Source: Oligoflexia bacterium (GTDB lineage Bacteria > Bdellovibrionota > Bdellovibrionia > JABDDW01). Taken from it: 64,000 nucleotides of DNA. The stretch is taken from assembly GCA_034439615.1 (NCBI GenBank), contig JAWXAT010000009.1:1-64000 (forward strand), given 5' to 3'. Below the pieces are notes generated by a model that saw only the letters and a program-made list of their open reading frames with translations, was not told the origin of the DNA and made no database searches. Below are positions 1 through 64,000 of this stretch, in pieces. The position numbers and the translations under genes were made by a program. The stretch's first letter is position 1. Each line of letters starts with the position of its first letter.

Positions 1-1094
1 AGGCGTGTGATTTTCTCAAGTGCTTGGGGAGCGAGTGTTGATCCGTTGTCACCCTCGAGTCCTTGGGTGTTTATGAGTTCAAACGGAATAGGTTTTGTAG
101 TTCCGCGTACAAGAGAGTGATCGTAAAAATTTACACCGAGCCAATCAATTTTAGCATGCAATATCATCTCACTTGTCAGAATATTTCTTTGGAAGATAAT
201 TTGTTTATCCCAAATAATTCCAGGTTGTGTGTAACGAAATTCTAAGTGTCCTGTTTCTGTAGCTCTGAGCCAGGCCCAGTTACTTATTTCTGAAAGCTCT
301 TTTGCTGCTCGAACGTCTTGTTCATTTTTGAGATCAAAAGGATCAAAAAGCTTAAACCCATAGGCAACACCCACATTGTTTGTACTTCTGGCTTTGTGAA
401 AAGCATACACAGCTAAACGATGAGCCCGTACCGTGTTAAAGGCCGCTTCAAAACCGTTACTGAGACCTTTTTTATGTGGAGGTATTTCACCATTCACATA
501 CGCCAAATGTATAAAACCCATCGGGTCATTAAAGGTCATCCAAAGTCCACAGACGTCACTTAAGTTTTGAGCAACATATTGAGCATAGCGTGCAAAATAC
601 TCGGGGCTTTGAGCTGAAAGCCATCCACCATTTTGATTAAACCAAATGGGGTGAGTAAAATGATGAAGCGATATCATTGGTCTTAGACCCAACTCGCGCA
701 TTCTCTTAAGCACTGTTTTATAATGAGCCATCACTTCAGAGTTAAAAATGCCAGGTTGGGGTTCAATTTTTTCCCACGATAATGAAATGCGAATGGTATT
801 TAGACCGGTACTTTTTGCAGCTTGAAGGTCGTCTTCGTATCGGTTCCAGTGATCAATAGACAAATCAGCATTATCGCCGTTAGCGATGGGTGAATTTTCG
901 GTAGCAGGATGCTCAAATTGATACCAGTCGCCGTTTTCACCGCCACCAGTTACGCCCTCAGTTTGGTGGGCAGAGAAAGCTGCACCCCAGAGAAAGCTCT
1001 TTGGGTATTGTTTTGTCTGTGAATGTGCCGGAAAATTTATGGTGACTATACTTAAAAAAATACCAATGAATAAAAAGGTTCGCATGCTGTACAT
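1..1094 (-). CDS. Secreted glycoside hydrolase family 1 (beta-glucosidase-like), C-terminus outside the window
   Basis: Reading the minus strand from the ATG at 1094 gives 364 residues open to the window edge. Residues 1-26 form a signal peptide ending near PAHS, so the enzyme is probably exported. GH1 landmarks follow in order: FLWGAAFSAHQTEG near the N-terminus, RISLSWEKIEP, HHFTHPIWF, then WMTFNDP and KIDWLGVNFYDHS. The GH1 acid/base motif is normally TFNEP; here codon 190 is GAC, so the catalytic Glu is Asp. The nucleophile ENG motif would lie beyond position 1. A GGGGA ribosome site sits 8 bases before ATG 1094. It is divergent from a xylose-type importer, which suggests hydrolysis of a xylo- or gluco-oligosaccharide for uptake (inference). 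Confidence 0.88.
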   Translation of the reverse strand, partial: MYSMRTFLFIGIFLSIVTINFPAHSQTKQYPKSFLWGAAFSAHQTEGVTGGGENGDWYQFEHPATENSPIANGDNADLSIDHWNRYEDDLQAAKSTGLNTIRISLSWEKIEPQPGIFNSEVMAHYKTVLKRMRELGLRPMISLHHFTHPIWFNQNGGWLSAQSPEYFARYAQYVAQNLSDVCGLWMTFNDPMGFIHLAYVNGEIPPHKKGLSNGFEAAFNTVRAHRLAVYAFHKARSTNNVGVAYGFKLFDPFDLKNEQDVRAAKELSEISNWAWLRATETGHLEFRYTQPGIIWDKQIIFQRNILTSEMILHAKIDWLGVNFYDHSLVRGTTKPIPFELINTQGLEGDNGSTLAPQALEKITR

Positions 1095-1189
1095 CAAAGT
1101 TCCCCATAAAAATTACCCAGGCTTCTTATGACTCATTGGGCTCAGCATTCCAAGAAAAAACTGCACGGCTAAGTTGTGGTTTTGAAATG

Positions 1190-1218
1190 TTGACAGTCTA
1201 AGAGGTGGGGTCTATGAA
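1190..1218 (+). promoter_or_regulatory. Sigma-70-type promoter of xylFGH
   Basis: TTGACA at 1190-1195 is followed after 17 bases by TATGAA at 1213-1218. It lies 32 bases before the xylF start, and an AGGAG ribosome site stands 8 bases before that ATG. No clear operator palindrome was seen. Confidence 0.65.
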
Positions 1219-1250
1219 CATGAAGACTTGGTTCGATAGGAGATCACACG

Positions 1251-2264
1251 ATGTTTACAAAGATTTTAGCAATTGGGTTTGCCTCATTAATCGGTTTTTC
1301 AGCTCACGGTGCTGATAAGAAAATTCGCATCGGCCTTTCAATGGACACTCTCAAAGAAGAGCGTTGGCAACGTGACCGAGATCTTTTTGTGAAACGTGCA
1401 AAAGAGCTAGGGGCCGAGGTTCTAGTTCAATCAGCCAATGGAAACGATGCTTTGCAATTCAGCCAAGCAGAAAATCTACTCACCCAAGGTGTAGATGTTT
1501 TAGTTGTGGTTCCCCATAACGGTGTAGTAGCCGCATCGATAGTAGTAGCCGCTCACAAAGCTGGTAAAAAAGTCGTAAGCTATGACCGTTTGATTCAAAA
1601 TTCAGATGTAGATCTCTACTTATCTTTTGACCCAGTTGAAGTAGGACGACTTCAAGCCGCTTATCTAGTTGAGCATGTGAAAAAAGGAAATTTCGTGTTG
1701 ATTGGTGGTTCACCCACTGATTCAAACGCAAAACTTGCACGAAAAGGTCAAATGCAAGCACTTCAACCGGCCATTGACCGTGGCGATATTAAAATTGTAA
1801 CAGACGCTTGGGCTCGTGAGTGGCAAGCGAGTGAGGCATTGAAGCACACGGAGAATGCTCTAAGTAAAAACAATAATAATGTTCAAGCAATTGTAGCTTC
1901 AAATGACGGAACAGCCGGTGGTGCTATATCTGCACTCAAACAACAAAATCTTGCTGGCAAAGTAATGGTTTCTGGTCAAGACGCTGATCTAACTGCATGT
2001 CAACGTATCGTTGAAGGCACACAAAGCATGACTGTTTACAAACCCATCCAAGCCCTTGCCTATAAAGCAGCTGAATCTGCAGTTGCTTTGGCTAAAGGCG
2101 AAGCTGTTGTAGCCAATACAACAATCAATAATGGTAAAAAAGAAGTTCCATCTTTATTAATTAAGCCAATTCAAGTTGATAAAAATAATATCGACTTAAC
2201 AGTGGTTAAAGATGGTTTTCATCCTCGTGAAGCTGTTTACAAAAACGTCGCTAAACGCAAATAA
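1251..2264 (+). CDS. xylF: D-xylose ABC transporter, periplasmic substrate-binding protein
   Basis: 337 residues with a signal peptide (about 1-20, cleavage after SAHGA). The mature protein is a periplasmic binding protein type 1 of the XylF group: it contains LKEERWQRDRD, VQSANGN, SYDRLIQNSD, GGSPTDSNAKL, VASNDGTAGGA and SGQDAD, all very close to XylF signatures around the sugar pocket. It would capture xylose (or a related monosaccharide) in the periplasm and deliver it to XylGH. First gene of a three-gene operon, 5 bases before xylG. Assignment to the XylF family is firm; the exact sugar is inferred. Confidence 0.93.
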   Translation: MFTKILAIGFASLIGFSAHGADKKIRIGLSMDTLKEERWQRDRDLFVKRAKELGAEVLVQSANGNDALQFSQAENLLTQGVDVLVVVPHNGVVAASIVVAAHKAGKKVVSYDRLIQNSDVDLYLSFDPVEVGRLQAAYLVEHVKKGNFVLIGGSPTDSNAKLARKGQMQALQPAIDRGDIKIVTDAWAREWQASEALKHTENALSKNNNNVQAIVASNDGTAGGAISALKQQNLAGKVMVSGQDADLTACQRIVEGTQSMTVYKPIQALAYKAAESAVALAKGEAVVANTTINNGKKEVPSLLIKPIQVDKNNIDLTVVKDGFHPREAVYKNVAKRK

Positions 2265-2269
2265 AATTC

Positions 2270-3790
2270 ATGACTGACAATGTGCTTCTTGAAATGCGTG
2301 GAATTTCAAAGGAGTTCTCGGGTGTCCGAGCGCTTAACCTTGTTTCTTTTAACGTAAAACAAGGCGAAATTCATGCACTGTGTGGTGAGAACGGTGCTGG
2401 CAAGAGCACACTCATGAAAATTTTGGCAGGATTTTATCCTCATCGTTCATATTCAGGGGATGTGCTAATTAATGGCAAGACCCAAGAGTACAAAGGTATT
2501 CGTGATAGTGAAAAAGCTGGAATTGCCATTATTCATCAAGAGCTATCACTTATTCCTGAGATGACCATTGGAGAAAATATTTTTATTGGCCGAGAACCTT
2601 CTTCGTTAGGATTCATCGATTGGAACACTCTTTACACTAAAACTAAAAAATTACTTGATTCAATAGGGCTTAAAATTAATCCGCTAACACCTGTAAAACA
2701 TTTGGGCATCGGGCAACAACAACTTGTCGAAATCGCAAAAGCTCTGAGCCATAACCCCAGCATTCTTGTACTTGATGAACCCACATCGGCTTTAGCAAAA
2801 GATGAAATTGAAATTTTATTAAAACTTTTAAAAGATCTTAAAAACCGCGGCGTCACATGTGTACTTATCTCTCATAAACTTAATGAAGTATTAGACGTGT
2901 CAGATAGAATCACTATTTTAAGAGATGGTAGGGCAGTAAAAACACTAGAGCTTAGTGAAGCGACTCAAGATATTATTATTTCCCATATGGTTGGGCGTGA
3001 ACTTAAAGATTTTTATCCACGTCTTACTCGTAAAATAGGGGATGTACTATTTGAAGCTAGAAACTTTACAGTCGCAAACACAAATATGCCCGGAAAATAT
3101 ATTTTAAATAATGCAAGTTTTGTCGTTAAGCGTGGAGAAATTTTAGGTATCTCGGGCCTTATGGGAGCTGGGCGTACAGAGTTTTTGCAAACTATTTTTG
3201 GTGTGAAACTTGGTAAGACCCAAGGTGAAGTTTATCTCAATGGTGAGTTATTAAAAATTTCTTCGCCTCACGATGCGATAAAAGCGGGGCTTTCGCTTTT
3301 GCCGGAAGATCGAAAACGTCATGGCTTGGTTTTAGAAGATACTGTGGCAAAAAATATGAGCCTTGCGGGCCTTAATAAAATTTCACAATTAGGAATAGTA
3401 AATTTTCAAGCAGAACGAATTTATGCACTCAAGCAACTTAAAGATTTACACATTAAAGCATCATCGATTCAAGCCCCAGTTAAAAGTTTAAGTGGTGGTA
3501 ACCAACAAAAAGTAGTCATCGCTAAATGCCTTATGACAACGCCTAAAGTTTTATTTTTAGATGAACCTACGCGGGGCATAGATGTAGGTGCTAAAGCTGA
3601 AATCTATCAGCTCATGAATGAATTGGCGGCTCAAGGTTTAGCTATCGTTATGGTTTCATCAGAGTTACCTGAAATTTTGGGTGTGAGTGATCGTATAATT
3701 GTGATGAGTGAGGGGCGTATTTCGGGTGAGTTTTTGTGTGCAGATGCGACCCAAGAAAAAATCATGGCCCAGGCGACAGTGAGGATGTAA
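2270..3790 (+). CDS. xylG: D-xylose ABC transporter, ATP-binding subunit
   Basis: 506 residues with two fused nucleotide-binding domains, as in RbsA/MglA/XylG (E. coli XylG is about 513). Domain 1 has Walker A GENGAGKST and Walker B ILVLDEPTSAL. Domain 2 has the degenerate P-loop GLMGAGRTE that is normal for this family, the signature LSGGNQQKV and Walker B VLFLDEPTRGIDVGAKAE. It energises sugar uptake on the cytoplasmic face. The ATG follows xylF by 5 bases and the stop overlaps the xylH start (TAATG), which implies translational coupling. Confidence 0.93.
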   Translation: MTDNVLLEMRGISKEFSGVRALNLVSFNVKQGEIHALCGENGAGKSTLMKILAGFYPHRSYSGDVLINGKTQEYKGIRDSEKAGIAIIHQELSLIPEMTIGENIFIGREPSSLGFIDWNTLYTKTKKLLDSIGLKINPLTPVKHLGIGQQQLVEIAKALSHNPSILVLDEPTSALAKDEIEILLKLLKDLKNRGVTCVLISHKLNEVLDVSDRITILRDGRAVKTLELSEATQDIIISHMVGRELKDFYPRLTRKIGDVLFEARNFTVANTNMPGKYILNNASFVVKRGEILGISGLMGAGRTEFLQTIFGVKLGKTQGEVYLNGELLKISSPHDAIKAGLSLLPEDRKRHGLVLEDTVAKNMSLAGLNKISQLGIVNFQAERIYALKQLKDLHIKASSIQAPVKSLSGGNQQKVVIAKCLMTTPKVLFLDEPTRGIDVGAKAEIYQLMNELAAQGLAIVMVSSELPEILGVSDRIIVMSEGRISGEFLCADATQEKIMAQATVRM

Positions 3791-4914
3791 TGAATTTTAA
3801 AAAATCATTAAGAACATACACCATGGTTTTTGCACTATTTGCGATCTGGGCGATTTTTGAAGTTCAGACAGATGGGGCTTTTTTACAAGCGCGCAATCTG
3901 TCTAATCTTTTGCGACAGATGTCGGTGACTTCTATTTTATCAATCGGAATGGTTCTTATTATAGTGGCCGGTCATATAGATCTTTCTGTGGGTTCAGTTG
4001 TATGTTTTTTAGGTGCAATCTTAACGGTCGCAAATACAAAAATGGGTTATTCACCTTCAGTTTCTGTGGCAATAGCACTTAGTGCAGGTGCGCTGATTGG
4101 TCTGATGAACGGCTATCTCTTAAGTTATCAGCGCATTCCATCTTTTATTGTCACACTTGGCGGCATGATGGCTTTTCGCGGAGCTGCCATGATGGTTACT
4201 AAAAACGAAACAATTCCACTTGAGGCCGGCTGGATTCAAACCATGGGTACAGGGTATGTGAATGCAAAAGCAGGTTGGATCATTTGTATTTTTTCTTTGA
4301 TGGTCACATGCTTAGCACTTATTTGGGGTCGCCAATCAGAAATAAAATCGGGGCTTGAATCAACACCACTTTCAAAATTTATTTTAAAACTGCTTGGCCT
4401 CGCATTTATTGTTTTGAGCTCAATGGCTGTACTCGCTAGTTATGAGGGTATACCTATTCCTGTTTTAATAATGATAGGTCTTATGATCATCGTATATCTA
4501 GCAGCTACAAGAACTACATGGGGTCGCCATATTTATGCGATTGGCGGCAATAGTGATGCTGCATTTTTATCAGGTATTAATATTAAATTTCGCACTCTAA
4601 GTATTTATGTATTGATGGGGCTGCTCTCTGCTATAGGCGGAATTATTCTCACAGCCCGTGTAGGTAGTGCCTCGCCTGATTCAGGGCAACTTCTTGAACT
4701 CGACGCCATCGCATCATGTGTTATAGGCGGAACAAGTCTCATGGGTGGTAAAGGAAGTGTTCTGGGCGCAATACTTGGAGCCCTTGTTATGGAAAGTCTT
4801 AACAACGGAATGAGTTTGGCGAGCATTGAACCTTTTTGGCAATACATCGTAAAAGGTGTGGTTCTCGTTGCCGCTGTTTGGGCAGATATGCTTTCACAAG
4901 ATGTGAAGGGCTAA
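3790..4914 (+). CDS. xylH: D-xylose ABC transporter, permease subunit
   Basis: 374 residues from the ATG at 3790, which overlaps the last base of the xylG stop; an in-frame start further upstream would lie inside xylG and is unlikely. The chain is hydrophobic, with about ten membrane segments. Family signatures are GMVLIIVAGHIDLSVGSVV, IPSFIVTLGGMMAFRG, RHIYAIGGNSDAAFLSGI and CVIGGTSLMGGKGSVLGA, as in the BPD_transp_2 permeases XylH/RbsC. It forms the membrane channel for XylF-delivered sugar. Last gene of the operon, ending directly at a hairpin terminator. Confidence 0.92.
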   Translation: MNFKKSLRTYTMVFALFAIWAIFEVQTDGAFLQARNLSNLLRQMSVTSILSIGMVLIIVAGHIDLSVGSVVCFLGAILTVANTKMGYSPSVSVAIALSAGALIGLMNGYLLSYQRIPSFIVTLGGMMAFRGAAMMVTKNETIPLEAGWIQTMGTGYVNAKAGWIICIFSLMVTCLALIWGRQSEIKSGLESTPLSKFILKLLGLAFIVLSSMAVLASYEGIPIPVLIMIGLMIIVYLAATRTTWGRHIYAIGGNSDAAFLSGINIKFRTLSIYVLMGLLSAIGGIILTARVGSASPDSGQLLELDAIASCVIGGTSLMGGKGSVLGAILGALVMESLNNGMSLASIEPFWQYIVKGVVLVAAVWADMLSQDVKG

Positions 4915-4958
4915 AAAAAAGCGAGTGATCAGCTGATTCACTCGCTCTTATATTTTTA
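4914..4958. terminator. Bidirectional intrinsic terminator between xylH and the GlsB-like gene
   Basis: An 8-bp stem (GCGAGTGA at 4921-4928 with TCACTCGC at 4938-4945) is flanked by an A run on the left and a T-rich tract on the right. It can therefore end transcription of xylFGH and also of the convergent minus-strand gene. Confidence 0.8.
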
Positions 4959-4967
4959 TTTTTAAAA

Positions 4968-5225
4968 TCAAACTACTGTTCTACGACCAACTGCTAAGCG
5001 ATAAATAAACAACACAAGCATGGCACCAATTACTGATGCGATAAAACCTGCGGGTTCGCCTGCAACGTAGAAATTCATAGCTTGACCTAAGTAGCTGGCA
5101 AGAAAAGCACCAACGATACCAAGAAGTGCGGTGACAATAAAACCACCTGGATCACGGCCTGGCATCATAAACTTAGCGATAACACCAACGATCAAACCAA
5201 CTAGCAAAGTCATTAAAATAGACAT
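4968..5225 (-). CDS. GlsB/YeaQ/YmgE family small membrane protein
   Basis: 85 residues with three hydrophobic segments: residues 1-19, about 31-48 and about 58-76. The pattern LVGLIVGVIAKFMMPGRDPGGF followed by ALLGIVGAFLASYLG is diagnostic for the transglycosylase-associated (GlsB/YeaQ/YmgE) family of inner-membrane proteins. They are often stress-induced and their biochemical role is unknown. Ribosome site AAGGGA lies before the ATG. Single gene between two hairpins. Confidence 0.85.
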   Translation of the reverse strand: MSILMTLLVGLIVGVIAKFMMPGRDPGGFIVTALLGIVGAFLASYLGQAMNFYVAGEPAGFIASVIGAMLVLFIYRLAVGRRTVV

Positions 5226-5336
5226 TGTGTTTCCCTTTCGTAAAAATTTTTAACAATCATTCCTCTGTCATATGTTACTTGAGCAACATCTGGACCGAGT
5301 CAGAACACGTTTATTTTAATTTAAAAGGAATAGAGA

Positions 5337-5351
5337 GAGTCACAATGACTC
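5337..5351 (-). terminator. Possible terminator after phoR
   Basis: GAGTCA/TGACTC hairpin with a 3-base loop, about 30 bases past the phoR stop and followed on the minus strand by a pyrimidine-rich tract. The stem is short, so the call is tentative. Confidence 0.4.
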
Positions 5352-5380
5352 GCATTGGGTTAACTCGCCATGAAGTGTGA

Positions 5381-7174
5381 TCAAATGGGAAAGCGACAAA
5401 TAAAAGTAGCGCCATGGCCTAATTGGCTCTCGACTGACGCTGATCCGCCGTGACGTTGCATGATGTGCTTCACAATAGCTAAGCCTAGGCCTGTACCACC
5501 TTGTTCACGTGAGCGCGCTTTATCGACACGATAAAATCGCTCAAAGAGTCGTGAATGATGTTCGGGGGGAATTCCAGGGCCATGGTCTTTGATTTTAAGC
5601 ACGACATCATGGCGTTCTTGAGTCCAGCTAACTTCTAATGCACACCCTATAGGTGTGTACTTATGCGCATTATCTAAAAGATTTACGAGTACTTGTTCAA
5701 GGCGTCGTGGGTCAGCGTAAACAATTTGTGCGTCAACATGAGTGGTTACAATTTGTTTTTTGCTTTCAAAATTTCCTTGAAGCTGATTAAGAACGCGAAC
5801 CGTAACTTCTTGTGTGCGGACTTGCGCTTTTTGAAGCACATCGGTTGACTCAAGAGCTGAGAGATCTAACAAATCGCCAATGAGTGCCATTAAGCGATTA
5901 ACATTTCTTGAAATAACATCTAAAAATTCTTGTTTGGGTTGAATTCCGCGTTTGCTGTCTTCAACTATTGTATCGGTATAACCCTTAATTGCTGTTAATG
6001 GAGTGCGCAGTTCGTGGGAAACATTGGCTACGAAATCAATTCTGATTTGCTCTGCACCTTTTAGTTCTGTGACATCATGAAATATTCCCACAGCTCCGTA
6101 AATCTCGCTGTTTTGTTTTCTCAAGGGTGCCACAGAAAGTGAGAAGAATTGTTTAGTATTATTTGTTTGCTCAATTTCAATAGCCTTAACTGAAGTTGAT
6201 GTACCTCGATTAAGTGCAGCTTTAAAAGCTTCTAAGATTTCAGGGGCTCTAAACATTTCCCACAATCTAATATTTCTTTTTTGTAATTGCTCTTCGTTAC
6301 CAAAGAGGAGGGCAAAGCGTGTGTTAAAGAAAAGTGGAACGCCTTCTTGGTCAACGGCTAAAATAGCATCAGAAATTGCTGACATGAGAGTGGTTAGTTC
6401 TTCACGCTCTCTATTTAAGCTTTCAGATTTGAGTTTGAGATCAGTTCTAATTTTATCAATTGAAAATTCAAGATCAGACCATTCTCCAAAAGAATCTGTT
6501 TCTAATGTTTCAGGATCAATCTCTGAATTTTCTGAGTGATCGGTTTGCGCCAGAGCATTTTTTGTTTTAACTAAAAGGCGGCCCAACGGAAACACCATGC
6601 GTCTTGCTGACCAAATCGCAAGGGCCATGAAAATTGATGCTACCAAAAGTAAAATAAGTGTTAGTGAATTATCAAAGAGTTTGAGGGTTTCACGTAAAGA
6701 GTTTAAAGAAACTGCACCCCAGAGAATCAATTCTTCTGGCCCTAAATAGAGTGCACCATTAAGACTGTTATCACTATTCTTGCGATCAAATTTAAAATCA
6801 AAGCCGTATGTGTTTAGTTGTGCGTCTAGAATTTCCTTACGCAAAGCAAGGTTTCCTAAATTTCCATAGTTAGGTTGAGAGTCACACAGAATTTCGCCTG
6901 AGCTTGACATAATTAAAAAGCGCATTGTGCCTTCTTTGGTGCGGTGGGTGCACCACGTACGGGCATTAGCGCGATTGAGATCCGGCGACAAGCCAACGAG
7001 AGTGTCGTGGAGTTGCTCGGCTACTTGATTGATATATTTTTGTTTGAAAAAATAACGAGCAGCGAGTCCAGATGCGCCAAGTGCTGCAACCACAAGACAA
7101 GTCTGAATAAGTACCATGCGAAAAAATATACGCCATGGAAAACTTGATTGGCTAAACAGCTTATTCTTTTTCAC
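5381..7174 (-). CDS. phoR: Phosphate-regulon sensor histidine kinase PhoR
   Basis: 597 residues from a GTG at 7174 placed directly after the phoB stop (TAAGTG), with AGGAG just upstream. Membrane segments are at about 15-36 and 172-192 and enclose a periplasmic domain of some 135 residues. A HAMP-like linker, a PAS domain (AISDAILAVDQEGVPLFFNT), the dimerisation box FVANVSHELRTPLTAIKGY (phospho-His near 385) and a HATPase with LLDNAHKYTP, DHGPGIPPEH and GGTGLGLAIVKHI follow. The periplasmic domain is longer than in E. coli PhoR and resembles the Gram-positive/alphaproteobacterial type. It would phosphorylate PhoB under phosphate limitation. Last gene of the pst-pho operon. Confidence 0.9.
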   Translation of the reverse strand: MKKNKLFSQSSFPWRIFFRMVLIQTCLVVAALGASGLAARYFFKQKYINQVAEQLHDTLVGLSPDLNRANARTWCTHRTKEGTMRFLIMSSSGEILCDSQPNYGNLGNLALRKEILDAQLNTYGFDFKFDRKNSDNSLNGALYLGPEELILWGAVSLNSLRETLKLFDNSLTLILLLVASIFMALAIWSARRMVFPLGRLLVKTKNALAQTDHSENSEIDPETLETDSFGEWSDLEFSIDKIRTDLKLKSESLNREREELTTLMSAISDAILAVDQEGVPLFFNTRFALLFGNEEQLQKRNIRLWEMFRAPEILEAFKAALNRGTSTSVKAIEIEQTNNTKQFFSLSVAPLRKQNSEIYGAVGIFHDVTELKGAEQIRIDFVANVSHELRTPLTAIKGYTDTIVEDSKRGIQPKQEFLDVISRNVNRLMALIGDLLDLSALESTDVLQKAQVRTQEVTVRVLNQLQGNFESKKQIVTTHVDAQIVYADPRRLEQVLVNLLDNAHKYTPIGCALEVSWTQERHDVVLKIKDHGPGIPPEHHSRLFERFYRVDKARSREQGGTGLGLAIVKHIMQRHGGSASVESQLGHGATFICRFPI

Positions 7175-7879
7175 TTAACTCCTAATGCGATAACCAATCC
7201 CACGAATCGTTTCAACCACGTCTGCACAATCTCCCAATTTTTTTCTGAGTCCAAAAATATGGGTGTCCACGGTGCGATCAATAACAGCTACACCCTGACC
7301 TTGAACAAGCTTGATTAAATTTTCACGAGATAAAACACGCCCACGATTTTCTGTGAGGGCTGATAATAATTTAAATTCTGATGGTGTTAGATCTACTTTT
7401 ATAGAGGCACAGGTTACTTCATGGGCATCTACATTAATGGTTAAGTTGCCGATGTGTTGTTTGTTTGTCTTTGGTTCTAAAAGACTCTTTGCCCTTCTTA
7501 ACAAGGCACGCACGCGAGCTAAGAAAATAGAAATTTCAAAAGGTTTGGTGACGTAATCATCAGCGCCCATCTCTAAACCCAAAACCATATCAGCCGCATC
7601 TGCACGGGCTGTGACCATTAAAATCGGTACTTGAGATTTTGCGTCACTGAGTTGACGAACCCGTTTACAAATTTCAAGACCTGAAACACCAGGTAACATC
7701 CAATCTAAGATGATGAGTGCATTGTCATTATTTTGAATGAGTTTAATTGCTGATTCACCATCTTCAGCTTCAATGGTGCGTAAACCTTCACGGTTAAGGT
7801 GTAAAAGCATTAAATCACGAACATCTTTTTCATCTTCTACAACTAAGACTTGAGGATTGTTCAATGACTGATCCATCAT
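7175..7879 (-). CDS. phoB: Phosphate-regulon response regulator PhoB
   Basis: 234 residues. N-terminal receiver with the acidic pair in VVEDEKD, the phospho-acceptor Asp59 in IILDWMLPG and Lys112 in TKPFE. The C-terminal OmpR/PhoB winged helix carries LTPSEFKLLSAL, VIDRTVDTHIFGLRKKLG and ETIRGIGYR. The ATG overlaps the phoU stop by 4 bases, and phoR starts immediately after the stop, so stoichiometric translation with its kinase is likely. It activates Pho-box promoters when phosphorylated; I could not find a convincing Pho box in the window. Confidence 0.93.
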   Translation of the reverse strand: MMDQSLNNPQVLVVEDEKDVRDLMLLHLNREGLRTIEAEDGESAIKLIQNNDNALIILDWMLPGVSGLEICKRVRQLSDAKSQVPILMVTARADAADMVLGLEMGADDYVTKPFEISIFLARVRALLRRAKSLLEPKTNKQHIGNLTINVDAHEVTCASIKVDLTPSEFKLLSALTENRGRVLSRENLIKLVQGQGVAVIDRTVDTHIFGLRKKLGDCADVVETIRGIGYRIRS

Positions 7880-8562
7880 TTCAACGACTCCTTAATTGAT
7901 TCAGGTCGTGGAGAATGTCGAATGTCTTCGCCAGTAATAGCAAAAATAATATCTTCTGCAATATTTGTAGCGTGATCACCAATGCGTTCAAGATTACGTG
8001 CTACTAAAATGAGATTTAAGCCTTGCTCTACATCTTGGCTGTTGGTTTTTAGATGTTCAATAATATCGGTAAATATTTTATTTTTAAAAGCATCAACCTT
8101 ATCGTCACGTTTCAAAACATCACGGGCAAGTTCTTCTGAGCTTTGAACAAAGGCATCAAATGATTCGCGCACCATAAATCTAACTTCGGTGGACATTTTA
8201 GGAATATCAATCAAAGGCTTAATCGGTAGGCCTTTTAAATATCGACCCGCATTGTGCGCAATATTAACGGCTTGGTCACCCATGCGCTCAAGATCTGTAT
8301 TGCTTTTTAGAATGGCGATAATTAATCGAAGATCCTTTGCAAGTGGCTGCTGAAGGGCTAAGAGTTTTAAGCAACCATCATCAATGTCGATGTGAGCTTG
8401 ATTTACCTTTTTTTCGATCTCAAATACTAAATCAAGCTTATGAAGGCTGCCCTCAATAAGTGCTTGTGTAGCATTTTCGATTGCTCGCTCGACATACCCA
8501 GCCATAGAGAGAAGTTGTTCTTTTAGCTCTCTTAAACTTGTGTCGAAATGTCGTTCTGTCAT
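7876..8562 (-). CDS. phoU: Phosphate transport regulator PhoU
   Basis: 228 residues, all-helical, with the duplicated PhoU helical bundle. Metal-binding acidic motifs are [13 protein letters not shown] (about residues 90-102) and [16 protein letters not shown] (near 190-205). PhoU links PstSCAB activity to PhoR and keeps the regulon off when phosphate is plentiful. The start overlaps the pstB stop and the stop overlaps phoB, both by ATGA. Confidence 0.93.
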
Positions 8563-9332
8563 CCGAACCTCCCTGTAATATAACGCTCGGTACTGTTCTC
8601 TTTTGGTTTAGTGAAAATCTGGGAAGTATTACCAAACTCTATGAGTTCGCCCAAAAGAAAGAATGCCGTGTGGTCTGAAATTCGAGCGGCCTGTTGCATG
8701 TTGTGTGTAACAATAATAACGGTAACTGTCTTTCTTAATTCTGTCATCAATTCTTCAATTTTAGCAGTAGAGATCGGGTCAAGTGCACTGGTGGGTTCGT
8801 CCATTAAAAGTATACGTGGTTCAACTGCTAACGCTCGGGCGATACAAAGTCTTTGTTGTTGTCCACCTGAGAGACTAGTACCTGGAGCGTGAAGTTTGTC
8901 TTTTACTTCCCCCCAAAGGGCCGATTGAATCAAACTTCTTTCGACGATGTCTTTAAGAACATTGCGGCGTTTCACACCCGCTAGTCTTAAACCGATAGCC
9001 ACATTGTCAAAAATAGAAAATGCAGGAAACGGATTTGGCTTTTGAAATACCATCCCGATATTACGTCTAAGCTGAACGGGGTCAACACCTTTACCATAAA
9101 TATCTTTTCCTTCGAGAACCACACTTCCAGTTGCTGAAGCTCCCGGCACTTCTTCATGCAAACGATTTAAGCATCGAATGAAAGTAGATTTACCGCAGCC
9201 CGAAGGGCCGATGATCGCTGTCACTGTATTTGGGTGATAGTCTATGCTGATATTACGAACTGCATGGACTTCGCCGAAATATGCATTGAGGTTTTTTACC
9301 TCAAATATGGGTTTTGAATTTGGCGTTTCCAT
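8559..9332 (-). CDS. pstB: Phosphate ABC transporter, ATPase PstB
   Basis: 257 residues, the standard PstB length. Walker [10 protein letters not shown], the PstB-typical [16 protein letters not shown]-loop, signature [15 protein letters not shown], Walker [14 protein letters not shown] and the switch His in [13 protein letters not shown] are all present. It powers high-affinity phosphate uptake with PstA and PstC. The ATG is preceded by GGGAG and lies 6 bases past the pstA stop; the end overlaps phoU. Confidence 0.95.
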
Positions 9333-9338
9333 TAAATA

Positions 9339-10295
9339 CTACTCCCGACTGCCACTAGCAGATTGGTTTCTCATTAACAAAAGTCTAGTTAAAAGATTCA
9401 TGCAAAAAACAAGCATCACAAGTACAAATGCCCCGGCCCACGCCTGATTATGCCAATCTTCGTATGGAGAAATAGCATACGTGTATATCTGAACGGGTAA
9501 AGATGAAATGGGTTGATCAAGTGATTTTGCCCAAAAGCGGTTATTCAAAGCTGTGAATATTAATGGAGCCGTTTCACCAGATACACGGGCAATAGCTAAT
9601 ATGATTCCAGTTGCTATGCCACTCATACTTCCAGGTAATACAATTCGTAAAATCACTTTCCAACGTGGTAATCCCAATGCAAGGCCCGCTTCACGAATAT
9701 GTTGCGGAACAAGTTTAAGAAGCTCCTCAGCACCACGTGCAACTGTGGGTATCATCAAAACACCAAGGGCTAAACCCCCTGCAATTGCAGAAAATCTTCC
9801 CATGGGCATAACAACTACGGCATAGGCAAAAAGACCAATGACAATTGAAGGAATACTTGAAAGCACATCAGTGCTAAAGCGAATGATATGCCCTAATTTT
9901 CCGTTTCCATATTCTGATAAATAAATGGCTGTAGCTAATCCCCACGGAATGCCAACACAAGATGCAAGTCCAATAAGAATGAGTGTTCCTACGAGTGCAT
10001 TGGCCATACCGCCTCCAAGTTCTCCAACGGGAGCGGGAAGGGCAGTAAAAAATGACCAATTAAGGGCAGGTAATCCACGGGACATCACATACCAAAACAC
10101 ACTAAATAGCGGAATCAATGCAACAATGGTTGCTGAAAATAAGAGTGAGCACATCAGAAAATTTTTAATTTTTCTTTTTTTAAAAGTAACAGGAAGTTTA
10201 TTAGAAAGTTGACCAGTGCGAGTTTCGATTCGTGTTCGTCGATCGGGTTTGTTTTTTAAAACAGTATTGGCTGATAATTCATTTGTATCGCTCAT
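9339..10295 (-). CDS. pstA: Phosphate ABC transporter permease PstA
   Basis: 318 residues from the ATG at 10295, which overlaps the pstC stop as ATGA and has AGGAAC upstream; a longer start at 10328 would run into pstC. A polar 40-residue N-terminal tail precedes six membrane segments. The permease EAA-like loop reads EAGLALGLPRWKVILRIVLPG, and GIILAIARVSGETAPLIFTA is typical of PstA. Inner-membrane channel half for phosphate. Confidence 0.93.
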   Translation of the reverse strand: MSDTNELSANTVLKNKPDRRTRIETRTGQLSNKLPVTFKKRKIKNFLMCSLLFSATIVALIPLFSVFWYVMSRGLPALNWSFFTALPAPVGELGGGMANALVGTLILIGLASCVGIPWGLATAIYLSEYGNGKLGHIIRFSTDVLSSIPSIVIGLFAYAVVVMPMGRFSAIAGGLALGVLMIPTVARGAEELLKLVPQHIREAGLALGLPRWKVILRIVLPGSMSGIATGIILAIARVSGETAPLIFTALNNRFWAKSLDQPISSLPVQIYTYAISPYEDWHNQAWAGAFVLVMLVFCMNLLTRLLLMRNQSASGSRE

Positions 10296-11239
10296 CGGGA
10301 TGTTCCTTGAGCTTTGGTGACGCGCCAAACAAATACACGAGCCAAACTATTAATCACAAATGTAACAGCAAAAAGAGTTAATCCAATAGCTGCTAAGGCA
10401 GATAAATGTTCATCACTTACTGCTTCTGCATATTCATTAGCGATAACACTTGCCATTGTTTGCCCTGGGGCGAATAGTGATGCAGAAATTTCAGCTCGAT
10501 TACCAATGACCATCGTAACAGCCATTGTTTCTCCAAGTGCTCGACCCAGACCTAAAATGATGGCACCCATGATTCCGGTTTTTGAACTTTTTAAAACTGC
10601 AATCGACATTGTTTCCCAACTTGTTGCTCCTAGAGCAAGGGCCGCTTCACGTTGAGATCGTGGAATTGCTTTAAAAACCTCACGAGAAATAGAAGACACC
10701 GTTGGTGTAATCATAATGGCTAAAATAATTCCAGCGGCGAGCATTCCCACGCCGTAAGGAGGGCCTTGAAAGAGGGGCAAAAAGCCAAGTGTTTTTGCCA
10801 GCATTGGTTCAACTGTGGTTCGGAGCCAAGGAGCTAAAACAAAAATTCCCCATAGTCCATAAACAACACTCGGGATAGCTGCTAACATTTGCACGAGAAA
10901 TCCTGCAACTGTTGCAATTTTTTTATTGGCAAGTTCATTTAAAAAAAGTGCGATACCTACGCTAAGAGGAGCTGCAATTAAAATTGCGATCAGTGAAGAA
11001 ACAATCGTACCGAATATTACCGGGAGTGCTCCGTAATTATGCTGTACTGGATCCCAAGCAGTGGATGTAATAAACCCAAAGCCAAATTTTTGAAATGCTG
11101 GTTTTGCAGTGCCCCACAAAAATACTGTAATGAGCACTAAAAACAATACGACCCCGAGCGCAACTGTACGCATCGAGGTCGCAAAAAGTCGGTCACCGAA
11201 GTGAACGTCTTTTGGTTGTTTTTTTTTCTTACTAAACAT
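10292..11239 (-). CDS. pstC: Phosphate ABC transporter permease PstC
   Basis: 315 residues with six predicted membrane segments. PstC hallmarks are IPSVVYGLWGIFVLAP, the EAA loop REAALALGATSWETM and GLGRALGETMAVTMVIGN. It pairs with PstA to form the transmembrane pore for phosphate delivered by PstS. It lies 5 bases after pstS and overlaps pstA by 4 bases. Confidence 0.93.
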   Translation of the reverse strand: MFSKKKKQPKDVHFGDRLFATSMRTVALGVVLFLVLITVFLWGTAKPAFQKFGFGFITSTAWDPVQHNYGALPVIFGTIVSSLIAILIAAPLSVGIALFLNELANKKIATVAGFLVQMLAAIPSVVYGLWGIFVLAPWLRTTVEPMLAKTLGFLPLFQGPPYGVGMLAAGIILAIMITPTVSSISREVFKAIPRSQREAALALGATSWETMSIAVLKSSKTGIMGAIILGLGRALGETMAVTMVIGNRAEISASLFAPGQTMASVIANEYAEAVSDEHLSALAAIGLTLFAVTFVINSLARVFVWRVTKAQGTSR

Positions 11240-11244
11240 CGATT

Positions 11245-12288
11245 TTACTTCGTAACTTCAATCTTTTTAATTTTAGCATCAATTTTAGTAACCAATTCTT
11301 TTGGCAATGGTGCATATTCTAAAGCCGCACTTAATTTTTGACCATCGTAGATTGCCCAGTTTAAGAATTTCACCAAATTTGATCCTTTAATACCATTTTG
11401 TTTTCCGTAAACTAAAAGATAAGTAAAACTGCTAATAGGATACGAGTCTTTGCCTTCAGCATCGGTAATCGACATACGGAAATCTTCGGGAAAATCTTTC
11501 TTAGGAGTTTTCTTAAGAAAATTTGCAGCTGCAGCCGTAACCGCTTTGGTTTCAGGTTTTACAAATACTCCAGCTCTATTTTTCACTGAAGCTACAGGAA
11601 GTTTGTTTGAAGCAGCATAAATTAATTCAACATAACCAATACTTCCTGGTGTTTGTTTAACAAGGCCAGCAACGCCTTCGTTACCTTTGCCGCCAAGACC
11701 AACGGGCCAGTTAAGTGCGGTTCCTACTCCTACTTTTTCTTTCCAAGTAGGGCTTACTTTTGCGAGGTAATCTGCAAAAATATTTGTTGTCCCACTTCCA
11801 TCTGATCTATGAGCCACCATAAGTGCTTGATCAGGAAGTTTTAAAGTAGGATTGAGTTTTACAAGTCGTGGGTCATTCCATTTTGTGATTTTTCCTAAGA
11901 AAATATCAGCGATGATTTCACCATCGAGTTTTAAATCACCCTTAACTTCAACAAGATTGTAGGTCAGTACAACAGCACCTAATGTTGTAGGAATATGGTG
12001 AACGGTAACTGGAGATTTTTTTAATTGCTCATCTGTCATGGGAGCATCTGATGCGCCAAAATCTACGGTCTTTTCTAAGAACTGACGAATGCCACCACCA
12101 CTTCCGATGGATTGATAATTAATTTGTACTTCTTTATTTACCTTTTGATATTCAGAAAACCATTTTGAATAAAGCGGGTAGGGAAACGTGGCCCCTGCAC
12201 CTGTGATTTCGGTAGCTGCAAATGCAGTAGAAGCAAACATTACAGCTGTGAAAATTAATGTCAAAAAAGTTATCAAAAATCGACGCAT
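11245..12288 (-). CDS. pstS: Periplasmic phosphate-binding protein PstS
   Basis: 347 residues with a signal peptide ending AFA (residues 1-24). The mature start TEITGAGATFPYPLYSKW is the classic PstS phosphate-loop entry; the ligand segments IGSGGGIRQF, DFGASDAPM and HRSDGSGTTNIF are all present. It captures phosphate for PstABC. First gene of the seven-gene pst-pho operon, with a strong GGAGG ribosome site. Expression should be PhoB-dependent by family knowledge. Confidence 0.95.
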   Translation of the reverse strand: MRRFLITFLTLIFTAVMFASTAFAATEITGAGATFPYPLYSKWFSEYQKVNKEVQINYQSIGSGGGIRQFLEKTVDFGASDAPMTDEQLKKSPVTVHHIPTTLGAVVLTYNLVEVKGDLKLDGEIIADIFLGKITKWNDPRLVKLNPTLKLPDQALMVAHRSDGSGTTNIFADYLAKVSPTWKEKVGVGTALNWPVGLGGKGNEGVAGLVKQTPGSIGYVELIYAASNKLPVASVKNRAGVFVKPETKAVTAAAANFLKKTPKKDFPEDFRMSITDAEGKDSYPISSFTYLLVYGKQNGIKGSNLVKFLNWAIYDGQKLSAALEYAPLPKELVTKIDAKIKKIEVTK

Positions 12289-12311
12289 AAGTCCTCCAGT
12301 AGGTTTTAGCC

Positions 12312-12341
12312 TTTATACTCGGCTATTTCTATAAGAGGCAA
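12312..12341 (-). promoter_or_regulatory. Candidate promoter of the pst-pho operon
   Basis: On the minus strand TTGCCT (12341-12336) and TATAAA (12317-12312) are 18 bases apart and about 23 bases before the pstS start. The weak -35 box fits an activator-dependent promoter, but no clear direct-repeat Pho box was identified. Confidence 0.45.
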
Positions 12342-12418
12342 TTTAAGTCAGATGTTGAGATGCTAATTTTAAGATTTGGTTAGGATTATTAATGACGTGC
12401 TATGTAATTTATATAAGT

Positions 12419-12446
12419 GCGGGGCATCTCATTTGAGATGCCCCGC
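12419..12446 (-). terminator. GC-rich hairpin between htpX and pstS
   Basis: GCGGGGCATCTC pairs perfectly with GAGATGCCCCGC around a 4-base loop, just past the htpX stop. The downstream minus-strand sequence is AT-rich but lacks a strong U run. It probably ends htpX transcription and insulates the pst promoter. Confidence 0.65.
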
Positions 12447-12454
12447 TATCTAAA

Positions 12455-13351
12455 TTATCGAGCTTCTTGTAGGCGGGCAATTCGTTCTTCAAGTGGTGGA
12501 TGAGTAGAAAGCAATGCAAAAAGACCTCGCGACTTACCAGATATCTTAAGACTGGCAATTGCAGGTTGAGCTTGCTCTTCATTTTCTTGAATTCCATGAC
12601 GGCGTTGTAAAGCGCGTAATGCTGCGATCATTTTTTCACGACCCGCAAGGCGTGCTCCGCCGCTATCTGCTCTGAACTCTCTGAGCCTTGAGAAATAAGA
12701 AACAACAAATGCGCCTAAGATACTAAAGAAAATCTCAAGAACAATTACAGTCAGCATATGAATCATGTGTCGTGATTCTTCTTTTGCATTTTGGCTGATA
12801 GCAAAAGCAATGATTCTAGCTAAGAACATAACAAACGCGTTCACAACCCCTTGAATGAGAGTCATTGTAACCATGTCACCATTTGTAACGTGTGAAACTT
12901 CATGGGCCAAGACACCTTCAATTTGTTGATGGTCCATTTGGCTCATAAGCCCAGATGAAACTGCAATGAGCGCTCTATTTTTTGTGGGGCCTGTGGCAAA
13001 CGCATTTACTTCAGGGCTTTCATAGATTCCGACCTGAGGCATTGTGCTCATTCCGGCATGACGGGCAAGTTCATGAATCTTTCGAACTAACCATTGAAGT
13101 TCTGAGTTTGAAACCGTCTCATCAATGATTTTTACTCCCATGAGCCACTTCGCCATTACACGCGAAAGTGCTAATGAAATAAAAGCGCCACCCATACCCC
13201 AGACGAGACAAAAGGCCATCAGCTGACCGTAATCAATGCCTGCTTCTGTGATGTAATAACGAACGCCAAGAACATTGAGCACGATTGAAATCGTGGTCAT
13301 GACCAAGATGTTCACTAATAAAAATAGAAATATCCGTTTTGCAATTGCCAT
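12455..13351 (-). CDS. htpX: HtpX-type membrane zinc metalloprotease (copy 1)
   Basis: 298 residues from the ATG at 13351, which has GGAAGG upstream; an ATG 7 codons earlier lacks such a site. Membrane segments are near 6-26 and 38-58, then the M48 catalytic helix VLAHEVSHVTNGD (HExxH at about 149-153), two further hydrophobic segments, and the third-ligand region FRADSGGARLAG. LSTHPPLEERIARL closes the protein as in E. coli HtpX. It degrades misfolded inner-membrane proteins. Divergent from a LysR-type gene; a second, different HtpX is at 56.1 kb. Confidence 0.9.
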   Translation of the reverse strand: MAIAKRIFLFLLVNILVMTTISIVLNVLGVRYYITEAGIDYGQLMAFCLVWGMGGAFISLALSRVMAKWLMGVKIIDETVSNSELQWLVRKIHELARHAGMSTMPQVGIYESPEVNAFATGPTKNRALIAVSSGLMSQMDHQQIEGVLAHEVSHVTNGDMVTMTLIQGVVNAFVMFLARIIAFAISQNAKEESRHMIHMLTVIVLEIFFSILGAFVVSYFSRLREFRADSGGARLAGREKMIAALRALQRRHGIQENEEQAQPAIASLKISGKSRGLFALLSTHPPLEERIARLQEAR

Positions 13352-13477
13352 GGGGTACCTTCCTTTTTTCAAGTCAAACTAACATCTATACTATAGTGTT
13401 TTTTTCATTACTTAAAATAGATAAAATAGTATATTCAGTTCGTTTTAAACAATGTGTATATTATGAGGGATTTGTCA

Positions 13478-14359
13478 ATGACCTGGCTAAATTATCATCA
13501 TCTCTATTATTTTAGAACTATCGCTCACGAAGGCTCTATTGCCAAAGCCTCAATCAAATTAAGTCTAGGTCAACCTACATTGAGTACGCAATTGAAACAA
13601 TTTGAAAATGCTTTGGGTGTTCAGCTCTTTGAACGGCGTAATAGAAAACTTATTATTACAGAAGCTGGCCGCATAGCGCTGGAATACGCTACTGAGATTT
13701 TCAATACTGGCGAAGAAATGGTTGAAGCGCTCCAAGATCGATTGGTTAAAAGTCATGTGCATATTCAAATCGGGGCATTAGATAGTGTGCCTAAATATAT
13801 TATTTCTAAAATGGCACAGTATGCCTACGGCCTAGGGAATTGCACCTTGAGTATTTTAGAAGGTAAGGGAGATGAGCTATTTCGTGAATTAACCACTCAT
13901 CATCTAGATTTAATTTTGTCTAACTACCCTCCGCCTGTGAGTGATCAGCAAGGTCTTTATGCAAAGAGTATTGCAAAGTTACAGGTGTATATGTGTGGTG
14001 CCGAAAAATATAAAAATCTAAAAAATAATTTTCCTAAATCACTTAATAGCCAACCCATTGTATTGCCTACTGTTCACAGTAAATTGCGTCACGATTTAGA
14101 ACATTTTTTTAAACTCAATAATCTTCAGCTCAATCGTGTTGCTGAAACTCAAGATACGAGTGTTCAAAAACTTTTAGGTGTTGCTGGAGTTGGTTTGTTG
14201 CCACTTTCTGAACCAGCGGCTCAAGAAATTGCAGGTGACGGAAAGCTTGTGAAGCTTGGTATTTTGCCAAATGTCTATGAAGAAATATGGTTGATTGCAG
14301 CGTCGAGAAAAATTGAAAATCCAATTGCTCAAAAGTTGATTAAATCTTTTGCTTTGTGA
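13478..14359 (+). CDS. LysR-family transcriptional regulator, NhaR-like
   Basis: 293 residues from ATG 13478, chosen because GAGGGA stands 7 bases upstream; a longer start at 13454 has none. The N-terminal winged HTH reads MTWLNYHHLYYFRTIAHEGS then LSLGQPTLSTQLKQFENALG, close to NhaR. The remainder is a substrate-binding-type effector domain. NhaR proteins activate sodium/proton antiporter genes, but no antiporter is nearby, so the target is unknown. The shared 126-base gap with htpX suggests it may control that protease (inference). Confidence 0.82.
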   Translation: MTWLNYHHLYYFRTIAHEGSIAKASIKLSLGQPTLSTQLKQFENALGVQLFERRNRKLIITEAGRIALEYATEIFNTGEEMVEALQDRLVKSHVHIQIGALDSVPKYIISKMAQYAYGLGNCTLSILEGKGDELFRELTTHHLDLILSNYPPPVSDQQGLYAKSIAKLQVYMCGAEKYKNLKNNFPKSLNSQPIVLPTVHSKLRHDLEHFFKLNNLQLNRVAETQDTSVQKLLGVAGVGLLPLSEPAAQEIAGDGKLVKLGILPNVYEEIWLIAASRKIENPIAQKLIKSFAL

Positions 14360-14379
14360 ATGACTTAAATTTTTTGAAG

Positions 14380-14673
14380 TTAGTTTTTATGATCAGAAGC
14401 GGGTAATCTATTGCCCCGAATGGTTTTGATCTTTTCTTTATTTTTTGAATAAATTGCTTTGGCTTTGTCATAACATTTATTTTGAATGGGCATGATGGCT
14501 TTTAAAGCGGGCAAGCCCTCTGAGCATTGAATGGCTACAGATTGAGCCGCCTCTTCTTCGCAGTGTTTTTTATTACTCATTCCAACTTTGGCATTTTCAC
14601 AAGCTTTAATGGCATCAGCTTGGGTGGTACTAGAAAAAATTACGATGGTCATGGCGATAAATATCAAATGCAT
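14380..14673 (-). CDS. Small secreted four-cysteine protein, unknown function
   Basis: 97 residues with an N-terminal signal peptide (about 1-19, ending TQA). The mature part has four cysteines (ACENA, KHCEE, IQCSE, NKCYD) spaced for two disulfides and a Lys-rich tail. No family recognised. A GGGGAA ribosome site precedes the ATG. Stands alone, convergent with the LysR gene. Confidence 0.55.
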   Translation of the reverse strand: MHLIFIAMTIVIFSSTTQADAIKACENAKVGMSNKKHCEEEAAQSVAIQCSEGLPALKAIMPIQNKCYDKAKAIYSKNKEKIKTIRGNRLPASDHKN

Positions 14674-14788
14674 TTAAATTTCCCCGGAAGTTTTAGTATT
14701 TATATAAGTCTGCGGGTTTTGGAGAGATGATTCAAGGCGGGAGAGTAAAACTTGTGTGAATTCAGATCAAAGTCGAGTTTTATGATCA

Positions 14789-15244
14789 CTAAGAAACAGT
14801 GGTGTGTACTTCTAGGGCATCTTTCGTCGGTAGTTGGGCAAATTTCAACCAGTCTTGCTCTACAGATCTGAGTATTAAAATTAAATCATCTAAATGAAAT
14901 GGTTTTTTATAATAGCAATTTGCATGAAGGTCATAACACTGGCTGATGTCAATTACAGCACTAGAAGTACTGTAAACTAAAACAGGTATTCTGCGCAGTT
15001 TAGGATGATTTTTGATTTCTTTTAAAACTTCTCGCCCATCTTTTTTCGGAAGATTAAGATCTAAAATAACTAGGTCAGGAATCTGAATTCCATTTTCTCT
15101 ATTTAAGAGATAATTAATTGCGGCTTCACCATCATGTACCACTTGAATATCACATTCAACCGTACCACTGTTTAAAACATGTTTTGTAAGGTAGGCATCG
15201 GCGAGATTATCTTCGACTAATAAAATTTTGCGTGTGCCATTCAT
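14789..15244 (-). CDS. Stand-alone response-regulator receiver (Rcp1-like)
   Basis: 151 residues from ATG 15244 (AAGGA 10 bases upstream); a longer frame reaching 15286 is less likely. A single receiver domain covers it: VEDNLADAYLTKHVL (acidic pair), phospho-Asp in LVILDLNLPKKDG, switch Thr/Ser in YSTSS and Lys in YYKKPFHLDD. The LPKKDG signature is typical of the Rcp1/phytochrome-associated group. There is no output domain, so it acts by protein contact. No kinase adjacent. Confidence 0.82.
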   Translation of the reverse strand: MNGTRKILLVEDNLADAYLTKHVLNSGTVECDIQVVHDGEAAINYLLNRENGIQIPDLVILDLNLPKKDGREVLKEIKNHPKLRRIPVLVYSTSSAVIDISQCYDLHANCYYKKPFHLDDLILILRSVEQDWLKFAQLPTKDALEVHTTVS

Positions 15245-15551
15245 ACAATTTAAATCCTTTACTACTAACTGAGAACTGCAAATCATCCAGTGCAGTTTAC
15301 GTACCAGATAAAAGTTTACTATTTAAATTTAAAAAACAGCTTAGAAGCAGTGTAGGATTTCGTTTTAGGGATATCTTAGAAATTCAAAAGAGTCATATGT
15401 GGATGAAGTTGAGGCATTTTGCCCGAAGTGACCCAGGTTTATGTAAAACTTATCGATCACAATCTTTTAAATCATAAAAAGCTCTTTGATATCATATACT
15501 TAAATATTTACCAGGGCTTAAGTTTAGGTGGTGATTAGCCGATAAACAAAT
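15245..15551. other. Intergenic stretch with no recognised gene
   Basis: About 300 AT-rich bases between the divergent receiver gene and the repeat lipoprotein. I see no convincing coding frame, hairpin or RNA gene; it presumably holds promoters for both neighbours. Confidence 0.5.
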
Positions 15552-17957
15552 ATGGCAGCGTTTAAGGTGTTTTTACTGAAAAAGTGGAAACATTTATCGA
15601 ATATACAATTTTTAAAACGGGTGATGATTTTTTTATTCATTTCACCGTTGTTTATTTCTTATCAAAATTGTTCGCCTGGCGGATTTAAAACAAAATCCCA
15701 AAGCACACAAGGTTCACTACCCCTTAACCCTGCAATTACAAATCAAGCGCCAACAGTTTCAATTAGTAATTCCGGTGATTGTAATTTTCCGTGTACGGCA
15801 ACTTTTACGGTAACTGCATTTGATGCTGATGGAGATGATTTAGAAATATTATGGAGTGGTTGCGCATTTGGAAATTTATCAACTGGCACATGTCAGGTCA
15901 CAAGTCTGGGATTTGTAGAAGCATCTGTAACTGTTAGTGATGGTGTCGGTGGTGAAGCCACTGTTTCATCAAAAATTGAAGGTCTTCCACTTAATCATGC
16001 GCCAATTGTTTCTTTAGCATCACCTCCCCATTGTAGTGCTCCATGTACAGTTACTTTTATTGCAACTGTCTCTGATGATGATAACGACATACTCACTAAC
16101 ACTTGGGGCGGTTGTGCCGCAGGTACTCCTGCGACTTCTACGACAGCAACTTGTGCTATGAGTAACTCCCAACTCGTAATTGCAATCTTAACTGTTACAG
16201 ATAATCGCGGCGGAAGAACGCAAGTGGCTACTGAAGTTGGACAACCACAAAACCGTCCGCCAACAGCTTTTATTGTAAAGTCTGGTTCATGTGTTTATCC
16301 GTGCGATCCAACTTTTACGGTTCATGCGACGGATCCCGACGGTGATACTTTAAGTTATCAATGGTCAGGTTGTTCAGTGGGTACGGGGCGAACAATAAGT
16401 TGCCATGTTAGTTTTATTGTTCCAGTGGTGGCAACGGTTAGGGTGTTTGATAATCGTGGTGGAGTAACTCAAGTTACTGAGAGCGTGATTGGGCTTAATC
16501 ATCCACCAACTGCAGTAGTAACTGGCGAAAACTGTTTTTACCCATGTGATGCAGACTTCACAGCAATCGCGACTGATGATGAGAATGATATTTTGACTTA
16601 TTTGTGGAGCGGTTGTGCAACAGGTACTGCAAGTACAGCAACATGTAATGTTACTGATGGTGAAGCATACACAGCTATTGTAACAGTAAGCGATCATCGA
16701 GGGGGCATGACACAAGCTTCAAAGCAAATACGTGGAGTTCGTCCTCTGATAAAAAATATTACAATGTCTAATCTTGCCACCGGTGTAAATTATAACAAAT
16801 CAACATTTGCCAGTTATAATCAAAAAATCGTTTCTAACGCGCATGGATTATTCACAACACATATACAATGGGCTAATTCAAATGATCCCGCTCTTGTGAA
16901 TGCAATAACTTGGCATCTATCAATAAGTGTTGATGGAGGCTTAAGCTGGAGTACTTTATTTACTTCAAACGTGACTACATTTTCTCCGGTTGTTGAAACT
17001 GATGAAAATGGAAATATTTATTTAATGCATGGCAATTGGGCTAATGGTGATGCTCATTTTTTAAAATTTACATCTGCAAATAATTTCGCGTCACCAGTGA
17101 TATCTAAAATAATAGCTGGCGGATCAGCGCAAAAGTTTTCATTTATATATGACCAAGCACAAGGTAAGTTTTATTACGCAGCACATGTGAGTAATATTAA
17201 ATTCTACGTACTTGATATGAATGGCAACGTTTTAAATGGCTCTAACGGAATTGAATTAACACAACCTGGCCCTGAACCGGCTGATAGTGAGTTACCTGCC
17301 ACATTTCCGCAAGCTAGTTATCCACAATTTTACTTAGCATCCGATGGTGCACTCTATTTGGCCTGGACTGTATCAGCTCGTTGGAAATATCGCTCAATAC
17401 ACTTTGTAATGTCTCGTGATAATAATCGAAGCATTTGGAAAAAACCTAACGGCCAAGTTTTATCTCTGCCAATAGTTTCTGATGATAGCGGGCCTACTGA
17501 TCGCATTAGTTTTACAGATCATACTGAATTTGCGTGGCTTGCAAGTTTTACGGTAAAAAATAATAAAGCACATTTTGTTTATGGCAAAAATTATATTCGC
17601 TATGATCTTACAAATTTTACCTCAGACATTCAAAGTAGAGATTTAAAAGGAAGTACTCTAGGTGCTAGTAATATGTTTGGTTTTTTTGCGACCAAAAAGA
17701 ATTTATCAAATAGCCCTATTTATTATGTAACTTCACCTGACACAAATGACGAAATTATTGTGCTTGTTAGCCATAACAACGGGCAAACGTGGCTAGATTA
17801 TGCTCGAAGTGCAAAACTCCCGGTGGGTGCTTCAATTAATCGAGTTGGTGGGGCAAGAGAAATTACCGCTGATGGTTTTATCGTAGGTACTTTCTTAGAG
17901 CAAAATGCAAGTTTAGATAGTATGAGAGTTAGATTTATCAAAATTGAAGTGCAGTGA
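15552..17957 (+). CDS. Large surface lipoprotein with four Cys-paired Ig/PKD-like repeats and a sialidase-like propeller
   Basis: 801 residues. A lipobox FISYQNC puts the lipidated Cys at residue 40; the preceding 39 residues are long for a signal, so a shorter start (codon 25) is possible. Residues about 55-390 hold four repeats of some 83 residues, each with a conserved NxxCxxPCxxxFT entry, an acidic D-x-D-G/N-D turn and a second Cys pair near WSGC. The C-terminal half has Asp-box motifs SVDGGLSW and SHNNGQTW, suggesting a BNR/sialidase-fold propeller. Likely outer-surface adhesin or carbohydrate binder; catalysis cannot be claimed. Confidence 0.75.
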   Translation: MAAFKVFLLKKWKHLSNIQFLKRVMIFLFISPLFISYQNCSPGGFKTKSQSTQGSLPLNPAITNQAPTVSISNSGDCNFPCTATFTVTAFDADGDDLEILWSGCAFGNLSTGTCQVTSLGFVEASVTVSDGVGGEATVSSKIEGLPLNHAPIVSLASPPHCSAPCTVTFIATVSDDDNDILTNTWGGCAAGTPATSTTATCAMSNSQLVIAILTVTDNRGGRTQVATEVGQPQNRPPTAFIVKSGSCVYPCDPTFTVHATDPDGDTLSYQWSGCSVGTGRTISCHVSFIVPVVATVRVFDNRGGVTQVTESVIGLNHPPTAVVTGENCFYPCDADFTAIATDDENDILTYLWSGCATGTASTATCNVTDGEAYTAIVTVSDHRGGMTQASKQIRGVRPLIKNITMSNLATGVNYNKSTFASYNQKIVSNAHGLFTTHIQWANSNDPALVNAITWHLSISVDGGLSWSTLFTSNVTTFSPVVETDENGNIYLMHGNWANGDAHFLKFTSANNFASPVISKIIAGGSAQKFSFIYDQAQGKFYYAAHVSNIKFYVLDMNGNVLNGSNGIELTQPGPEPADSELPATFPQASYPQFYLASDGALYLAWTVSARWKYRSIHFVMSRDNNRSIWKKPNGQVLSLPIVSDDSGPTDRISFTDHTEFAWLASFTVKNNKAHFVYGKNYIRYDLTNFTSDIQSRDLKGSTLGASNMFGFFATKKNLSNSPIYYVTSPDTNDEIIVLVSHNNGQTWLDYARSAKLPVGASINRVGGAREITADGFIVGTFLEQNASLDSMRVRFIKIEVQ

Positions 17958-17960
17958 TGA

Positions 17961-18791
17961 TTATGATTTTTTCTTTTTTGATTTATAAATCGCATTGGCT
18001 GTTACGGCTCCAATAACAATTGTCCCGCCAATAAATGCAGCTTTTGAAGGTTCCTCTCCGTTAATCAGAAAAACCCAAATAGGATTTAAAACCGGTTCAA
18101 TAACTGGAACCAAAATGGCTTCTAAAGCTGTCACGTGAATAATAGCCTTTGCGTATAAAAAATAGGGTAATGCCAATTGGATGATCCCCATAGCGATAAG
18201 TAAATACCAGCCTGTGGCATTAAGTGGTGCTTGAAACATAAAAGGAAGTGTTATGAGAAATGTCAGGATGTTTCCTAGAAAAATTGATTCAGTAGTAGAT
18301 ATTCCCTTTTGTCTTCTTAAAAACAATGTAAGCCAAGCAAAACTGATTCCGCTAGCAATGGCTAAAATATTGCCTAAAAAATTCTCAGTCGATAAGTTAT
18401 CCACAAAAAAGATGGTCATTCCGCAAATGACGATTACAATTGTTAGCCAATCAAAACGCGTTACGGTTTCTTTAAGATACCAATAACTAAAAATGGCCAC
18501 ATAGATGGGTGCCGTATATTGAAGTAAAATAGCGTTGGCAGCGGTGGTCAATTTTGTAGCGGATACAAAAAGAATAACGGTCGCTACATAAGCGATCGCT
18601 GTACTCCATTGTAATTTGCTCCAAGTAAATTTAAATTTTTTCGTACATGCAAAAAGAAAACATGCCGCAACCGCACTTCGAATGCCTGCGATTGCCAGTG
18701 GGTTCCAGTGAATTGATTTTATAAAGATTCCGCCAAGACTCCAAAGTAAAGCTGTCAATGTTAAGAGTAAAATGGCTCGTTGGCGTGTCAT
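17961..18791 (-). CDS. EamA/DMT-superfamily metabolite exporter
   Basis: 276 residues with about ten membrane helices in two homologous halves. The start LTALLWSLGGIFIKS and the second-half entry GNILAIASGISFAWLTLFLRR are EamA hallmarks, as is EAILVPVIEPVLNPIWVFL. Members export amino acids or other small metabolites; the substrate cannot be read from sequence. The ATG overlaps the upstream gene stop by 4 bases. Confidence 0.85.
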   Translation of the reverse strand: MTRQRAILLLTLTALLWSLGGIFIKSIHWNPLAIAGIRSAVAACFLFACTKKFKFTWSKLQWSTAIAYVATVILFVSATKLTTAANAILLQYTAPIYVAIFSYWYLKETVTRFDWLTIVIVICGMTIFFVDNLSTENFLGNILAIASGISFAWLTLFLRRQKGISTTESIFLGNILTFLITLPFMFQAPLNATGWYLLIAMGIIQLALPYFLYAKAIIHVTALEAILVPVIEPVLNPIWVFLINGEEPSKAAFIGGTIVIGAVTANAIYKSKKKKS

Positions 18792-20317
18792 TTATTAAGC
18801 TTTGAATCAGCTTTTTCGCTTAAACTATTAAACTCAGAAAGTGCTTGTTCATATTCTGCTGGTGCTTTCTCAGCTTCAATGAGTTTGGTAGACATCGAGG
18901 GTGGTTTACCGTCTACCGAAACACCGTACTGAGTAATAACGATTATCTTTGATACTTCGCTAAGGGTAATGGAATATTCAAGCGCACCTTGAGCGTTTCG
19001 TTTTGATACCACTTTCATATCTTCAACAAGCCCTGAAACTGTACTTAGCGTGGGAGCCGTCTCAGCGGGAATGTTGTATTCCACAGGGTCTTTCTCAGGA
19101 AACGTCATACGTATAGGTAAGTTAACATCAATGCCGAATCCAAAAATTTTACTCATAATAAAAGTAATCCCGGCAAATGTAGCAATTGTAACAGTCCATT
19201 TACCATAAACATTAAGTGCTTTTGTCATTAGGAATTTTCGGATAAAACGTGGCTGGTATTTAAACCAATAGAATTTTTTAACCTGAATATCAATTAATGC
19301 AATTTTAAATTCTTCGTAAGCTCTTGGATGTTTAATAAACCATTGCTTTAGCTTTTCTTCTAGTTTGGGGTGATTTTTAAACCAGGTAAATTGCTTAAGA
19401 TCATAATTCGCCTTAAATAATCTTAGTTCTGAAGCATAAATTAAATCTGGGTCAAAGCGGTGTTTTGCCCAAACTAAAAATCTCCAGAGAACCGGACCAT
19501 AAATAATTACAGGTGCATAGTAGATTTTGAGCTCGGGGCTTTGTGTTGTTTCGCCAGTCTGTGAAGTTGATTGGGGGAGTAGTTCATTAAGGGCTTTTCT
19601 GTCAGCCTCATTAAGTTTATCGTAATTTGCCCGAATATTATCAAAGAGATCGCGATCTTTTGAACGGTCAAATTCGTTTTTCTTAAGCTTTTTTAATATT
19701 TTTTTAGTTTGTTCTTCTGAAATAACTTTTGTCTTAACATCAACTGGGCCTTGTGGTCTTTCGCTCTGCTCAACTAACCAGAGATAGCGAGACTTCTCGA
19801 ACTCATCAAGTTTGAGTTCAGTGCCGTGATCAATCACAGGCTTATTATTAAGCACGATTTCTTTTCCATTTTTCTTAACGAGTGTAATTTTATTGAGTCT
19901 AAACATGGCTCTATTTTGATAGCGACCATCAGTTAGGTATTCAAGTTGAAGCGTGCTGCCGTCGGGTAGTTTATCAGCAAGACTCATGACCCCTTTTTTC
20001 TCAAAATCTCTCGACTCAACTTCATAATTAAGAACGTCACCTGACGCTTCCATAAGATCTATAAAAGCCTCATGATTACTAAGTTTTGTATCAGGGCGAA
20101 TTAATGTTTGGAGTTCAAAACCCCGTAAGGAGAGTAGTTTGTTTTTTCCAAAAATTGATTTTGGCTGTTTAACTTTTTCATTACCAAAAGGAGTTTGAGC
20201 TTGCATGAGGGTGGCTTTACAATTTTCAGCGATATGTTTTTTATCTTTTTTCCCAGCATGAGACTCATACGGTACAAACAATAAGGAAATAATGACGGCA
20301 AATAAAAGTTTTTTCAT
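18788..20317 (-). CDS. Exported or membrane-anchored protein of unknown function
   Basis: 509 residues with a signal peptide (1-22, ending SHA) followed by a very basic GKKDKKH stretch. The middle is charged and helical (many Lys/Asp/Glu), residues about 330-370 are rich in aromatic-basic motifs (WFKNHPKLEEKLKQWF and WFKYQPRFIRKF look like loose repeats), and one membrane segment lies near 375-395 (VTIATFAGITFIM). I recognise no family. Overlaps the EamA gene by ATGA, so co-expressed. Confidence 0.6.
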   Translation of the reverse strand: MKKLLFAVIISLLFVPYESHAGKKDKKHIAENCKATLMQAQTPFGNEKVKQPKSIFGKNKLLSLRGFELQTLIRPDTKLSNHEAFIDLMEASGDVLNYEVESRDFEKKGVMSLADKLPDGSTLQLEYLTDGRYQNRAMFRLNKITLVKKNGKEIVLNNKPVIDHGTELKLDEFEKSRYLWLVEQSERPQGPVDVKTKVISEEQTKKILKKLKKNEFDRSKDRDLFDNIRANYDKLNEADRKALNELLPQSTSQTGETTQSPELKIYYAPVIIYGPVLWRFLVWAKHRFDPDLIYASELRLFKANYDLKQFTWFKNHPKLEEKLKQWFIKHPRAYEEFKIALIDIQVKKFYWFKYQPRFIRKFLMTKALNVYGKWTVTIATFAGITFIMSKIFGFGIDVNLPIRMTFPEKDPVEYNIPAETAPTLSTVSGLVEDMKVVSKRNAQGALEYSITLSEVSKIIVITQYGVSVDGKPPSMSTKLIEAEKAPAEYEQALSEFNSLSEKADSKLNK

Positions 20318-20422
20318 AGTGAAACGAACAATACTTTAAACTTAGGTAAATCACAACAATACAGCTTTAAAGTTGCGGCGTTTGAAAATTATTCAAGGTT
20401 GGCTCTGTTAAAGTTGATCATA

Positions 20423-20875
20423 TTAATGACAGAGAAATTTTCGAAGCCCATCAGAAATTTCGATAAGTTCACGTGTTTGCGCTCGCCGAGCCATCGGCCA
20501 TTCGTATATTCCAGTTCCCCAGACTTCTTTTGGAGTGTTGGCATAACGGGGAACAATATGAAAATGCAGGTGTGGTGTTTTATCTCCGATGCGAAATATA
20601 TAAACATGCTCGGCGTTTAAAATATTTTCTAAAGCGGCACTAATTTTTTGAATCCATATACCTAAATATTTAGCTTCATTTTCGTTTAGTTCTGAAGGGC
20701 GAGTAATGTGTCTCTTAAGCTCAATAATGATGTGACCAAAATAGGGGTTTGGTTGATTTTCGAGTAATGGAAAATGTGCGATAAAGAGCGCGTCATTTTC
20801 AAAAATTACTCCACCGGGCAGTGATTTAAGATCTTGATGTTTTTGGCAGACGCCACACTTATCGGTCGAGCTCAT
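20423..20875 (-). CDS. HIT-family nucleotide hydrolase
   Basis: 150 residues. The histidine triad reads HLHFHIVPR (His102, His104, His106), as in HIT proteins that hydrolyse or transfer nucleotide phosphoramidates and dinucleoside polyphosphates. A CGVC pair at residues 7-10 may bind zinc together with His residues, as in Hint/Fhit-like bacterial members. Substrate unknown. Single gene, divergent from the next. Confidence 0.85.
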   Translation of the reverse strand: MSSTDKCGVCQKHQDLKSLPGGVIFENDALFIAHFPLLENQPNPYFGHIIIELKRHITRPSELNENEAKYLGIWIQKISAALENILNAEHVYIFRIGDKTPHLHFHIVPRYANTPKEVWGTGIYEWPMARRAQTRELIEISDGLRKFLCH

Positions 20876-20945
20876 CTAGTGACGACTATCATGTTGACGC
20901 TCTAAAAACAACACGGTAAGACATCTACATATAGGGGAGTCGGGT

Positions 20946-21623
20946 ATGTTAAAAATCTTATTTTTACTGTTTCCGTTTATTGCCAGCGCACAAGTTGTTG
21001 AAGTAAATCCTCTGCATTCCACTCTTAAGTTTGAAACCTTAGTAACTAAAACTCTGGTCATTCTAAAAGAACATCGAACTACTATTGGTACTGAAACATA
21101 TAATTCAATTGTATCTGGTAAAGTTCGTGTTGATGAGTTCTCTGATTTTACTTTTGAAGACTATAAGCATTTTTTAATCGAATTTAGTGAACTGGTCAGC
21201 ACGAATAAACTTACTCTTGAAGATTACTCAACACTTCAAAATCCTAATTCTACAGCTTTAAAAATTATCGAAAACACAATTCAAGGTTTTGCCTATGGCA
21301 ATCGTATTTATATCAATGTTCGTGATCACACACCACTGCTGCTTGCTTCTACATTAGTTCATGAAGTGAATCATGTTTTGAACCAATCTGAAAAAGTGTA
21401 TTATAGGGGGCCTCGTCAGGCTTTTAGAGAAGAGTATCGCGCTTACTATGTTGAAGCCTTATTTATGGAACAAGACCTGTGGGATCCTAGGTTTTGCCGA
21501 ATGCTTAAAATTAAAGTTTTGGGTTTAGTGAATGACACAGATGAGCTAAATCCTGATGAATTTCCTGATAAGCCTGACGGAAAACTTATACCCAGTTTAA
21601 TAAACTGGGGTTACGGTGTTTAA
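20946..21623 (+). CDS. Secreted HExxH protein, predicted zinc metallopeptidase
   Basis: 225 residues with a signal peptide (1-15, ending ASA). The segment STLVHEVNHVLNQ gives HExxH at 139-143 and FREEYRAYY (Glu162/Glu163) supplies a plausible third ligand about 20 residues later, a gluzincin-like layout. No known peptidase family could be named. A GGGGAG ribosome site precedes the ATG. Divergent from the HIT gene and 45 bases before the collagen-like gene, perhaps co-transcribed. Confidence 0.65.
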   Translation: MLKILFLLFPFIASAQVVEVNPLHSTLKFETLVTKTLVILKEHRTTIGTETYNSIVSGKVRVDEFSDFTFEDYKHFLIEFSELVSTNKLTLEDYSTLQNPNSTALKIIENTIQGFAYGNRIYINVRDHTPLLLASTLVHEVNHVLNQSEKVYYRGPRQAFREEYRAYYVEALFMEQDLWDPRFCRMLKIKVLGLVNDTDELNPDEFPDKPDGKLIPSLINWGYGV

Positions 21624-21668
21624 AGTATAAATTGAATTTGCCTGCATGCGGGTAACTTTGGGGGAAAA

Positions 21669-23123
21669 ATGAAAAAACACATTTTAGTTTTCATATTAGC
21701 ATCGGTTTTTTCCAGCGTCGGAGTCGCATGGGCCGCATATCAATTTGGTTATGATGGTTATGATGGCCGAGATGGATCCTCGGGGCAACAAGGTCGCGAT
21801 GGCCAAAGTGTCACCGTAAAAGCGAGTGGTCAAGCCGAGTCTTTAGTATTACGAGGTGAAGATGGAAGTGAGGGTTACAACGCAGAAAATGGTTCTCACG
21901 CATCAAGCTGTTGGCAAGGTCGACCAGAATATAACCTTGTCGGGGCTAGGGGTGGCGATGCTGGAAACGGTGGTCACGGCGGAAGTGGTGGTGATGGGGG
22001 CGATGTTCTTGCGTATTACGATAATCCCGCACATTTAAAAACAATTCTTGTTGATGCAGCCCCTGGTCGTGGGGCCTACGGTGGTCAAGGCGGTTATTTT
22101 CCTGGCAATGGTTGTCGTTGTGAAGTTTCAACTTGGTACATTAGAAAATGCGAAACACATTATCAAAGTGTAACAACTTGCAAACCAGTTGGTTGCACAC
22201 AGGGTTCTCAAGGGTGCACATGCACAACAACGCAACAGCCTTACCAAGTTTGCACAGACCATCGCTATTACTGTAACGATGGGCGTGATGGTAATTTTGG
22301 TAGAAATGGAATAAGCGGTGTAAATGGATCTTACGGCACACTTCGTTTGGTTCCGCGCTTACAAGATTTAGAAGAAACAAATTCAAGTGCAAGTATCTCC
22401 GTTTCAAATATTTTAGCTGGTAACACAACACTTGATCGTCATGATTGGGCTCAACGCCAAGGAGCTGCAAATTTATTTCAAGCGGGTTCACGCGTTCAAG
22501 ATAGCTATAGTCAATGGGTTGGAAAAACTATGAAGACTATTTCATTTAAATGGCTTGATAGTAGACGACAACCTTCATATTTCCCTCAAAGTTCATTTGA
22601 ATTAGATCTTGAAGGTCAAGAAATTCTGGTTCGTGGATCAAGTAATCTTTGGCATACACATTCTCAAGAAGTTTTGGGTAATCACAAAACGTATACTGTG
22701 ATAAATGCCATTCGTGATTCTGAAGTGGCAAATATGCGAATCATTGAAGTTGAAGGAAAACTTAAGGATTTAAATCTTGTTATAGAAGACCTTTCAGATG
22801 TTTCAGATTTGGTGAGCACAAAAGTTTTAGTGAAATCTGAGTGGGAGCTAGAAGCCGGTGGTGACTTTGAGGGTTGGTTACCAGAAAATTTAATTACTCG
22901 TCAGGGAAATAAGATTTACATTAATTTTGGTGGCATATCTGGCATCAAGGCAAAGAAGTTTGCAAAATACTTTGGAGAAAAATTTGAAGTAGATATCAAA
23001 ATCCAAAGAGAGTTTGCTCGGCGTGCAAAGTATGTGACTAAAGATGAGTTGCCAGTATTTGAATTGAAAAAAGATCTCAAAAAACCACTGCCTCTTGAGA
23101 TTAAAATGGATGATGAATTTTAA
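21669..23123 (+). CDS. Secreted Gly-rich collagen-like, Cys-rich protein of unknown function
   Basis: 484 residues. After a signal peptide (1-22) residues about 28-44 are short Gly-X-Y collagen-like triplets (GYDGYDGRDGSSGQQGRDG). A second Gly-rich tract (GGDAGNGGHGGSGGDGGD) follows near 98-115. Residues about 150-205 hold ten cysteines, including CKPVGC and CTC, likely disulfide-linked. The last 280 residues form a Gly-poor domain without a recognised family. It may be an extracellular structural or adhesive protein. Its stop overlaps the convergent DUF2779 gene by 4 bases. Confidence 0.65.
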   Translation: MKKHILVFILASVFSSVGVAWAAYQFGYDGYDGRDGSSGQQGRDGQSVTVKASGQAESLVLRGEDGSEGYNAENGSHASSCWQGRPEYNLVGARGGDAGNGGHGGSGGDGGDVLAYYDNPAHLKTILVDAAPGRGAYGGQGGYFPGNGCRCEVSTWYIRKCETHYQSVTTCKPVGCTQGSQGCTCTTTQQPYQVCTDHRYYCNDGRDGNFGRNGISGVNGSYGTLRLVPRLQDLEETNSSASISVSNILAGNTTLDRHDWAQRQGAANLFQAGSRVQDSYSQWVGKTMKTISFKWLDSRRQPSYFPQSSFELDLEGQEILVRGSSNLWHTHSQEVLGNHKTYTVINAIRDSEVANMRIIEVEGKLKDLNLVIEDLSDVSDLVSTKVLVKSEWELEAGGDFEGWLPENLITRQGNKIYINFGGISGIKAKKFAKYFGEKFEVDIKIQREFARRAKYVTKDELPVFELKKDLKKPLPLEIKMDDEF

Positions 23124-24595
23124 TTAATTTTACTTAGCCATTGAACAAGCTCCACCATCGCCAGCGTATCTTGTCTGCAGTAAGCGACAAGGGAATGGTA
23201 GAGCTTTTCTTTTTCTTCTTGTTTTAGTGTTCCAAAAGCCATTTTCATAAACGCTTGTTGTGCTTGTTCGCCATGTTGAACCTCAAGATTTTTGTAACTG
23301 AGTTTTTCACCTATAATAGCAGGAGCTACACTTTTGATTCCAAAGCTTCCTAAAAAAGCAGGATCATAAACTGAGTTTCTAAAAATCGGTAGCGGATCAA
23401 CCAGACGTGAGGCAAAATCTTCAAGTGCTTTAGAATATTTTGGAAAATCGTCCGCTAAATCTCTCATCACACCTGCTTCAAAGGCCTTGTTGTAGGCAAC
23501 GATACTTCCTTTTTCACCAACACCATTGACTAAAGCTTTTGCAAATTCGTCGCGTGGGTCTGATGAGTCTTTGTGTAAGTATTCAAAGTGGGTGAGTTTG
23601 TTATCAGTGGTCAATATATGGCAGCTAAACTGAAAAGGAACTTGTTGGTAGGGGCTCGTGCCATCATAGAGTGGTAAAGCGCTGCCAATGGTTTCAAAAT
23701 CTAAGAAATAAAGTGGGTATTCCCATTCTTTAAGTGAAGTTTTGATATTTTGAACATCAACCCAACGTTTTTTAGTTTGCAAAACTTCAACAGCTTTTTG
23801 TTGTTTGTTTTTAAAGTCTGAAAGTTTTAGTTTGTCGATTTCAAAAATTCCTTTTGAGTAAAACTCCCACGCTCGTTGCCCAATGGCGGGAATATCAAAC
23901 ACACTTGGTGTTGGGATGTGCTTCCAGCATTCACTGACAAATGGGCATTCGTAGGGAGAATAACAATGGGGGCCTATTTCTTTTTTTGGTTCAATAGCAT
24001 TTTCGATGATTTGTTTGAGAGGCGTGATTGTTTTCTCAATATTGTAAATTGCAAGTTCAACAGGTTTTGTGATGTTTTCAATATTAAAAAGTTTATCTAA
24101 ATCAGGCGCAATGCATGCATTATCAATATGCATGAGTGAAAACTTATCTGCCTTAAAGCCAGCATTTCTTAAAACCCAACTTTGAATAGCTACATCGGTA
24201 ATATGTTCATCTTTAACTTTTGTTGAGCTTTTAACTTCGATCACATGCCAAGGTGAATTTGCATTTTTGCGCGTGAGAATATCGATGCGGGCAGTGAAGT
24301 TTTCAAATTTAAATGTCGCTTCAAAAAGTGTATTTTTACCAGCTTTAATTGCTTCTTGAGTAAGGTAGATGGATTTATCTGTGTCCCAATATTCAGCGTC
24401 AATTAATACTCCATCGGGAAATTTTTTTTGTGCAAATACTCCGATTTTATTACCTTCGTCAAAACGGGCTTGCGTTGCTGCATCTGCTTTTGCTTCAAGT
24501 TCTGGTTTAAAGACGGTGAGGTACAGACTCTTCTCGCATTGAAGGCCGCGCATAATTCGAGACTTAGATAAGGTCTTTGATTTGGGGTAATTCAT
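23120..24595 (-). CDS. DUF2779 protein with PD-(D/E)XK-type and exonuclease-like domains
   Basis: 491 residues. The N-terminal half resembles the Cas4/RecB-like nuclease fold: LSKSRIMRGLQCEKSLYL, the acidic and EVKSS motif (VIEVKSSTKVKD), and CPFVSECW, which can help hold an iron-sulfur cluster. The C-terminal half is DUF2779: YFLDFETIGSALPLYDGTSP and PFQFSCHIL with a DEDD-like Asp/Glu pair, resembling RNase H-fold exonucleases, and late CRQDTLAMVELV. A nucleic-acid-processing role is likely; the pathway is unknown. Confidence 0.82.
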   Translation of the reverse strand: MNYPKSKTLSKSRIMRGLQCEKSLYLTVFKPELEAKADAATQARFDEGNKIGVFAQKKFPDGVLIDAEYWDTDKSIYLTQEAIKAGKNTLFEATFKFENFTARIDILTRKNANSPWHVIEVKSSTKVKDEHITDVAIQSWVLRNAGFKADKFSLMHIDNACIAPDLDKLFNIENITKPVELAIYNIEKTITPLKQIIENAIEPKKEIGPHCYSPYECPFVSECWKHIPTPSVFDIPAIGQRAWEFYSKGIFEIDKLKLSDFKNKQQKAVEVLQTKKRWVDVQNIKTSLKEWEYPLYFLDFETIGSALPLYDGTSPYQQVPFQFSCHILTTDNKLTHFEYLHKDSSDPRDEFAKALVNGVGEKGSIVAYNKAFEAGVMRDLADDFPKYSKALEDFASRLVDPLPIFRNSVYDPAFLGSFGIKSVAPAIIGEKLSYKNLEVQHGEQAQQAFMKMAFGTLKQEEKEKLYHSLVAYCRQDTLAMVELVQWLSKIN

Positions 24596-24606
24596 GTGTC
24601 TCCATA

Positions 24607-25485
24607 TTATATGCTGAGGTCTAATCGCAGTAATTCGTCGGTTTGTTTTTGTACAGCTTTTAGTTTAGTAATAATCTCTGGCCATTCTAATTTTAGCCCA
24701 CGTGTGATCGGGTCAATGTGTATTGGGTAATAGAAATTAAACGGATCTTTTTCTCGTGGTATTGCAATCTGTATATAAAAAAGTCCGGGAGTAATTTTTC
24801 TAGCAGGTAATATGTTAAATTTTAGCTGGTCTTTTGCATTTTCTAAATGATTTATCACTAAACTGAGCAAATCCTTAGATACATTTGCAAATGAGGCAGC
24901 GTCTTTTTTGATTTCAACTGTTGTTTTTTGGCCCACATTAATTTTTAAGTATTCAAGTTGTTCTGTGAACCGAGCTGTATCTGAGTATGCTGTAGCCTCG
25001 TCTGACTGAAAATGTGTTGAGTAATCTTTGGGTAAACGAGGGTCTAGAATGCCACTTGCTGCTTTAAATCGCAGTGCTCTTAAGAGTGAAATTCCATCAG
25101 ATGTTTTAATAATCTCTGCATCGGTTCGTGCATGAATCATCTCACGACTTAGTGCCATCACCTTGCGAATCAATGTGACTTTTGGGTTGAGAAGTATGCT
25201 TTGAGGGCTTGAGATGTATACTGAGTCTGCATAGCCATAAGGTGCCCAGTTGCCTGACCACTCGGTAACAGTTAATTTCAAATCTGTTTCTGCAATTGTT
25301 TTTAATGGCATAAAGAGTGTTATCCATTGGGCTTCATCTTTATAGGCTTCAATATTAAGCAAAAAGTTGCATGCTACAAAATTTGAATCAGCTCTGGCGG
25401 GCAAAACAACCAAACTAATGAGTAAAATGAATAAGCCCATGATTGGTTTCACTGTTCTTTTTTTAAACACGTGTCTAAACTCCAT
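24607..25485 (-). CDS. Secreted protein of unknown function
   Basis: 292 residues. A hydrophobic signal (about 12-32, ending PARA) is preceded by a basic stretch. The rest contains LMALSREMIHARTDAEI-like helical segments but no recognised motif; MIHARTDAE resembles, yet does not match, an HExxH site. It sits 11 bases upstream of the DUF2779 gene on the same strand and may share its transcript. Confidence 0.55.
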   Translation of the reverse strand: MEFRHVFKKRTVKPIMGLFILLISLVVLPARADSNFVACNFLLNIEAYKDEAQWITLFMPLKTIAETDLKLTVTEWSGNWAPYGYADSVYISSPQSILLNPKVTLIRKVMALSREMIHARTDAEIIKTSDGISLLRALRFKAASGILDPRLPKDYSTHFQSDEATAYSDTARFTEQLEYLKINVGQKTTVEIKKDAASFANVSKDLLSLVINHLENAKDQLKFNILPARKITPGLFYIQIAIPREKDPFNFYYPIHIDPITRGLKLEWPEIITKLKAVQKQTDELLRLDLSI

Positions 25486-25590
25486 ACAGTGATTTAACTG
25501 TTTTCTTATTAAATCTAATACGACTTAGTAAGCTTGAGTGATTTGTTATCTATCAATTCACATATTTGGATTTTCAATATTGAGGCCATA

Positions 25591-25881
25591 ATGAATATCT
25601 GTGAACGTTGCGGTCAGAAATTTGGATGCGGAATAAAAACGGGGAGCTGTTGGTGTCAGAAAACAGCCTCTCTTGTACCAATTCCAAAACAATATAAAGA
25701 TTGTCTGTGTTCCCCTTGCCTTGAGACTTTTACAAAATCTTCAGCAGCTGCAGTAGGCATTGGAGGGCTCATCGAGGGTGAAGATTTTTATTACGAAAAT
25801 GGCCTCATGGTTTTTACCCAAAGCTATCATCTAAAAAAGGGTGAATGTTGCAAGAATGATTGTCGGCATTGCCCGTATTGA
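25591..25881 (+). CDS. Cysteine-rich CWC plus DUF5522 fusion protein
   Basis: 96 residues from the ATG at 25591 (GAGG 5 bases upstream); an earlier in-frame start adds 19 unlikely residues. The N-terminal part is the cysteine-rich CWC domain: CERCGQKFGCG, then SCWCQK and CLCSPC. The C-terminal part NGLMVFTQSYHLKKGECC then CRHCPY is the DUF5522 signature. These domains often occur as separate neighbouring genes, so the fusion supports a joint function, probably zinc binding. Function unknown. Confidence 0.75.
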   Translation: MNICERCGQKFGCGIKTGSCWCQKTASLVPIPKQYKDCLCSPCLETFTKSSAAAVGIGGLIEGEDFYYENGLMVFTQSYHLKKGECCKNDCRHCPY

Positions 25882-25937
25882 TCGCGGGCGGCATATGAGT
25901 TGCTGGATAACTTTATTCAGGAGATGGGAGATAACTC

Positions 25938-26192
25938 ATGAAAAAATTATATCTAGTTTTGATGGTTTTTGTAACCTTGATCACGGGCTCAGCTTTTGGA
26001 GCTGTAAAATGCTTCGCTATTCTACAAAACTCAGAGTCGAATCTGGTTTTTGAAGGAAACTGGCATGGGGGCTTACTCGTATGCAGGCGTGCGAAGGCTT
26101 CGGCTAAGTTGGCCTGTGAGGCATCCACAGCTTCTGCATGTAGTGTAATTGAATGTATAAATCAGTTTGAAGAAAGGGGAGTTTGTAAGTGA
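25938..26192 (+). CDS. Small secreted cysteine-containing protein
   Basis: 84 residues. Signal peptide 1-21 (ending AFG), then a short mature chain with six cysteines (VKCFA, LVCRR, LACEA, SACSV, IECIN, GVCK). GGAG ribosome site upstream. No family recognised. Probably a disulfide-stabilised periplasmic or secreted protein. Confidence 0.55.
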   Translation: MKKLYLVLMVFVTLITGSAFGAVKCFAILQNSESNLVFEGNWHGGLLVCRRAKASAKLACEASTASACSVIECINQFEERGVCK

Positions 26193-26219
26193 ACCTTCAC
26201 TTATAAATCCCCAGCGTGA

Positions 26220-26795
26220 TTATTTTTTTACAACGCAGTGTTTTTCTTTTACTGAGCAAGGTCGTCCATGGATATAGTCATTGAGCGCTTGTACTTGAGG
26301 CTTAAGTTGTCGGTGCAAAAACATCCATTTTCCAAGATCATACATAACATCGGTGGCCTCTTTAACACTTAGGCCCTGATATTTCATTTGGTAATATGCA
26401 GCTAGTCGACCTGTGCGGTGGCATCCACAACTGCAACGAAAGGCAATCTTTTTGCCTTGGGCTTGTGCATCTTTTACCCAATTATCAAAGTCGCGCAAAA
26501 AACTCTCACTCATCGGAATTTTAGCTGATTGGCTTTCATTGTAGACAACCTTGAGTGTTGGGCAAGCACCTTGATGTTTAAATTCATATTTTTCTGCTGT
26601 TCCAGAAAGAACTGTCATTTCTTGAATTCCAAGTTTACAAAATTCTTTCATGTCTTTTTCGCTAGGTCGACTGGTTCGATATATTGCAAAGCCAGTTGTT
26701 GGATTTGAATCTATTAAATGTAAATTGTTAGCATTCGCTGTTGAGTTTAATCCTAATGCAATAAAACAAAAAGCAATCCACTTAGAATGAATCAT
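26220..26795 (-). CDS. Exported cysteine-dependent (CX5R) protein phosphatase-like protein
   Basis: 191 residues with a signal peptide (1-22, ending ANA). The P-loop reads AFRCSCGCHRTGRLAAYY: Cys121, five residues, Arg127, as in tyrosine/dual-specificity phosphatases, with the usual small residues replaced by extra cysteines. The preceding FAIYRTSRPSEKDMKEF matches the region before the P-loop in DSP-like phosphatases. It could act on phosphoproteins or phosphoinositides outside the cytoplasm, possibly in host contact (inference). Confidence 0.72.
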   Translation of the reverse strand: MIHSKWIAFCFIALGLNSTANANNLHLIDSNPTTGFAIYRTSRPSEKDMKEFCKLGIQEMTVLSGTAEKYEFKHQGACPTLKVVYNESQSAKIPMSESFLRDFDNWVKDAQAQGKKIAFRCSCGCHRTGRLAAYYQMKYQGLSVKEATDVMYDLGKWMFLHRQLKPQVQALNDYIHGRPCSVKEKHCVVKK

Positions 26796-26926
26796 ATTTT
26801 TTCTCCTCCATGAGAGTTATAAAACTAACGCCTGATTATTTATTATCGAGCTAAGTTGGCCTTATTTTGAAATAATGTGTTTTGTTTTAGAATTTTTAGA
26901 CGAAAGTCGGCGGGTCTTTAGTAATG

Positions 26927-26957
26927 ATATGAGCCAGACTTTTTGCCTGGCTCATAT
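26927..26957. terminator. Hairpin between the phosphatase and the cytochrome operon
   Basis: ATATGAGCCAG (26927-26937) pairs with CTGGCTCATAT (26947-26957). A T-rich tract follows only on the plus strand. It lies beyond the end of the minus-strand operon at 27042 and may terminate or 3'-stabilise its transcript. Confidence 0.5.
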
Positions 26958-27041
26958 TTTACTTAATAGTAATTTATGAGGTGTGTAAAGAATTATAATT
27001 TGAGTGTAGATAATGCCAGAATGTACAAAGAATGAATGATA

Positions 27042-28163
27042 TCACGGGTAGAAATTCATCATGAGCCAGGCTACATCGATGTACTGAGAGAACTGCGAAA
27101 CTCTCAACTGCTTTTGCCAATAGAGATTAAATTCGAAATGCGGTCTTGGAAACCACTGTGTGCCTATTCCGTAAGCTCTAGAAACAGTGTTGCTATCATT
27201 AAGATTTAGCTGTGAATATTCTTGAGTCACGTATCCGTGAAAACCTTGTATGAATTCATAGTTGAGGCGTTGGTAATTTACAAAGCCTGGCAAAGTTTCT
27301 GGTAAACTTTTTGATTTATAACTTTGATAATCAAATTCTGAGAGCAAGAAAAACTTTTGCGTAAAACCCAAAATAAAAAACGGACCCGCTACATGCCTAG
27401 ATGCAGTGTTGTTTTCGCCGTAAAAATAACTAACCCCTGCTTTATACCGCTCCATAAAGAAATAGCTAACTGAACTGCTCAAGCCCTTTTCACGATTTAA
27501 ACGAGTTGCATCGGGGCGACCGAAAAGACCTGTAAGATAGGCATTAAGGTTCTCACCTAAGTATGAAGCTTCAAGATTGTAAGTCTCAGTTCCTTGATTA
27601 AATCCAAGACCTGAATCATTGCCCTTAGTAACAGCATTGTGTTCAGGCATATTGATGCCAAAGTTATGGAGAAACTTGCCTGCTCGCAAGTGAACTTCTT
27701 CAGTGGGCTTATAAATTAAAAAATGTCGCCGGCTAAAGAATTCGCCTTTTTGAGGTGGTGTATGAATACTTCTCTGAACGCCGCCTGAAACAACTCCCGC
27801 CCATTTTTCAGATGTGGCAGCCATTTCAAGGTCAGTTTGCATCGGAAAAAATGCAGCTTCTCTGAGTGTTGGGGTATCTCGATAAATTTGAAGGAATCTT
27901 AAATCACCTCCGCCATGTATCCATGTTGGAAACTTAATTGCTCCATAGGCGAATGCGCCTTCACCCTCGCGACCCCAAGTTGAAAGAACCTCTTTAGTGA
28001 GTTCGCGACCGTAAGGTGTAAGCACCCCGCCGCCTGACGGACTTACGTGACAGGAAATACAGTTAACGTAGCCGTGTCTTACCATTTCTGGAAAGCCAAC
28101 AGCTTCGTTTGGTCGAAGAAAAATACACACTGTTAAAAAAAATATTATTTTCATCATTACCAT
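27042..28163 (-). CDS. Exported protein with N-terminal c-heme motif and predicted beta-barrel
   Basis: 373 residues with a signal peptide (about 1-22). Directly after it comes CISCH (Cys35, Cys38, His39), a c-type heme attachment motif, with SPSGGGVLTPYGR. From about residue 70 the chain alternates polar and aromatic residues in short strands (LRFLQIYRDT, YKAGVSYFYGEN, FEFNLYWQKQL) and ends NFYP, consistent with an outer-membrane barrel. No catalytic family recognised. Last gene of a four-gene exported operon with cytochrome and cupredoxin-like partners, so an electron- or metal-related outer-membrane role is plausible. Confidence 0.62.
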   Translation of the reverse strand: MVMMKIIFFLTVCIFLRPNEAVGFPEMVRHGYVNCISCHVSPSGGGVLTPYGRELTKEVLSTWGREGEGAFAYGAIKFPTWIHGGGDLRFLQIYRDTPTLREAAFFPMQTDLEMAATSEKWAGVVSGGVQRSIHTPPQKGEFFSRRHFLIYKPTEEVHLRAGKFLHNFGINMPEHNAVTKGNDSGLGFNQGTETYNLEASYLGENLNAYLTGLFGRPDATRLNREKGLSSSVSYFFMERYKAGVSYFYGENNTASRHVAGPFFILGFTQKFFLLSEFDYQSYKSKSLPETLPGFVNYQRLNYEFIQGFHGYVTQEYSQLNLNDSNTVSRAYGIGTQWFPRPHFEFNLYWQKQLRVSQFSQYIDVAWLMMNFYP

Positions 28164-28184
28164 CTACCAGTGATAGAGCCCGCA

Positions 28185-28457
28185 TTAATTGACTCTATCG
28201 CACATGACATTTGTTCCCATCATGTGACAGCTGTAGCCAATCACTTTGCTATTAGTTAAATAAATCTTAACCTGTACTTTTGCTCCTTCAGGCCAACCTT
28301 TGACTCCTGTGTAATTCACAAGTTGGGCAGCGTAATCTTTTTCAAACTTTTCAGTGGCGACTACGATTGATGCAGCCGTCATTGAAGCTTTGTTCCCATG
28401 GGCAAAAGAAATTACAGGCAAAAATAATGCGGTTACTACTAAAAGTTTATTGATCAT
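28185..28457 (-). CDS. Small exported protein with a C-terminal CHMMGTNVMC motif
   Basis: 90 residues. Signal peptide 1-18 (ending SFA), then HGNKASMTAAS. The last residues contain CHMMGTNVMC: two cysteines, a histidine and three methionines in ten positions, a composition suited to soft-metal binding or a disulfide. No family recognised. It lies 21-24 bases from both neighbours in the operon. Confidence 0.6.
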   Translation of the reverse strand: MINKLLVVTALFLPVISFAHGNKASMTAASIVVATEKFEKDYAAQLVNYTGVKGWPEGAKVQVKIYLTNSKVIGYSCHMMGTNVMCDRVN

Positions 28458-28481
28458 ATAGATCTCCTATCCTTTGGTTAA

Positions 28482-28997
28482 TTAATTCCCAGGTGTAGAG
28501 CAAGGTGAATCACCTGGCTCACCACTTGGGCGCTCGGGGTCACAAGGTTCATTATCGTCAGGTGGCTCAGTAGGTGCTGGTGTTGGCGAAACTTGGGGTT
28601 GATCTTCAAATTCTTTTGCACCGTTTTTAATCCAACCGTAAAGAGCTTTTAATTCCATTTCTTGAAGTGGTGCAGCACCCTTTGGCATGCGGCCAGAAGC
28701 TGCAGCCGTATAGAGGCTACTGCTTTCAGGATTTCCAGGAATCACAAGGGGAGGGAAGACGGCATTATTCATGATTTTATCATATGAAGAAACATCAATA
28801 CCATGAGGAGCCGAAGCCCCAGAATGACAACTCATGCATTTAGATTGAATAATATGTTTTTGAACTGACGCGAATGTCGGCTGGAGTCCACCCTGAGACT
28901 TGATTTGTTCAGGAACATGGTTTTTATATTCTTTGAAAGTACAACTCGCAGCAAAAGTAGCGCTGACTAAGATTATACAAAATAAAATATTTCTCAA
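28482..28997 (-). CDS. c-type cytochrome lipoprotein
   Basis: 171 residues. The signal ends in lipobox FAASC (Cys19), so it is probably lipid-anchored. A single heme site CMSCHSG lies at 54-60 and the later GRMPKGAAPL offers Met as the distal ligand; the order and length fit the class I-like cytochrome c domain common in Planctomycetes and Bdellovibrionota lipoproteins. The C-terminal 35 residues are Pro/Glu/Asp-rich. Third gene of the tight exported operon. Confidence 0.78.
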   Translation of the reverse strand: MRNILFCIILVSATFAASCTFKEYKNHVPEQIKSQGGLQPTFASVQKHIIQSKCMSCHSGASAPHGIDVSSYDKIMNNAVFPPLVIPGNPESSSLYTAAASGRMPKGAAPLQEMELKALYGWIKNGAKEFEDQPQVSPTPAPTEPPDDNEPCDPERPSGEPGDSPCSTPGN

Positions 28998-29014
28998 ACC
29001 TACCTCCGACGCGA

Positions 29015-30265
29015 TTACATGACCATGAAACTACCTTGAGTTTGTTGGGGAGCTCCATGTATTCCACAACTAAAGGGAAAGGTTCCAGTTTTTAGCGGTG
29101 TGATTTTTTGTTTTACAGGTGCGCTGCCCATCGTCATTAACTCAATACCCAGATCAGGTGCGGTGAGCATAAACATTTTATCTGCGCGGCCAGACAATAC
29201 AATCTCTACTGTTTTGTCTTTGTATATATGAACCATAGTGGGGGAGCATGTTCCATCAGCATTTCCTGTGATTGTTTCAACAGCTGCGACTGGAGTGAGA
29301 AGTTCTAAGAGTTCAGCGTATCCCTTTTTTTCGGCCATTGTATAAGCCGTGAGCCCCTGATTATTTTTTAAATCTAATTGCGGGTTCATTCGGAGAATTG
29401 TTCTTACCATGAGCTCATTACGAGATTGAGCTGCATAAATGAGAGCGGTGTTTCCGTCTTTGCCTTGGGCATTGATATTTGGCTTTGCATCTCGAAGTGC
29501 ATTTACCTCAGTAACACTATTAGAATAGACGAAGTTAAGTAATGGTGTTCGTTTTGAAATAGGATCTCTATCTTCAAGATTTGCACCTTCTTCGATAAGA
29601 AGCTTGATGATATCTGTTAGAAAAAGTGAACCGCGAGGTCCGCTGAATTGATTTCCACAGCCCGTATCACTCACGCGTAAAAAGGCTGAACAACCAAATT
29701 TATCTTTGTAATTTACATCTGCGCCACACCGCAGAAGTCGCTCGATATCTTTTGGAGTGCCTTGAATTGTTGCGGCTGACCAGTCGGTGTAAAGAGCTTC
29801 CGGTTTTGGACAAGGAGCTACTTTGGGAAAAAATTCTCCGTCAAATGAACAGGTCATGTTTTCATAGCGACGCTCTAAACCATAACCTTGAGGTCTATTA
29901 GGAGGTTGTTGATATAGAATTAAATTACCCATGAATTCTTGTGGATTCTCAATCTTACTAGGAATAGTGAGTTGCAAGAGTATACCAATTGTTTGGTCTC
30001 TATAGAGAGTATAGTCGGCCTTACGAACACGTTCAACCATGTACTCGTCTTTGAGTTTATCAGATGGATCTTCACTATTATTTTCTACATTGGCATAGAG
30101 ATATGCGCGTCCACCAGAGAAAGGTGGGAATTTTGGTTTAATCGTCAGAGTAGTTGTAATCTCTGGGACATCGCCAGTAATAACCGTACATTTTATTTCT
30201 TCTGCAGAAGAAATTTGCGTAATCGCAAAAGAACTTAACAAAATAATTTTCAGCATTCTCATCAA
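29015..30265 (-). CDS. Exported ankyrin-repeat protein with C-terminal cupredoxin-like domain
   Basis: 416 residues with a signal peptide (1-20). Residues about 170-325 contain ankyrin repeats (GTPKDIERLLRCGADVNYKD, GNTALIYAAQSRNELMVRTI, GLTAYTMAEKKGYAELLELL). The last 80 residues look like a cupredoxin: a beta-rich segment ending FPFSCGIHGAPQQTQGSFMVM, where the CGIH element resembles the Cys-x2-His copper loop. An exported ankyrin-cupredoxin fusion is unusual. First gene of the four-gene operon. Copper binding is inferred. Confidence 0.68.
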   Translation of the reverse strand: MMRMLKIILLSSFAITQISSAEEIKCTVITGDVPEITTTLTIKPKFPPFSGGRAYLYANVENNSEDPSDKLKDEYMVERVRKADYTLYRDQTIGILLQLTIPSKIENPQEFMGNLILYQQPPNRPQGYGLERRYENMTCSFDGEFFPKVAPCPKPEALYTDWSAATIQGTPKDIERLLRCGADVNYKDKFGCSAFLRVSDTGCGNQFSGPRGSLFLTDIIKLLIEEGANLEDRDPISKRTPLLNFVYSNSVTEVNALRDAKPNINAQGKDGNTALIYAAQSRNELMVRTILRMNPQLDLKNNQGLTAYTMAEKKGYAELLELLTPVAAVETITGNADGTCSPTMVHIYKDKTVEIVLSGRADKMFMLTAPDLGIELMTMGSAPVKQKITPLKTGTFPFSCGIHGAPQQTQGSFMVM

Positions 30266-30513
30266 CTATCCTTCCCATAGGAGTATTCACTTCATGAGTA
30301 GACCCATAACTGTCAAATGACTAATTTTAAGTAAGAAAAGAATTACTGTTGCAGAATGTTTAAGGGTGGTGCGTTTTGCACTTTCAGTATCAAAACGTCT
30401 CTACTTAAATAATTTTTAAGCACTAGATTCGTTCTGAGTTCTAGAATGGGTGGAATGACTCTTGCTAATTTGACCTTCAGTTGGGAAATTATTATTAACA
30501 AATGGAGAGAATT

Positions 30514-31002
30514 ATGAAGGCAAAGTTATTTTTATCAAGCGTATTATCTATACTATTTCTATCCTCGGCATCATTTGCAAGTCATCCGACAGTTGAGGAG
30601 ATGGCTGAAGTTATGCGATTAGCTCATCGCGTGGCGACTGTTACTGAGCAGGTTCATAAACAAGCTGAGAATGAAGCCTATAACGGTCATGGCGGTAATT
30701 ATCAAGAGCGAGCTCTTGTTGCGCTACATCGACTTTCAGAAAGTGCAGAACATTTTCATCATCAAGCGGAGGAATACTATCAAAATCCACAACATACAGA
30801 ACGTGATTTTGAAAACTTGATGCACACTTTTTCAAATACTCGACAAGAACTTTACTACGCTCATTTTTCTTCTTATGTAATGCGTAATTGGTACAGAGTA
30901 GAGCGCTCAGTAGCTCGATTAGCATACATGTATGATTACGATGATCGCAGTAATGATGATGACGATCACGGCAGAGGTCCACGTTACCCACGCCGCCGAT
31001 AA
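30514..31002 (+). CDS. Exported His-rich helical protein of unknown function
   Basis: 162 residues from ATG 30514 (GGAGAG upstream; an in-frame ATG 4 codons earlier is less well placed). Signal peptide about 1-23 (ending SFA). The mature chain is helical with many histidines (HRVATVTEQVHKQAE, AEHFHHQAEEYYQ, PQHTERDF) and ends in an Asp-rich then Arg-rich tail (DDRSNDDDDHGRG). No family recognised. His and Asp content could bind metals. Divergent from the redox operon and followed by a strong terminator. Confidence 0.62.
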   Translation: MKAKLFLSSVLSILFLSSASFASHPTVEEMAEVMRLAHRVATVTEQVHKQAENEAYNGHGGNYQERALVALHRLSESAEHFHHQAEEYYQNPQHTERDFENLMHTFSNTRQELYYAHFSSYVMRNWYRVERSVARLAYMYDYDDRSNDDDDHGRGPRYPRRR

Positions 31003-31018
31003 AAATTAAATGCCTCGG

Positions 31019-31045
31019 GGGCGCCAATCGGCGCCCTTTTTTTTT
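31019..31045 (+). terminator. Intrinsic terminator
   Basis: GGGCGCC / GGCGCCC stem with a 4-base loop followed by nine T residues, just after the His-rich gene and directly before the convergent MerT-like gene. Confidence 0.88.
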
Positions 31046-31053
31046 GCCATGTT

Positions 31054-31416
31054 TTAACTCAGAAGTTGAGGCAAAAACGCAAAGCCAGCACCGATCAAGT
31101 ATAAAACAAGTGAGAAAAAATAAATCCAAACGGACCAATCACGAGTGGTAGCACAGGCTTCGCCAAGTTTTGGATCAATGGGACATGCTTGTTTGCGAGC
31201 TCTCCATTGCATGTACCCAGCTACTGAAAGCATCACAGCACCAAATATAAAAAAATATATTTTGTGCTCAGAGATCCAAATTAGCTGCGGAAAAATTCCA
31301 ATGAGGCCAGCAAAAGCTGCACCTGCGCCGAGCACTACAAAAAGTGCTGGGAGCGCACAGCACACAAGCGTGCTGATAGAGGTAAAAAGACTCAAAAATG
31401 AACTTATTCGTTTCAT
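31054..31416 (-). CDS. MerT-like metal transport membrane protein
   Basis: 120 residues with three membrane segments. The first carries the paired cysteines Cys19-Cys20 in LVCCALPALFVVLGAGAAF, and the cytoplasmic loop has QACPIDPKLGEAC (Cys78, Cys88); both placements match MerT. MerT passes mercuric ions from MerP to the cytoplasm, but no merA, merB or merR lies nearby, so the metal may differ. Partner MerP-like gene is 3 bases upstream. Confidence 0.75.
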   Translation of the reverse strand: MKRISSFLSLFTSISTLVCCALPALFVVLGAGAAFAGLIGIFPQLIWISEHKIYFFIFGAVMLSVAGYMQWRARKQACPIDPKLGEACATTRDWSVWIYFFSLVLYLIGAGFAFLPQLLS

Positions 31417-31419
31417 CTC

Positions 31420-31713
31420 TCACTTTCTCTCTATTTTCTCAACGGTGTAACCGGCGTCTTTTAATGTTTGAGTGATCTTCTCATTACTCAATTCTTCGCC
31501 TTCTTTAAATTTCAAAGTGACCGCTTTTTCTTCAAGCTTCACATCAACAGTGGCAACCTCGCGTTCGGCTTTGAATTTCTTTGTAATTCCTTGAGCGCAA
31601 AAACCGCAAACCATACCATTCACTTCAATTTTAGCTTCTGTTGCTATTTTGCCTTCAGCAAATGATACTTGAGCATTCAAAATTAGAGTGGTTATAAGAA
31701 TAAAAAATTTCAT
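31420..31713 (-). CDS. MerP-like periplasmic heavy-metal-associated protein
   Basis: 97 residues. Signal peptide 1-19, then one heavy-metal-associated domain: KIEVNGMVCGFCAQGITKKF gives the metal-binding Cys36-x2-Cys39 pair and a ferredoxin-like fold. It would bind a thiophilic metal in the periplasm and hand it to the MerT-like protein encoded directly downstream. The pairing suggests uptake or routing rather than detoxification by reduction. Confidence 0.82.
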   Translation of the reverse strand: MKFFILITTLILNAQVSFAEGKIATEAKIEVNGMVCGFCAQGITKKFKAEREVATVDVKLEEKAVTLKFKEGEELSNEKITQTLKDAGYTVEKIERK

Positions 31714-31728
31714 AAAATATTCCTTTCC

Positions 31729-32355
31729 TTAAAAGTGAAACATGAAGTTCAACATCCAATCACCCTTAGTGCTCACGCCTGTCTCCCAAAGAACGCTTTT
31801 ATAAAACATTCTGTAAAGGGGAGTGATTACAAATTTTTGCGTGAGCCCTGGATGATATTGGGCTTGAACCATAAACCAACTAGCAATTTCATTAAATTCT
31901 GCCTCGTAAGGTGCCACACCTAAACGAAACTCAGCCTTATGAAATGGATCGGCAAGATTTGAATACATAGATTCCCATCTTCCCAATACGAACCACTTTC
32001 GGCTTTCAGCATCCGCTTCAATGCCCACAAGGCCAGCGTTACCATTTATCTCTTTGAATCTTGCGCCGCCGTACCCAGCATAAGCATAAATATTTGCTTG
32101 CGACTCAGGGTTATTCCAACGCTTCACTAGGTAATTGATCTGTGGAAAATAGGCTGCAAACTCTCCTTCAGGCATTTGCATTCGTGTAGCACGAGCTGCA
32201 ATTGCAGCATCACTTGCAAAACTGTAATTCACCCAAGAATCACTCAAAAATGATTGATTCCATGTCATAACAGCAAGCGCATATTTGTAAGATGTCGGAT
32301 GAGCGAATGATGCAGATGAAATCAAAAATGAAATTATAAATAAAAGTTTAACCAT
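31729..32355 (-). CDS. Predicted outer-membrane beta-barrel protein
   Basis: 208 residues with a signal peptide (1-18, ending SFA). Short amphipathic strands follow (YKYALAVMTWNQSF, ANIYAYAGYGG, FMVQAQYHP, KFVITPLYRMFY) and the chain ends WMLNFMFHF, a classic outer-membrane C-terminal Phe signature. Its start overlaps the membrane protein gene by 8 bases. As a member of the sigma-factor operon it may form the outer-membrane step of the metal route. Family not recognised. Confidence 0.65.
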   Translation of the reverse strand: MVKLLFIISFLISSASFAHPTSYKYALAVMTWNQSFLSDSWVNYSFASDAAIAARATRMQMPEGEFAAYFPQINYLVKRWNNPESQANIYAYAGYGGARFKEINGNAGLVGIEADAESRKWFVLGRWESMYSNLADPFHKAEFRLGVAPYEAEFNEIASWFMVQAQYHPGLTQKFVITPLYRMFYKSVLWETGVSTKGDWMLNFMFHF

Positions 32356-32893
32356 AGATCACCTTCTGTCTGATCCAGCGGCGAGTCACCCAGCCTAGTT
32401 CAAGTGAAGTAATTCCGCCTAAGATCGAACCCGCCATCCATGCTAAGGTTAATGTTTCAAATACTTCAGCTCCTAAACAGAGAAATGTTCCGACAGTAAG
32501 TAATGTTAGAAGTATTAACTGAAGGGTTTTGTTTTTTCTTAAAACTTGTACTTCTTCTGGGCGCATTGCAATAACCGACGCAAGCAAAGATGATCCGGCA
32601 AAAATAACGCCGCAGCCAAACATACAAACCGTTTCGCCGTACTGCATGAGTACATGCATGATTCCATGAGAACCGGTGAGACTAAAACCGAACTGAGGGC
32701 AAAAAAGTAAAACTGCAAATCCAACAAGGGCCTGAATAAGACTAATTTTAGAAAACACTTTCCAAGCACTCGGGTTCAGATCTTCTCTGACACGTTTAAG
32801 AATGTTTTCGCTAAGGCCTAGTGGTGGTTGCACAGATTCTGCGTCAACAAAGCCTGTGAATTCTTTAATCCAAGTTTTATTGTCATTACTCAT
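32348..32893 (-). CDS. Membrane protein, probable anti-sigma factor
   Basis: 181 residues. A soluble N-terminal stretch of about 45 residues precedes four to five membrane segments; cysteines sit in or beside them (LLFCPQFGF, ETVCMFGCGV, FLCLGAEV). The start overlaps the ECF sigma gene stop by 4 bases, the usual sigma/anti-sigma order, and layout and cysteines recall NrsF-type anti-sigma factors that respond to heavy metals. No sequence match to NrsF is claimed. Confidence 0.6.
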   Translation of the reverse strand: MSNDNKTWIKEFTGFVDAESVQPPLGLSENILKRVREDLNPSAWKVFSKISLIQALVGFAVLLFCPQFGFSLTGSHGIMHVLMQYGETVCMFGCGVIFAGSSLLASVIAMRPEEVQVLRKNKTLQLILLTLLTVGTFLCLGAEVFETLTLAWMAGSILGGITSLELGWVTRRWIRQKVIYG

Positions 32894-33408
32894 TTATTCC
32901 CTCGAATTTTTCTAACAGCTCGACTGATTATTTGGCGCACATTTACAGATGAAGTCTTCATTCGATCGGCAATTTCTGGAAAATCAAGACCATCTTGATA
33001 TCTCAGTGCAAGTGCCTTTCTCTGTGGCTCAGAAAGAGTTGAAAGTGCATCAGAAACCGAAAGTGCAGCTTCAGCGCCCGAAGCGCTTGCGAGATTATCT
33101 AAGTGAACTTCATTCATTTCGACTTCTGGCTTTTTTAATCTCAAATAATCAATCAATGTGGTTTTACAAATCGTAAATAGCCACGGAGCAAACAAAAACT
33201 GCGGCGTGTATAAATGTCTAGACTTATGAAGTTTCAAAAAAGCAGATTGAAATACCTCGTCACGGTCAGTCCTATTAAAGAGCCTCGAAGAAAGATAAGA
33301 ATAAATCTTTCCTGAATAACGTTCATATAATTCATTAAATGCAGCCGCTTCCCCGGCTTGGTAGGCTTCCATAAGCTCCTCATCAGTTTTGTTATGGCCA
33401 GTTATCAT
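32890..33408 (-). CDS. ECF-type RNA polymerase sigma factor
   Basis: 172 residues with both sigma-70 regions. Region 2: AFNELYERYSGKIYSYLSSR, DRDEVFQSAFLKLH and PWLFTICKTTLIDYLR. Region 4: LSEPQRKALALRYQDGLDFP then RMKTSSVNVRQIISRAVRKI. It would direct transcription of its own operon and perhaps distant genes once the membrane partner releases it. First gene of the five-gene unit; its own promoter could not be assigned. Confidence 0.9.
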   Translation of the reverse strand: MITGHNKTDEELMEAYQAGEAAAFNELYERYSGKIYSYLSSRLFNRTDRDEVFQSAFLKLHKSRHLYTPQFLFAPWLFTICKTTLIDYLRLKKPEVEMNEVHLDNLASASGAEAALSVSDALSTLSEPQRKALALRYQDGLDFPEIADRMKTSSVNVRQIISRAVRKIRGNK

Positions 33409-33688
33409 TGAGTTTCAGTGCCTTTCACTGGGTATTACGGTGAGAATCATGATTTGTGACAAATAAATTTCATCACTCATTAAATTGCTAATTTTGCTTA
33501 TATTTCAAGGGTCATTTGCATTCTAAATTTCAATTTGTGAGTTTTTTGGTATGCCCCATGCTCTAAGTGTAGGTGTTTAGCTAGAGCCGCTGAAAGTTCT
33601 CTGGATGAAATGTCCAGTACATAGCGTTTAAAGTTGCAACAAAACTTTTGCTTAAACCAACTGGGCGTTGGTATTAAGGACCTCTGAT

Positions 33689-33740
33689 TTATGGTTAAAA
33701 ATGAGGAAAAACTTGTATATTTCCTTGTTTTTAACCATAA
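33689..33740. promoter_or_regulatory. Long palindromic operator upstream of abiEi
   Basis: Perfect 13-bp arms TTATGGTTAAAAA (33689-33701) and TTTTTAACCATAA (33728-33740) with an inner AGGAAA/TTTCCT pair on the same centre of symmetry (33714.5). It ends 7 bases before the abiEi start and contains an AT-rich TATATT core. AbiEi proteins are known to bind inverted repeats in their own promoter. Confidence 0.75.
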
Positions 33741-33747
33741 TTAAAAC

Positions 33748-34374
33748 ATGAAGAAGGTAGCTAAAAAGCGTGGACGGCCTGTGAGTTTGGATTTTAAGAG
33801 CCAAGATTGGGCGACCTACGGTGTTTTGAAAATCAGTGATTTCAAGAAGGCGGGGATATCTACTTCTTCGCTCTACCGTTTGGTCAAGACCGGTGAAGTA
33901 GAGAAGCTAGATACTGGTTATTATATCCACAAGAATTCTGAATTGCTGGGGGTAGAGCGTGAGTTTGCATTGGCATGCGCGAAGTTTGGTCGTCAATCGG
34001 TTATTGGAGGATTGACTGCACTATTTTACTACTCACTCATAGAGCAGATACCAAGTCAGGTTTGGGTTCTCGTACCAAGTAGTAATAAGAAAAAGCATTC
34101 AAGGTATCACTGCGTGCACACAAAAGTTTCATCTAAAGTGGGCGTAGTAGTTAAGGGCGCATATCGGATTGTCACAATAGAAAGAGCATTGGTTGAAGCA
34201 TTGAGGCTTTCAAGCAAGATTGGGCTAGACACTGCATATGCGGCCATTGGAACTGCGTTGATAGAGAGAACGACAACAATCGAAAAGGTTCATGCTGAAG
34301 CGAAAAGTTTAAAGCTTGAAAAGTATTTTAATCAACACTGGGAGGCCATTGTGGCCATGTCAAAAAACCAATGA
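33748..34374 (+). CDS. abiEi: AbiEi-type antitoxin/transcriptional repressor
   Basis: 208 residues. A basic leader is followed by a winged HTH (VLKISDFKKAGISTSSLYRL, VEKLDTGYYI) and the AbiEi effector domain with REFALACAKFGRQSVIGGLTA and YRIVTIERALVEALR. It represses its operon and neutralises AbiEii in type IV toxin-antitoxin and abortive infection systems. Its partner is broken (next entry), so it is an orphan antitoxin. The stop overlaps that remnant's ATG, as in intact pairs. Confidence 0.85.
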   Translation: MKKVAKKRGRPVSLDFKSQDWATYGVLKISDFKKAGISTSSLYRLVKTGEVEKLDTGYYIHKNSELLGVEREFALACAKFGRQSVIGGLTALFYYSLIEQIPSQVWVLVPSSNKKKHSRYHCVHTKVSSKVGVVVKGAYRIVTIERALVEALRLSSKIGLDTAYAAIGTALIERTTTIEKVHAEAKSLKLEKYFNQHWEAIVAMSKNQ

Positions 34375-34572
34375 AAAATCAGAAAGATTTGGCCCAATCA
34401 ATTAATTCTCGATTAAGTCAGGTTGCTAAAAAGCGCGATATAGAGTTTTTGTACATACTCACTGAATTTTTAATTGAAAGATTAGTTGTTAGACTTCAAT
34501 CCAATTTGGGCAAATGACTTCGATATTGCTTTCAGTGAGCTTATCACCAAGATTAAAAACTATATCGATTAG
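34371..34572 (+). pseudogene. Remnant of AbiEii nucleotidyltransferase toxin
   Basis: An ATG overlapping the abiEi stop opens 48 codons whose start (LAQSINSRLSQVAKKRD then LYILTEFLIERLVVRL) matches the conserved N-terminus of AbiEii toxins. It stops at 34517, before the GG(T/A)-DxD nucleotidyltransferase site. A second short segment in another frame (FSELITKIKNYID, 34519-34572) could be the original C-terminus, implying an internal deletion. The toxin cannot be active. Confidence 0.65.
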
Positions 34573-34629
34573 TGCTCGTTTAATTAAGTAACAGTGTACT
34601 TCCCCCGCAAAGCTCACTAAAATCTAGAA

Positions 34630-35487
34630 ATGAACAAATTTAGCCAAATCTTAAATTATCCAATAATTGTTTTAGGTACTAGCACCATAACTTTATATGG
34701 AATTCTTTTAACTCTTGGTTTTGTGCTGGGATTTATTTATGTGAGCTCAAAAATTAAAGGCTGGTTAATCGAAGCCATTTCTAAAAGACATGGAATCGAC
34801 ATTAGTAATTGGCGTGCGGTAATTACATTAAGCTACTATGCAATTTTGGGAATCGGATTAGCTGTAATTTTGCAAACCACTGGTCTTGACCTAAGACTTT
34901 TCACAGTACTTACAGGAGCTATCGGTATTGGTGTTGGTTTTGGCATGCAGTCTATTTTTAGTAATTTTATTAGTGGAATTATTATTCTCTTAGAAAAGCC
35001 ACTTAAGCTTGGCGATCGAGTTGAAGTCGGAACTGTTACAGGTAATGTGCAAAAAATTTCAGTACGCGCGACCACTATTATTACTAATGAAAATTATTCT
35101 ATTATTGTTCCCAATTCAGATTTTATTTCTAAACAGCTGATTAACTGGAGTCATTCCGGTAAAGACGTTCGTGTAACCATTTCTGTAAACGTATCTTATG
35201 ACTCTGATCCATTAATTATTGAAAGACTTCTTCTTGCAGTTGCCGATAATGAACCTGGTATATTAAAAACTCCAGCTCCAGAAGTTCGTCTCGCAGAGTT
35301 TACAGAGAATGGAATGCGATTTACTCTATTAGTGTGGACCCAAGAATATAGTGACCGTACTAATTCGCTTAAAAGTTTGCTTAACCTCAGTGTTCTTAAA
35401 TCATTTAGAGCAAATAAAATATTAATGCCTTTTGCTCAAAAAGATCGAGCAACTCACAATGTCTCTGAATTAGAGGCGTCACTTTAA
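34630..35487 (+). CDS. MscS-family mechanosensitive channel
   Basis: 285 residues with three membrane segments: about 15-38, 62-81 and the pore helix 88-116. The pore helix GAIGIGVGFGMQSIFSNFISG matches MscS TM3, followed by the beta domain LEKPLKLGDRVEVGTVTGNV, with RATTIIT and IVPNSDFISKQLINWS. It would open on membrane tension to release solutes during hypo-osmotic shock. The start has only a weak ribosome site. Confidence 0.9.
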   Translation: MNKFSQILNYPIIVLGTSTITLYGILLTLGFVLGFIYVSSKIKGWLIEAISKRHGIDISNWRAVITLSYYAILGIGLAVILQTTGLDLRLFTVLTGAIGIGVGFGMQSIFSNFISGIIILLEKPLKLGDRVEVGTVTGNVQKISVRATTIITNENYSIIVPNSDFISKQLINWSHSGKDVRVTISVNVSYDSDPLIIERLLLAVADNEPGILKTPAPEVRLAEFTENGMRFTLLVWTQEYSDRTNSLKSLLNLSVLKSFRANKILMPFAQKDRATHNVSELEASL

Positions 35488-35617
35488 TCATTAGTACTCT
35501 TATCATTTCAACACGTTGAAACTAAACCCGATATTGATTGTATTAGCCTGATAAAAGGCGCCTACTCAATTGAAGTTATATTTGAATGTCGTCGAATTTT
35601 ATCTCGAAAGGATAATA

Positions 35618-37105
35618 ATGATTAAAATAAATAAAGTTGTTTTAGCGTTTGTGTCTGTTCTTTGTCTTTTAACCTTCATGGCTTGTTCTACAGGCGGGAA
35701 AAAAGCAAATATTCCAAGCAATGCTGATCCTAAAGAAGAAATATCAAAACTTGAAGTAGATATTCGTACAGCGATCTCAAAAAATGTTGATGTACTAGCT
35801 CCTGATGAATTCGAAAATTGTAATGAATGGCTCTCAGAAGCTCGGTCAGATTTCGCTGCAAAAAAGAACCAAGAAGAAATTCTAGAAGATTTAAGAAAAA
35901 GTCGGGGTTTTTTAGAACAAGCCTACGCAACATCTGTAAATCGCGAGTCAAAAGCTCCTGGTCTTTTTGTTGCTCGCCAAGCTGCTCTATCTGCAGGTGC
36001 GAGTTCACAGCCCACTTTAGAGAAAGAACTAAAGAGTGTTGATTCTGAAGTCAGCTCTAATGCTTCAGAGTTAGAAAATCTCAAAACTGATGAAATTGTA
36101 AAACTACAAGATCAATACATTAATCTTGAAAGACGTGCGGTTATTCTGACTCAATTAGGTTCGGCGCAAGCAAAAATCAATGGCGCCCGAAAGGATCGTG
36201 CAGAAAAGCGCGCCCCCTTAACTTTGAAAAAAGCGGATTTGTCTTTAAAAAATTCAGAATCTGTTATTTCAACAAATGTGCGAAATCCACAGGGGTTTCA
36301 AGTTTCAGTAGCTGAAGCAAATCGCGATGCTGCTATGTTGTCAGATGTGATGAATACAATTAAAGAAAACGGCAAATCTTTGTCAGAGGCCGCAGCCATT
36401 AAAATGGTTAACCAAAATAACCTAATAAGCGCAATGAATACTGAAAAAACAAACACTGCAAATAAAACTGCAGCCGATGCTGCAACTCTTGCAACTAAAA
36501 CTGCGGCAGATGCAGAGAATCTTGCGAACACCAATGCTGCAGACGCAGAGAATCTTGCAAACATCAATGCGGCAGCAGCAGCGTCACAAGATGAAAAGAA
36601 CAGCCAGTTAAATTCAGAGATTCAAGGTAAGGACAAAGATCTTACAACTGCAAATGACAAAGTTGAAATTCAACGGGTCATTGAGCAAGCGCGAAGTGAA
36701 TTTAAACCCGATGAAGCTGAAGCTTTTCAACAGGGTGGAAAACTTGTAATCCGAATGAAGAACGTGAATTTCGATAGCGGACGATCTGACTTACCAGGTG
36801 CTTCGCTTTTAGGGTTAGCAAAAGTTTCTAATATCGCAAAGACCTTAAATGCTTCAGTGATTGAAGTTCAAGGCCACACTGATTCAGTTGGTGGCGAATC
36901 AACAAACAAAGCTATTTCTGAAGCCAGAGCAAGTTCAGTTGCATCTTATTTTAAGTCTAACGGATTTAACGAAATTAATGTGCTATCAGCGGGCTACGGT
37001 TTTTCTAAACCTATCGCGACAAACAAATCAAAGTTAGGTCGCGCACAAAACCGTCGTGTGGATATTATTATAACTCCAAAAACGACTGAGCCAACTTCGC
37101 TTTAA
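35618..37105 (+). CDS. OmpA-family peptidoglycan-associated lipoprotein
   Basis: 495 residues from ATG 35618 (AAAGGA upstream); a start 16 codons earlier is unlikely. Lipobox LTFMAC gives a lipidated Cys near residue 23. The middle is long and helical, beginning with a DUF4398-like segment (LAPDEFENCNEWLSEARSDF), and holds Ala/Asn/Glu-rich heptad-like repeats (ATKTAADAENLANTNAADAE). The C-terminal OmpA domain has NFDSGRSDL, VQGHTDSVGGESTNKAIS and GRAQNRRVDI, which bind peptidoglycan. It tethers outer membrane to cell wall and is followed by a strong terminator. Confidence 0.88.
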   Translation: MIKINKVVLAFVSVLCLLTFMACSTGGKKANIPSNADPKEEISKLEVDIRTAISKNVDVLAPDEFENCNEWLSEARSDFAAKKNQEEILEDLRKSRGFLEQAYATSVNRESKAPGLFVARQAALSAGASSQPTLEKELKSVDSEVSSNASELENLKTDEIVKLQDQYINLERRAVILTQLGSAQAKINGARKDRAEKRAPLTLKKADLSLKNSESVISTNVRNPQGFQVSVAEANRDAAMLSDVMNTIKENGKSLSEAAAIKMVNQNNLISAMNTEKTNTANKTAADAATLATKTAADAENLANTNAADAENLANINAAAAASQDEKNSQLNSEIQGKDKDLTTANDKVEIQRVIEQARSEFKPDEAEAFQQGGKLVIRMKNVNFDSGRSDLPGASLLGLAKVSNIAKTLNASVIEVQGHTDSVGGESTNKAISEARASSVASYFKSNGFNEINVLSAGYGFSKPIATNKSKLGRAQNRRVDIIITPKTTEPTSL

Positions 37106-37126
37106 AATTTTATTGATCTTCGAGTC

Positions 37127-37160
37127 AAAGGCCAGCGCCAGTAGCGTTGGCCTTTTTTTT
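37127..37160 (+). terminator. Intrinsic terminator of the OmpA lipoprotein gene
   Basis: AAAGGCCAGCGC pairs with GCGTTGGCCTTT (one G-T pair) and is followed by eight T residues. Confidence 0.88.
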
Positions 37161-37363
37161 GCGGCTAATTTAGCCAAATCTAGACCCATTAATCGCACTC
37201 ATAAGAATGTTAGCTCCTCATCAGGCCCATTCCTGATTTTATCATAAGTAGCCAACCAATTCCTTCGTCCTCAAACTAGACCGAATACCTGTACAGCTTT
37301 TTTACCGCACTCCAAACCTATAAATATTCACGAAATTGACGCTCGCTGTGCCGATAAGTAAGT

Positions 37364-37873
37364 GTGAAGAAATTTAAATCAAATTTTAAGCTGCTTTTTA
37401 TTTCCATTGTAGTTCTGGCAATCGGAGCAGTCTTTTCGATCATCAGTTGTGCGAAGGTTCCAACTAAATATACTGAGAATAAAATGGAGCCGCAAAAAGC
37501 TTCCGTCGAAATTTCAAATATTGATTTTAAGTTTTTCCTTTGGGTTATTTTGGTATTCGCGTTTGTTTGGGTTATCAGCCGTATAAGACGCACAAGCCTC
37601 ACAAAGCATGAGAAAATTAAGACCTATGCTGGGTATTATGTAAGATCTAAATCAGGGAAGCTTGTGCACCGGTGGGTTGCTGAGAAATATCTCGGTCGTA
37701 AACTTTATCCCAATGAGATTGTACATCACATTAATGGGATACGAGATGATAACTCTTTGTGGAATCTTTGTGTGATGGACAGAGAGAAACATGAACATTT
37801 TCATGCTTGGCTAAAATGGCAAAAAGAAAAGAATGGGTTTTATCCACAGCCAAATCATAGATATTTTCAATAA
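37364..37873 (+). CDS. Membrane-anchored HNH-endonuclease-like protein
   Basis: 169 residues from a GTG at 37364 without a good ribosome site, so the start is uncertain. Two hydrophobic segments (about 8-28 and 56-73) precede a soluble C-terminal HNH region: GKLVHRWVAEKYLGRKL, then HHINGIRDDN (121-130), LWNLCVMDREKHEHFH. This is the HNH_3-like homing endonuclease signature with the His-His pair and the Asn. HNH nucleases fused to membrane helices are uncommon; defence or mobile-element origin is possible. Confidence 0.68.
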   Translation: MKKFKSNFKLLFISIVVLAIGAVFSIISCAKVPTKYTENKMEPQKASVEISNIDFKFFLWVILVFAFVWVISRIRRTSLTKHEKIKTYAGYYVRSKSGKLVHRWVAEKYLGRKLYPNEIVHHINGIRDDNSLWNLCVMDREKHEHFHAWLKWQKEKNGFYPQPNHRYFQ

Positions 37874-38426
37874 AGCAAAAACACAAACTGAAAAAGCCTG
37901 GCTCGGCGGAGTCGCTGCCATGGGGGATTTCAGCCAGTACATCAGTCAAACTGATTTTGTATCTAAATTAAACAATTATAAAAGTGAAGTTTCAAAAGCT
38001 ATGGATGCTGGTTTTGAGGCTAAGGGCTTAATCGACATTGAAACTAATCTAAAAATTTCACCTTCAAACCATAGAATTTTAATTGAGGGTCATGGCTTTT
38101 TTGAATCAATCGCTGAAGCAAGAGAAGTAGGCGAGGCTAAAGGCTGGTCTGATTCTGAGACGTTTACCACTTGGTTTAAATCCTATTTCACAGATCTCTC
38201 ATCACCTGCGGGAATGCCTGTCTTTGGTAAGTTAACTGATGATGCTTATGCGTTTTTGAGATCGTTTGATGTGAGTGAGGAAACAGCACGAGATCTACTC
38301 ACGGTGAATGGGCAAGAAGCTTTTGAGTCACTTGTAGGTGGCACGTTAGCAGCGTTGGATTATTCATGTCATGGAAGAAACAGGATAAAGACAACTTCTC
38401 AAAAGCACTTGGAGCTATTGGTTTAG
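37833..38426 (+). CDS. Protein of unknown function, probably the 5' half of a frameshifted gene
   Basis: 197 residues at most, overlapping the HNH gene by 41 bases from its first ATG. It has IFNKAKTQTEKAWLGGV near its start, mixed helical content and the late stretch EAFESLVGGTLAALDY, after which the frame runs through about 20 atypical residues (SCHGRNRIKTTSQ). The next frame picks up coherent sequence at that point. No family recognised. Confidence 0.5.
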   Translation: MGFIHSQIIDIFNKAKTQTEKAWLGGVAAMGDFSQYISQTDFVSKLNNYKSEVSKAMDAGFEAKGLIDIETNLKISPSNHRILIEGHGFFESIAEAREVGEAKGWSDSETFTTWFKSYFTDLSSPAGMPVFGKLTDDAYAFLRSFDVSEETARDLLTVNGQEAFESLVGGTLAALDYSCHGRNRIKTTSQKHLELLV

Positions 38427-38785
38427 GTGGCGCTGTGAGTATGAACCCAGTGGTCTTAGTCTTTATCATTGTAGCAGCAGCACTAGGGTATAACACACTT
38501 GTTTGTCACAAAGCTGTTACTAGAGGGGTCATTTTTAGTTCAACTACAATGCTGACAAGTTTTTTAATACCCGGTCCATTACTTTTAGGTGTGGTACCTG
38601 GAATTGTTTTAGCTACTTATGTGAATAAGAAGATGGGTAAGGATTTTGATCTTTCAGCTCAAGTGAAGATTATTTATGGGAAGGTTATTGATCCTGTTGA
38701 GCGGGAGAAGATTGTGGCGAGTGTTGAACGACTCATTGAAGATCTTCGATCGAAGACGTCTGAATTAGTGGATAAAGTTGGATGA
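38366..38785 (+). CDS. Small membrane protein, overlapping the preceding frame by 61 bases
   Basis: 139 residues with two to three membrane segments (SMNPVVLVFIIVAAALGYN, VIFSSTTMLTSFLIPGPLLLGVVPGIVLATYV) and a charged C-terminal helix (VEREKIVASVERLIEDLRSK). Either it is translated by coupling from the preceding gene or the two frames are one gene split by a frameshift near 38360. It lacks its own ribosome site. Family not recognised. Confidence 0.5.
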   Translation: MSWKKQDKDNFSKALGAIGLGGAVSMNPVVLVFIIVAAALGYNTLVCHKAVTRGVIFSSTTMLTSFLIPGPLLLGVVPGIVLATYVNKKMGKDFDLSAQVKIIYGKVIDPVEREKIVASVERLIEDLRSKTSELVDKVG

Positions 38786-38840
38786 GTACATCATAGTGAT
38801 AATTCACTCAATGCGTGTCATTCACCCGTGTATTTTTAAA

Positions 38841-39788
38841 TTATGCTGCGTCTTTCTTTTCTGTAGGCAAGGGTGGAAGTGCGACAGTTTCTGTTACAGT
38901 TGATATTGGTAGTGGAGTGGTTGAAGCAGCGGGCGGCTGGAGAACTGCTGGAACCTCAGCTGTTAAATCCTTTGTTGCAGTTCTGCGTTGTTTCCTACCT
39001 GCACGCTTTTGTGACTTAACATACTTTGCTAGTTCAGCTCGTTTTACGTCATTCCAATCTTTAACTGCATCATCGAGACCTTTTTCGACAAGCTCGAATA
39101 TTGTTTCGATAAGAAGTTCCACATTAACTTTTAATTCAAATTCACCGCGAATAGTCTTTGCTATATTCTTTACGACATCAACAGACAAAATAGCTCGTGC
39201 GAGTGATTCAGGAGAAAAAGCTGTAGCTTCTTTTGCAGATTCTTCCCATTCATTTGAATCAAATGTAGATTCGTGAAAATCGGTTAGATACCAACATAAT
39301 TCTTCTACTGCTTTTTTAGAGATATCTATATCTTCTGCTCCATTTAATATATCAAAAGCATAGACTTCTATGGCGCCAATTTCTGCATCGGAAAAATCAT
39401 AGAGTTTCCATTCAAAACCATTACTGAGAATACCCCAGCGAATCCCTAGATGATTCAAATATTCGCCAAGTTGACTTAGACCAGATCTATAATTTGATTT
39501 TTCAAAATCAAAACCAAGTTTTTTGATTTCAACAATGAATAACGGCTTATTGTTTTTATTAACTATAAGATCAGGTCGTGTTTTACCTTTTGCTTCTTGT
39601 GCCGTTACCATATAGCCATTGGTTGCTGTGTAGCCTAAACAGTTTACAAGAACACGTTGGCACCAGCTTTCTACATCAGACTCTTTAGTTGCTGTATTCG
39701 CAGCTAAAGCTTTGAGTTGATGTAAATGCTCTGTTACTTGATCAGACATTTGACGGATAAGTTTATCCCGTTTTGTTTCGCGTGCCAT
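38841..39788 (-). CDS. Stand-alone HsdR N-terminal-like nuclease domain protein
   Basis: 315 residues, ATG 39788 behind GGGGGC. Residues about 35-150 match the type I restriction enzyme R-subunit N-terminal (HSDR_N) fold: Asp73 in RPDLIV, then FIVEIKKLG (Glu87, Lys89), a PD-(D/E)XK core, and YLNHLGIRWGILSNGFEWKLY. No helicase motor follows; the C-terminal part is helical, then Lys-rich and Pro/Ala-rich. No hsdM or hsdS lies nearby. It may be a solitary nuclease or DNA-binding relative. Confidence 0.78.
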   Translation of the reverse strand: MARETKRDKLIRQMSDQVTEHLHQLKALAANTATKESDVESWCQRVLVNCLGYTATNGYMVTAQEAKGKTRPDLIVNKNNKPLFIVEIKKLGFDFEKSNYRSGLSQLGEYLNHLGIRWGILSNGFEWKLYDFSDAEIGAIEVYAFDILNGAEDIDISKKAVEELCWYLTDFHESTFDSNEWEESAKEATAFSPESLARAILSVDVVKNIAKTIRGEFELKVNVELLIETIFELVEKGLDDAVKDWNDVKRAELAKYVKSQKRAGRKQRRTATKDLTAEVPAVLQPPAASTTPLPISTVTETVALPPLPTEKKDAA

Positions 39789-40013
39789 TTGTGCCCCCGC
39801 AGTTTGTGCATATAGACTATCGGCCAGGGTTAAGTGGTTCTGAAGTTAATCTTAAAAATATTTTCTATTGCTTAATATTTTTACAGAAATCGAAACGTTA
39901 CTGAAGGGACGGTAGGTGTGTTGTGTGGTTTGTAAACAATATATATATATGACAACGTACTTAACTCAGTCCTATCTTTGTGACCCTTGGGTTTCATATT
40001 TTATACCAAACAA

Positions 40014-40943
40014 ATGATTTTAGAAGATGCAAAAAAATACGAATCACGAACGGGCTGGTATAAAGCAAGCCCGAAACTATATCGAGCTGCAATCCAGAGG
40101 GAAATTCTTAAACAAGCCTGTAGGCATATGTTCAGGTTGGGTAACAAAGCACAATGCTATATTTATATCCTAGAGTTTCAAGATAAGTCTTTTTATGTCG
40201 GAATTACAGCTAATCCTCAATATAGGTTAAATCATCACTTAACAAGACATCCAAAAATAAAAATAAAATCCAAGACTGTTCCATACAAATTTTTACTTTC
40301 TCAAAAATTATATCCAGCTGAAATTGCTGCAAAAAAGGAAGCGCAATTAATTCAAACGTATTTAAATAAAGGCTGGTCTTCGATAGGAAACCCCAAAAGA
40401 GCTGGTCACCTTGGTGGAGCTCACAGGAAGTATACCACGAAAAAGCAAATTTATGAGGTAGCAGCGAAATGTAAATCCAGAACAGACTTTATCAGGAACT
40501 ACGTTTTAGCATATGTTACAGCCATTAGCATGGGTATAGTTCAGGAAGTATTGTCTCAATTTAAACCGTTAAAAAAATTAAACGGTTATTGGAACACTAG
40601 GACTATTAAGTATTGCTTGTCTAAATCAGCTACGTGGAAAGATTTTCGAGAAAATTATCCACAAGCATATGGAAGAGCTCAGATAATGGGAATTTTGGAT
40701 TCACTGAAAAAATATTCTTGTCACTTCGGAATATCATACGAAAAAAAGCCACCAGGTTATTGGAGTATCAAAAGGCATAGAGATTTAGAAATTAAACGGT
40801 TAAAGAAAAAGTTTAAAAATCAACAAATTACCATTCGTATTATTTTAGAAGAGAGCTCAGGTCTTTATAGGTATTTTTGTAACTCAGGTCAGCTTCAATT
40901 ATTTAGAAAAAACTTTAATTTGAAGTGGCCATCTCGTTCGTGA
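40014..40943 (+). CDS. GIY-YIG nuclease-like protein with repeated DNA-binding-type modules
   Basis: 309 residues from ATG 40014; an upstream TTG is less likely. A GIY-YIG core runs from YIYILEFQDKSFYVGIT (49-65) to Arg71 and HH at 74-75. Around it are imperfect modules of some 40 residues: AKKYESRTGWYKASPKLYRA (start), AAKCKSRTDFIRNYVLAYVT, CLSKSATWKDFRENYPQAYG and perhaps a fourth at the end. These resemble the helical modules seen in free-standing homing or phage GIY-YIG proteins. The protein is highly basic. Probably a mobile or defence-related DNA endonuclease. Confidence 0.7.
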   Translation: MILEDAKKYESRTGWYKASPKLYRAAIQREILKQACRHMFRLGNKAQCYIYILEFQDKSFYVGITANPQYRLNHHLTRHPKIKIKSKTVPYKFLLSQKLYPAEIAAKKEAQLIQTYLNKGWSSIGNPKRAGHLGGAHRKYTTKKQIYEVAAKCKSRTDFIRNYVLAYVTAISMGIVQEVLSQFKPLKKLNGYWNTRTIKYCLSKSATWKDFRENYPQAYGRAQIMGILDSLKKYSCHFGISYEKKPPGYWSIKRHRDLEIKRLKKKFKNQQITIRIILEESSGLYRYFCNSGQLQLFRKNFNLKWPSRS

Positions 40944-41036
40944 AAAAATCACTGCACTCCACCGTCAGATCTCCCAAATCTTTTGTCTTTTCATTGATCC
41001 AGGTTTGAATAAATTCAGAATGATTTTGATATTTAC

Positions 41037-43134
41037 TCATCCTGGTCTGCTTGCACTTGACATTTCTGTGTGAGAATTTTGCTCTTGAGCAAATGGCCGT
41101 GAGTCTAAAGGAAGCTCCACTACAAATGTAACGCCCCTACTTGGTGTGCTTTCTACTTTAACTATTCCGCCATGAGCTTCTGCAAGGCCGCGCACCAAGG
41201 TTAATCCTAATCCCCATCCAGCTTCACCACTCTTTTCAGCAGATTTAGTTCTGTGGCCACTATCAAAGATATTAATCTGCTCTTCGGGAGTTAGTGGTTT
41301 GCCTTCATTATGTACTGCTATTTGCACCATTTCATTTATTTGACTTAAACTAATAGACACAGGGGTTTTCGGAAATCCGTATTTAACTGCGTTATTCGCT
41401 AAATTCTCGATAACTTTTCTTAAACCTTGGCAATGCCAGTGGCCGCGAATCTCTTTCTTAGCACGAAGAATAATTCTATTTTCGTACATCAAATTCAGCT
41501 CTTCAACTGTGGCAGTAGTAACTTCTGTGAGATTGCAGGACTCGATTTGAATTGGAAGTTTATGACCCGACCGAATTCGATTTGCGTCTAAAAGATCTTG
41601 AATCATCATGTCAGCTCGTTCAAGGCTTGAAACAATCTTACTGACAGATTGAACCAGGCTGTCTGTTGCCGGCTGATTTCTAATTAAAATTTGAGCGCCT
41701 AGCTTGGCCGCTGCCAGTGGATTTCTAAGATCATGGCTAAGAGTTGCCACGAACTTTTCTCGAATCTCGCGCTCCATTTTGAGATTTTCTAAATCTATAC
41801 GCGACATATCCAAAAGATGTTCGTTCTCGCTTTGAATCCGAACCTGGTCATCAATATCTGTATTGGTTCCAAACCAACGAATAATTTTTTTGTTTAAATC
41901 TAGAATTGGCACAGCTCTAGTTAAAAACCATCGCCATTCGCCATTTTTATTTTTAAGTGGAAATGTTAATTCCCAAGGCTCATTTTTTTTCCAGGCTTGA
42001 GAAATAAAATCAACCACTCGCTCGACATGGTCTGGGTGATGCACTCGAACCCATTCTTGACCTTTCATTTCTTCAAGTGTTGTTCCTGTATAATCGTACC
42101 ATCGCTGGTTGTACCAATAAATCCAACCATCTCCATTGGCCATCCACGTTAGCTGTGGAATTGAATCAGCAAGCGTTCTAAATTGGCGCTCGCTATCTTC
42201 AATTTTTTTTCGATCTAAAATTTTATCGGTAACATCTATTGCATTAATATGCACACCGTAGGGCTTTCCATGAGCGTTCAAGATTCTCTTATAAGTAAAA
42301 TCAAAATATCTGTCTTCTGGTGAGCTTTCAGGCTGCCGCTTTAAAAAAACGTTTATCTCCTTGCCAATGAAGGTCTCGCCGGTTTCATAAACTTTATCCA
42401 ATAATTGTTTAACAAAAGGTTGATCTATCAATTCAGGCAAGGCCTCAAGAAGTGCCTTTCCAACAACATCTCTGTGACCGATGAGTTGCAGATAGACGGA
42501 GTTAACTTTTTCAAAAATATGTGTGGGTCCTCGAAGCAAAGCCATTGCAGTTGGCGACTCAGCAAAAAGTGCTTCAAATTTTTCTCGCTCGGTATCAGCA
42601 TAATCTTTCTGCTGCTTAGTCTCAAGAAGTGACATCTGAAGATTTCGACGAGTCTCATCGAGCGCCATTGAGAGCTCCATCGCCCGCTGTGCAGATTTGC
42701 TTTCTGTATCGACCTGCCCTTTTGCCGTTAAACGGACTCGCTCATTGTGAAGGGCTGCCGCGAGGAGTGGAATAAGAACACTTATTTCAAATGCCCGATC
42801 AAGATCAGGAGCTCCGCCTAGCAATACCAGAATCGAACCATCTGAAGCGGCAATACCGATTACAAGTGTCAATTGATTGTCGTAAGGAGATATTAAGTGG
42901 GCTGTTTGATTTCTAGTTTCCTGGCACTCTGAGATAAATTCTCGCCATTTTCGCCCCCCCTGGAAGAGTTTGAGGAAATCCTGGAGCAGGGAGTAGAATA
43001 TTTAGAGTGCTATCTTTGGTGAATAACAAGAAATCGACAGCGCCTAAAGCGTTGGCAAACTTTTTTGCAGCTCCAGGACGCTCTGCAAGATCACTCAAAC
43101 TGCCGATAAAAGTGAGAAGTCTTTGATCTAACAC
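41037..43134 (-). CDS. PAS sensor histidine kinase, split by a frameshift in a G7 run
   Basis: Two frames make one protein of about 698 residues. The first (from GTG 43134, with GGAAG upstream) encodes 73 residues of a GAF-like start and terminates early. The second carries the rest of the GAF-like region, two PAS domains (second: YWYNQRWYDYTGTTLEEMKG), the phospho-His box FVATLSHDLRNPLAAAKLG and a HATPase. Reading one G less in the C7/G7 run at 42954-42960 joins them smoothly (PGG then RKWREFISEC). The downstream frame alone has no ATG at its start. It may be a sequencing error, a phase-variable switch or a pseudogene. Lies 21 bases after a FIST gene, a likely sensor partner. Confidence 0.75.
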
Positions 43135-43155
43135 TTTTTAACTTCCTTGCTCCTG

Positions 43156-44322
43156 TTACTCAGGAAATATGCAAACAACAGCAGTGCAGTTATGAAATCC
43201 ACTAAACTGACCTTCAACTCGAGCAATTTGGCCGTAGCTGTTGCAGCCAGCGTACTTGGTATTCTGACCTAATGAATTTTGAAGAGCTTGAAGTTCTAAA
43301 CCAAAATCTTTTCCCATCCTGAGGCGTGTAGCTACACAATCAAAAAAGAGTGCAGTTTTTGGTTTATTGTTTCCAAGCTGCTTTAATGCAGATTCAACAG
43401 CAGTTTGTGCGGCATCTTCAGATGATTTATTGCTGGCTTTCATTATGTAAACTGTCGCACCTGTAGGAATATCTGAAGCGCATAATACTGAACCGTCAGC
43501 TTGAACCGAAAGAGGTACGCGAATTTTATAGCCGCCCTCTGCTTTAATGCCCAAAGTATTATGGAGAAAAAAGGACATTGGATTAGATTTATCAAATTCT
43601 TGTTTTGTAACTTCTGAGTGCTCTTCAAAAACTTCGACAGCTGGAATTGAGTTTAAACTTATAAGCCTCATTCCTTCTGATTCAGTAACTTTAAATGGTT
43701 CGCTTGCAACGTCCCAGCCGTGTTCAGCGCCAACTCCTAATGGTTTAACTGAGAGAATTTCAAGCCCAACGACGGCATCTGTTTCAGCTTTGGTGTCATG
43801 AAAAACATGGGTTTGACTAAATTTGGCGTCATCACCTGAGCCACCGCCAAAAAATTGATAAGTTCCACCTGTCAGCGTCGTTAGTTCTTCAATCAAAGAA
43901 TCTGTATAGCCTGCAAGGGCATCTGCAAGCAGAAGTACCGAACGATAAGGGTACGTTGTGTTCTTCCCTTGAAATGTCGAAATTAATTCCCTTGCAGCAC
44001 CTGAACGGTTAGCACGTATGCCGCGCCCAATATTAAGTGTAAATTTCATATCTGATGAACACATTGCTAAAGCTGAAGCTGCAGAGACTCCGTGTTTACC
44101 TGTGATGAACTCTCCAGCAGAAGAGCAGCCTACAATAATCTTAGATTTTGAGCTTACTTTCAGTGCTTCAAGAAGTTTTGTGAAATTGTAATTAGATGAT
44201 GCGAATACAATCACAACATCAGCAATGGCATCTTTAAACTCTGCCCGAATTTGATTGCCAAGTGCTGTGCCAGTTTCTTGGCTGTCAGTGAGATCACAAT
44301 AAACAACAGTTGATTCAGTCAT
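43156..44322 (-). CDS. FIST-domain ligand-sensing protein
   Basis: 388 residues from ATG 44322 (GGGAAA upstream); a TTG 16 codons earlier is an alternative. The FIST N region has VIVFASSNYNFTKLLEAL, IIVGCSSAGEFITG and FFGGGSGDDAKF; FIST C contains the later PTGATVYIMKASNK and YAGCNSYGQIARVEG ending. FIST domains are thought to bind small ligands such as amino acids and signal through associated kinases. The downstream kinase gene is on the same transcript, so this protein probably tunes it. Confidence 0.88.
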   Translation of the reverse strand: MTESTVVYCDLTDSQETGTALGNQIRAEFKDAIADVVIVFASSNYNFTKLLEALKVSSKSKIIVGCSSAGEFITGKHGVSAASALAMCSSDMKFTLNIGRGIRANRSGAARELISTFQGKNTTYPYRSVLLLADALAGYTDSLIEELTTLTGGTYQFFGGGSGDDAKFSQTHVFHDTKAETDAVVGLEILSVKPLGVGAEHGWDVASEPFKVTESEGMRLISLNSIPAVEVFEEHSEVTKQEFDKSNPMSFFLHNTLGIKAEGGYKIRVPLSVQADGSVLCASDIPTGATVYIMKASNKSSEDAAQTAVESALKQLGNNKPKTALFFDCVATRLRMGKDFGLELQALQNSLGQNTKYAGCNSYGQIARVEGQFSGFHNCTAVVCIFPE

Positions 44323-44395
44323 TTCATTTCCCACAGCTATTTTGCCGTTTGAAAACTTTAAAATATCCAACGACTTAAATGTTTAACTTGATGAA

Positions 44396-44608
44396 TTATT
44401 TAAGATAGGGGGCCAAGCTATCGATATTTTTGGCTTCAATCAAGATTTCTTTCGGGGATTTGGCTTGCCCAGGTGTGGAGTTGTTACCGCCAACCACGAT
44501 ATCTTGTATATAGCGAACATGGATGATTGTGACGTACACATCGAGGAAGTTTGCTCCACAGAAAAAGCGGTGGTCCTAGATGCGATCCTCTTTGAGATTG
44601 AAGGTCAT
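44396..44608 (-). pseudogene. Degraded fragment of unknown gene, in-frame TAG at codon 11
   Basis: From ATG 44608 the minus strand codes a coherent 70-residue stretch except for a TAG at 44576-44578. After it come FFCGANFLDVYVTIIHVRY then VVGGNNSTPGQAKSPKEIL and a natural-looking end at LAPYLK. I do not recognise the family. It lies just upstream of the FIST gene. The stretch 44609-44742 holds nothing else I can identify. Confidence 0.35.
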
Positions 44609-44742
44609 GGTGTCTCAAGAAATTTCGTTTTAACAAAGTATTTTCACAACTCTTGGTAATGAGTGTCAATATGCGACCATCTTGAAATGCACTGAAATGT
44701 ATTGAAAAGGGCTCTACCTTCAAAGCTTATATATTCGATATA

Positions 44743-44811
44743 AATAGGGTATTATTCCATTTAATAGGGTATTTTGTATTGAAAAATACCCTATTAAGAC
44801 CGATAATACCC
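44743..44811. promoter_or_regulatory. Four operator-like boxes upstream of the Fic gene
   Basis: AATAGGGTATT occurs at 44743-44753 and 44763-44773, its reverse AATACCCTATT at 44785-44795 and a partial AATACCC at 44805-44811. Starts are 20, 22 and 20 bases apart, about two helical turns, so a protein could bind one DNA face. The last box touches the fic start codon. The winged helix at the Fic C-terminus is a candidate binder. Confidence 0.7.
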
Positions 44812-44815
44812 TTAT

Positions 44816-45862
44816 ATGGCATCACTAAAAACTAACTACCTAGATGAGCTAAAGTTTGATTCCACACAGTTGGCGACTCTTCGTCAGCTTGGCGAATATC
44901 GTGGGAAACAAATCCTCTATTCGAAACAGTCACCTGAGGCATTGGAAAGTCTCCAAGAAACCGCAAAGGTAGAATCAACCGAATCGTCGAATAGGCTTGA
45001 GGGTATTGAGGTACCGCACAAGCGATTAGAAGATCTCGTATTACAAAATTCAAAACCAAAAAATAGGTCAGAACAAGAAGTGGCTGGCTATCGAGACGCG
45101 TTGGCTCTTATTCATGGGTCTGCGAAGGAGATGAAGTTTTCTAGCAACATCATTTTACAGCTTCATAAGACTATTTATTCATACATGGCGCAACCTGGTG
45201 GTAAGTGGAAAGCCACAGATAATGAAATCATTGAGCGGCATCCTGATGGAACGACAAGAATCAGATTCAAACCAGTTCCTGCATTTCAGACACCAATGAA
45301 AATGCAAGAACTTGAAGAAAATTATCTTAAGGCTCTTGATGAAGGGAAGTCAGATCCACTTATTGTTATCCCTTTAGCGATTCTAGACTTTCTCTGCATA
45401 CATCCTTTCAGTGATGGTAATGGACGCGTTGCCAGATTGATTACACTCATCTCGCTTTATCATTTCGATTACCAAGTTGGACGTTATATTTCGCTAGAGA
45501 GAATTTTCGAAGAAACAAAAGAGGACTACTATCGCACGCTAGAGGAAAGTTCAAAAGGATGGCATGCAAGTAAGCATGATGTCGGGCCATGGATAAACTA
45601 CTTCTGGGTTGTACTCTTGCGAGCTTATCGAGAGTTCGAAGAGCGAGTCGGTAAAATCAAACCTGGGAAGGGTTCAAAATCAGATCAAGTGCGCCAAGCT
45701 GTGCTGCGCCAAAAAGGTTCCTTTGCAATTTCTGAAATTGAAAATGAATGCCCTTGGATTACGAGGGATTGGATACGCCTCGTATTAAGAGAGATGAAGG
45801 CGGAGAAATTAATTCAGCTTCAAGGCAAGGGGCGTGGAGCGAAGTGGAGATTGTTGAAGTGA
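44816..45862 (+). CDS. Class II Fic protein (putative AMP-transferase) with C-terminal winged helix
   Basis: 348 residues. The active-site loop HPFSDGNGRVAR (from about residue 196) is the complete Fic motif with the catalytic His. The inhibitory helix motif SSNRLEG (about 53-59) matches (S/T)xxxE(G/N), so activity is autoinhibited as in class II Fic proteins. The C-terminal 65 residues (LRQKGSFAISEIENECPW and later RLVLREMKAEKLIQL) look like a winged HTH. It would transfer AMP, or another nucleotide moiety, to target proteins. It probably regulates its own expression through the upstream boxes. Confidence 0.88.
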   Translation: MASLKTNYLDELKFDSTQLATLRQLGEYRGKQILYSKQSPEALESLQETAKVESTESSNRLEGIEVPHKRLEDLVLQNSKPKNRSEQEVAGYRDALALIHGSAKEMKFSSNIILQLHKTIYSYMAQPGGKWKATDNEIIERHPDGTTRIRFKPVPAFQTPMKMQELEENYLKALDEGKSDPLIVIPLAILDFLCIHPFSDGNGRVARLITLISLYHFDYQVGRYISLERIFEETKEDYYRTLEESSKGWHASKHDVGPWINYFWVVLLRAYREFEERVGKIKPGKGSKSDQVRQAVLRQKGSFAISEIENECPWITRDWIRLVLREMKAEKLIQLQGKGRGAKWRLLK

Positions 45863-45865
45863 CAG

Positions 45866-46367
45866 ATATCAATCTCAGAGGGGTTCGTTGCGGGAGCTGT
45901 CTTTATAGCCGGAGCCCATCTACTTGGTTTAGACCATAAGGATATAAAAAGTGAGATTCAATCTGATAAAAAGGATGTCGATACTATCAACGTGGTTTTA
46001 CAAGCGAAGGATCAACTTTTAACAACTGAACGTCTTAAAAATTATAGTAGTGAATTATCAACCAATATTTTTGACTCAGTAATTACTAATTCAAGATTAA
46101 CTGAAAAAAGCCCAGTAGAACAAGATCTGGCGCATAGAACTGAATTGTTGGAAATTAAAATAAATTGAAAGTCAGATTGGAAGTATCTCCACAACTTTTG
46201 ACAAACCTTGGTGGCAAGAGCCCTCCACGGTTTGGTTAGTGATTATCTTTTGGCTGTTAGAAAAAATATTTGGTCGCATCGTAGTGGATTTGACTAACGT
46301 CTATTGGCGGAAATTTGCCAGAAAATTTGGCATTGGACTTTCAGGCGGGGTAAATCCGGAAGAATGA
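45866..46367 (+). pseudogene. Start-less, frameshifted gene remnant after fic
   Basis: Right after the fic stop, in the same frame, a coherent coding stretch runs to 46168 without any start codon (EGFVAGAVFIAGAHLLGLDH, later VVLQAKDQLLTTERLKNY and HRTELLEIKIN). It continues in another frame from 46164 (SISTTFDKPWWQEPS, VWLVIIFWLLEKIFG, membrane-like) to a stop at 46367. Removing one A near 46160 would join them. The 5' end seems lost, perhaps at the fic junction. Family not recognised. Confidence 0.5.
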
Positions 46368-46540
46368 GAAAGCATGCTGCCGAACACCAGTTTGACAGGT
46401 TCGTAATGTACTTCGCGCGTCGTGCGCGAAATCTATTTTAAGTTTGCCCCGCGCTGGCGCGGTGGCATGCTCCTCGAACCTTCGGTGGTATTAGGTGTCG
46501 ACTCATTTCGGTCTCAGCCATACATCAATATCTGGCCAAT
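46368..46540. other. Non-coding stretch with two GC-rich hairpins and a repeated GCATGC
   Basis: Against the AT-rich background this segment has TTCGCGC/GCGCGAA and CCGCGC/GCGCGG hairpins (about 46413-46463), flanked by GCATGC at 46372-46377 and 46465-46470. All frames are interrupted. It is directly followed by a strong terminator, so it could be a small RNA or a dispersed repeat unit. Not identified. Confidence 0.4.
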
Positions 46541-46574
46541 AAAAAACCCGATCTCAAAAGAGATCGGGTTTTTT
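46541..46574. terminator. Perfect bidirectional terminator hairpin
   Basis: AAAAAACCCGATCTC pairs with GAGATCGGGTTTTTT around a 4-base AAAA loop. Runs of A and T on both sides let it work on either strand. Confidence 0.88.
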
Positions 46575-46773
46575 AGAAACATATTTTAGAAACCAAGTCT
46601 GTTGCCACGTTTTGTGGGGAAGAACCAAGAACCAGAACCTTATTTATGGATGCCGCCGTACCAAAGTACACGAACCACTCGTCGTGGCTCGTGAGTATCG
46701 AGCCCAGTGGAAGAAAACAACAAAGAAACAGGTGGTTTTGGTTGAGGCTGGCGTTTTAACCGATTCTAACTAG
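46575..46773 (+). other. Open but start-less frame, possible gene fragment
   Basis: The plus strand is open across this stretch without ATG and ends at TAG 46771. The last part (HEPLVVAREYRAQWKKTT, KQVVLVEAGVLTDSN) has plausible protein composition, but I recognise no family. Probably a 3' remnant. The following 46 bases to the operator hold nothing recognised. Confidence 0.25.
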
Positions 46774-46819
46774 CTCATAGCGTTTATATTTGATTTGAAA
46801 GAAGTTTAGTTTGTTTATA

Positions 46820-46854
46820 TGCTATAATGTCCATCTATGATTGACATTATAGCA
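46820..46854. promoter_or_regulatory. Palindromic operator upstream of the abiE pair
   Basis: TGCTATAATGTC (46820-46831) and GACATTATAGCA (46843-46854) form a perfect 12-bp inverted repeat with an 11-base spacer. The half-site ATAATGTC recurs at the AbiEi start (about 46896). Position and symmetry fit an AbiEi-binding site overlapping the promoter, since TATAAT lies in the left arm. Confidence 0.7.
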
Positions 46855-46908
46855 TTATATTAAACTGAGACATTGCAGATAGTTTGATTTTATGTGATAA
46901 TGTCAATC

Positions 46909-47676
46909 ATGGATAGACAAAATAGAACTAAGTTAAACCAGCTCTTGCAAAATTGGCCTCGCGGATCGGTGGCTCCGACATCGTGGCTTTTGAGGCAGGG
47001 GATATCAAGACAGCTTCTTGATCGGTATGAGCAGTATGGTTGGGTCACAAGAGTTGCAAAGGGAGTCGTTATACGTAAAGGCGAAGATGTTTCTTGGGTA
47101 GGCGTAATGTTAGCTCTTCAGGAGTTCCTTGAGATGTCAGTGTGGGTGGGTGGGAAGACTGCCCTGAGGTTGAGAGGGCTAGGCCACTATATCCCTATGA
47201 AAAAAAAATTAACAATTAATCTCTACAGTGCGACGCTGAGTCGGTTACCTCGCTGGGTTAAAGATTTTGAAAAAACAGCTGATTTTCAATTTCAGAAAAC
47301 TCAAATGTTTTCTGAAAAACTTAAAACTATAAAGACTTTTTCAGATTATGAAGAAGACAAGCTAAAAATAAAAATTTCTACCCCTGAACGAGCAGTATTT
47401 GAAATGCTTGAATCGGTGCCGTCGACACAGTCTTTTGAAGAGGCTGAACTTATTTTCGAAAACTTAGCAAATATGAGACCTCAAGTTTTACAGAGTCATC
47501 TCCAGCTGTGCCGATCAGTGAAAGCAAAAAGACTGTTTCTCTATTTAGCTGAAAAATCTGGGCACACATGGTTTTTAAAACTTAATACGTCAAAGATCGA
47601 TTTAGGTAAAGGTAAGCGAGCTATTGTACCCCACGGCAAACTCGATTCGAAATATCAAATTATAGTTCCGAGGTAA
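46909..47676 (+). CDS. abiEi: AbiEi-type antitoxin (type IV toxin-antitoxin)
   Basis: 255 residues from ATG 46909; GTG 46894 or ATG 46900 in the same frame are alternatives, none with a good ribosome site. The N-terminal winged HTH reads VAPTSWLLRQGISRQLLDRY then WVTRVAKGVV. The AbiEi core follows: VWVGGKTALRLRGLGHYI and KIKISTPERAVFEMLE. It differs from the shorter AbiEi at 33.7 kb. It represses the operon and counters AbiEii, which starts 2 bases after its stop. Confidence 0.82.
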   Translation: MDRQNRTKLNQLLQNWPRGSVAPTSWLLRQGISRQLLDRYEQYGWVTRVAKGVVIRKGEDVSWVGVMLALQEFLEMSVWVGGKTALRLRGLGHYIPMKKKLTINLYSATLSRLPRWVKDFEKTADFQFQKTQMFSEKLKTIKTFSDYEEDKLKIKISTPERAVFEMLESVPSTQSFEEAELIFENLANMRPQVLQSHLQLCRSVKAKRLFLYLAEKSGHTWFLKLNTSKIDLGKGKRAIVPHGKLDSKYQIIVPR

Positions 47677-47678
47677 GA

Positions 47679-48590
47679 ATGAAACAGAATCAATTTTATC
47701 CGCAAGTAGAGTTAATGCTCAAGTGCATCCCTATCATTGATAAAGAAAGAGTCTTTGCACTAAAGGGTGGTACTGCAATCAATTTATTTGTTAGGGATAT
47801 GCCACGACTGAGTGTTGATATTGATCTTACCTATGTCCCAATAGAAAATCGTGAAATGTCTTTGCAGAAAATGAATGAGGCACTCGAAAGAATTTCAGCT
47901 GAAATTGAGAAGAGGGTGCCCGGCTCAAAAGTTCGAAAAACAAAGCACGGCCATCAAATAATAAAACTCGTTGTGGCTACTACAAAGACCTCTATTAAGA
48001 TTGAGCCCAATGCAGTGATACGAGGTCTAACGGGAGCGTCAAAATCAATGGATCTTGTGAAAACCGCAGAAGATTTATTCGAGATGAGTGTCTCAATTTC
48101 TGTGGTCCCTATGGCTGATCTTTATGGAGGAAAAATTTGTGCTGCTCTTGATCGGCAACACCCTCGTGATCTTTTTGATATAAAGATTTTATTAGAGAAT
48201 GAGGGCTTGACTGACAAAATTAGAAAAGGCTTCTTAGTCTATTTAGCTTCTCATGATCGGCCAATGCACGAAGTGATTGCTCCGACTAAAAAGAATATCA
48301 AAGATATTTTTGATAAAGAATTCAAGGATATGACAGAAATACCAACGACTTTAGATGATCTTTACCAGGTAAGAAATGCCCTGATAAAACAAATTCATAA
48401 AGATATGACGGCGGATGAAAAAGAATTTTTGATAAGTTTAAAATCTGCTGAACCAAATTGGGGACTCTTAGGTATTAAGGGTGTTGAAAAACTTCCGGCC
48501 ATTCAATGGAAGCTGCAAAATATCAAAAAAATGGCTGTAGCTAAGAGGAATGAGCAATTAACTAAGTTAAAGAAGGCGCTGGAGATTTAG
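47679..48590 (+). CDS. abiEii: AbiEii-type nucleotidyltransferase toxin
   Basis: 303 residues. The nucleotidyltransferase site is intact: FALKGGTAINLFV (about 27-39) and RLSVDIDLTYV (about 44-54), the GG(T)-DxD pattern, then LYGGKICAALDRQHPRDLFD with the conserved Lys and Asp. AbiEii toxins modify tRNA or similar targets with nucleotides and stop growth, blocking phage spread. With the gene just upstream it forms a complete type IV pair. Confidence 0.88.
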   Translation: MKQNQFYPQVELMLKCIPIIDKERVFALKGGTAINLFVRDMPRLSVDIDLTYVPIENREMSLQKMNEALERISAEIEKRVPGSKVRKTKHGHQIIKLVVATTKTSIKIEPNAVIRGLTGASKSMDLVKTAEDLFEMSVSISVVPMADLYGGKICAALDRQHPRDLFDIKILLENEGLTDKIRKGFLVYLASHDRPMHEVIAPTKKNIKDIFDKEFKDMTEIPTTLDDLYQVRNALIKQIHKDMTADEKEFLISLKSAEPNWGLLGIKGVEKLPAIQWKLQNIKKMAVAKRNEQLTKLKKALEI

Positions 48591-48649
48591 CTACTAAACC
48601 GAATGTTATCAAATTTGCCTACCGGCTTTATTTTGTGCTATGAAAAAAC

Positions 48650-51085
48650 ATGTCTAAAGAACATATTCAATCTATCGAAGAACGATTACGCATCCTAGAT
48701 AGCGAGCGAAAAGTTCTTGCCGCTGAGCTAATTACTCTTCGATCAAAGGAACTCGTTCAAACTAGGGTTCTTCTGGGAATTTCAGCCCGTGCTATTCCAC
48801 CATCAACTCCCGATGACAAAATCGAACTATTTTTATCACTTTTTCGCTGCCGTGAATCCGTCTATCCGAGACTTTGGGAGAATCAGAAACAAGGTAAAAA
48901 GGGTTACGCTCCAGCATGCCGCAATGAGTGGGTTAGAAGTGTATGTGAAAAACCAAAAATTAAATGTTCAGATTGTCCAAATCAGGCATTTTTACCTTTA
49001 GATAATGTTGCGGTAAAAGGTCATCTCCAAGGTACTCATACGATTGGAACCTATGCAATAAGACAGGGTGATACTTGTATATTTCTAGCTGCTGACTTTG
49101 ATGGTGAGGGTTGGGAAGAAGACGTTCTGGCATACAAACAGGTAGCGCAAACATTGGGCGTTGAAATAGCCGTTGAACGGTCTCGCTCAGGTAATGGAGC
49201 TCACTGCTGGATCTTTTTTCGTGAATCAGTTCCTGCTCGAATAGCTCGACAGTTGGGTACGTTACTTGTTTCAAGAGCAGTTGAACTTCGACATTCTATT
49301 AAACTATCAACTTATGATAGATTTTTTCCAAATCAGGATTATTTGCCGAATGACGGTTTTGGTAATCTCATTGCACTTCCGCTTCAAAAAATAGCGCGTG
49401 ATGCGGGGAATTCTGTATTTATTGATGAAGCCTTTCAGTCTTTTGAGGATCAATGGATATATCTTTCTCAAGTTAAACGTCTGTCCAACAATGAGGTGGT
49501 ATCAATTCTAGAAGAGTATTTACCAGAGCGAAATACCTTCAGCTTGATACCAGAGATCAATGCACTTGAGACCGACGAGCGAATCATGAAAGTTGCTAAG
49601 CCTAAACTATTCAAAGGGCTTTATACTGGTAATGTAGAAATTGAATTGGGCTCACAGCTTTCCATTAAACTCGCTGATCTGCCAGGCCCCCTAGTTACGG
49701 CTTTAAAGCGCACAGCTACATTCGCAAATCCGAAATTTTATGAGCTTGAGAGAATGCGCTTTTCAACCTATCCACACTCACGTTTTATTTTCTGTGGAGA
49801 TGTACAACAAGATACCCTCGTTTTACCAAGAGGCGTTTTGGATCAATGTATAGAATTAGCTCAAGAAGTGGGTGCGCAAACAATAATTCGTGATATTCGA
49901 CTCACACATAAAAAGATGAAAACTGTATTTAATGGCGAACTGCAACCTGAGCAGAAAAAAGCTCTCAACAAAATTATTGAAAATGATACAGGCGTATTGC
50001 TAGCCCCTCCAGGTTCTGGCAAAACAGTTATTGCGTGTGCTTTAATTGCTAAACGAAAACTTCCAACACTTATTTTAGTTCATAGACAACCATTGCTAGA
50101 TCAATGGAAAGAGCAAATTCATCGATTTTTAGATGTTCCCATAAAAGAGATTGGCACATTTGCCAGTTCCAAGAAAAAGCTCACTGGTAAAATTGATATC
50201 GCTATGATTCAAACTCTGACAAAAACAGATGAGATAGAGGAGTTGCTCTCTGGTTATAGCCAAGTCATTGTTGACGAATGTCATCACATACCGGCTGTTT
50301 CGTTTGAGTCTTTACTCAAGAGAATTTCATCAAAGTATATTCTAGGGCTTACGGCTACTCCTTATAGAAAAGATGGTCATCACAAGATTTTATTCATGCA
50401 ATGTGGTCCAATCCGGTATGAAATTAAATCTGCAGACAATAATTCTTTGTCAAAGCGGGTAGTTGTTCATGAAACTACTTTTCAACTCTCGGCTGAGCTA
50501 GGCCATCAACCGCCAATACACGTTGTGTGGGAAAAATTAACAGCAGATCAAGAGCGTAATAATCTTATTGTAGAGGATATTACGTCTGCCATTCATGAGG
50601 GTAGGTTTCCGCTTGTTATTTCAGATCGAAAAGAACATTTAGAGCAATTGGCTGACAAAACAGCTGAGCGCAATCCAAACATCAAAGTTTTTCGTTTAGA
50701 AGGAACTTTAGGTAAAAAAGCGCGGCGCCAAGTGTTTGATGAAATTAGCCTTGGCCTTGAAACAAAAGTGCCACAGTGCTTGTTTGCAACGGCCTCATTG
50801 ATCGGGGAGGGTGTAGATATCCCTCGTCTCGATACCCTTGTCTTAGCGATGCCTATATCGTTTAAAGGGCGAATGGTTCAATACGCCGGGCGCTTGCATC
50901 GTCCCTTTCCAGGTAAGAAAGATGTGTTGATTTATGACTACTTGGACTCATGCAGCGGTCTGACAATCTCAATGTATCGTAAGCGTCTACTAGCCTATAA
51001 ATCTATGGGATATCAGATTCATTCGCCTGAGCGTAGTTTTGGTGTGAGAAGTGTGCAAAGCAATTTGTTCGCAAAGGATATATAG
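48650..51085 (+). CDS. Archaeo-eukaryotic-type primase fused to superfamily II helicase
   Basis: 811 residues. A coiled coil (1-40) leads into a Cys cluster (VCEKPKIKCSDCP, about 98-110), then primase-like motifs: AADFDGEGW with Asp149 and Asp151, and SGNGAHCWIFF with His185. This resembles the primase domain described in TOTE conflict systems. The second half is a helicase: APPGSGKT (about 452-459), VDECHH (about 541), TATPYRKD, then EGVDIPRLDTLVL and QYAGRLHRPFPGK. It could prime and remodel nucleic acid during phage or plasmid defence. Placed 60 bases after abiEii, perhaps on the same transcript. Confidence 0.82.
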   Translation: MSKEHIQSIEERLRILDSERKVLAAELITLRSKELVQTRVLLGISARAIPPSTPDDKIELFLSLFRCRESVYPRLWENQKQGKKGYAPACRNEWVRSVCEKPKIKCSDCPNQAFLPLDNVAVKGHLQGTHTIGTYAIRQGDTCIFLAADFDGEGWEEDVLAYKQVAQTLGVEIAVERSRSGNGAHCWIFFRESVPARIARQLGTLLVSRAVELRHSIKLSTYDRFFPNQDYLPNDGFGNLIALPLQKIARDAGNSVFIDEAFQSFEDQWIYLSQVKRLSNNEVVSILEEYLPERNTFSLIPEINALETDERIMKVAKPKLFKGLYTGNVEIELGSQLSIKLADLPGPLVTALKRTATFANPKFYELERMRFSTYPHSRFIFCGDVQQDTLVLPRGVLDQCIELAQEVGAQTIIRDIRLTHKKMKTVFNGELQPEQKKALNKIIENDTGVLLAPPGSGKTVIACALIAKRKLPTLILVHRQPLLDQWKEQIHRFLDVPIKEIGTFASSKKKLTGKIDIAMIQTLTKTDEIEELLSGYSQVIVDECHHIPAVSFESLLKRISSKYILGLTATPYRKDGHHKILFMQCGPIRYEIKSADNNSLSKRVVVHETTFQLSAELGHQPPIHVVWEKLTADQERNNLIVEDITSAIHEGRFPLVISDRKEHLEQLADKTAERNPNIKVFRLEGTLGKKARRQVFDEISLGLETKVPQCLFATASLIGEGVDIPRLDTLVLAMPISFKGRMVQYAGRLHRPFPGKKDVLIYDYLDSCSGLTISMYRKRLLAYKSMGYQIHSPERSFGVRSVQSNLFAKDI

Positions 51086-51171
51086 AAACCTCTTTGAGTT
51101 GGAGTTCTGGCACCCATTTAGTTTATCTAAGTGGAATAGGTCGCTTCAGGCTGGCGGTCAAAAGAGTTCAA

Positions 51172-51200
51172 TTGACAATTTATCGCCAATTGGCTATATT
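51172..51200 (+). promoter_or_regulatory. Near-consensus promoter of the HigBA-like pair with internal palindrome
   Basis: TTGACA (51172-51177), 17-base spacer, TATATT (51195-51200). The palindrome GCCAATTGGC (51185-51194) fills the spacer and is a likely antitoxin operator. The predicted transcription start falls within a few bases of the ATG at 51209 and no ribosome site is visible, so the mRNA may be leaderless. Confidence 0.75.
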
Positions 51201-51208
51201 CAAAAATA

Positions 51209-51544
51209 ATGAAAGTATCCTTCTATGAAACAGCATCTGGTCGTAGTCCTGTACAAGATTTTATCGAAGGTCTTTCAAAGGTAGATAAGGCAAGATTCGT
51301 TGAAGTGTTTGAGAATATTGAGAAGCACGGTTTTGGTTGCCCCAGAGTTATATTTAAACCTCTTCGGGGAAAACTCTGGGAGATAAAATTTCAAAGTGTC
51401 GGCGGAGGTTATCGAATCGCTTATGTGATTGTTGAAGCTAGCACTATGGTTTGGCTTCATGTTTTTAGAAAAACTACTCAGAAAACTCCTCTAAAAGATT
51501 TGGAGTTGGCTGAAAAAAGAATGAAGGAGGTTTTAGGATTATGA
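51209..51544 (+). CDS. HigB/RelE-like toxin (phage Gp49-like family)
   Basis: 111 residues. FYETASGRSPVQDFIEGL at the start, then FKPLRGKLWEIKFQSVGGGYR and VWLHVFRKTTQKTP are typical of the Gp49-like/HigB branch of RelE mRNA interferases. Basic residues for ribosome-dependent mRNA cleavage are conserved (Arg in GGYRIAY, Lys-Lys region). The stop overlaps the antitoxin start by ATGA; toxin-first order fits HigBA. Confidence 0.87.
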   Translation: MKVSFYETASGRSPVQDFIEGLSKVDKARFVEVFENIEKHGFGCPRVIFKPLRGKLWEIKFQSVGGGYRIAYVIVEASTMVWLHVFRKTTQKTPLKDLELAEKRMKEVLGL

Positions 51545-51852
51545 AAGCGAAAAAAGCATATAGATCTGCAAAACCATTTTTTGATAAACTTTTAAAAGAT
51601 CCCGAAGTGCGTATTTCTTATGAAGAAGAGAAGGCGAAGTCTAAAATTGCAGTTGCGGTTAAATCTGCAAGGCTGCATGCAAATTTAACTCAGGCTCAGT
51701 TAGCCAAAAAAATCGGAACTACACAGAGCGTGATTGCACGCCTTGAAGGTGGTTTAGATAAAAGAGTCGCATCTCTACCTCTCCTTGCACGTATTGCAGC
51801 CGCATGCGGAGCCCATCTTGAATTTGGTTTTTCTTTTGGTCGAGCGAGCTAA
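51541..51852 (+). CDS. HigA-like XRE antitoxin
   Basis: 103 residues. An XRE helix-turn-helix reads RLHANLTQAQLAKKIGTTQS then VIARLEGGLDKR. The N-terminal 40 residues (FFDKLLKDPEVRISYEEEKA) are the usual toxin-contact region. It represses the operon, presumably at the GCCAATTGGC palindrome, and neutralises the preceding toxin. Confidence 0.87.
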   Translation: MKAKKAYRSAKPFFDKLLKDPEVRISYEEEKAKSKIAVAVKSARLHANLTQAQLAKKIGTTQSVIARLEGGLDKRVASLPLLARIAAACGAHLEFGFSFGRAS

Positions 51853-51868
51853 TTTCTCGAAAGACGCT

Positions 51869-51900
51869 TAAAAAAGGCCAGAGCATTTTGCCTCTGGCCT
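51869..51900 (-). terminator. Terminator for a decayed minus-strand gene (also hairpin after higA)
   Basis: AGGCCAGAG / CTCTGGCCT stem. The run of A at 51869-51875 gives a U tract only when read on the minus strand, so it originally served the pseudogene ending at 51972, although it also follows the HigA-like gene. Confidence 0.65.
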
Positions 51901-51971
51901 GATTGATCTGAATTTATCTGATTGGGGTTAGTCAACTATCGAAGTGTCATCGATACGAAATTGCAAGTAAC

Positions 51972-52157
51972 TCACTTACAAGATAGATGAATATATCCAC
52001 CTTCAATATTAACGCTTAAACCAAGAGGTGGGCCACCAAGCGATGAACCATGCTCGGTGTAATTTCCACCGATTACTGTTTTTGCTTATCCGGATGGATT
52101 TATAGCAATCGACATGCCGCGGGGTGGTATATTGGATTTAAGGCCTACAGTTGCGTT
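51972..52157 (-). pseudogene. 3' remnant of a secreted-type gene with in-frame stop
   Basis: Minus-strand reading gives NATVGLKSNIPPRGMSIAIN, a TAA at 52086-52088, then GGNYTEHGSSLGGPPLGLSV and an end at IHLSCK before the stop at 51972. Flanking frames are incoherent, so only the tail survives. Its own terminator follows. Gly/Asn/Ser-rich composition suggests an exported protein. Family not recognised. Confidence 0.5.
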
Positions 52158-52224
52158 TAAAAAAAAGAGTTGGTGACAAAAAATGTTGTTTATACACACT
52201 TTATATGTATAATTAGAATTGGTT

Positions 52225-52467
52225 ATGCCGGAGATATTCAGGTTCAATAACATTGTTTTCTTCTTCTACAGCCAGGATCACGAACCTGTTCATGTCCATG
52301 TTCGGCATGCAGGAAGAAATGTAGTGATCGTCATTGATACCCTTGAAGTAAAAAACAATCGGGGTTTTCGTTCATATGAGATCAGATTGCTGCAAGAGAA
52401 AGTTAAGGAACACAAAAACCTTATAAAGGAGATGTGGAATGAGCACTTTGAAGAAAAAGAAGACTGA
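52225..52467 (+). CDS. DUF4160 protein, possible toxin of a small toxin-antitoxin pair
   Basis: 80 residues from ATG 52225. PEIFRFNNIVFFFYSQDHEP then HVHVRHAGRNVVIVID is the DUF4160 signature (histidines near an acidic turn). DUF4160 genes usually sit beside small DNA-binding or DUF2442 partners and behave like toxin-antitoxin modules. It overlaps the next gene by 29 bases. Biochemical activity unknown. Confidence 0.82.
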   Translation: MPEIFRFNNIVFFFYSQDHEPVHVHVRHAGRNVVIVIDTLEVKNNRGFRSYEIRLLQEKVKEHKNLIKEMWNEHFEEKED

Positions 52468-52687
52468 GATTACAGCGGAAGATTTAGACAACAAAAATAT
52501 GAAGATTCGCGTTAATTGCTGGATCGACGGCGAAGTCATATTGGAGCTTAGAAAAAAAGCTAAACAGCAAAGAACAAAATACCAGACATTGCTGAATGAG
52601 TTCTTAAGACAAGCTGTTCTTGGTGAGAAGCCTGAACTAGAAGAGCGAGTGAAACGGCTGGAGTCGCTTGTATTGAAGAAAGCCTAA
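52439..52687 (+). CDS. BrnA/CopG-like antitoxin candidate
   Basis: 82 residues with AAGGAG about 7 bases upstream. The middle KIRVNCWIDGEVILELRKKA then QRTKYQTLLNEFLRQAV matches the ribbon-helix-helix of BrnA/CopG-type antitoxins (YQTLLNEFLR). A short coiled helix ends the protein. It is probably the DNA-binding partner of the DUF4160 protein. Confidence 0.75.
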   Translation: MSTLKKKKTEITAEDLDNKNMKIRVNCWIDGEVILELRKKAKQQRTKYQTLLNEFLRQAVLGEKPELEERVKRLESLVLKKA

Positions 52688-52747
52688 AGCGACGAAATGC
52701 GACGACCATCATCCTAATAAAAAACAGGTGCTCTCCGGGCTTCTGAG

Positions 52748-52954
52748 TTGGCGATTTCAAGGCGTCATTTTAGAGCTCTGGTCCGCTTTGCTCGCTTAAC
52801 TGTTATCTGGAAGCAGCGCTTTAAAAGTAAGGTTGTAAATAAATTGATTCATAAGATTGAGTTATTAACTGATGGATTAAAAATCTACTGGCATGCAGGA
52901 GAAAGTCATTTCATAGGATTTGAGTTAGAGAAAAAAAAGACTGTAGGATCGAAT
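52748..52954 (+). pseudogene. C-terminal remnant of a serine site-specific recombinase
   Basis: No genuine start is visible and the frame runs on into the terminator and tRNA. Residues VVNKLIHKIELLTDGLKIYW then HAGESHF resemble the extreme C-terminus of large serine recombinases (VxxLIxKIxxxxDxIxIxxHxG). Upstream sequence is out of frame. A remnant beside a tRNA gene fits a lost integrase. Confidence 0.4.
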
Positions 52955-52987
52955 AAAAAAGGGGCTAGCGCTACGGGCGCTAGCCCC
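52955..52987 (-). terminator. Intrinsic terminator after tRNA-Gln
   Basis: GGGGCTAGCGC pairs perfectly with GCGCTAGCCCC around a 5-base loop, followed on the minus strand by six T residues; seven T residues also flank it on the plus side. Confidence 0.88.
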
Positions 52988-53028
52988 GGTATTTTTTTGT
53001 TAAAATCTGGTTCGAATAGTTTGACAAG

Positions 53029-53103
53029 TGGATGGGGCGGAAGGATTCGAACCTTCGCATGACGGAATCAAAATCCGTTGACTTACCGCTTGTCTACGCC
53101 CCA
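53029..53103 (-). tRNA. tRNA-Gln (anticodon TTG)
   Basis: The minus strand folds as a cloverleaf: acceptor TGGGGCG with CGCCCCA (the U1-A72 pair typical of tRNA-Gln), D arm with AAGCGGTAAGTC, anticodon stem ACGGA/TCCGT around loop TTTTGAT giving anticodon TTG, T arm GAAGG TTCGAAT CCTTC, discriminator T and an encoded CCA at 53031-53029. Its 3' end faces the accessory region. Confidence 0.95.
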
Positions 53104-53121
53104 ATAATGACCGAACGGGTG

Positions 53122-53460
53122 TTAGGCTCTTCCGTCGTCGTCTGATTGGTCATAATCGGGAGTAGATGATTTTGCAATAGTCATTTGTTCTAAAGTTTGG
53201 CCCATCTTTTTTAGCTCGGCTTCGTAGACTTCAAAGATCTTGTTTTCGATTTTTTCTCGAGTTTCGTTGTTGAGCGGGTGGGCGATATCTTTGAATTGGC
53301 CATCTTTTCGCTTTTTGCTGGGCATTGCCACGAAAAGACCATTTGTTCCGTTAATGATCTTTAAGTCGCGGACCACAAAGCATGCGTCGATGGTGATTGT
53401 GACGTAGGCTTTGAGCCTTTCTTCATTAACTGCGAATACTTTTACCTCGGTGATTTCCAT
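53122..53460 (-). CDS. spoVG: SpoVG-family RNA/DNA-binding regulator
   Basis: 112 residues. MEITEVKVFAVNEERLKAYV, CFVVRDLKIINGTNGLFVAM and PSKKRKDGQFKDIAHPLN are the SpoVG core. SpoVG proteins bind RNA and DNA and regulate many genes. It lies 21 bases after ispE, the usual order in this phylum and in Firmicutes. Confidence 0.95.
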   Translation of the reverse strand: MEITEVKVFAVNEERLKAYVTITIDACFVVRDLKIINGTNGLFVAMPSKKRKDGQFKDIAHPLNNETREKIENKIFEVYEAELKKMGQTLEQMTIAKSSTPDYDQSDDDGRA

Positions 53461-53481
53461 TGATGTTCTCCATGTTGATGT

Positions 53482-54375
53482 CTAATCCAGGGTTTTCGTG
53501 ATGAAAAAAGAGTGTGAGGCGGGAAATTGTTTTTTGAGGTTCTCATAAGCCAGAATCGCTTTTTTTTGATTCTGGTAAATCCCAAAAACGGAGCTTCCGC
53601 TTCCCGTCATGAGACTTGTGAGCGCTCCCCATTGTCTCAGCGCTTTTTTTAACATCGCGATCTGAGGATTTCTCGCTTCAACAGGTATTTCAAGATCGTT
53701 ATGTGTTCGTTTCACTACTTGAACTGCCGTTAAAACTGAGTCGTCCAAGACCCCAGTTGTTCGATTAAAATTAACATTTGCTGCGGCGCGTGTCAACGCA
53801 CAATCTTCATCAAACCAGCCATAGGCTTGGTTTGTAGAGATTTGTAACTCGGGGTAGCAGACTACGAAAAATAGCTGTTCAATGTTCACTTCCATTAACT
53901 GTTCACCCACGCCTGTCACATGAGCGGGCTTTGCTTTTAAGAAAAAACTCACATCAGCCCCTATCTTTTGAGCAATTTTAGGTAGGGCTTTGAGACTTTC
54001 AGCGTTTCCGTATTCAGATTGTAAAAAATTCAAGGTGGTTGCAGCATCAGAGCTTCCGCCGCCAAGACCTGCACCCATGGGGATGTGTTTTGTCACTTGA
54101 ATCTTTAGATATGGAATTTCAGGCAATAACTCACGCATAAGCTCGAATGTTTTTGTGACCGTATTAATTTTAATATCAAGTGGAGTGCCTGACGGTGTGA
54201 CAAATAAAACTTCGTCTTTTGAACCTAAACTTTTAGTGATTTTAATTTCATCATAGAGATCTATAGGAACAAAAAGGCTATCAAGTAAATGATAGCCATC
54301 TTCCCTAACGCCTGTGATGTGAAGCCAAAGATTTAGTTTTGCAGGAGCCTTTAAAGTAAAATCTAAACTTGTCAC
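53482..54375 (-). CDS. ispE: 4-diphosphocytidyl-2-C-methyl-D-erythritol kinase
   Basis: 297 residues from a GTG at 54375. GHMP kinase motifs: KAPAKLNLWLHITG (N-terminal), HIPMGAGLGGGSSDAATTL (ATP loop, about 94-112) and SLMTGSGSSVFGIY near the end. It phosphorylates CDP-methylerythritol in the non-mevalonate isoprenoid pathway. It lies 10 bases after the HtrA gene and upstream of spoVG. Confidence 0.95.
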   Translation of the reverse strand: MTSLDFTLKAPAKLNLWLHITGVREDGYHLLDSLFVPIDLYDEIKITKSLGSKDEVLFVTPSGTPLDIKINTVTKTFELMRELLPEIPYLKIQVTKHIPMGAGLGGGSSDAATTLNFLQSEYGNAESLKALPKIAQKIGADVSFFLKAKPAHVTGVGEQLMEVNIEQLFFVVCYPELQISTNQAYGWFDEDCALTRAAANVNFNRTTGVLDDSVLTAVQVVKRTHNDLEIPVEARNPQIAMLKKALRQWGALTSLMTGSGSSVFGIYQNQKKAILAYENLKKQFPASHSFFITKTLD

Positions 54376-54385
54376 ACTCTTTGGC

Positions 54386-55825
54386 CTATCTTGCTTCCAT
54401 AAATATCAAGAGCGTAACTTGGCCGCGTAAAACGCGCAGACTATTCACACCGGGCTTAATATTTTTTAATGCTTCACGTGCTGAGAGTGCTCGTTTTTTA
54501 TTCACATCTAAAATGATATCCCCAATTTCAAGCCCGGCTTGGTCTGCTAAACCACCGTCTTGAGTGCCTGTAACTACGACACCTCTTTTTGGAGCATCTT
54601 GAAGTTGTAGCTGGCGTGCAATCGTTGGATTAAGATCAGCTAACATCATTCCTAAATTATAAGGAGCCGTCATGCCTTTTGGAAGTCTGGGAGCTCGCGG
54701 GCTTTCTTGGGCAACAGATTCTTCGTCCGGGCGCTCGGTGGTTTTAATAGTTAAGTTTGTGGTTTTACCGTCTCTGAAAACTTTTACTTTTGCGGTTTGA
54801 CCAACGGGAGTTTCGCCAACAGCGTTTGTTAAGCTTTTTGCGTTTTCTATTTCTTTACCGTTAAATTCTGTGACGATGTCGTAAGGTTCGATTCCACCGC
54901 GTTCAGCTGGTGAACCAGGGCTTACGTTTACGATCAATGCCCCTCGATCACTTTTGAGATTAAATTGTTTCATCACTCGTTCATCAATATTGCTAATCGC
55001 AACACCAAAATAACCTCGAATAATGCGACCTTTACTTTTCAAATCTGGAATGAGTCTTTTTACAACGTTGATCGGAATCGCAAAGCCAATGCCTTGGGCT
55101 CGGGCATCAATTGCTGAGTTTACACCGATGACTTCACCGTCGGCATTTACAAGTGGGCCACCGCTATTGCCTGGATTAATGCTGGCATCGGTTTGAATAA
55201 ATGGAAATGCTGTTTCAAGTTCTGCAATGTCTCGCTCTTTTGCAGAGATAATTCCTTTGGTCATTGAGTGACCATGGCCGTAGGGGTTACCAAATGCAGC
55301 GACCCATTCGCCAACTTCGACTTTATCAGAATCACCTAACACGGTGACGGTAAGTTTTTCTGTTGTGTCGATTTTAATAAGTGCGACGTCAGTGCGTGCA
55401 TCGCGGCCAATGACTTTTGCTTTATAAGTTTTTTTAGCTTTTTCTGTAAGTTGTACGCGAATGTCAGCAGCATTGGCGATGACATGATTATTTGTCACGA
55501 TAAGGCCAGTTGTATCGATAATAAAACCTGATCCTAGGCTTGCAACTTTTTGTTCAGGTGCTCTGCGCCCTTGGCCCATGTACTCTTGTAAAAACTGTTC
55601 AAAGGGGTCTTGGGGCATCCCCGGGAAGTAGCCTTGTCTTCCTCCACCGCGTACACTTTGTGTGGTGTAGATGTTTACAACGGCGGGATTTACTTTTTTG
55701 CCAAGTTCAATAAAAAGATTTCGTGGAAGTGGATCATTAGAGCTCAAGGCCATTGCTTTGGGAGCTGCTGTTGCGATGAGAATTAGAGTTAAACTGATAT
55801 TGATGAATTTAAACAGATTTTCCAT
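54386..55825 (-). CDS. htrA: Do-type periplasmic serine protease (DegP/HtrA)
   Basis: 479 residues with a signal peptide (about 1-26). Trypsin-like triad: His near 113 (IVTNNHVIANA), Asp near 146 (DARTDVALIKI), Ser near 220 (NPGNSGGPLV). Two PDZ domains follow (FGVAISNIDERV and the C-terminal DAPKRGVVVTGTQDGGLAD). It refolds or degrades damaged envelope proteins. The ATG overlaps the DUF1844 gene by 17 bases. Confidence 0.93.
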   Translation of the reverse strand: MENLFKFINISLTLILIATAAPKAMALSSNDPLPRNLFIELGKKVNPAVVNIYTTQSVRGGGRQGYFPGMPQDPFEQFLQEYMGQGRRAPEQKVASLGSGFIIDTTGLIVTNNHVIANAADIRVQLTEKAKKTYKAKVIGRDARTDVALIKIDTTEKLTVTVLGDSDKVEVGEWVAAFGNPYGHGHSMTKGIISAKERDIAELETAFPFIQTDASINPGNSGGPLVNADGEVIGVNSAIDARAQGIGFAIPINVVKRLIPDLKSKGRIIRGYFGVAISNIDERVMKQFNLKSDRGALIVNVSPGSPAERGGIEPYDIVTEFNGKEIENAKSLTNAVGETPVGQTAKVKVFRDGKTTNLTIKTTERPDEESVAQESPRAPRLPKGMTAPYNLGMMLADLNPTIARQLQLQDAPKRGVVVTGTQDGGLADQAGLEIGDIILDVNKKRALSAREALKNIKPGVNSLRVLRGQVTLLIFMEAR

Positions 55826-56081
55826 GTTTATTTACCTCCACGAATTTTAGTTTTAAATCGGCAAGTACACGGGTCATGAATTCGTCTTCTTCTTTTGCTA
55901 AATTTCCTTTTGTCTTTCGCGAAAGCACATCTAGTAGATCAATATTAAATCTCGCCATGTCTACATCAACTTCGGTTTTTTTAGTTTGTGGGTTAGGAGC
56001 AAGGCCCAGACTCATTGCAGCAGCTGAAGCGATAGACATTGCTAGTGTGATAAATGAGGCTTCCATTTGATTTGTGTTCAC
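55809..56081 (-). CDS. DUF1844 protein
   Basis: 90 residues: FITLAMSIASAAAMSLGLAP at the start and MARFNIDLLDVLSRKTKGNL in the middle match DUF1844, a small protein of unknown function common in Deltaproteobacteria-related phyla. The start overlaps the htpX stop (ATGA) and the end overlaps htrA, so it is tied to envelope quality control. Confidence 0.85.
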   Translation of the reverse strand: MNTNQMEASFITLAMSIASAAAMSLGLAPNPQTKKTEVDVDMARFNIDLLDVLSRKTKGNLAKEEDEFMTRVLADLKLKFVEVNKHGKSV

Positions 56082-56917
56082 AGTGTTCTCCCGATTAATT
56101 TTTTAATGCGTTCTTCTACTGGCGGGTGTGTACTAAAAAGCCCATTGAGCCCACCTAAACTTAATGGATTAACGATAAACATATGAGCTGTCGCTTGTGT
56201 GACAGATAAGGGTTTTGCAAAAGAGTAGTTGTGTAATTTCCATAATGCACTCGCAAGGGCATGTGGGTTTTGTGTCATCTCGGCAGCTTCTTGATCGGCA
56301 ATGAATTCACGATTTCGGCTAACTGCTAGATGAATAATAAAAGCTGCAATGGGTGAGAAAAAAGCTAAGAAAAGTTGTCCCACCATATTTTTGTCTTGGT
56401 TTTTATTTTCTTTTCCAAAGATTACAACCCATTTAAATGAATTTGCTAAATACATGACAAACGAACCTAAAGTAGCGGCAACCATCATGATCAGTGTATC
56501 TTTGTGATTGATGTGACTGAGTTCATGAGCCAAAACGCCTTCAATTTCTTCTCGACTTAATAATGTTAAGATTCCTTCTGTCGCAGCAACCGAAGCTTTC
56601 AATGGTGATCTGCCAACAGCAAATGCATTTGGTGTGTCGCTTTTGATAATATAAACTTTTGGTTTTGGGATTCCTATTTTTTCACAAAGTTTTGTGACGG
56701 TGTTTTGAAGCCCGTAGGGGTCAATGCCTTCAATAAGTTGAGCTCCGTATGTCCAGAGAATAAGTCGATCGCTATAAAAGTAACTCACAAGGTTTATGGT
56801 AAACGAAATCACAAAAGCTAAGAGCAAACCCTGACGGCCGGCTAAAGCGCTGCCCAGATACATCGCTACTGCTGAGAGTAGAATTAGGTAAAGCCAAGTT
56901 TTAATGTGGATAGGCAT
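56078..56917 (-). CDS. htpX: HtpX-type membrane zinc metalloprotease (copy 2)
   Basis: 279 residues from ATG 56917, with GAGGTGAAA upstream; an in-frame start 27 codons earlier is unsupported. Two membrane segments (about 8-24 and 28-46), M48 helix VLAHELSHINHKD (HExxH near 131-135), RNREFIADQEAAEM for the third ligand and LFSTHPPVEERIKKL at the end. It differs clearly from copy 1 at 12.5 kb. First gene of the htpX-DUF1844-htrA-ispE-spoVG run. Confidence 0.92.
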   Translation of the reverse strand: MPIHIKTWLYLILLSAVAMYLGSALAGRQGLLLAFVISFTINLVSYFYSDRLILWTYGAQLIEGIDPYGLQNTVTKLCEKIGIPKPKVYIIKSDTPNAFAVGRSPLKASVAATEGILTLLSREEIEGVLAHELSHINHKDTLIMMVAATLGSFVMYLANSFKWVVIFGKENKNQDKNMVGQLFLAFFSPIAAFIIHLAVSRNREFIADQEAAEMTQNPHALASALWKLHNYSFAKPLSVTQATAHMFIVNPLSLGGLNGLFSTHPPVEERIKKLIGRTL

Positions 56918-57110
56918 TTTCACCTCGTAAGATGTTTGCTCATAGTTAGCAAAATTAATATAGGTTCGCCATAGTAGTCTGTCAACGCATGGCGCCACTC
57001 AAATCGATCATTATTTGAGAAAAAGCTAATTGAAATCAAAATCTTAACAGCGTTACCATATCATCTTGCAATGCCATTTAATTGGCCAAGCCAAACAACT
57101 CGGAGGACCC

Positions 57111-58097
57111 ATGGTCGACATCGTAGCACTCAATGAACAAATCAAACAAGAAAGTCAGTTCGTTAATAAGGTGCTCAATGAAGTAGGAAAAGTTGTCGTC
57201 GGGCAACGTCACATGCTTGAACGAATTTTGATGGGACTACTTACTGACGGGCACGTTTTGCTTGAAGGTGTTCCGGGGCTTGCAAAAACGTTAACCATCA
57301 GCACTATTGCAAACGGTATCGATGTTGCGTTTCAACGAATTCAGTTCACGCCAGATTTACTTCCTTCAGATTTAATCGGAACAATGATTTTTAATCAAAA
57401 AACAGGCGAATTTGCGGTTAAAAAAGGTCCCATTTTTACAAATATCGTTTTGGCTGACGAGATCAATCGCGCTCCGGCAAAAGTACAATCCGCTTTGCTT
57501 GAGGCGATGGCTGAAAGACAAGTCACTATTGGCGATGAAACACATAAATTGGCAAATCCGTTTTTAGTTTTGGCGACACAAAATCCGTTAGAGCAAGAAG
57601 GTACGTATCCGCTTCCTGAAGCGCAGATGGATCGTTTTATGTTTAAGGTTTTAGTTAATTATCCAACTAAAGAAGAAGAATTTGAAATCTTAGGCCGCAT
57701 GACCCAAAAAGAATTGCCCACAGTTAATAAAGTAATTGGAGTTGATGAATTATTAAGAGCTAAGAATTTAGTTAGCGGCATTTACATGGATGAAAAAATT
57801 AAGCATTACATTGTCGAAATCGTAATGGCCAGTCGAAATCCTCGTGAATATGGCCTTAATTCTATTGCAGCTTTAATCAACGTTGGGGGCTCACCAAGAG
57901 CGACGATTTCGTTAACTAAATCTGCACGGGCTCACGCGTTTATTAAAGGGCGAGGGTTTGTGACACCAGAAGATGTCAAAGCTGTTGCCTATGATGTTTT
58001 AAGACATCGAATTTTATTAACGTACGAAGCAGAAGCTGAAGAAACAAAATCTGATGCCATTATTCGTGAAATTCTTAACAAGATAGAAGTTCCCTGA
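57111..58097 (+). CDS. MoxR-family AAA+ ATPase
   Basis: 328 residues from ATG 57111, chosen for the GGAGG site; an earlier start adds 15 unlikely residues. Walker A LLEGVPGLAKTLT (near 50-60), Walker B VLADEINRAPAKVQSALLEAM, sensor 1 LATQNPLEQEGTYPLPEAQ, arginine-finger region MDRFMF. MoxR ATPases act as chaperones that load or activate vWA-domain partners, several of which follow. Its stop overlaps the DUF58 start. Confidence 0.93.
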   Translation: MVDIVALNEQIKQESQFVNKVLNEVGKVVVGQRHMLERILMGLLTDGHVLLEGVPGLAKTLTISTIANGIDVAFQRIQFTPDLLPSDLIGTMIFNQKTGEFAVKKGPIFTNIVLADEINRAPAKVQSALLEAMAERQVTIGDETHKLANPFLVLATQNPLEQEGTYPLPEAQMDRFMFKVLVNYPTKEEEFEILGRMTQKELPTVNKVIGVDELLRAKNLVSGIYMDEKIKHYIVEIVMASRNPREYGLNSIAALINVGGSPRATISLTKSARAHAFIKGRGFVTPEDVKAVAYDVLRHRILLTYEAEAEETKSDAIIREILNKIEVP

Positions 58098-58969
58098 TGT
58101 TGCCCAAAGAAATTCTTAAGAAAGTAAAACTTCTTGAGATTTCAACACGCAAGATGGTGAATAACCTCTTTGCCGGTGAATATCATACGGTCTTCAAGGG
58201 CCAGGGTCTGACTTTTTCTGATTTTAGAGAATATGTACCAGGTGATGACGTTCGCTCTATTAGCTGGAATCTCACAGCCAAAGCCGGAAAACCATTTATC
58301 AAACGCTATGATGAAGAACGTGAACTCACCATGATGTTGATGGTTGATATCAGTGGTTCTGGAGATTTTGGAAGTGGGGCATATCTTAAGGGTGAAGTTT
58401 TGGTTCAACTCGCTGCCGTACTTTCTTTTGCTGCGGCAAAAAATAATGACCGCGTAGGGCTGATGCTTTTTAGTGATCAGGTCGAGCATTTTGTTATGCC
58501 GCGAAAAGGGCGAGGGCATGTTCATCGCATTTTGCGAGATCTTCTCTATTATAAACCAAAGGGTCGGGGCACCAGTATTAAAACAGCCCTTGATGCTCTC
58601 AATGGAGTTTTACGCAAACGGGCCACGGTATTTATTTTAAGTGATTTTTTATCTGATGATTTTGATCGATCACTTCGGATGATGTCTAGACGACATGATT
58701 TAGTAGCTATCGTTGTTGAAGATGCGGCTGAAAAAAGTTTACCAAATATTGGGCTCATCGACATGCAAGATGCAGAAACCGGTGAGATTAGTACTGTTGA
58801 TAGTTCAAGTAAATTATTTCGAGCTGAGTATGAAAGTCATTATAAAAAACTAAATGAAGCTCGAGATCGTCAGCTGAAAAAAGCACAGGTTGATCAAATT
58901 CGCGTCGACACTTCACATAGCTTTGTTGATCCGCTGATTAAATTCTTTTCTTCGAGGCATAAAAAATGA
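58097..58969 (+). CDS. DUF58 protein with vWA-like domain
   Basis: 290 residues. The DUF58 signature GLTFSDFREYVPGDDVRSIS is near residue 35-55, and a vWA MIDAS DISGSG follows in MMLMVDISGSGDFGSG. DUF58 proteins typically accompany MoxR as the first substrate. Starts on the last base of the moxR stop codon (TGATG). Confidence 0.92.
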   Translation: MLPKEILKKVKLLEISTRKMVNNLFAGEYHTVFKGQGLTFSDFREYVPGDDVRSISWNLTAKAGKPFIKRYDEERELTMMLMVDISGSGDFGSGAYLKGEVLVQLAAVLSFAAAKNNDRVGLMLFSDQVEHFVMPRKGRGHVHRILRDLLYYKPKGRGTSIKTALDALNGVLRKRATVFILSDFLSDDFDRSLRMMSRRHDLVAIVVEDAAEKSLPNIGLIDMQDAETGEISTVDSSSKLFRAEYESHYKKLNEARDRQLKKAQVDQIRVDTSHSFVDPLIKFFSSRHKK

Positions 58970-59829
58970 TGCCTTTGATTAATTGTTCCGTTGAGAACAC
59001 ACAAGCTGCACTCACTGTAGGAGTGAAAGTAAAACTTATTTGTAAAACCGATGTGGGTTTGAGTCTTACTCCAACTTCAAAGATTGAATTTCGTGATTTA
59101 AGCCCAACGAGTGAACATGCTTTGGTTTTTTTAGATCAGCCTGTGATCGGTGGTAACCAAGTTGAGCAATTTATTACCAGCTATCGTGCGGGTACCCATG
59201 AATTTACAGGCATTAAACTTATTATCGACAATAAAGAACATTCGATATCAAAACAAACACTCACTGTTGGCTCTGTTTTGCCACAAGAATCAAAACAAGC
59301 GCCAACTCCGTTTCCGATTTATGATCCAAAGGCTGTGCCTGCTCCTTGGTGGTGGTGGGCATTATGGGGAGTACTGCTTTTACTTATCGTTGGGTTTTGT
59401 GTTAGAGAATTTTTAAAATGGAATAAAAAACGTAAAGCAAAGCTTTCAAATAAAGGGGTTGGCAAACCACAAACACCTCAAGAAAAATTTCAAACTTTAC
59501 TTCGTAAACTTGATTCAAAGGGGCTTCCCAGTAAGGGTGAGTTTAAAGCCTTTGCACTTGAGCTTACACATATCTTAAAAACCACTATTGGTGAGCACTA
59601 TCGATTTAATGCTGAAGATATGACCAGTGAAGAGCTGAATGAAACTTTACAAAAGCGTCATAAAGTTTTTTATCGCGATAGTGGTGAGTTGCTTCAAAAC
59701 ATGCTCGCGGATCTTGATCAAATTAAATTTGCAAAAGTTGAAACTACACCTGAAAAATGTTTTTCACTTTTAGATCAGGCTAATCGAGTTGGGCTTGCAC
59801 TATTTGGTTTACCTGGAGGTGGTTCATGA
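58966..59829 (+). CDS. Membrane protein of the MoxR-Bat operon (DUF4381-like)
   Basis: 287 residues. An N-terminal beta-rich, predicted periplasmic domain of about 120 residues is followed by a single Trp-rich membrane segment (WWWWALWGVLLLLIVGFCV) and a cytoplasmic helical domain (GKPQTPQEKFQTLLRKL, FKAFALELTHILKTTIGEHY). The layout matches the DUF4381-type proteins in these operons. ATGA overlaps on both sides. Confidence 0.75.
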   Translation: MMPLINCSVENTQAALTVGVKVKLICKTDVGLSLTPTSKIEFRDLSPTSEHALVFLDQPVIGGNQVEQFITSYRAGTHEFTGIKLIIDNKEHSISKQTLTVGSVLPQESKQAPTPFPIYDPKAVPAPWWWWALWGVLLLLIVGFCVREFLKWNKKRKAKLSNKGVGKPQTPQEKFQTLLRKLDSKGLPSKGEFKAFALELTHILKTTIGEHYRFNAEDMTSEELNETLQKRHKVFYRDSGELLQNMLADLDQIKFAKVETTPEKCFSLLDQANRVGLALFGLPGGGS

Positions 59830-60827
59830 AATGGGCCACACCTTTAGCGTTTACATTTTTGATTCCGGTAATTTTGATTTTTGTTTGGAGTTATCTCAGA
59901 AAAGAAAAACGTCGAGCGACATTTCAATTTAGTTCGGGGAAACTTTTTCAAGGTGTAGCACCAAGTTTTAGAGCTCGACTTTCATTTTTACCAAATCTTA
60001 TAAAATTTATTGCACTTGTTTTAGCGATTATTGCACTTGCAAGACCACAAATGTCTGACACAAAAATAAATAAAAATGTTGAAGGCATTGATATCATGCT
60101 CACTCTTGACATTTCAGATAGCATGCTTATTGAAGATATGGAGCCCGAAAATCGCCTGGGTGCTGCAAAGATGGTTATTCGAAACTTTGTTAAAGCGCGG
60201 GCAAATGATCGCATTGGTATAGTTGTTTTTGCGGGAGAATCTTATACCCGTTGCCCACTCACTCTTGATCAAGGTGTTTTACTAAGCAGTGTTGATGAAC
60301 TCACAACTGATAATATGAAACCAGGCACTGCAATTGGTGTGGCTTTGGCAAACGCTGTGGCACGCCTCAAAGATTCTACAGCAAAAAGCCGTGTCATTAT
60401 TTTACTCACAGACGGAGAAAGTAATAGCGGAACCATTGACCCTTCAACTGCACTTGACATAGCAAAAGGGTATGGAATCAAAGTTTACACAATCGGGGCG
60501 GGAGTCGACGGGCAAGCGCAATTACCGATTTATACAGTTGATGCCTTCGGGCGAAAAGTAAAACGCTATCAGCCCATTCACTCAACTGTGAATGATGAAT
60601 TGCTTCAAAGAATTGCTGATGAAACGGGAGCAAAATATTACCGAGCAGGTGATACGGATACGTTGAAAAAAGTTTTCTCCAACATCGATACCTTAGAGAA
60701 AATAAAAATTCAGGTAAATGAGTATGTTAAATACACTGAGCTTTTCACAAAGTGGCTTTATTGGGCTTTTGTTTTATATTTACTGCAGTTTTTCTTAACC
60801 CGCACATTATTTAGGAGGGTGCCATAA
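59826..60827 (+). CDS. batA: BatA-like vWA membrane protein
   Basis: 333 residues. Two N-terminal membrane segments (about 7-22 and 55-72), a vWA domain with MIDAS DISDS in MLTLDISDSMLIEDMEP and the Thr/Asp sites in LTDGESNSGT, and a C-terminal membrane helix. BatA and BatB form part of the Bacteroides aerotolerance (Bat) complex. The stop overlaps the next start by one base. Confidence 0.88.
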   Translation: MKWATPLAFTFLIPVILIFVWSYLRKEKRRATFQFSSGKLFQGVAPSFRARLSFLPNLIKFIALVLAIIALARPQMSDTKINKNVEGIDIMLTLDISDSMLIEDMEPENRLGAAKMVIRNFVKARANDRIGIVVFAGESYTRCPLTLDQGVLLSSVDELTTDNMKPGTAIGVALANAVARLKDSTAKSRVIILLTDGESNSGTIDPSTALDIAKGYGIKVYTIGAGVDGQAQLPIYTVDAFGRKVKRYQPIHSTVNDELLQRIADETGAKYYRAGDTDTLKKVFSNIDTLEKIKIQVNEYVKYTELFTKWLYWAFVLYLLQFFLTRTLFRRVP

Positions 60828-61885
60828 TGATACAATTGGCAGACTCTTGGTGGTTGAGAATGGTGTGGGGTGCCCTTGCACTTTTCATTTTGGCGCTGAT
60901 CATTGATGGTCGAGCATATAAAAAAATAAAAAAACACTTTGGTGAAAAAGCTGACTTTCTTACAACCTCTGTTTCAATGTCACGGCGACGTTGGCATAAT
61001 TTTTTACAATGTCTAGTGCTTGCATGTTTTGCGATTGCACTTGCAAGACCTCTTTTGGGTGCAAAGCAAACTGAAGTAAAACAAACCGGGATTGAAATGA
61101 TCATTGCCATTGACGTTTCAAATAGCATGCTCGCTGAAGATGACAAACCTTCTCGTTTAGCTCATGCAAAACATGAAATTTCAAGTCTCTTAGATCAATT
61201 AGGTGGTAGTCGTGTTGGTCTTATCGCTTTTGCCGGAAGTGCTATCTTGGTTTCACCCATGACAACTGATCATGGGGCCCTTAAAATTTATCTTAATTCT
61301 TTGAGCCCTGATTCTGTGAGTACCCAAGGCACTAATTTAAAAGATGCCATTGATGAAGCGATGAAGGCCTTTGAACGTGGTGGTGTTGAAGGGCTGAACG
61401 GTACAAAACCCACCCGGGTTATGCTTTTTGCATCGGATGGTGAAGATAATGAGCCAGGTGCAATTAATGCGGCTAAAAAAGCTGTGGATCAGGGTTTAAG
61501 AATTTTTGGCCTTGGATTTGGCTCGGCAAAAGGGACCCCGATTCCTGTGCGTGATGATCGAGGGATGCTTAGAGATTATAAAAAAGATAAATCAAATCAA
61601 GTCATCATGACGGTGCAAAGTGATGAAGTTATGGGAAAGCTTGCTCGCGCTGGTGGGGGGAGTTATTACCACGCAACGTTTGAAGAAACTGAAATTAAAA
61701 ATCTTGTTGCAGATCTTAATCGTTTAGAAAAAGCTGATTTTAAATCAAGAATGTCCACTGAGTTTGATGAGAAGTTTCAAGTTCCACTTTTATTGGGTCT
61801 AATCTTTGCACTTTTAGATTTACTTTTTGGTGACAGGCGCTCTGACGCGCGCGCATGGCGCGGGCGTTTTGAGGTGAACTCATGA
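60827..61885 (+). CDS. batB: BatB-like vWA membrane protein
   Basis: 352 residues, GGAGG before the ATG. Membrane segments near the N-terminus (about 10-25 and 56-72) and the C-terminus (LLLGLIFALLDLLF). The vWA MIDAS is IDVSNSMLAEDDKPSR (DxSxS), with FASDGEDNEPG as the later site. Homologous to the previous gene; the two probably interact. Confidence 0.88.
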   Translation: MIQLADSWWLRMVWGALALFILALIIDGRAYKKIKKHFGEKADFLTTSVSMSRRRWHNFLQCLVLACFAIALARPLLGAKQTEVKQTGIEMIIAIDVSNSMLAEDDKPSRLAHAKHEISSLLDQLGGSRVGLIAFAGSAILVSPMTTDHGALKIYLNSLSPDSVSTQGTNLKDAIDEAMKAFERGGVEGLNGTKPTRVMLFASDGEDNEPGAINAAKKAVDQGLRIFGLGFGSAKGTPIPVRDDRGMLRDYKKDKSNQVIMTVQSDEVMGKLARAGGGSYYHATFEETEIKNLVADLNRLEKADFKSRMSTEFDEKFQVPLLLGLIFALLDLLFGDRRSDARAWRGRFEVNS

Positions 61886-62622
61886 AGACTTTTATCTTTG
61901 TGATTTTATTTTCAATAAATGCTCATGCTTTTGCGCCACCCACCATTGAAAAAAACAATGAAGGGGTGAGGCGCTATCAAGCTGAAGAATATCAAGAAGC
62001 ATTTAAAAATTTCGCCGGTGCTTTAGCAAAAGATCCATTTAATCCTTATTATCATTTTAATTTGGGTGATGCATTTCTTAAGGGCGGTGAAATTCCAAAA
62101 GCGATGGCAGAATTTGAAGCTGTAGAAGCTAACCCTAAAGCTGATCAAGAATTAAAATTTCAAGCCATGTTTAATGCAGGCAATGCGGCTGTTGAAGCCA
62201 AAGATGTTTCCAAAGCACTCACATATTATCAAAAAGCTTTGAGTTACAAACCCGACTCTGTTGAAACAAAAACCAATATTGAACTGGCCATAAAAGAGCA
62301 GGACAAAAAAGGCAGTGGTGGTCAGCAAGATCAAAAAGATCAAAAAGGTGGCGAGGGTGAAAAAAATGACAAACAGCAGCAACAGCAAGACGGAAATAAA
62401 GACGATAAGAAAGATGAGAAAAAAGAAGAAAAAAATGGTCAAGGAAAAGGTCCAGAACCAACACCGCGGCCCACACCTCAAGGGTTCAAGAGTCAAGACT
62501 TGAACGAAGGCGAAGTTCGTCAGATTCTAGAAGAGTTGAAAAACCAAGAAGAAAAAATTCGCGCAAAACAGTATAAAGATAATAAGCCAAGAAAGGAGCA
62601 GGGGGTTGAAAAAGATTGGTAA
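61882..62622 (+). CDS. batC: BatC-like exported TPR protein
   Basis: 246 residues with a signal peptide (1-18, ending AFA). Three TPR units at about 25-120 (RRYQAEEYQEAFKNFAGALA, YHFNLGDAFLKGGEIPKAMA, AAVEAKDVSKALTYYQKAL-like). A long Lys/Gln/Glu-rich low-complexity tail follows. TPR proteins of this type link the Bat vWA proteins. Overlaps batB by ATGA and batD by 17 bases. Confidence 0.85.
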   Translation: MKTFIFVILFSINAHAFAPPTIEKNNEGVRRYQAEEYQEAFKNFAGALAKDPFNPYYHFNLGDAFLKGGEIPKAMAEFEAVEANPKADQELKFQAMFNAGNAAVEAKDVSKALTYYQKALSYKPDSVETKTNIELAIKEQDKKGSGGQQDQKDQKGGEGEKNDKQQQQQDGNKDDKKDEKKEEKNGQGKGPEPTPRPTPQGFKSQDLNEGEVRQILEELKNQEEKIRAKQYKDNKPRKEQGVEKDW

Positions 62623-64000
62623 TCTGAATTTTAAAAGAGAAACCCTGTTACTTCTTATTTTTTCATGTCTGTTATTTGTGCTCCCCACATTTGCTGCACA
62701 GGTGAGACTTGATGCTAGTTTAAGTAGTGACACAATTGGCGAAGAAGATGTTGTGACACTAACACTTATGGTTTCAAGTGATTCAACTGCAATCAATGAT
62801 GAAGATCCAAAACTTCCAGAGCTTAAGGGTTTTGAAGTCATGAATGCTGTGAGTTCAAGTTCTACCAGCAGCGTTTTTGACAACGGGAAATTCATGCTTG
62901 TTAGAAAAAACACATATCGCTATACGCTAGCGCCAAAAAAACCAGGGGTTTATGCGCTAGGTTCTGCTGAAGTCACAGTCAATGGTGAAACAATTAAAAG
63001 TAAACCCATCACAATTAAAGTTGTGGCTGGCAGTGGCGGTGGATTGCCAAGTAAAAATTCAAACAAAGCCCAAAATAAACCTCAGCGTGGTGCACCACCT
63101 CCTCAAGAAGAAGATGACATGGGTGCATTTGGTTCTTTAGATGAAGATGCAAATGATCTCTTCACACAGTTATTGCGCAGGCGAGGTTTGACACTTGATA
63201 ATCGCGGAGGTGTGCGTTCTGCCCCTCAAGCTGATACTAAAGACGCTTTTTTTATAGCGGTTGAGGCTAATAAAAAACGAGTTTATGTGGGAGAGCAAAT
63301 TGTGGCCTCTTGGTATCTCTATACCCGTGGAGGCATTCAAGCTTACGACGCTTTGAAGTACCCTGAACTCAAAGGTTTTTGGAAAGAAGATTTAGAAATT
63401 GCCACGCGCTTAAGTTTTCAAAGCGAAATCGTTAATGGTGTACCGTACAATAAAGCGCTTTTGGTTTCATATGCATTGTTTCCAATTTCTGCAGGTAAAA
63501 AAACAATAGATCAATACAAAGCAAAAGCTACGGTTGTTGATTTAAGTTCAGGCATGTCTGTTTTTGGAATTGGCCAAGCTTTTAGTTACGTCAAAGCAAG
63601 TAAAGAAATTCCAATTGATGTTATTCCATTACCTGCTGAAGGTAGGCCCGCTAGTTTTTCAGGAGCGGTGGGTACGTTTAACATCACAGGTTCAGTGAGC
63701 ACGACTCAAGCAAAAGTAAATCAGCCTTTTAGTCTTAAAATTCGCTTTCAAGGTGAAGGTAATGTGAAGGCCATTGAACTTCCCCCTCTTGATTTGCCGC
63801 AAAATTTGGAAGTCTATGAAACAAAAAAAGAAGCCCAGTTTCAAAAAAGTGGTGAGGGCTTTAAAGAGTTTGAAGTTTTATTGATTCCAAGATCACAAGG
63901 TACAATTACAGTGCCTCCGGTATCTGTAAGTTATTTTGATCCTAAAACTGCAAAGTATGTGACACGCCAAACTCCTGAATTCCAAATCAAGGTTGCTGCA
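62606..64000 (+). CDS. batD: BatD-like protein, C-terminus outside the window
   Basis: A TTG at 62606 with GGAG upstream opens a frame that runs 465 codons to the window edge, overlapping batC by 17 bases. Signal peptide about 1-31 (ending FAA), then repeated beta-sandwich domains: LPELKGFEVMNAVSS, YRYTLAPKKPGVYALG, VSYALFPISAGKKTI and LIPRSQGTITVPPVSV, the pattern of BatD/oxygen tolerance proteins. Periplasmic with a membrane anchor expected past the edge. Confidence 0.88.
   Translation, partial: MKKIGNLNFKRETLLLLIFSCLLFVLPTFAAQVRLDASLSSDTIGEEDVVTLTLMVSSDSTAINDEDPKLPELKGFEVMNAVSSSSTSSVFDNGKFMLVRKNTYRYTLAPKKPGVYALGSAEVTVNGETIKSKPITIKVVAGSGGGLPSKNSNKAQNKPQRGAPPPQEEDDMGAFGSLDEDANDLFTQLLRRRGLTLDNRGGVRSAPQADTKDAFFIAVEANKKRVYVGEQIVASWYLYTRGGIQAYDALKYPELKGFWKEDLEIATRLSFQSEIVNGVPYNKALLVSYALFPISAGKKTIDQYKAKATVVDLSSGMSVFGIGQAFSYVKASKEIPIDVIPLPAEGRPASFSGAVGTFNITGSVSTTQAKVNQPFSLKIRFQGEGNVKAIELPPLDLPQNLEVYETKKEAQFQKSGEGFKEFEVLLIPRSQGTITVPPVSVSYFDPKTAKYVTRQTPEFQIKVAA

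Follow-up and report, generated by a model that had tools for sequence, protein, structure and literature searches.

Iron oxidation is the function for which fused cytochrome-porins are known. In the rus operon of Acidithiobacillus, arranged as cyc2-cyc1-cup-cox-rus, the cytochrome-porin Cyc2 is encoded together with a c cytochrome and cupredoxins (PMC10654088). Furthermore, YceI lipocalins have been described to bind ubiquinone-8 or similar isoprenoids, and the LcoA-BcnA system to serve in the detoxification of lipid peroxyl radicals (PMC9113575). The locus analyzed in this study lies in a window of 64,000 nucleotides from an Oligoflexia bacterium and encodes a set of redox proteins for which no description was found in the titles and abstracts of the open-access literature on Bdellovibrio and copper, Cyc2 with copper, ankyrin with cupredoxin, and YceI with CsoR.

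Four co-directional ORFs on the minus strand, encoding products of 416, 171, 90, and 373 aa in operon order, are separated by gaps of only 17, 24, and 21 nt (Table 1). Export signals were found in all four products, and the first three starts are preceded by a purine-rich ribosome-binding sequence. The tight four-gene operon of exported proteins proposed in the first-pass annotation was thus confirmed, and its heme, cupredoxin, and CHMMGTNVMC features were recovered as Pfam matches, CxxCH motifs, and in the sequence itself.

Table 1. Positions of the features of the four-gene operon and of the operon upstream of it, numbered within the window.
Feature	Position	Strand	Evidence
Ankyrin-cupredoxin: exported, ankyrin repeats and C-terminal cupredoxin; TTG ORF start, ATG one codon later	29015..30265	-	Pfam Ank_2 8.7e-16, Cupredoxin_1 2.1e-6
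Cupredoxin domain, residues 336-406	29048..29260	-	Pfam; alignment A5 of 9 sequences
Monoheme c-type cytochrome lipoprotein, LIC11213-like, lipobox-like FAAS|C	28482..28997	-	PSCyt1 1.7e-5, above cut-off (Pfam)
CMSCH heme c motif of the cytochrome lipoprotein	28824..28838	-	Sequence; alignment A4
90-aa periplasmic mini-protein, C/H/M-rich tail with two invariant Cys	28185..28457	-	Alignment A6
CHMMGTNVMC candidate metal site	28200..28229	-	In 18 homologs, C77 and C86 are invariant and surrounded by His/Met
Heme-porin, with a monoheme cytochrome domain after the signal peptide and a predicted 16-stranded outer-membrane barrel	27042..28163	-	AF2, Foldseek, hmmsearch, hhalign
CISCH heme c motif of the heme-porin, within PEMVRHGYVNCISCH...LTPYGR	28047..28061	-	CxxCH invariant in 23 homologs; Cyc2-register motif
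Small MerT-like membrane protein, probably belonging to the same system	31054..31416	-	50% to L198 gene (MCO/CsoR/mini locus); 44% to L270 gene (heme-porin operon)
Exported HMA (CopZ/MerP-like) metal-binding protein	31420..31713	-	Pfam HMA 7e-9; 49% to L198, 39% to L270
208-aa exported protein, probable outer-membrane protein	31729..32355	-	36% to L270:4462-5118
Probable membrane anti-sigma factor, conserved Cys/His in membrane part	32348..32893	-	30-32% to two L270 proteins
ECF sigma factor, head of the upstream operon	32890..33408	-	Sigma70_r4_2 2.1e-12; TIGR02937 2.1e-26; 30-32% to L270 ECF factors

No Pfam or NCBIfam model matched the heme-porin or the 90-aa protein above cut-off. The single CxxCH of the heme-porin (residues 35-39) directly follows the signal peptide. 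The barrel that had been suspected was recovered by structure prediction, the AF2 model featuring 16 strands (pLDDT 78.8) and matching the solved porins OmpU, OmpT, VhChiP, and OprP in Foldseek, with E-values down to 5.7e-10; hmmsearch additionally related the protein to OprO (7.1e-4). The family comprises two subfamilies and was present in 197 of the 291 genomes sampled from the phylum. In the genome carrying the window, a second, frameshifted heme-porin copy is accompanied by the only YceI gene of this genome and is not located near copper genes. A scan of genome contigs with the barrel alone and a tblastn search against plasmids yielded no match.

The cytochrome lipoprotein likewise contains exactly one CxxCH, which is invariant in alignment A4 together with an MP motif; the NCBIfam model LIC11213_lipo scored below its cut-off (7.9e-15). 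Judged by title, the literature on LIC11213 consists of vaccine or localization screens. Regarding the ankyrin-cupredoxin, Cys400 and His403 are invariant in the nine aligned sequences, whereas the first His of the His-Cys-His-Met type 1 ligand set is replaced by Met364 in all nine and a conserved axial Met is missing, so that its copper site, if any, would be unusual. Only ten full-length members were detected in the 291 genomes, eight of them next to a heme-porin and nine within about 6 kb of CsoR, the exception being that of the window; the homologs from seven other sampled genomes all reside beside CsoR. The copper-gene context of this family is therefore strong. The same applies to the 90-aa family, detected in 28 of the 291 genomes: 8 of 21 mini-protein genes lie within 10 kb of CsoR (0.14 expected) and 10 of 21 within 10 kb of a multicopper oxidase (MCO; 0.18 expected), and a cytochrome lipoprotein gene is nearly always adjacent. 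The mature 90-aa protein is predicted to start with His, and its confident model (pLDDT 88), consisting of a helix and four strands, matched no PDB fold below an E-value of 0.3. For neither family was a description found in the open-access literature searched.

Within the phylum, the usual companions of heme-porins are a c-type cytochrome lipoprotein and a YceI lipocalin. Of 49 heme-porin copies, 36 have YceI no more than 3 kb away (about 0.5 expected), in both subfamilies, and the recurrence of the heme-porin with its partners in many genomes exceeds chance. A copper-linked version, occurring in two classes, comprises CsoR, a protein of about 195 aa, a diheme lipoprotein, the ankyrin-cupredoxin, YceI, the heme-porin, and a Cu-ATPase, with copper oxidases and CusA/CzcA-type RND pumps nearby. 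The operons in L257 and L260 share the order CsoR, c79, cytochrome lipoprotein, ankyrin-cupredoxin, YceI, heme-porin, and Cu-ATPase; variants occur in L255, L256, and L262, and in L261 an MCO lies beyond the porin. A copper MCO or Cu-ATPase is located in or beside most of the loci L255 to L262, neighbors being identified as copper_res_A MCO (4.8e-124) and Cu-translocating P-type ATPase (9e-183). Among the CsoR/RcnR/FrmR models, copper-sensing RicR scored best on the regulator neighbors, although below its cut-off. Nine heme-porins lie within 10 kb of CsoR compared to about 0.7 expected (P about 5e-8). The copper linkage of the gene set is thus strongly supported, and the copper-handling role considered initially fits this genomic context of CsoR, copper MCO, Cu-ATPase, and CusA/CzcA-type RND genes well. 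To our knowledge, copper resistance loci do not normally include members of the heme-porin, YceI, ankyrin-cupredoxin, or 90-aa families.

Gene order was conserved in part: the gene set recurs in other genomes, whereas the exact four-gene order was seen only in the window among the sampled genomes. Neither outcome named in the first-pass annotation as a refutation, a failed barrel prediction or a lack of conservation elsewhere, was observed. Elsewhere, YceI occupies the position of the 90-aa gene. The assumption that the four genes as such form a conserved unit was not supported, since in other genomes YceI, the protein of about 195 aa, and usually CsoR belong to it as well, and the 90-aa gene belongs to a separate pair of cytochrome lipoprotein and mini-protein. 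In the window variant of the operon, YceI and CsoR are missing, and the 90-aa C/H/M gene stands in the place of YceI.

The operon upstream of the four genes (Table 1) provides further connections to copper and heme-porin loci. A counterpart of its HMA/MerT-like pair is present in the L198 copper locus, and in L270 such a pair and the ECF, anti-sigma, and 208-aa genes precede a heme-porin operon. The pattern CPQFG..H...H..C..CG is common to the anti-sigma candidate of the window and two L270 proteins.

Considering these results, the cluster is interpreted, with moderate confidence, as a copper-associated outer-membrane redox module most likely relieving copper stress by taking the electron of Cu(I). 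At its center would stand the fused monoheme cytochrome-porin, with a heme domain sharing ancestry with that of Cyc2, served by the c-type cytochrome lipoprotein, the cupredoxin, and the small Cys/His/Met metal-binding proteins. The mini-protein, the cupredoxin, or the HMA protein may capture Cu(I), whose electron could be removed within the pore in the outer membrane or on its periplasmic side, passing to heme c and out via the cytochrome lipoprotein and, in most relatives, perhaps via quinone carried by YceI. The less toxic Cu(II) would stay outside or be exported, and the module may work alongside an MCO, or instead of it where none is present. The results cover gene structure, heme motifs, the barrel prediction, heme-domain homology, conservation of the gene set, and its copper-gene context; we infer that the proteins bind copper, that electrons flow from Cu(I), and that the module is protective. 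Since the heme domain is homologous to that of Cyc2, the outer-membrane electron conduit suggested at first is plausible, and a Cyc2-related channel within a copper-gene set implies that these bacteria may use an undescribed surface electron-transfer device against copper stress. More tentatively, the cytochrome-porin, cupredoxin, and c-type cytochrome, in most genomes together with the quinone-carrying lipocalin, might oxidize Cu(I) and pass the electron into the cell's electron-transfer chain as a respiratory-style outer-membrane copper defense, which would allow copper detoxification without an MCO and O2 at the active site.

Several observations speak against the copper-redox explanation. 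CsoR is missing from the window genome, no labeled MCO or Cu-ATPase was found in the window neighborhood, and the genome's only MCO-type match is located on another contig. The cupredoxin ligands are atypical, the ECF promoter candidate was not recovered in front of the four-gene operon and none was found in common to both window operons, and a terminator-like site separates the two. Moreover, most heme-porins of the phylum, including the second copy of the window genome, reside away from copper genes, so that copper is not their ancestral or only role.

That distribution is accommodated by a general outer-membrane redox-protection module, in which heme-porin and cytochrome lipoprotein would recycle a YceI-bound quinone quenching lipid peroxyl radicals. 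Such a module would parallel, at the outer membrane, LcoA-BcnA, the pair of cytochrome b561 and YceI, and would have been recruited to copper loci because Cu(I) drives radical chemistry. The close YceI association in both subfamilies is consistent with it, as is the precedent of LcoA-BcnA, in which an isoprenoid-carrying YceI lipocalin is paired with a membrane heme protein (PMC9113575). However, no YceI was found near the window heme-porin, the ankyrin-cupredoxin is confined to CsoR-type loci except in the window, no b561 gene was recognized among the Pfam-scanned neighbors, and LcoA-BcnA is an inner-membrane system. We regard this reading as possible but doubtful. Still less likely is a channel function, in which the barrel would let copper or a different metal pass the outer membrane; the heme would serve as a redox gate or as a structural plug, and the small proteins would chaperone the metal during uptake or export. 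Matches to the substrate-specific porins OprO/OprP and to general porins, the HMA and MerT-like genes upstream, and the P-type ATPase and RND neighbors in relatives agree with such a channel, but the persistent pairing with c-type cytochromes, joined by a cupredoxin in copper loci, is more indicative of electron transfer than of transport alone.

A function as true Cyc2 iron oxidase, feeding respiration with Fe(II) electrons, is highly improbable. Cyc2 was defined by an N-terminal CxxCH after the signal peptide, AxPxFAR[Q/K][T/Y] upstream, PxL four residues after CxxCH, and a 16-stranded porin in a protein of 365 aa or more. Like Cyc2 of Mariprofundus and Acidithiobacillus, the heme-porin (373 aa) combines a signal peptide, one N-terminal CxxCH, and a 16-stranded porin resembling OprO/OprP, with P, R, CxxCH, and LTPxGR in the same register (PMC8406198). 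The heme domain, and only this domain, aligned with Cyc2 (hhalign probability 95%, E 2.9e-8), scoring 40.5 compared to at most 34.6 in 60 column-shuffled controls keeping CxxCH; in a weaker control, its alignment with the cytochrome lipoprotein was limited to 13 columns around CxxCH. Judged from these profiles, it is a distant, profile-level relative of the Cyc2 heme domain. An FTR1-cytochrome c permease near one relative (L036) would also fit iron. In contrast, the heme-porin of the window reads VGFPEMVRHG, which retains P and R of the upstream motif but carries M for F, V for A, H for Q/K, and G for T/Y, and the SGGG insert after the heme motif parts P from L (CISCHVSPSGGGVLTPYGR); on the motif, Cyc2 membership was rejected. 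No alignment was obtained between the barrel halves (hhalign probability 7.7%), and in 20 genomes each holding a Cyc2 gene, the A1 (heme-porin) profile failed to retrieve any of these genes at E<=1e-3. Gene context is that of copper rather than iron respiration: the heme-porin partners are YceI, cytochrome lipoprotein, and ankyrin-cupredoxin, and copper loci are involved. The flanks of 80 Cyc2 loci contained no YceI and one weak cytochrome-lipoprotein match.

These results define two protein families, the ankyrin-cupredoxin and the 90-aa C/H/M protein, and reveal a large sister family of cytochrome-porins in about two thirds of the sampled phylum genomes, tied to YceI and the cytochrome lipoprotein, with wider possible roles. 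The copper-linked operons make it testable whether outer-membrane electron transfer belongs to copper resistance.

Compared to the described systems, the locus resembles the rus operon in encoding a cytochrome-porin with a c-type cytochrome and a cupredoxin, a pairing that speaks for the copper-redox explanation (PMC10654088), but it lacks terminal oxidase and rusticyanin genes, its cupredoxin is ankyrin-fused with an atypical copper site, and its relatives have copper-resistance neighbors. As in LcoA-BcnA, a YceI lipocalin gene adjoins a membrane heme protein gene in the relatives of the window operon (PMC9113575), the heme protein here being an outer-membrane c-type cytochrome-porin and the window itself being devoid of YceI. 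With the MtrAB, PioAB, and MtoAB conduits, the locus shares a heme electron path tied to an outer-membrane barrel; those place a multiheme (decaheme) protein in a 26-stranded barrel, whereas here one heme is fused to a 16-stranded barrel, with one CxxCH each in heme-porin and lipoprotein. Finally, relatives of the operon sit inside copper resistance loci with CsoR, CopA multicopper oxidase, Cu-ATPase, and Cus/Czc RND genes, unlike the window operon, which stands without CsoR, MCO, and Cu-ATPase.

The four genes proposed as a tight operon in the first-pass annotation were confirmed as such, all being located on the minus strand and separated by gaps of 17, 24 and 21 nt, in order. Purine-rich sequence was found upstream of the starts of the first three genes. 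Downstream of the operon, an exported protein encoded at 26220-26795 (-) carries CGCHRTGR, similar to the active-site loop of tyrosine phosphatases.

Coordinates of the four-gene operon and of the operon located upstream of it
Feature	Position	Strand	Description
Ankyrin-cupredoxin gene	30265-29015	-	Ankyrin repeats and C-terminal cupredoxin domain
Cytochrome lipoprotein gene	28997-28482	-	PSCyt1-type c cytochrome, lipobox-like signal
90-aa protein gene	28457-28185	-	No family above the cut-off in Pfam or NCBIfam searches
Heme-porin gene	28163-27042	-	No family above the cut-off in Pfam or NCBIfam searches
Upstream operon	33408-31054		ECF sigma factor, membrane anti-sigma-like, 208-aa exported, HMA and MerT-like genes

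The barrel predicted for the fourth protein, the heme-porin, was likewise recovered: the AlphaFold model, based on an alignment of 23 homologs (A1), has 16 strands (mean pLDDT 78.8). Foldseek matched it to 16-stranded porins, OmpU, OmpT, chitoporin and OprP among them. OprO was matched by the sequence profile alone (7.1e-4), and its porin family is also the one named for the cytochrome-porin iron oxidase Cyc2 (PMC8406198). Since the heme-motif segment (residues 35-45) was modeled with low confidence, the model gives no heme placement in the lumen.

Heme-porins were detected in 45 of 60 relatives and 197 of 291 genomes of the phylum, with a YceI protein (PF04264) and a cytochrome lipoprotein as neighbours across relatives. 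YceI was found within 3 kb of 20 out of 25 close heme-porins (0.24 expected) and 16 out of 24 divergent ones (0.26 expected). ORFs in relatives were called mechanically, and all proximity counts represent minimum values, because contig ends hide some neighbours; the expectations treat genomes of ~3.4-3.5 Mb as independent, an assumption that does not affect the size of the excess. The window operon is devoid of YceI. The sole YceI gene of its genome adjoins a second heme-porin copy on a different contig (G000:C25:42944-44030), which is frameshifted after the heme domain, representing real decay or an assembly error.

Copper-type genes accompany a subset of these loci. In L034 and L036, originating from close relatives, genes for the regulator CsoR and a copper multicopper oxidase (MCO) adjoin those for the porin, YceI, the 90-aa protein and the cytochrome lipoprotein. 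Near the heme-porin operon of genome G006, L036 also encodes a fusion of an FTR1 iron permease with a cytochrome c domain (L036:1661-3559 (-)). The gene order in L257 and L260 is CsoR, (c79, encoding a ~195-aa protein), diheme lipoprotein, ankyrin-cupredoxin, YceI, heme-porin and Cu-ATPase; the series ends with MCO in L261, is slightly reordered in L255, L256 and L262, and is without ankyrin-cupredoxin in L258 and L259. The full-length ankyrin-cupredoxin profile recovered ten genes in 8 of the 291 genomes, eight of them adjoined by a heme-porin and nine located near CsoR; only the window copy has no CsoR nearby. In total, nine heme-porins have CsoR at a distance of 10 kb or less, compared to ~0.7 expected (expectation hand-summed; P ~5e-8, which overstates certainty because the genomes are related). 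On the tree, 12 of 15 rows marked as copper-linked, including the window, fall into one supported clade of 22 rows (100/96). The marking was loose, since a single copper-type gene of any kind within 8 kb sufficed, and L043, one of the three rows outside, is doubtful. At least four state changes are forced, and the copper association was therefore gained or lost more than once. The occurrence of the copper-linked operon in two classes suggests transfer between lineages.

The 90-aa family, represented in 28 of 291 genomes, shows a similar neighbourhood: CsoR was found within 10 kb of 8 out of 21 copies (0.14 expected) and MCO within 10 kb of 10 (0.18 expected), and a monoheme cytochrome lipoprotein adjoins the gene in nearly all inspected loci. 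A second such pair occurs at a contig end in the window's own genome (G000:C27:454-1301). Two invariant cysteines are flanked by histidine or methionine, and the predicted mature N-terminus of the window's subgroup, His-Gly, may recall histidine-brace copper sites. The model is confident (pLDDT 88) and has no match in the PDB. In one genus (L245, L246 and L247, near position 7300), a longer, tandem-duplicated, His-rich version with CHxH motifs adjoins a ZnuABC-like, zinc-type ABC transporter, assigned by eye; the metal of the family may therefore vary.

Homologs of all five upstream-operon genes head a heme-porin operon in L270, on which grounds the upstream ECF operon is likely part of the heme-porin system. 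Between the two operons in the window lie a gene on the plus strand and a terminator-like site, and an ECF-type promoter candidate was found there only before the sigma gene, none preceding the four-gene operon. This pattern, TGTCACAAAT...CGTAA/CGTTA, is common to window 33435-33461 (-) and L270 4377-4461, upstream of the ECF genes, matches once in the window (0.1 expected) and represents a candidate autoregulated ECF promoter. The membrane anti-sigma-like proteins (window 32348-32893 (-), L270:3332-3874 (-) and L270:1564-2091 (-)) share CPQFG, two histidines and C-x2/3-CG in their membrane part, possibly constituting a metal-sensing anti-sigma family.

Regarding Cyc2, 80 loci with the Cyc2 motif, including Acidithiobacillus, Zetaproteobacteria, Gallionellaceae and Chlorobium, were sampled, and 30 proteins were aligned (A2). 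By hhalign, A1 and A2 matched in the heme domain, across 37 columns (95%, E 2.9e-8); after removal of the signal peptide they scored 40.5, compared to 60 column shuffles keeping CxxCH that averaged 25.5 and reached 34.6 at most. The register pattern P...R.....CxxCH...LTxYGR was found, in similar form, in 28 barrels and in no other CxxCH protein of the same loci. The barrel parts did not align, and the A1 profile recovered no Cyc2 gene at E<=1e-3 in 20 Cyc2-holding genomes; its sole match there was a non-Cyc2, cytochrome-porin-like protein of 363 aa from a gammaproteobacterium (L271:1411-2502), which looks intermediate between Cyc2 and the window family. Because the AxPxFAR[QK][TY] and PxL motifs both fail, the window heme-porin is not Cyc2 by the published definition and is best called a distant Cyc2 relative, with heme domain and architecture in common. 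Cu-type P-ATPase-like genes flank three Cyc2 loci (L069, L070 and L076), and Cyc2 itself may sometimes reside within metal-resistance islands.

The main rival explanation, in which quinone bound to YceI would protect the cell from lipid radicals, was drawn by analogy with LcoA-BcnA, a cytochrome b561/YceI pair detoxifying lipid peroxyl radicals (PMC9113575). It would account for the numerous copper-free heme-porin loci, but is unable to explain the window, where YceI is missing. A copper-associated outer-membrane redox module is the best-supported reading of the cluster. In such a module, Cu(I) would be oxidised and the electron handed to a c-type heme, as inferred from the cupredoxin, the cytochromes, the copper-detoxification neighbours and the parallel offered by the Cyc2-cytochrome-cupredoxin operon in Acidithiobacillus (PMC10654088).
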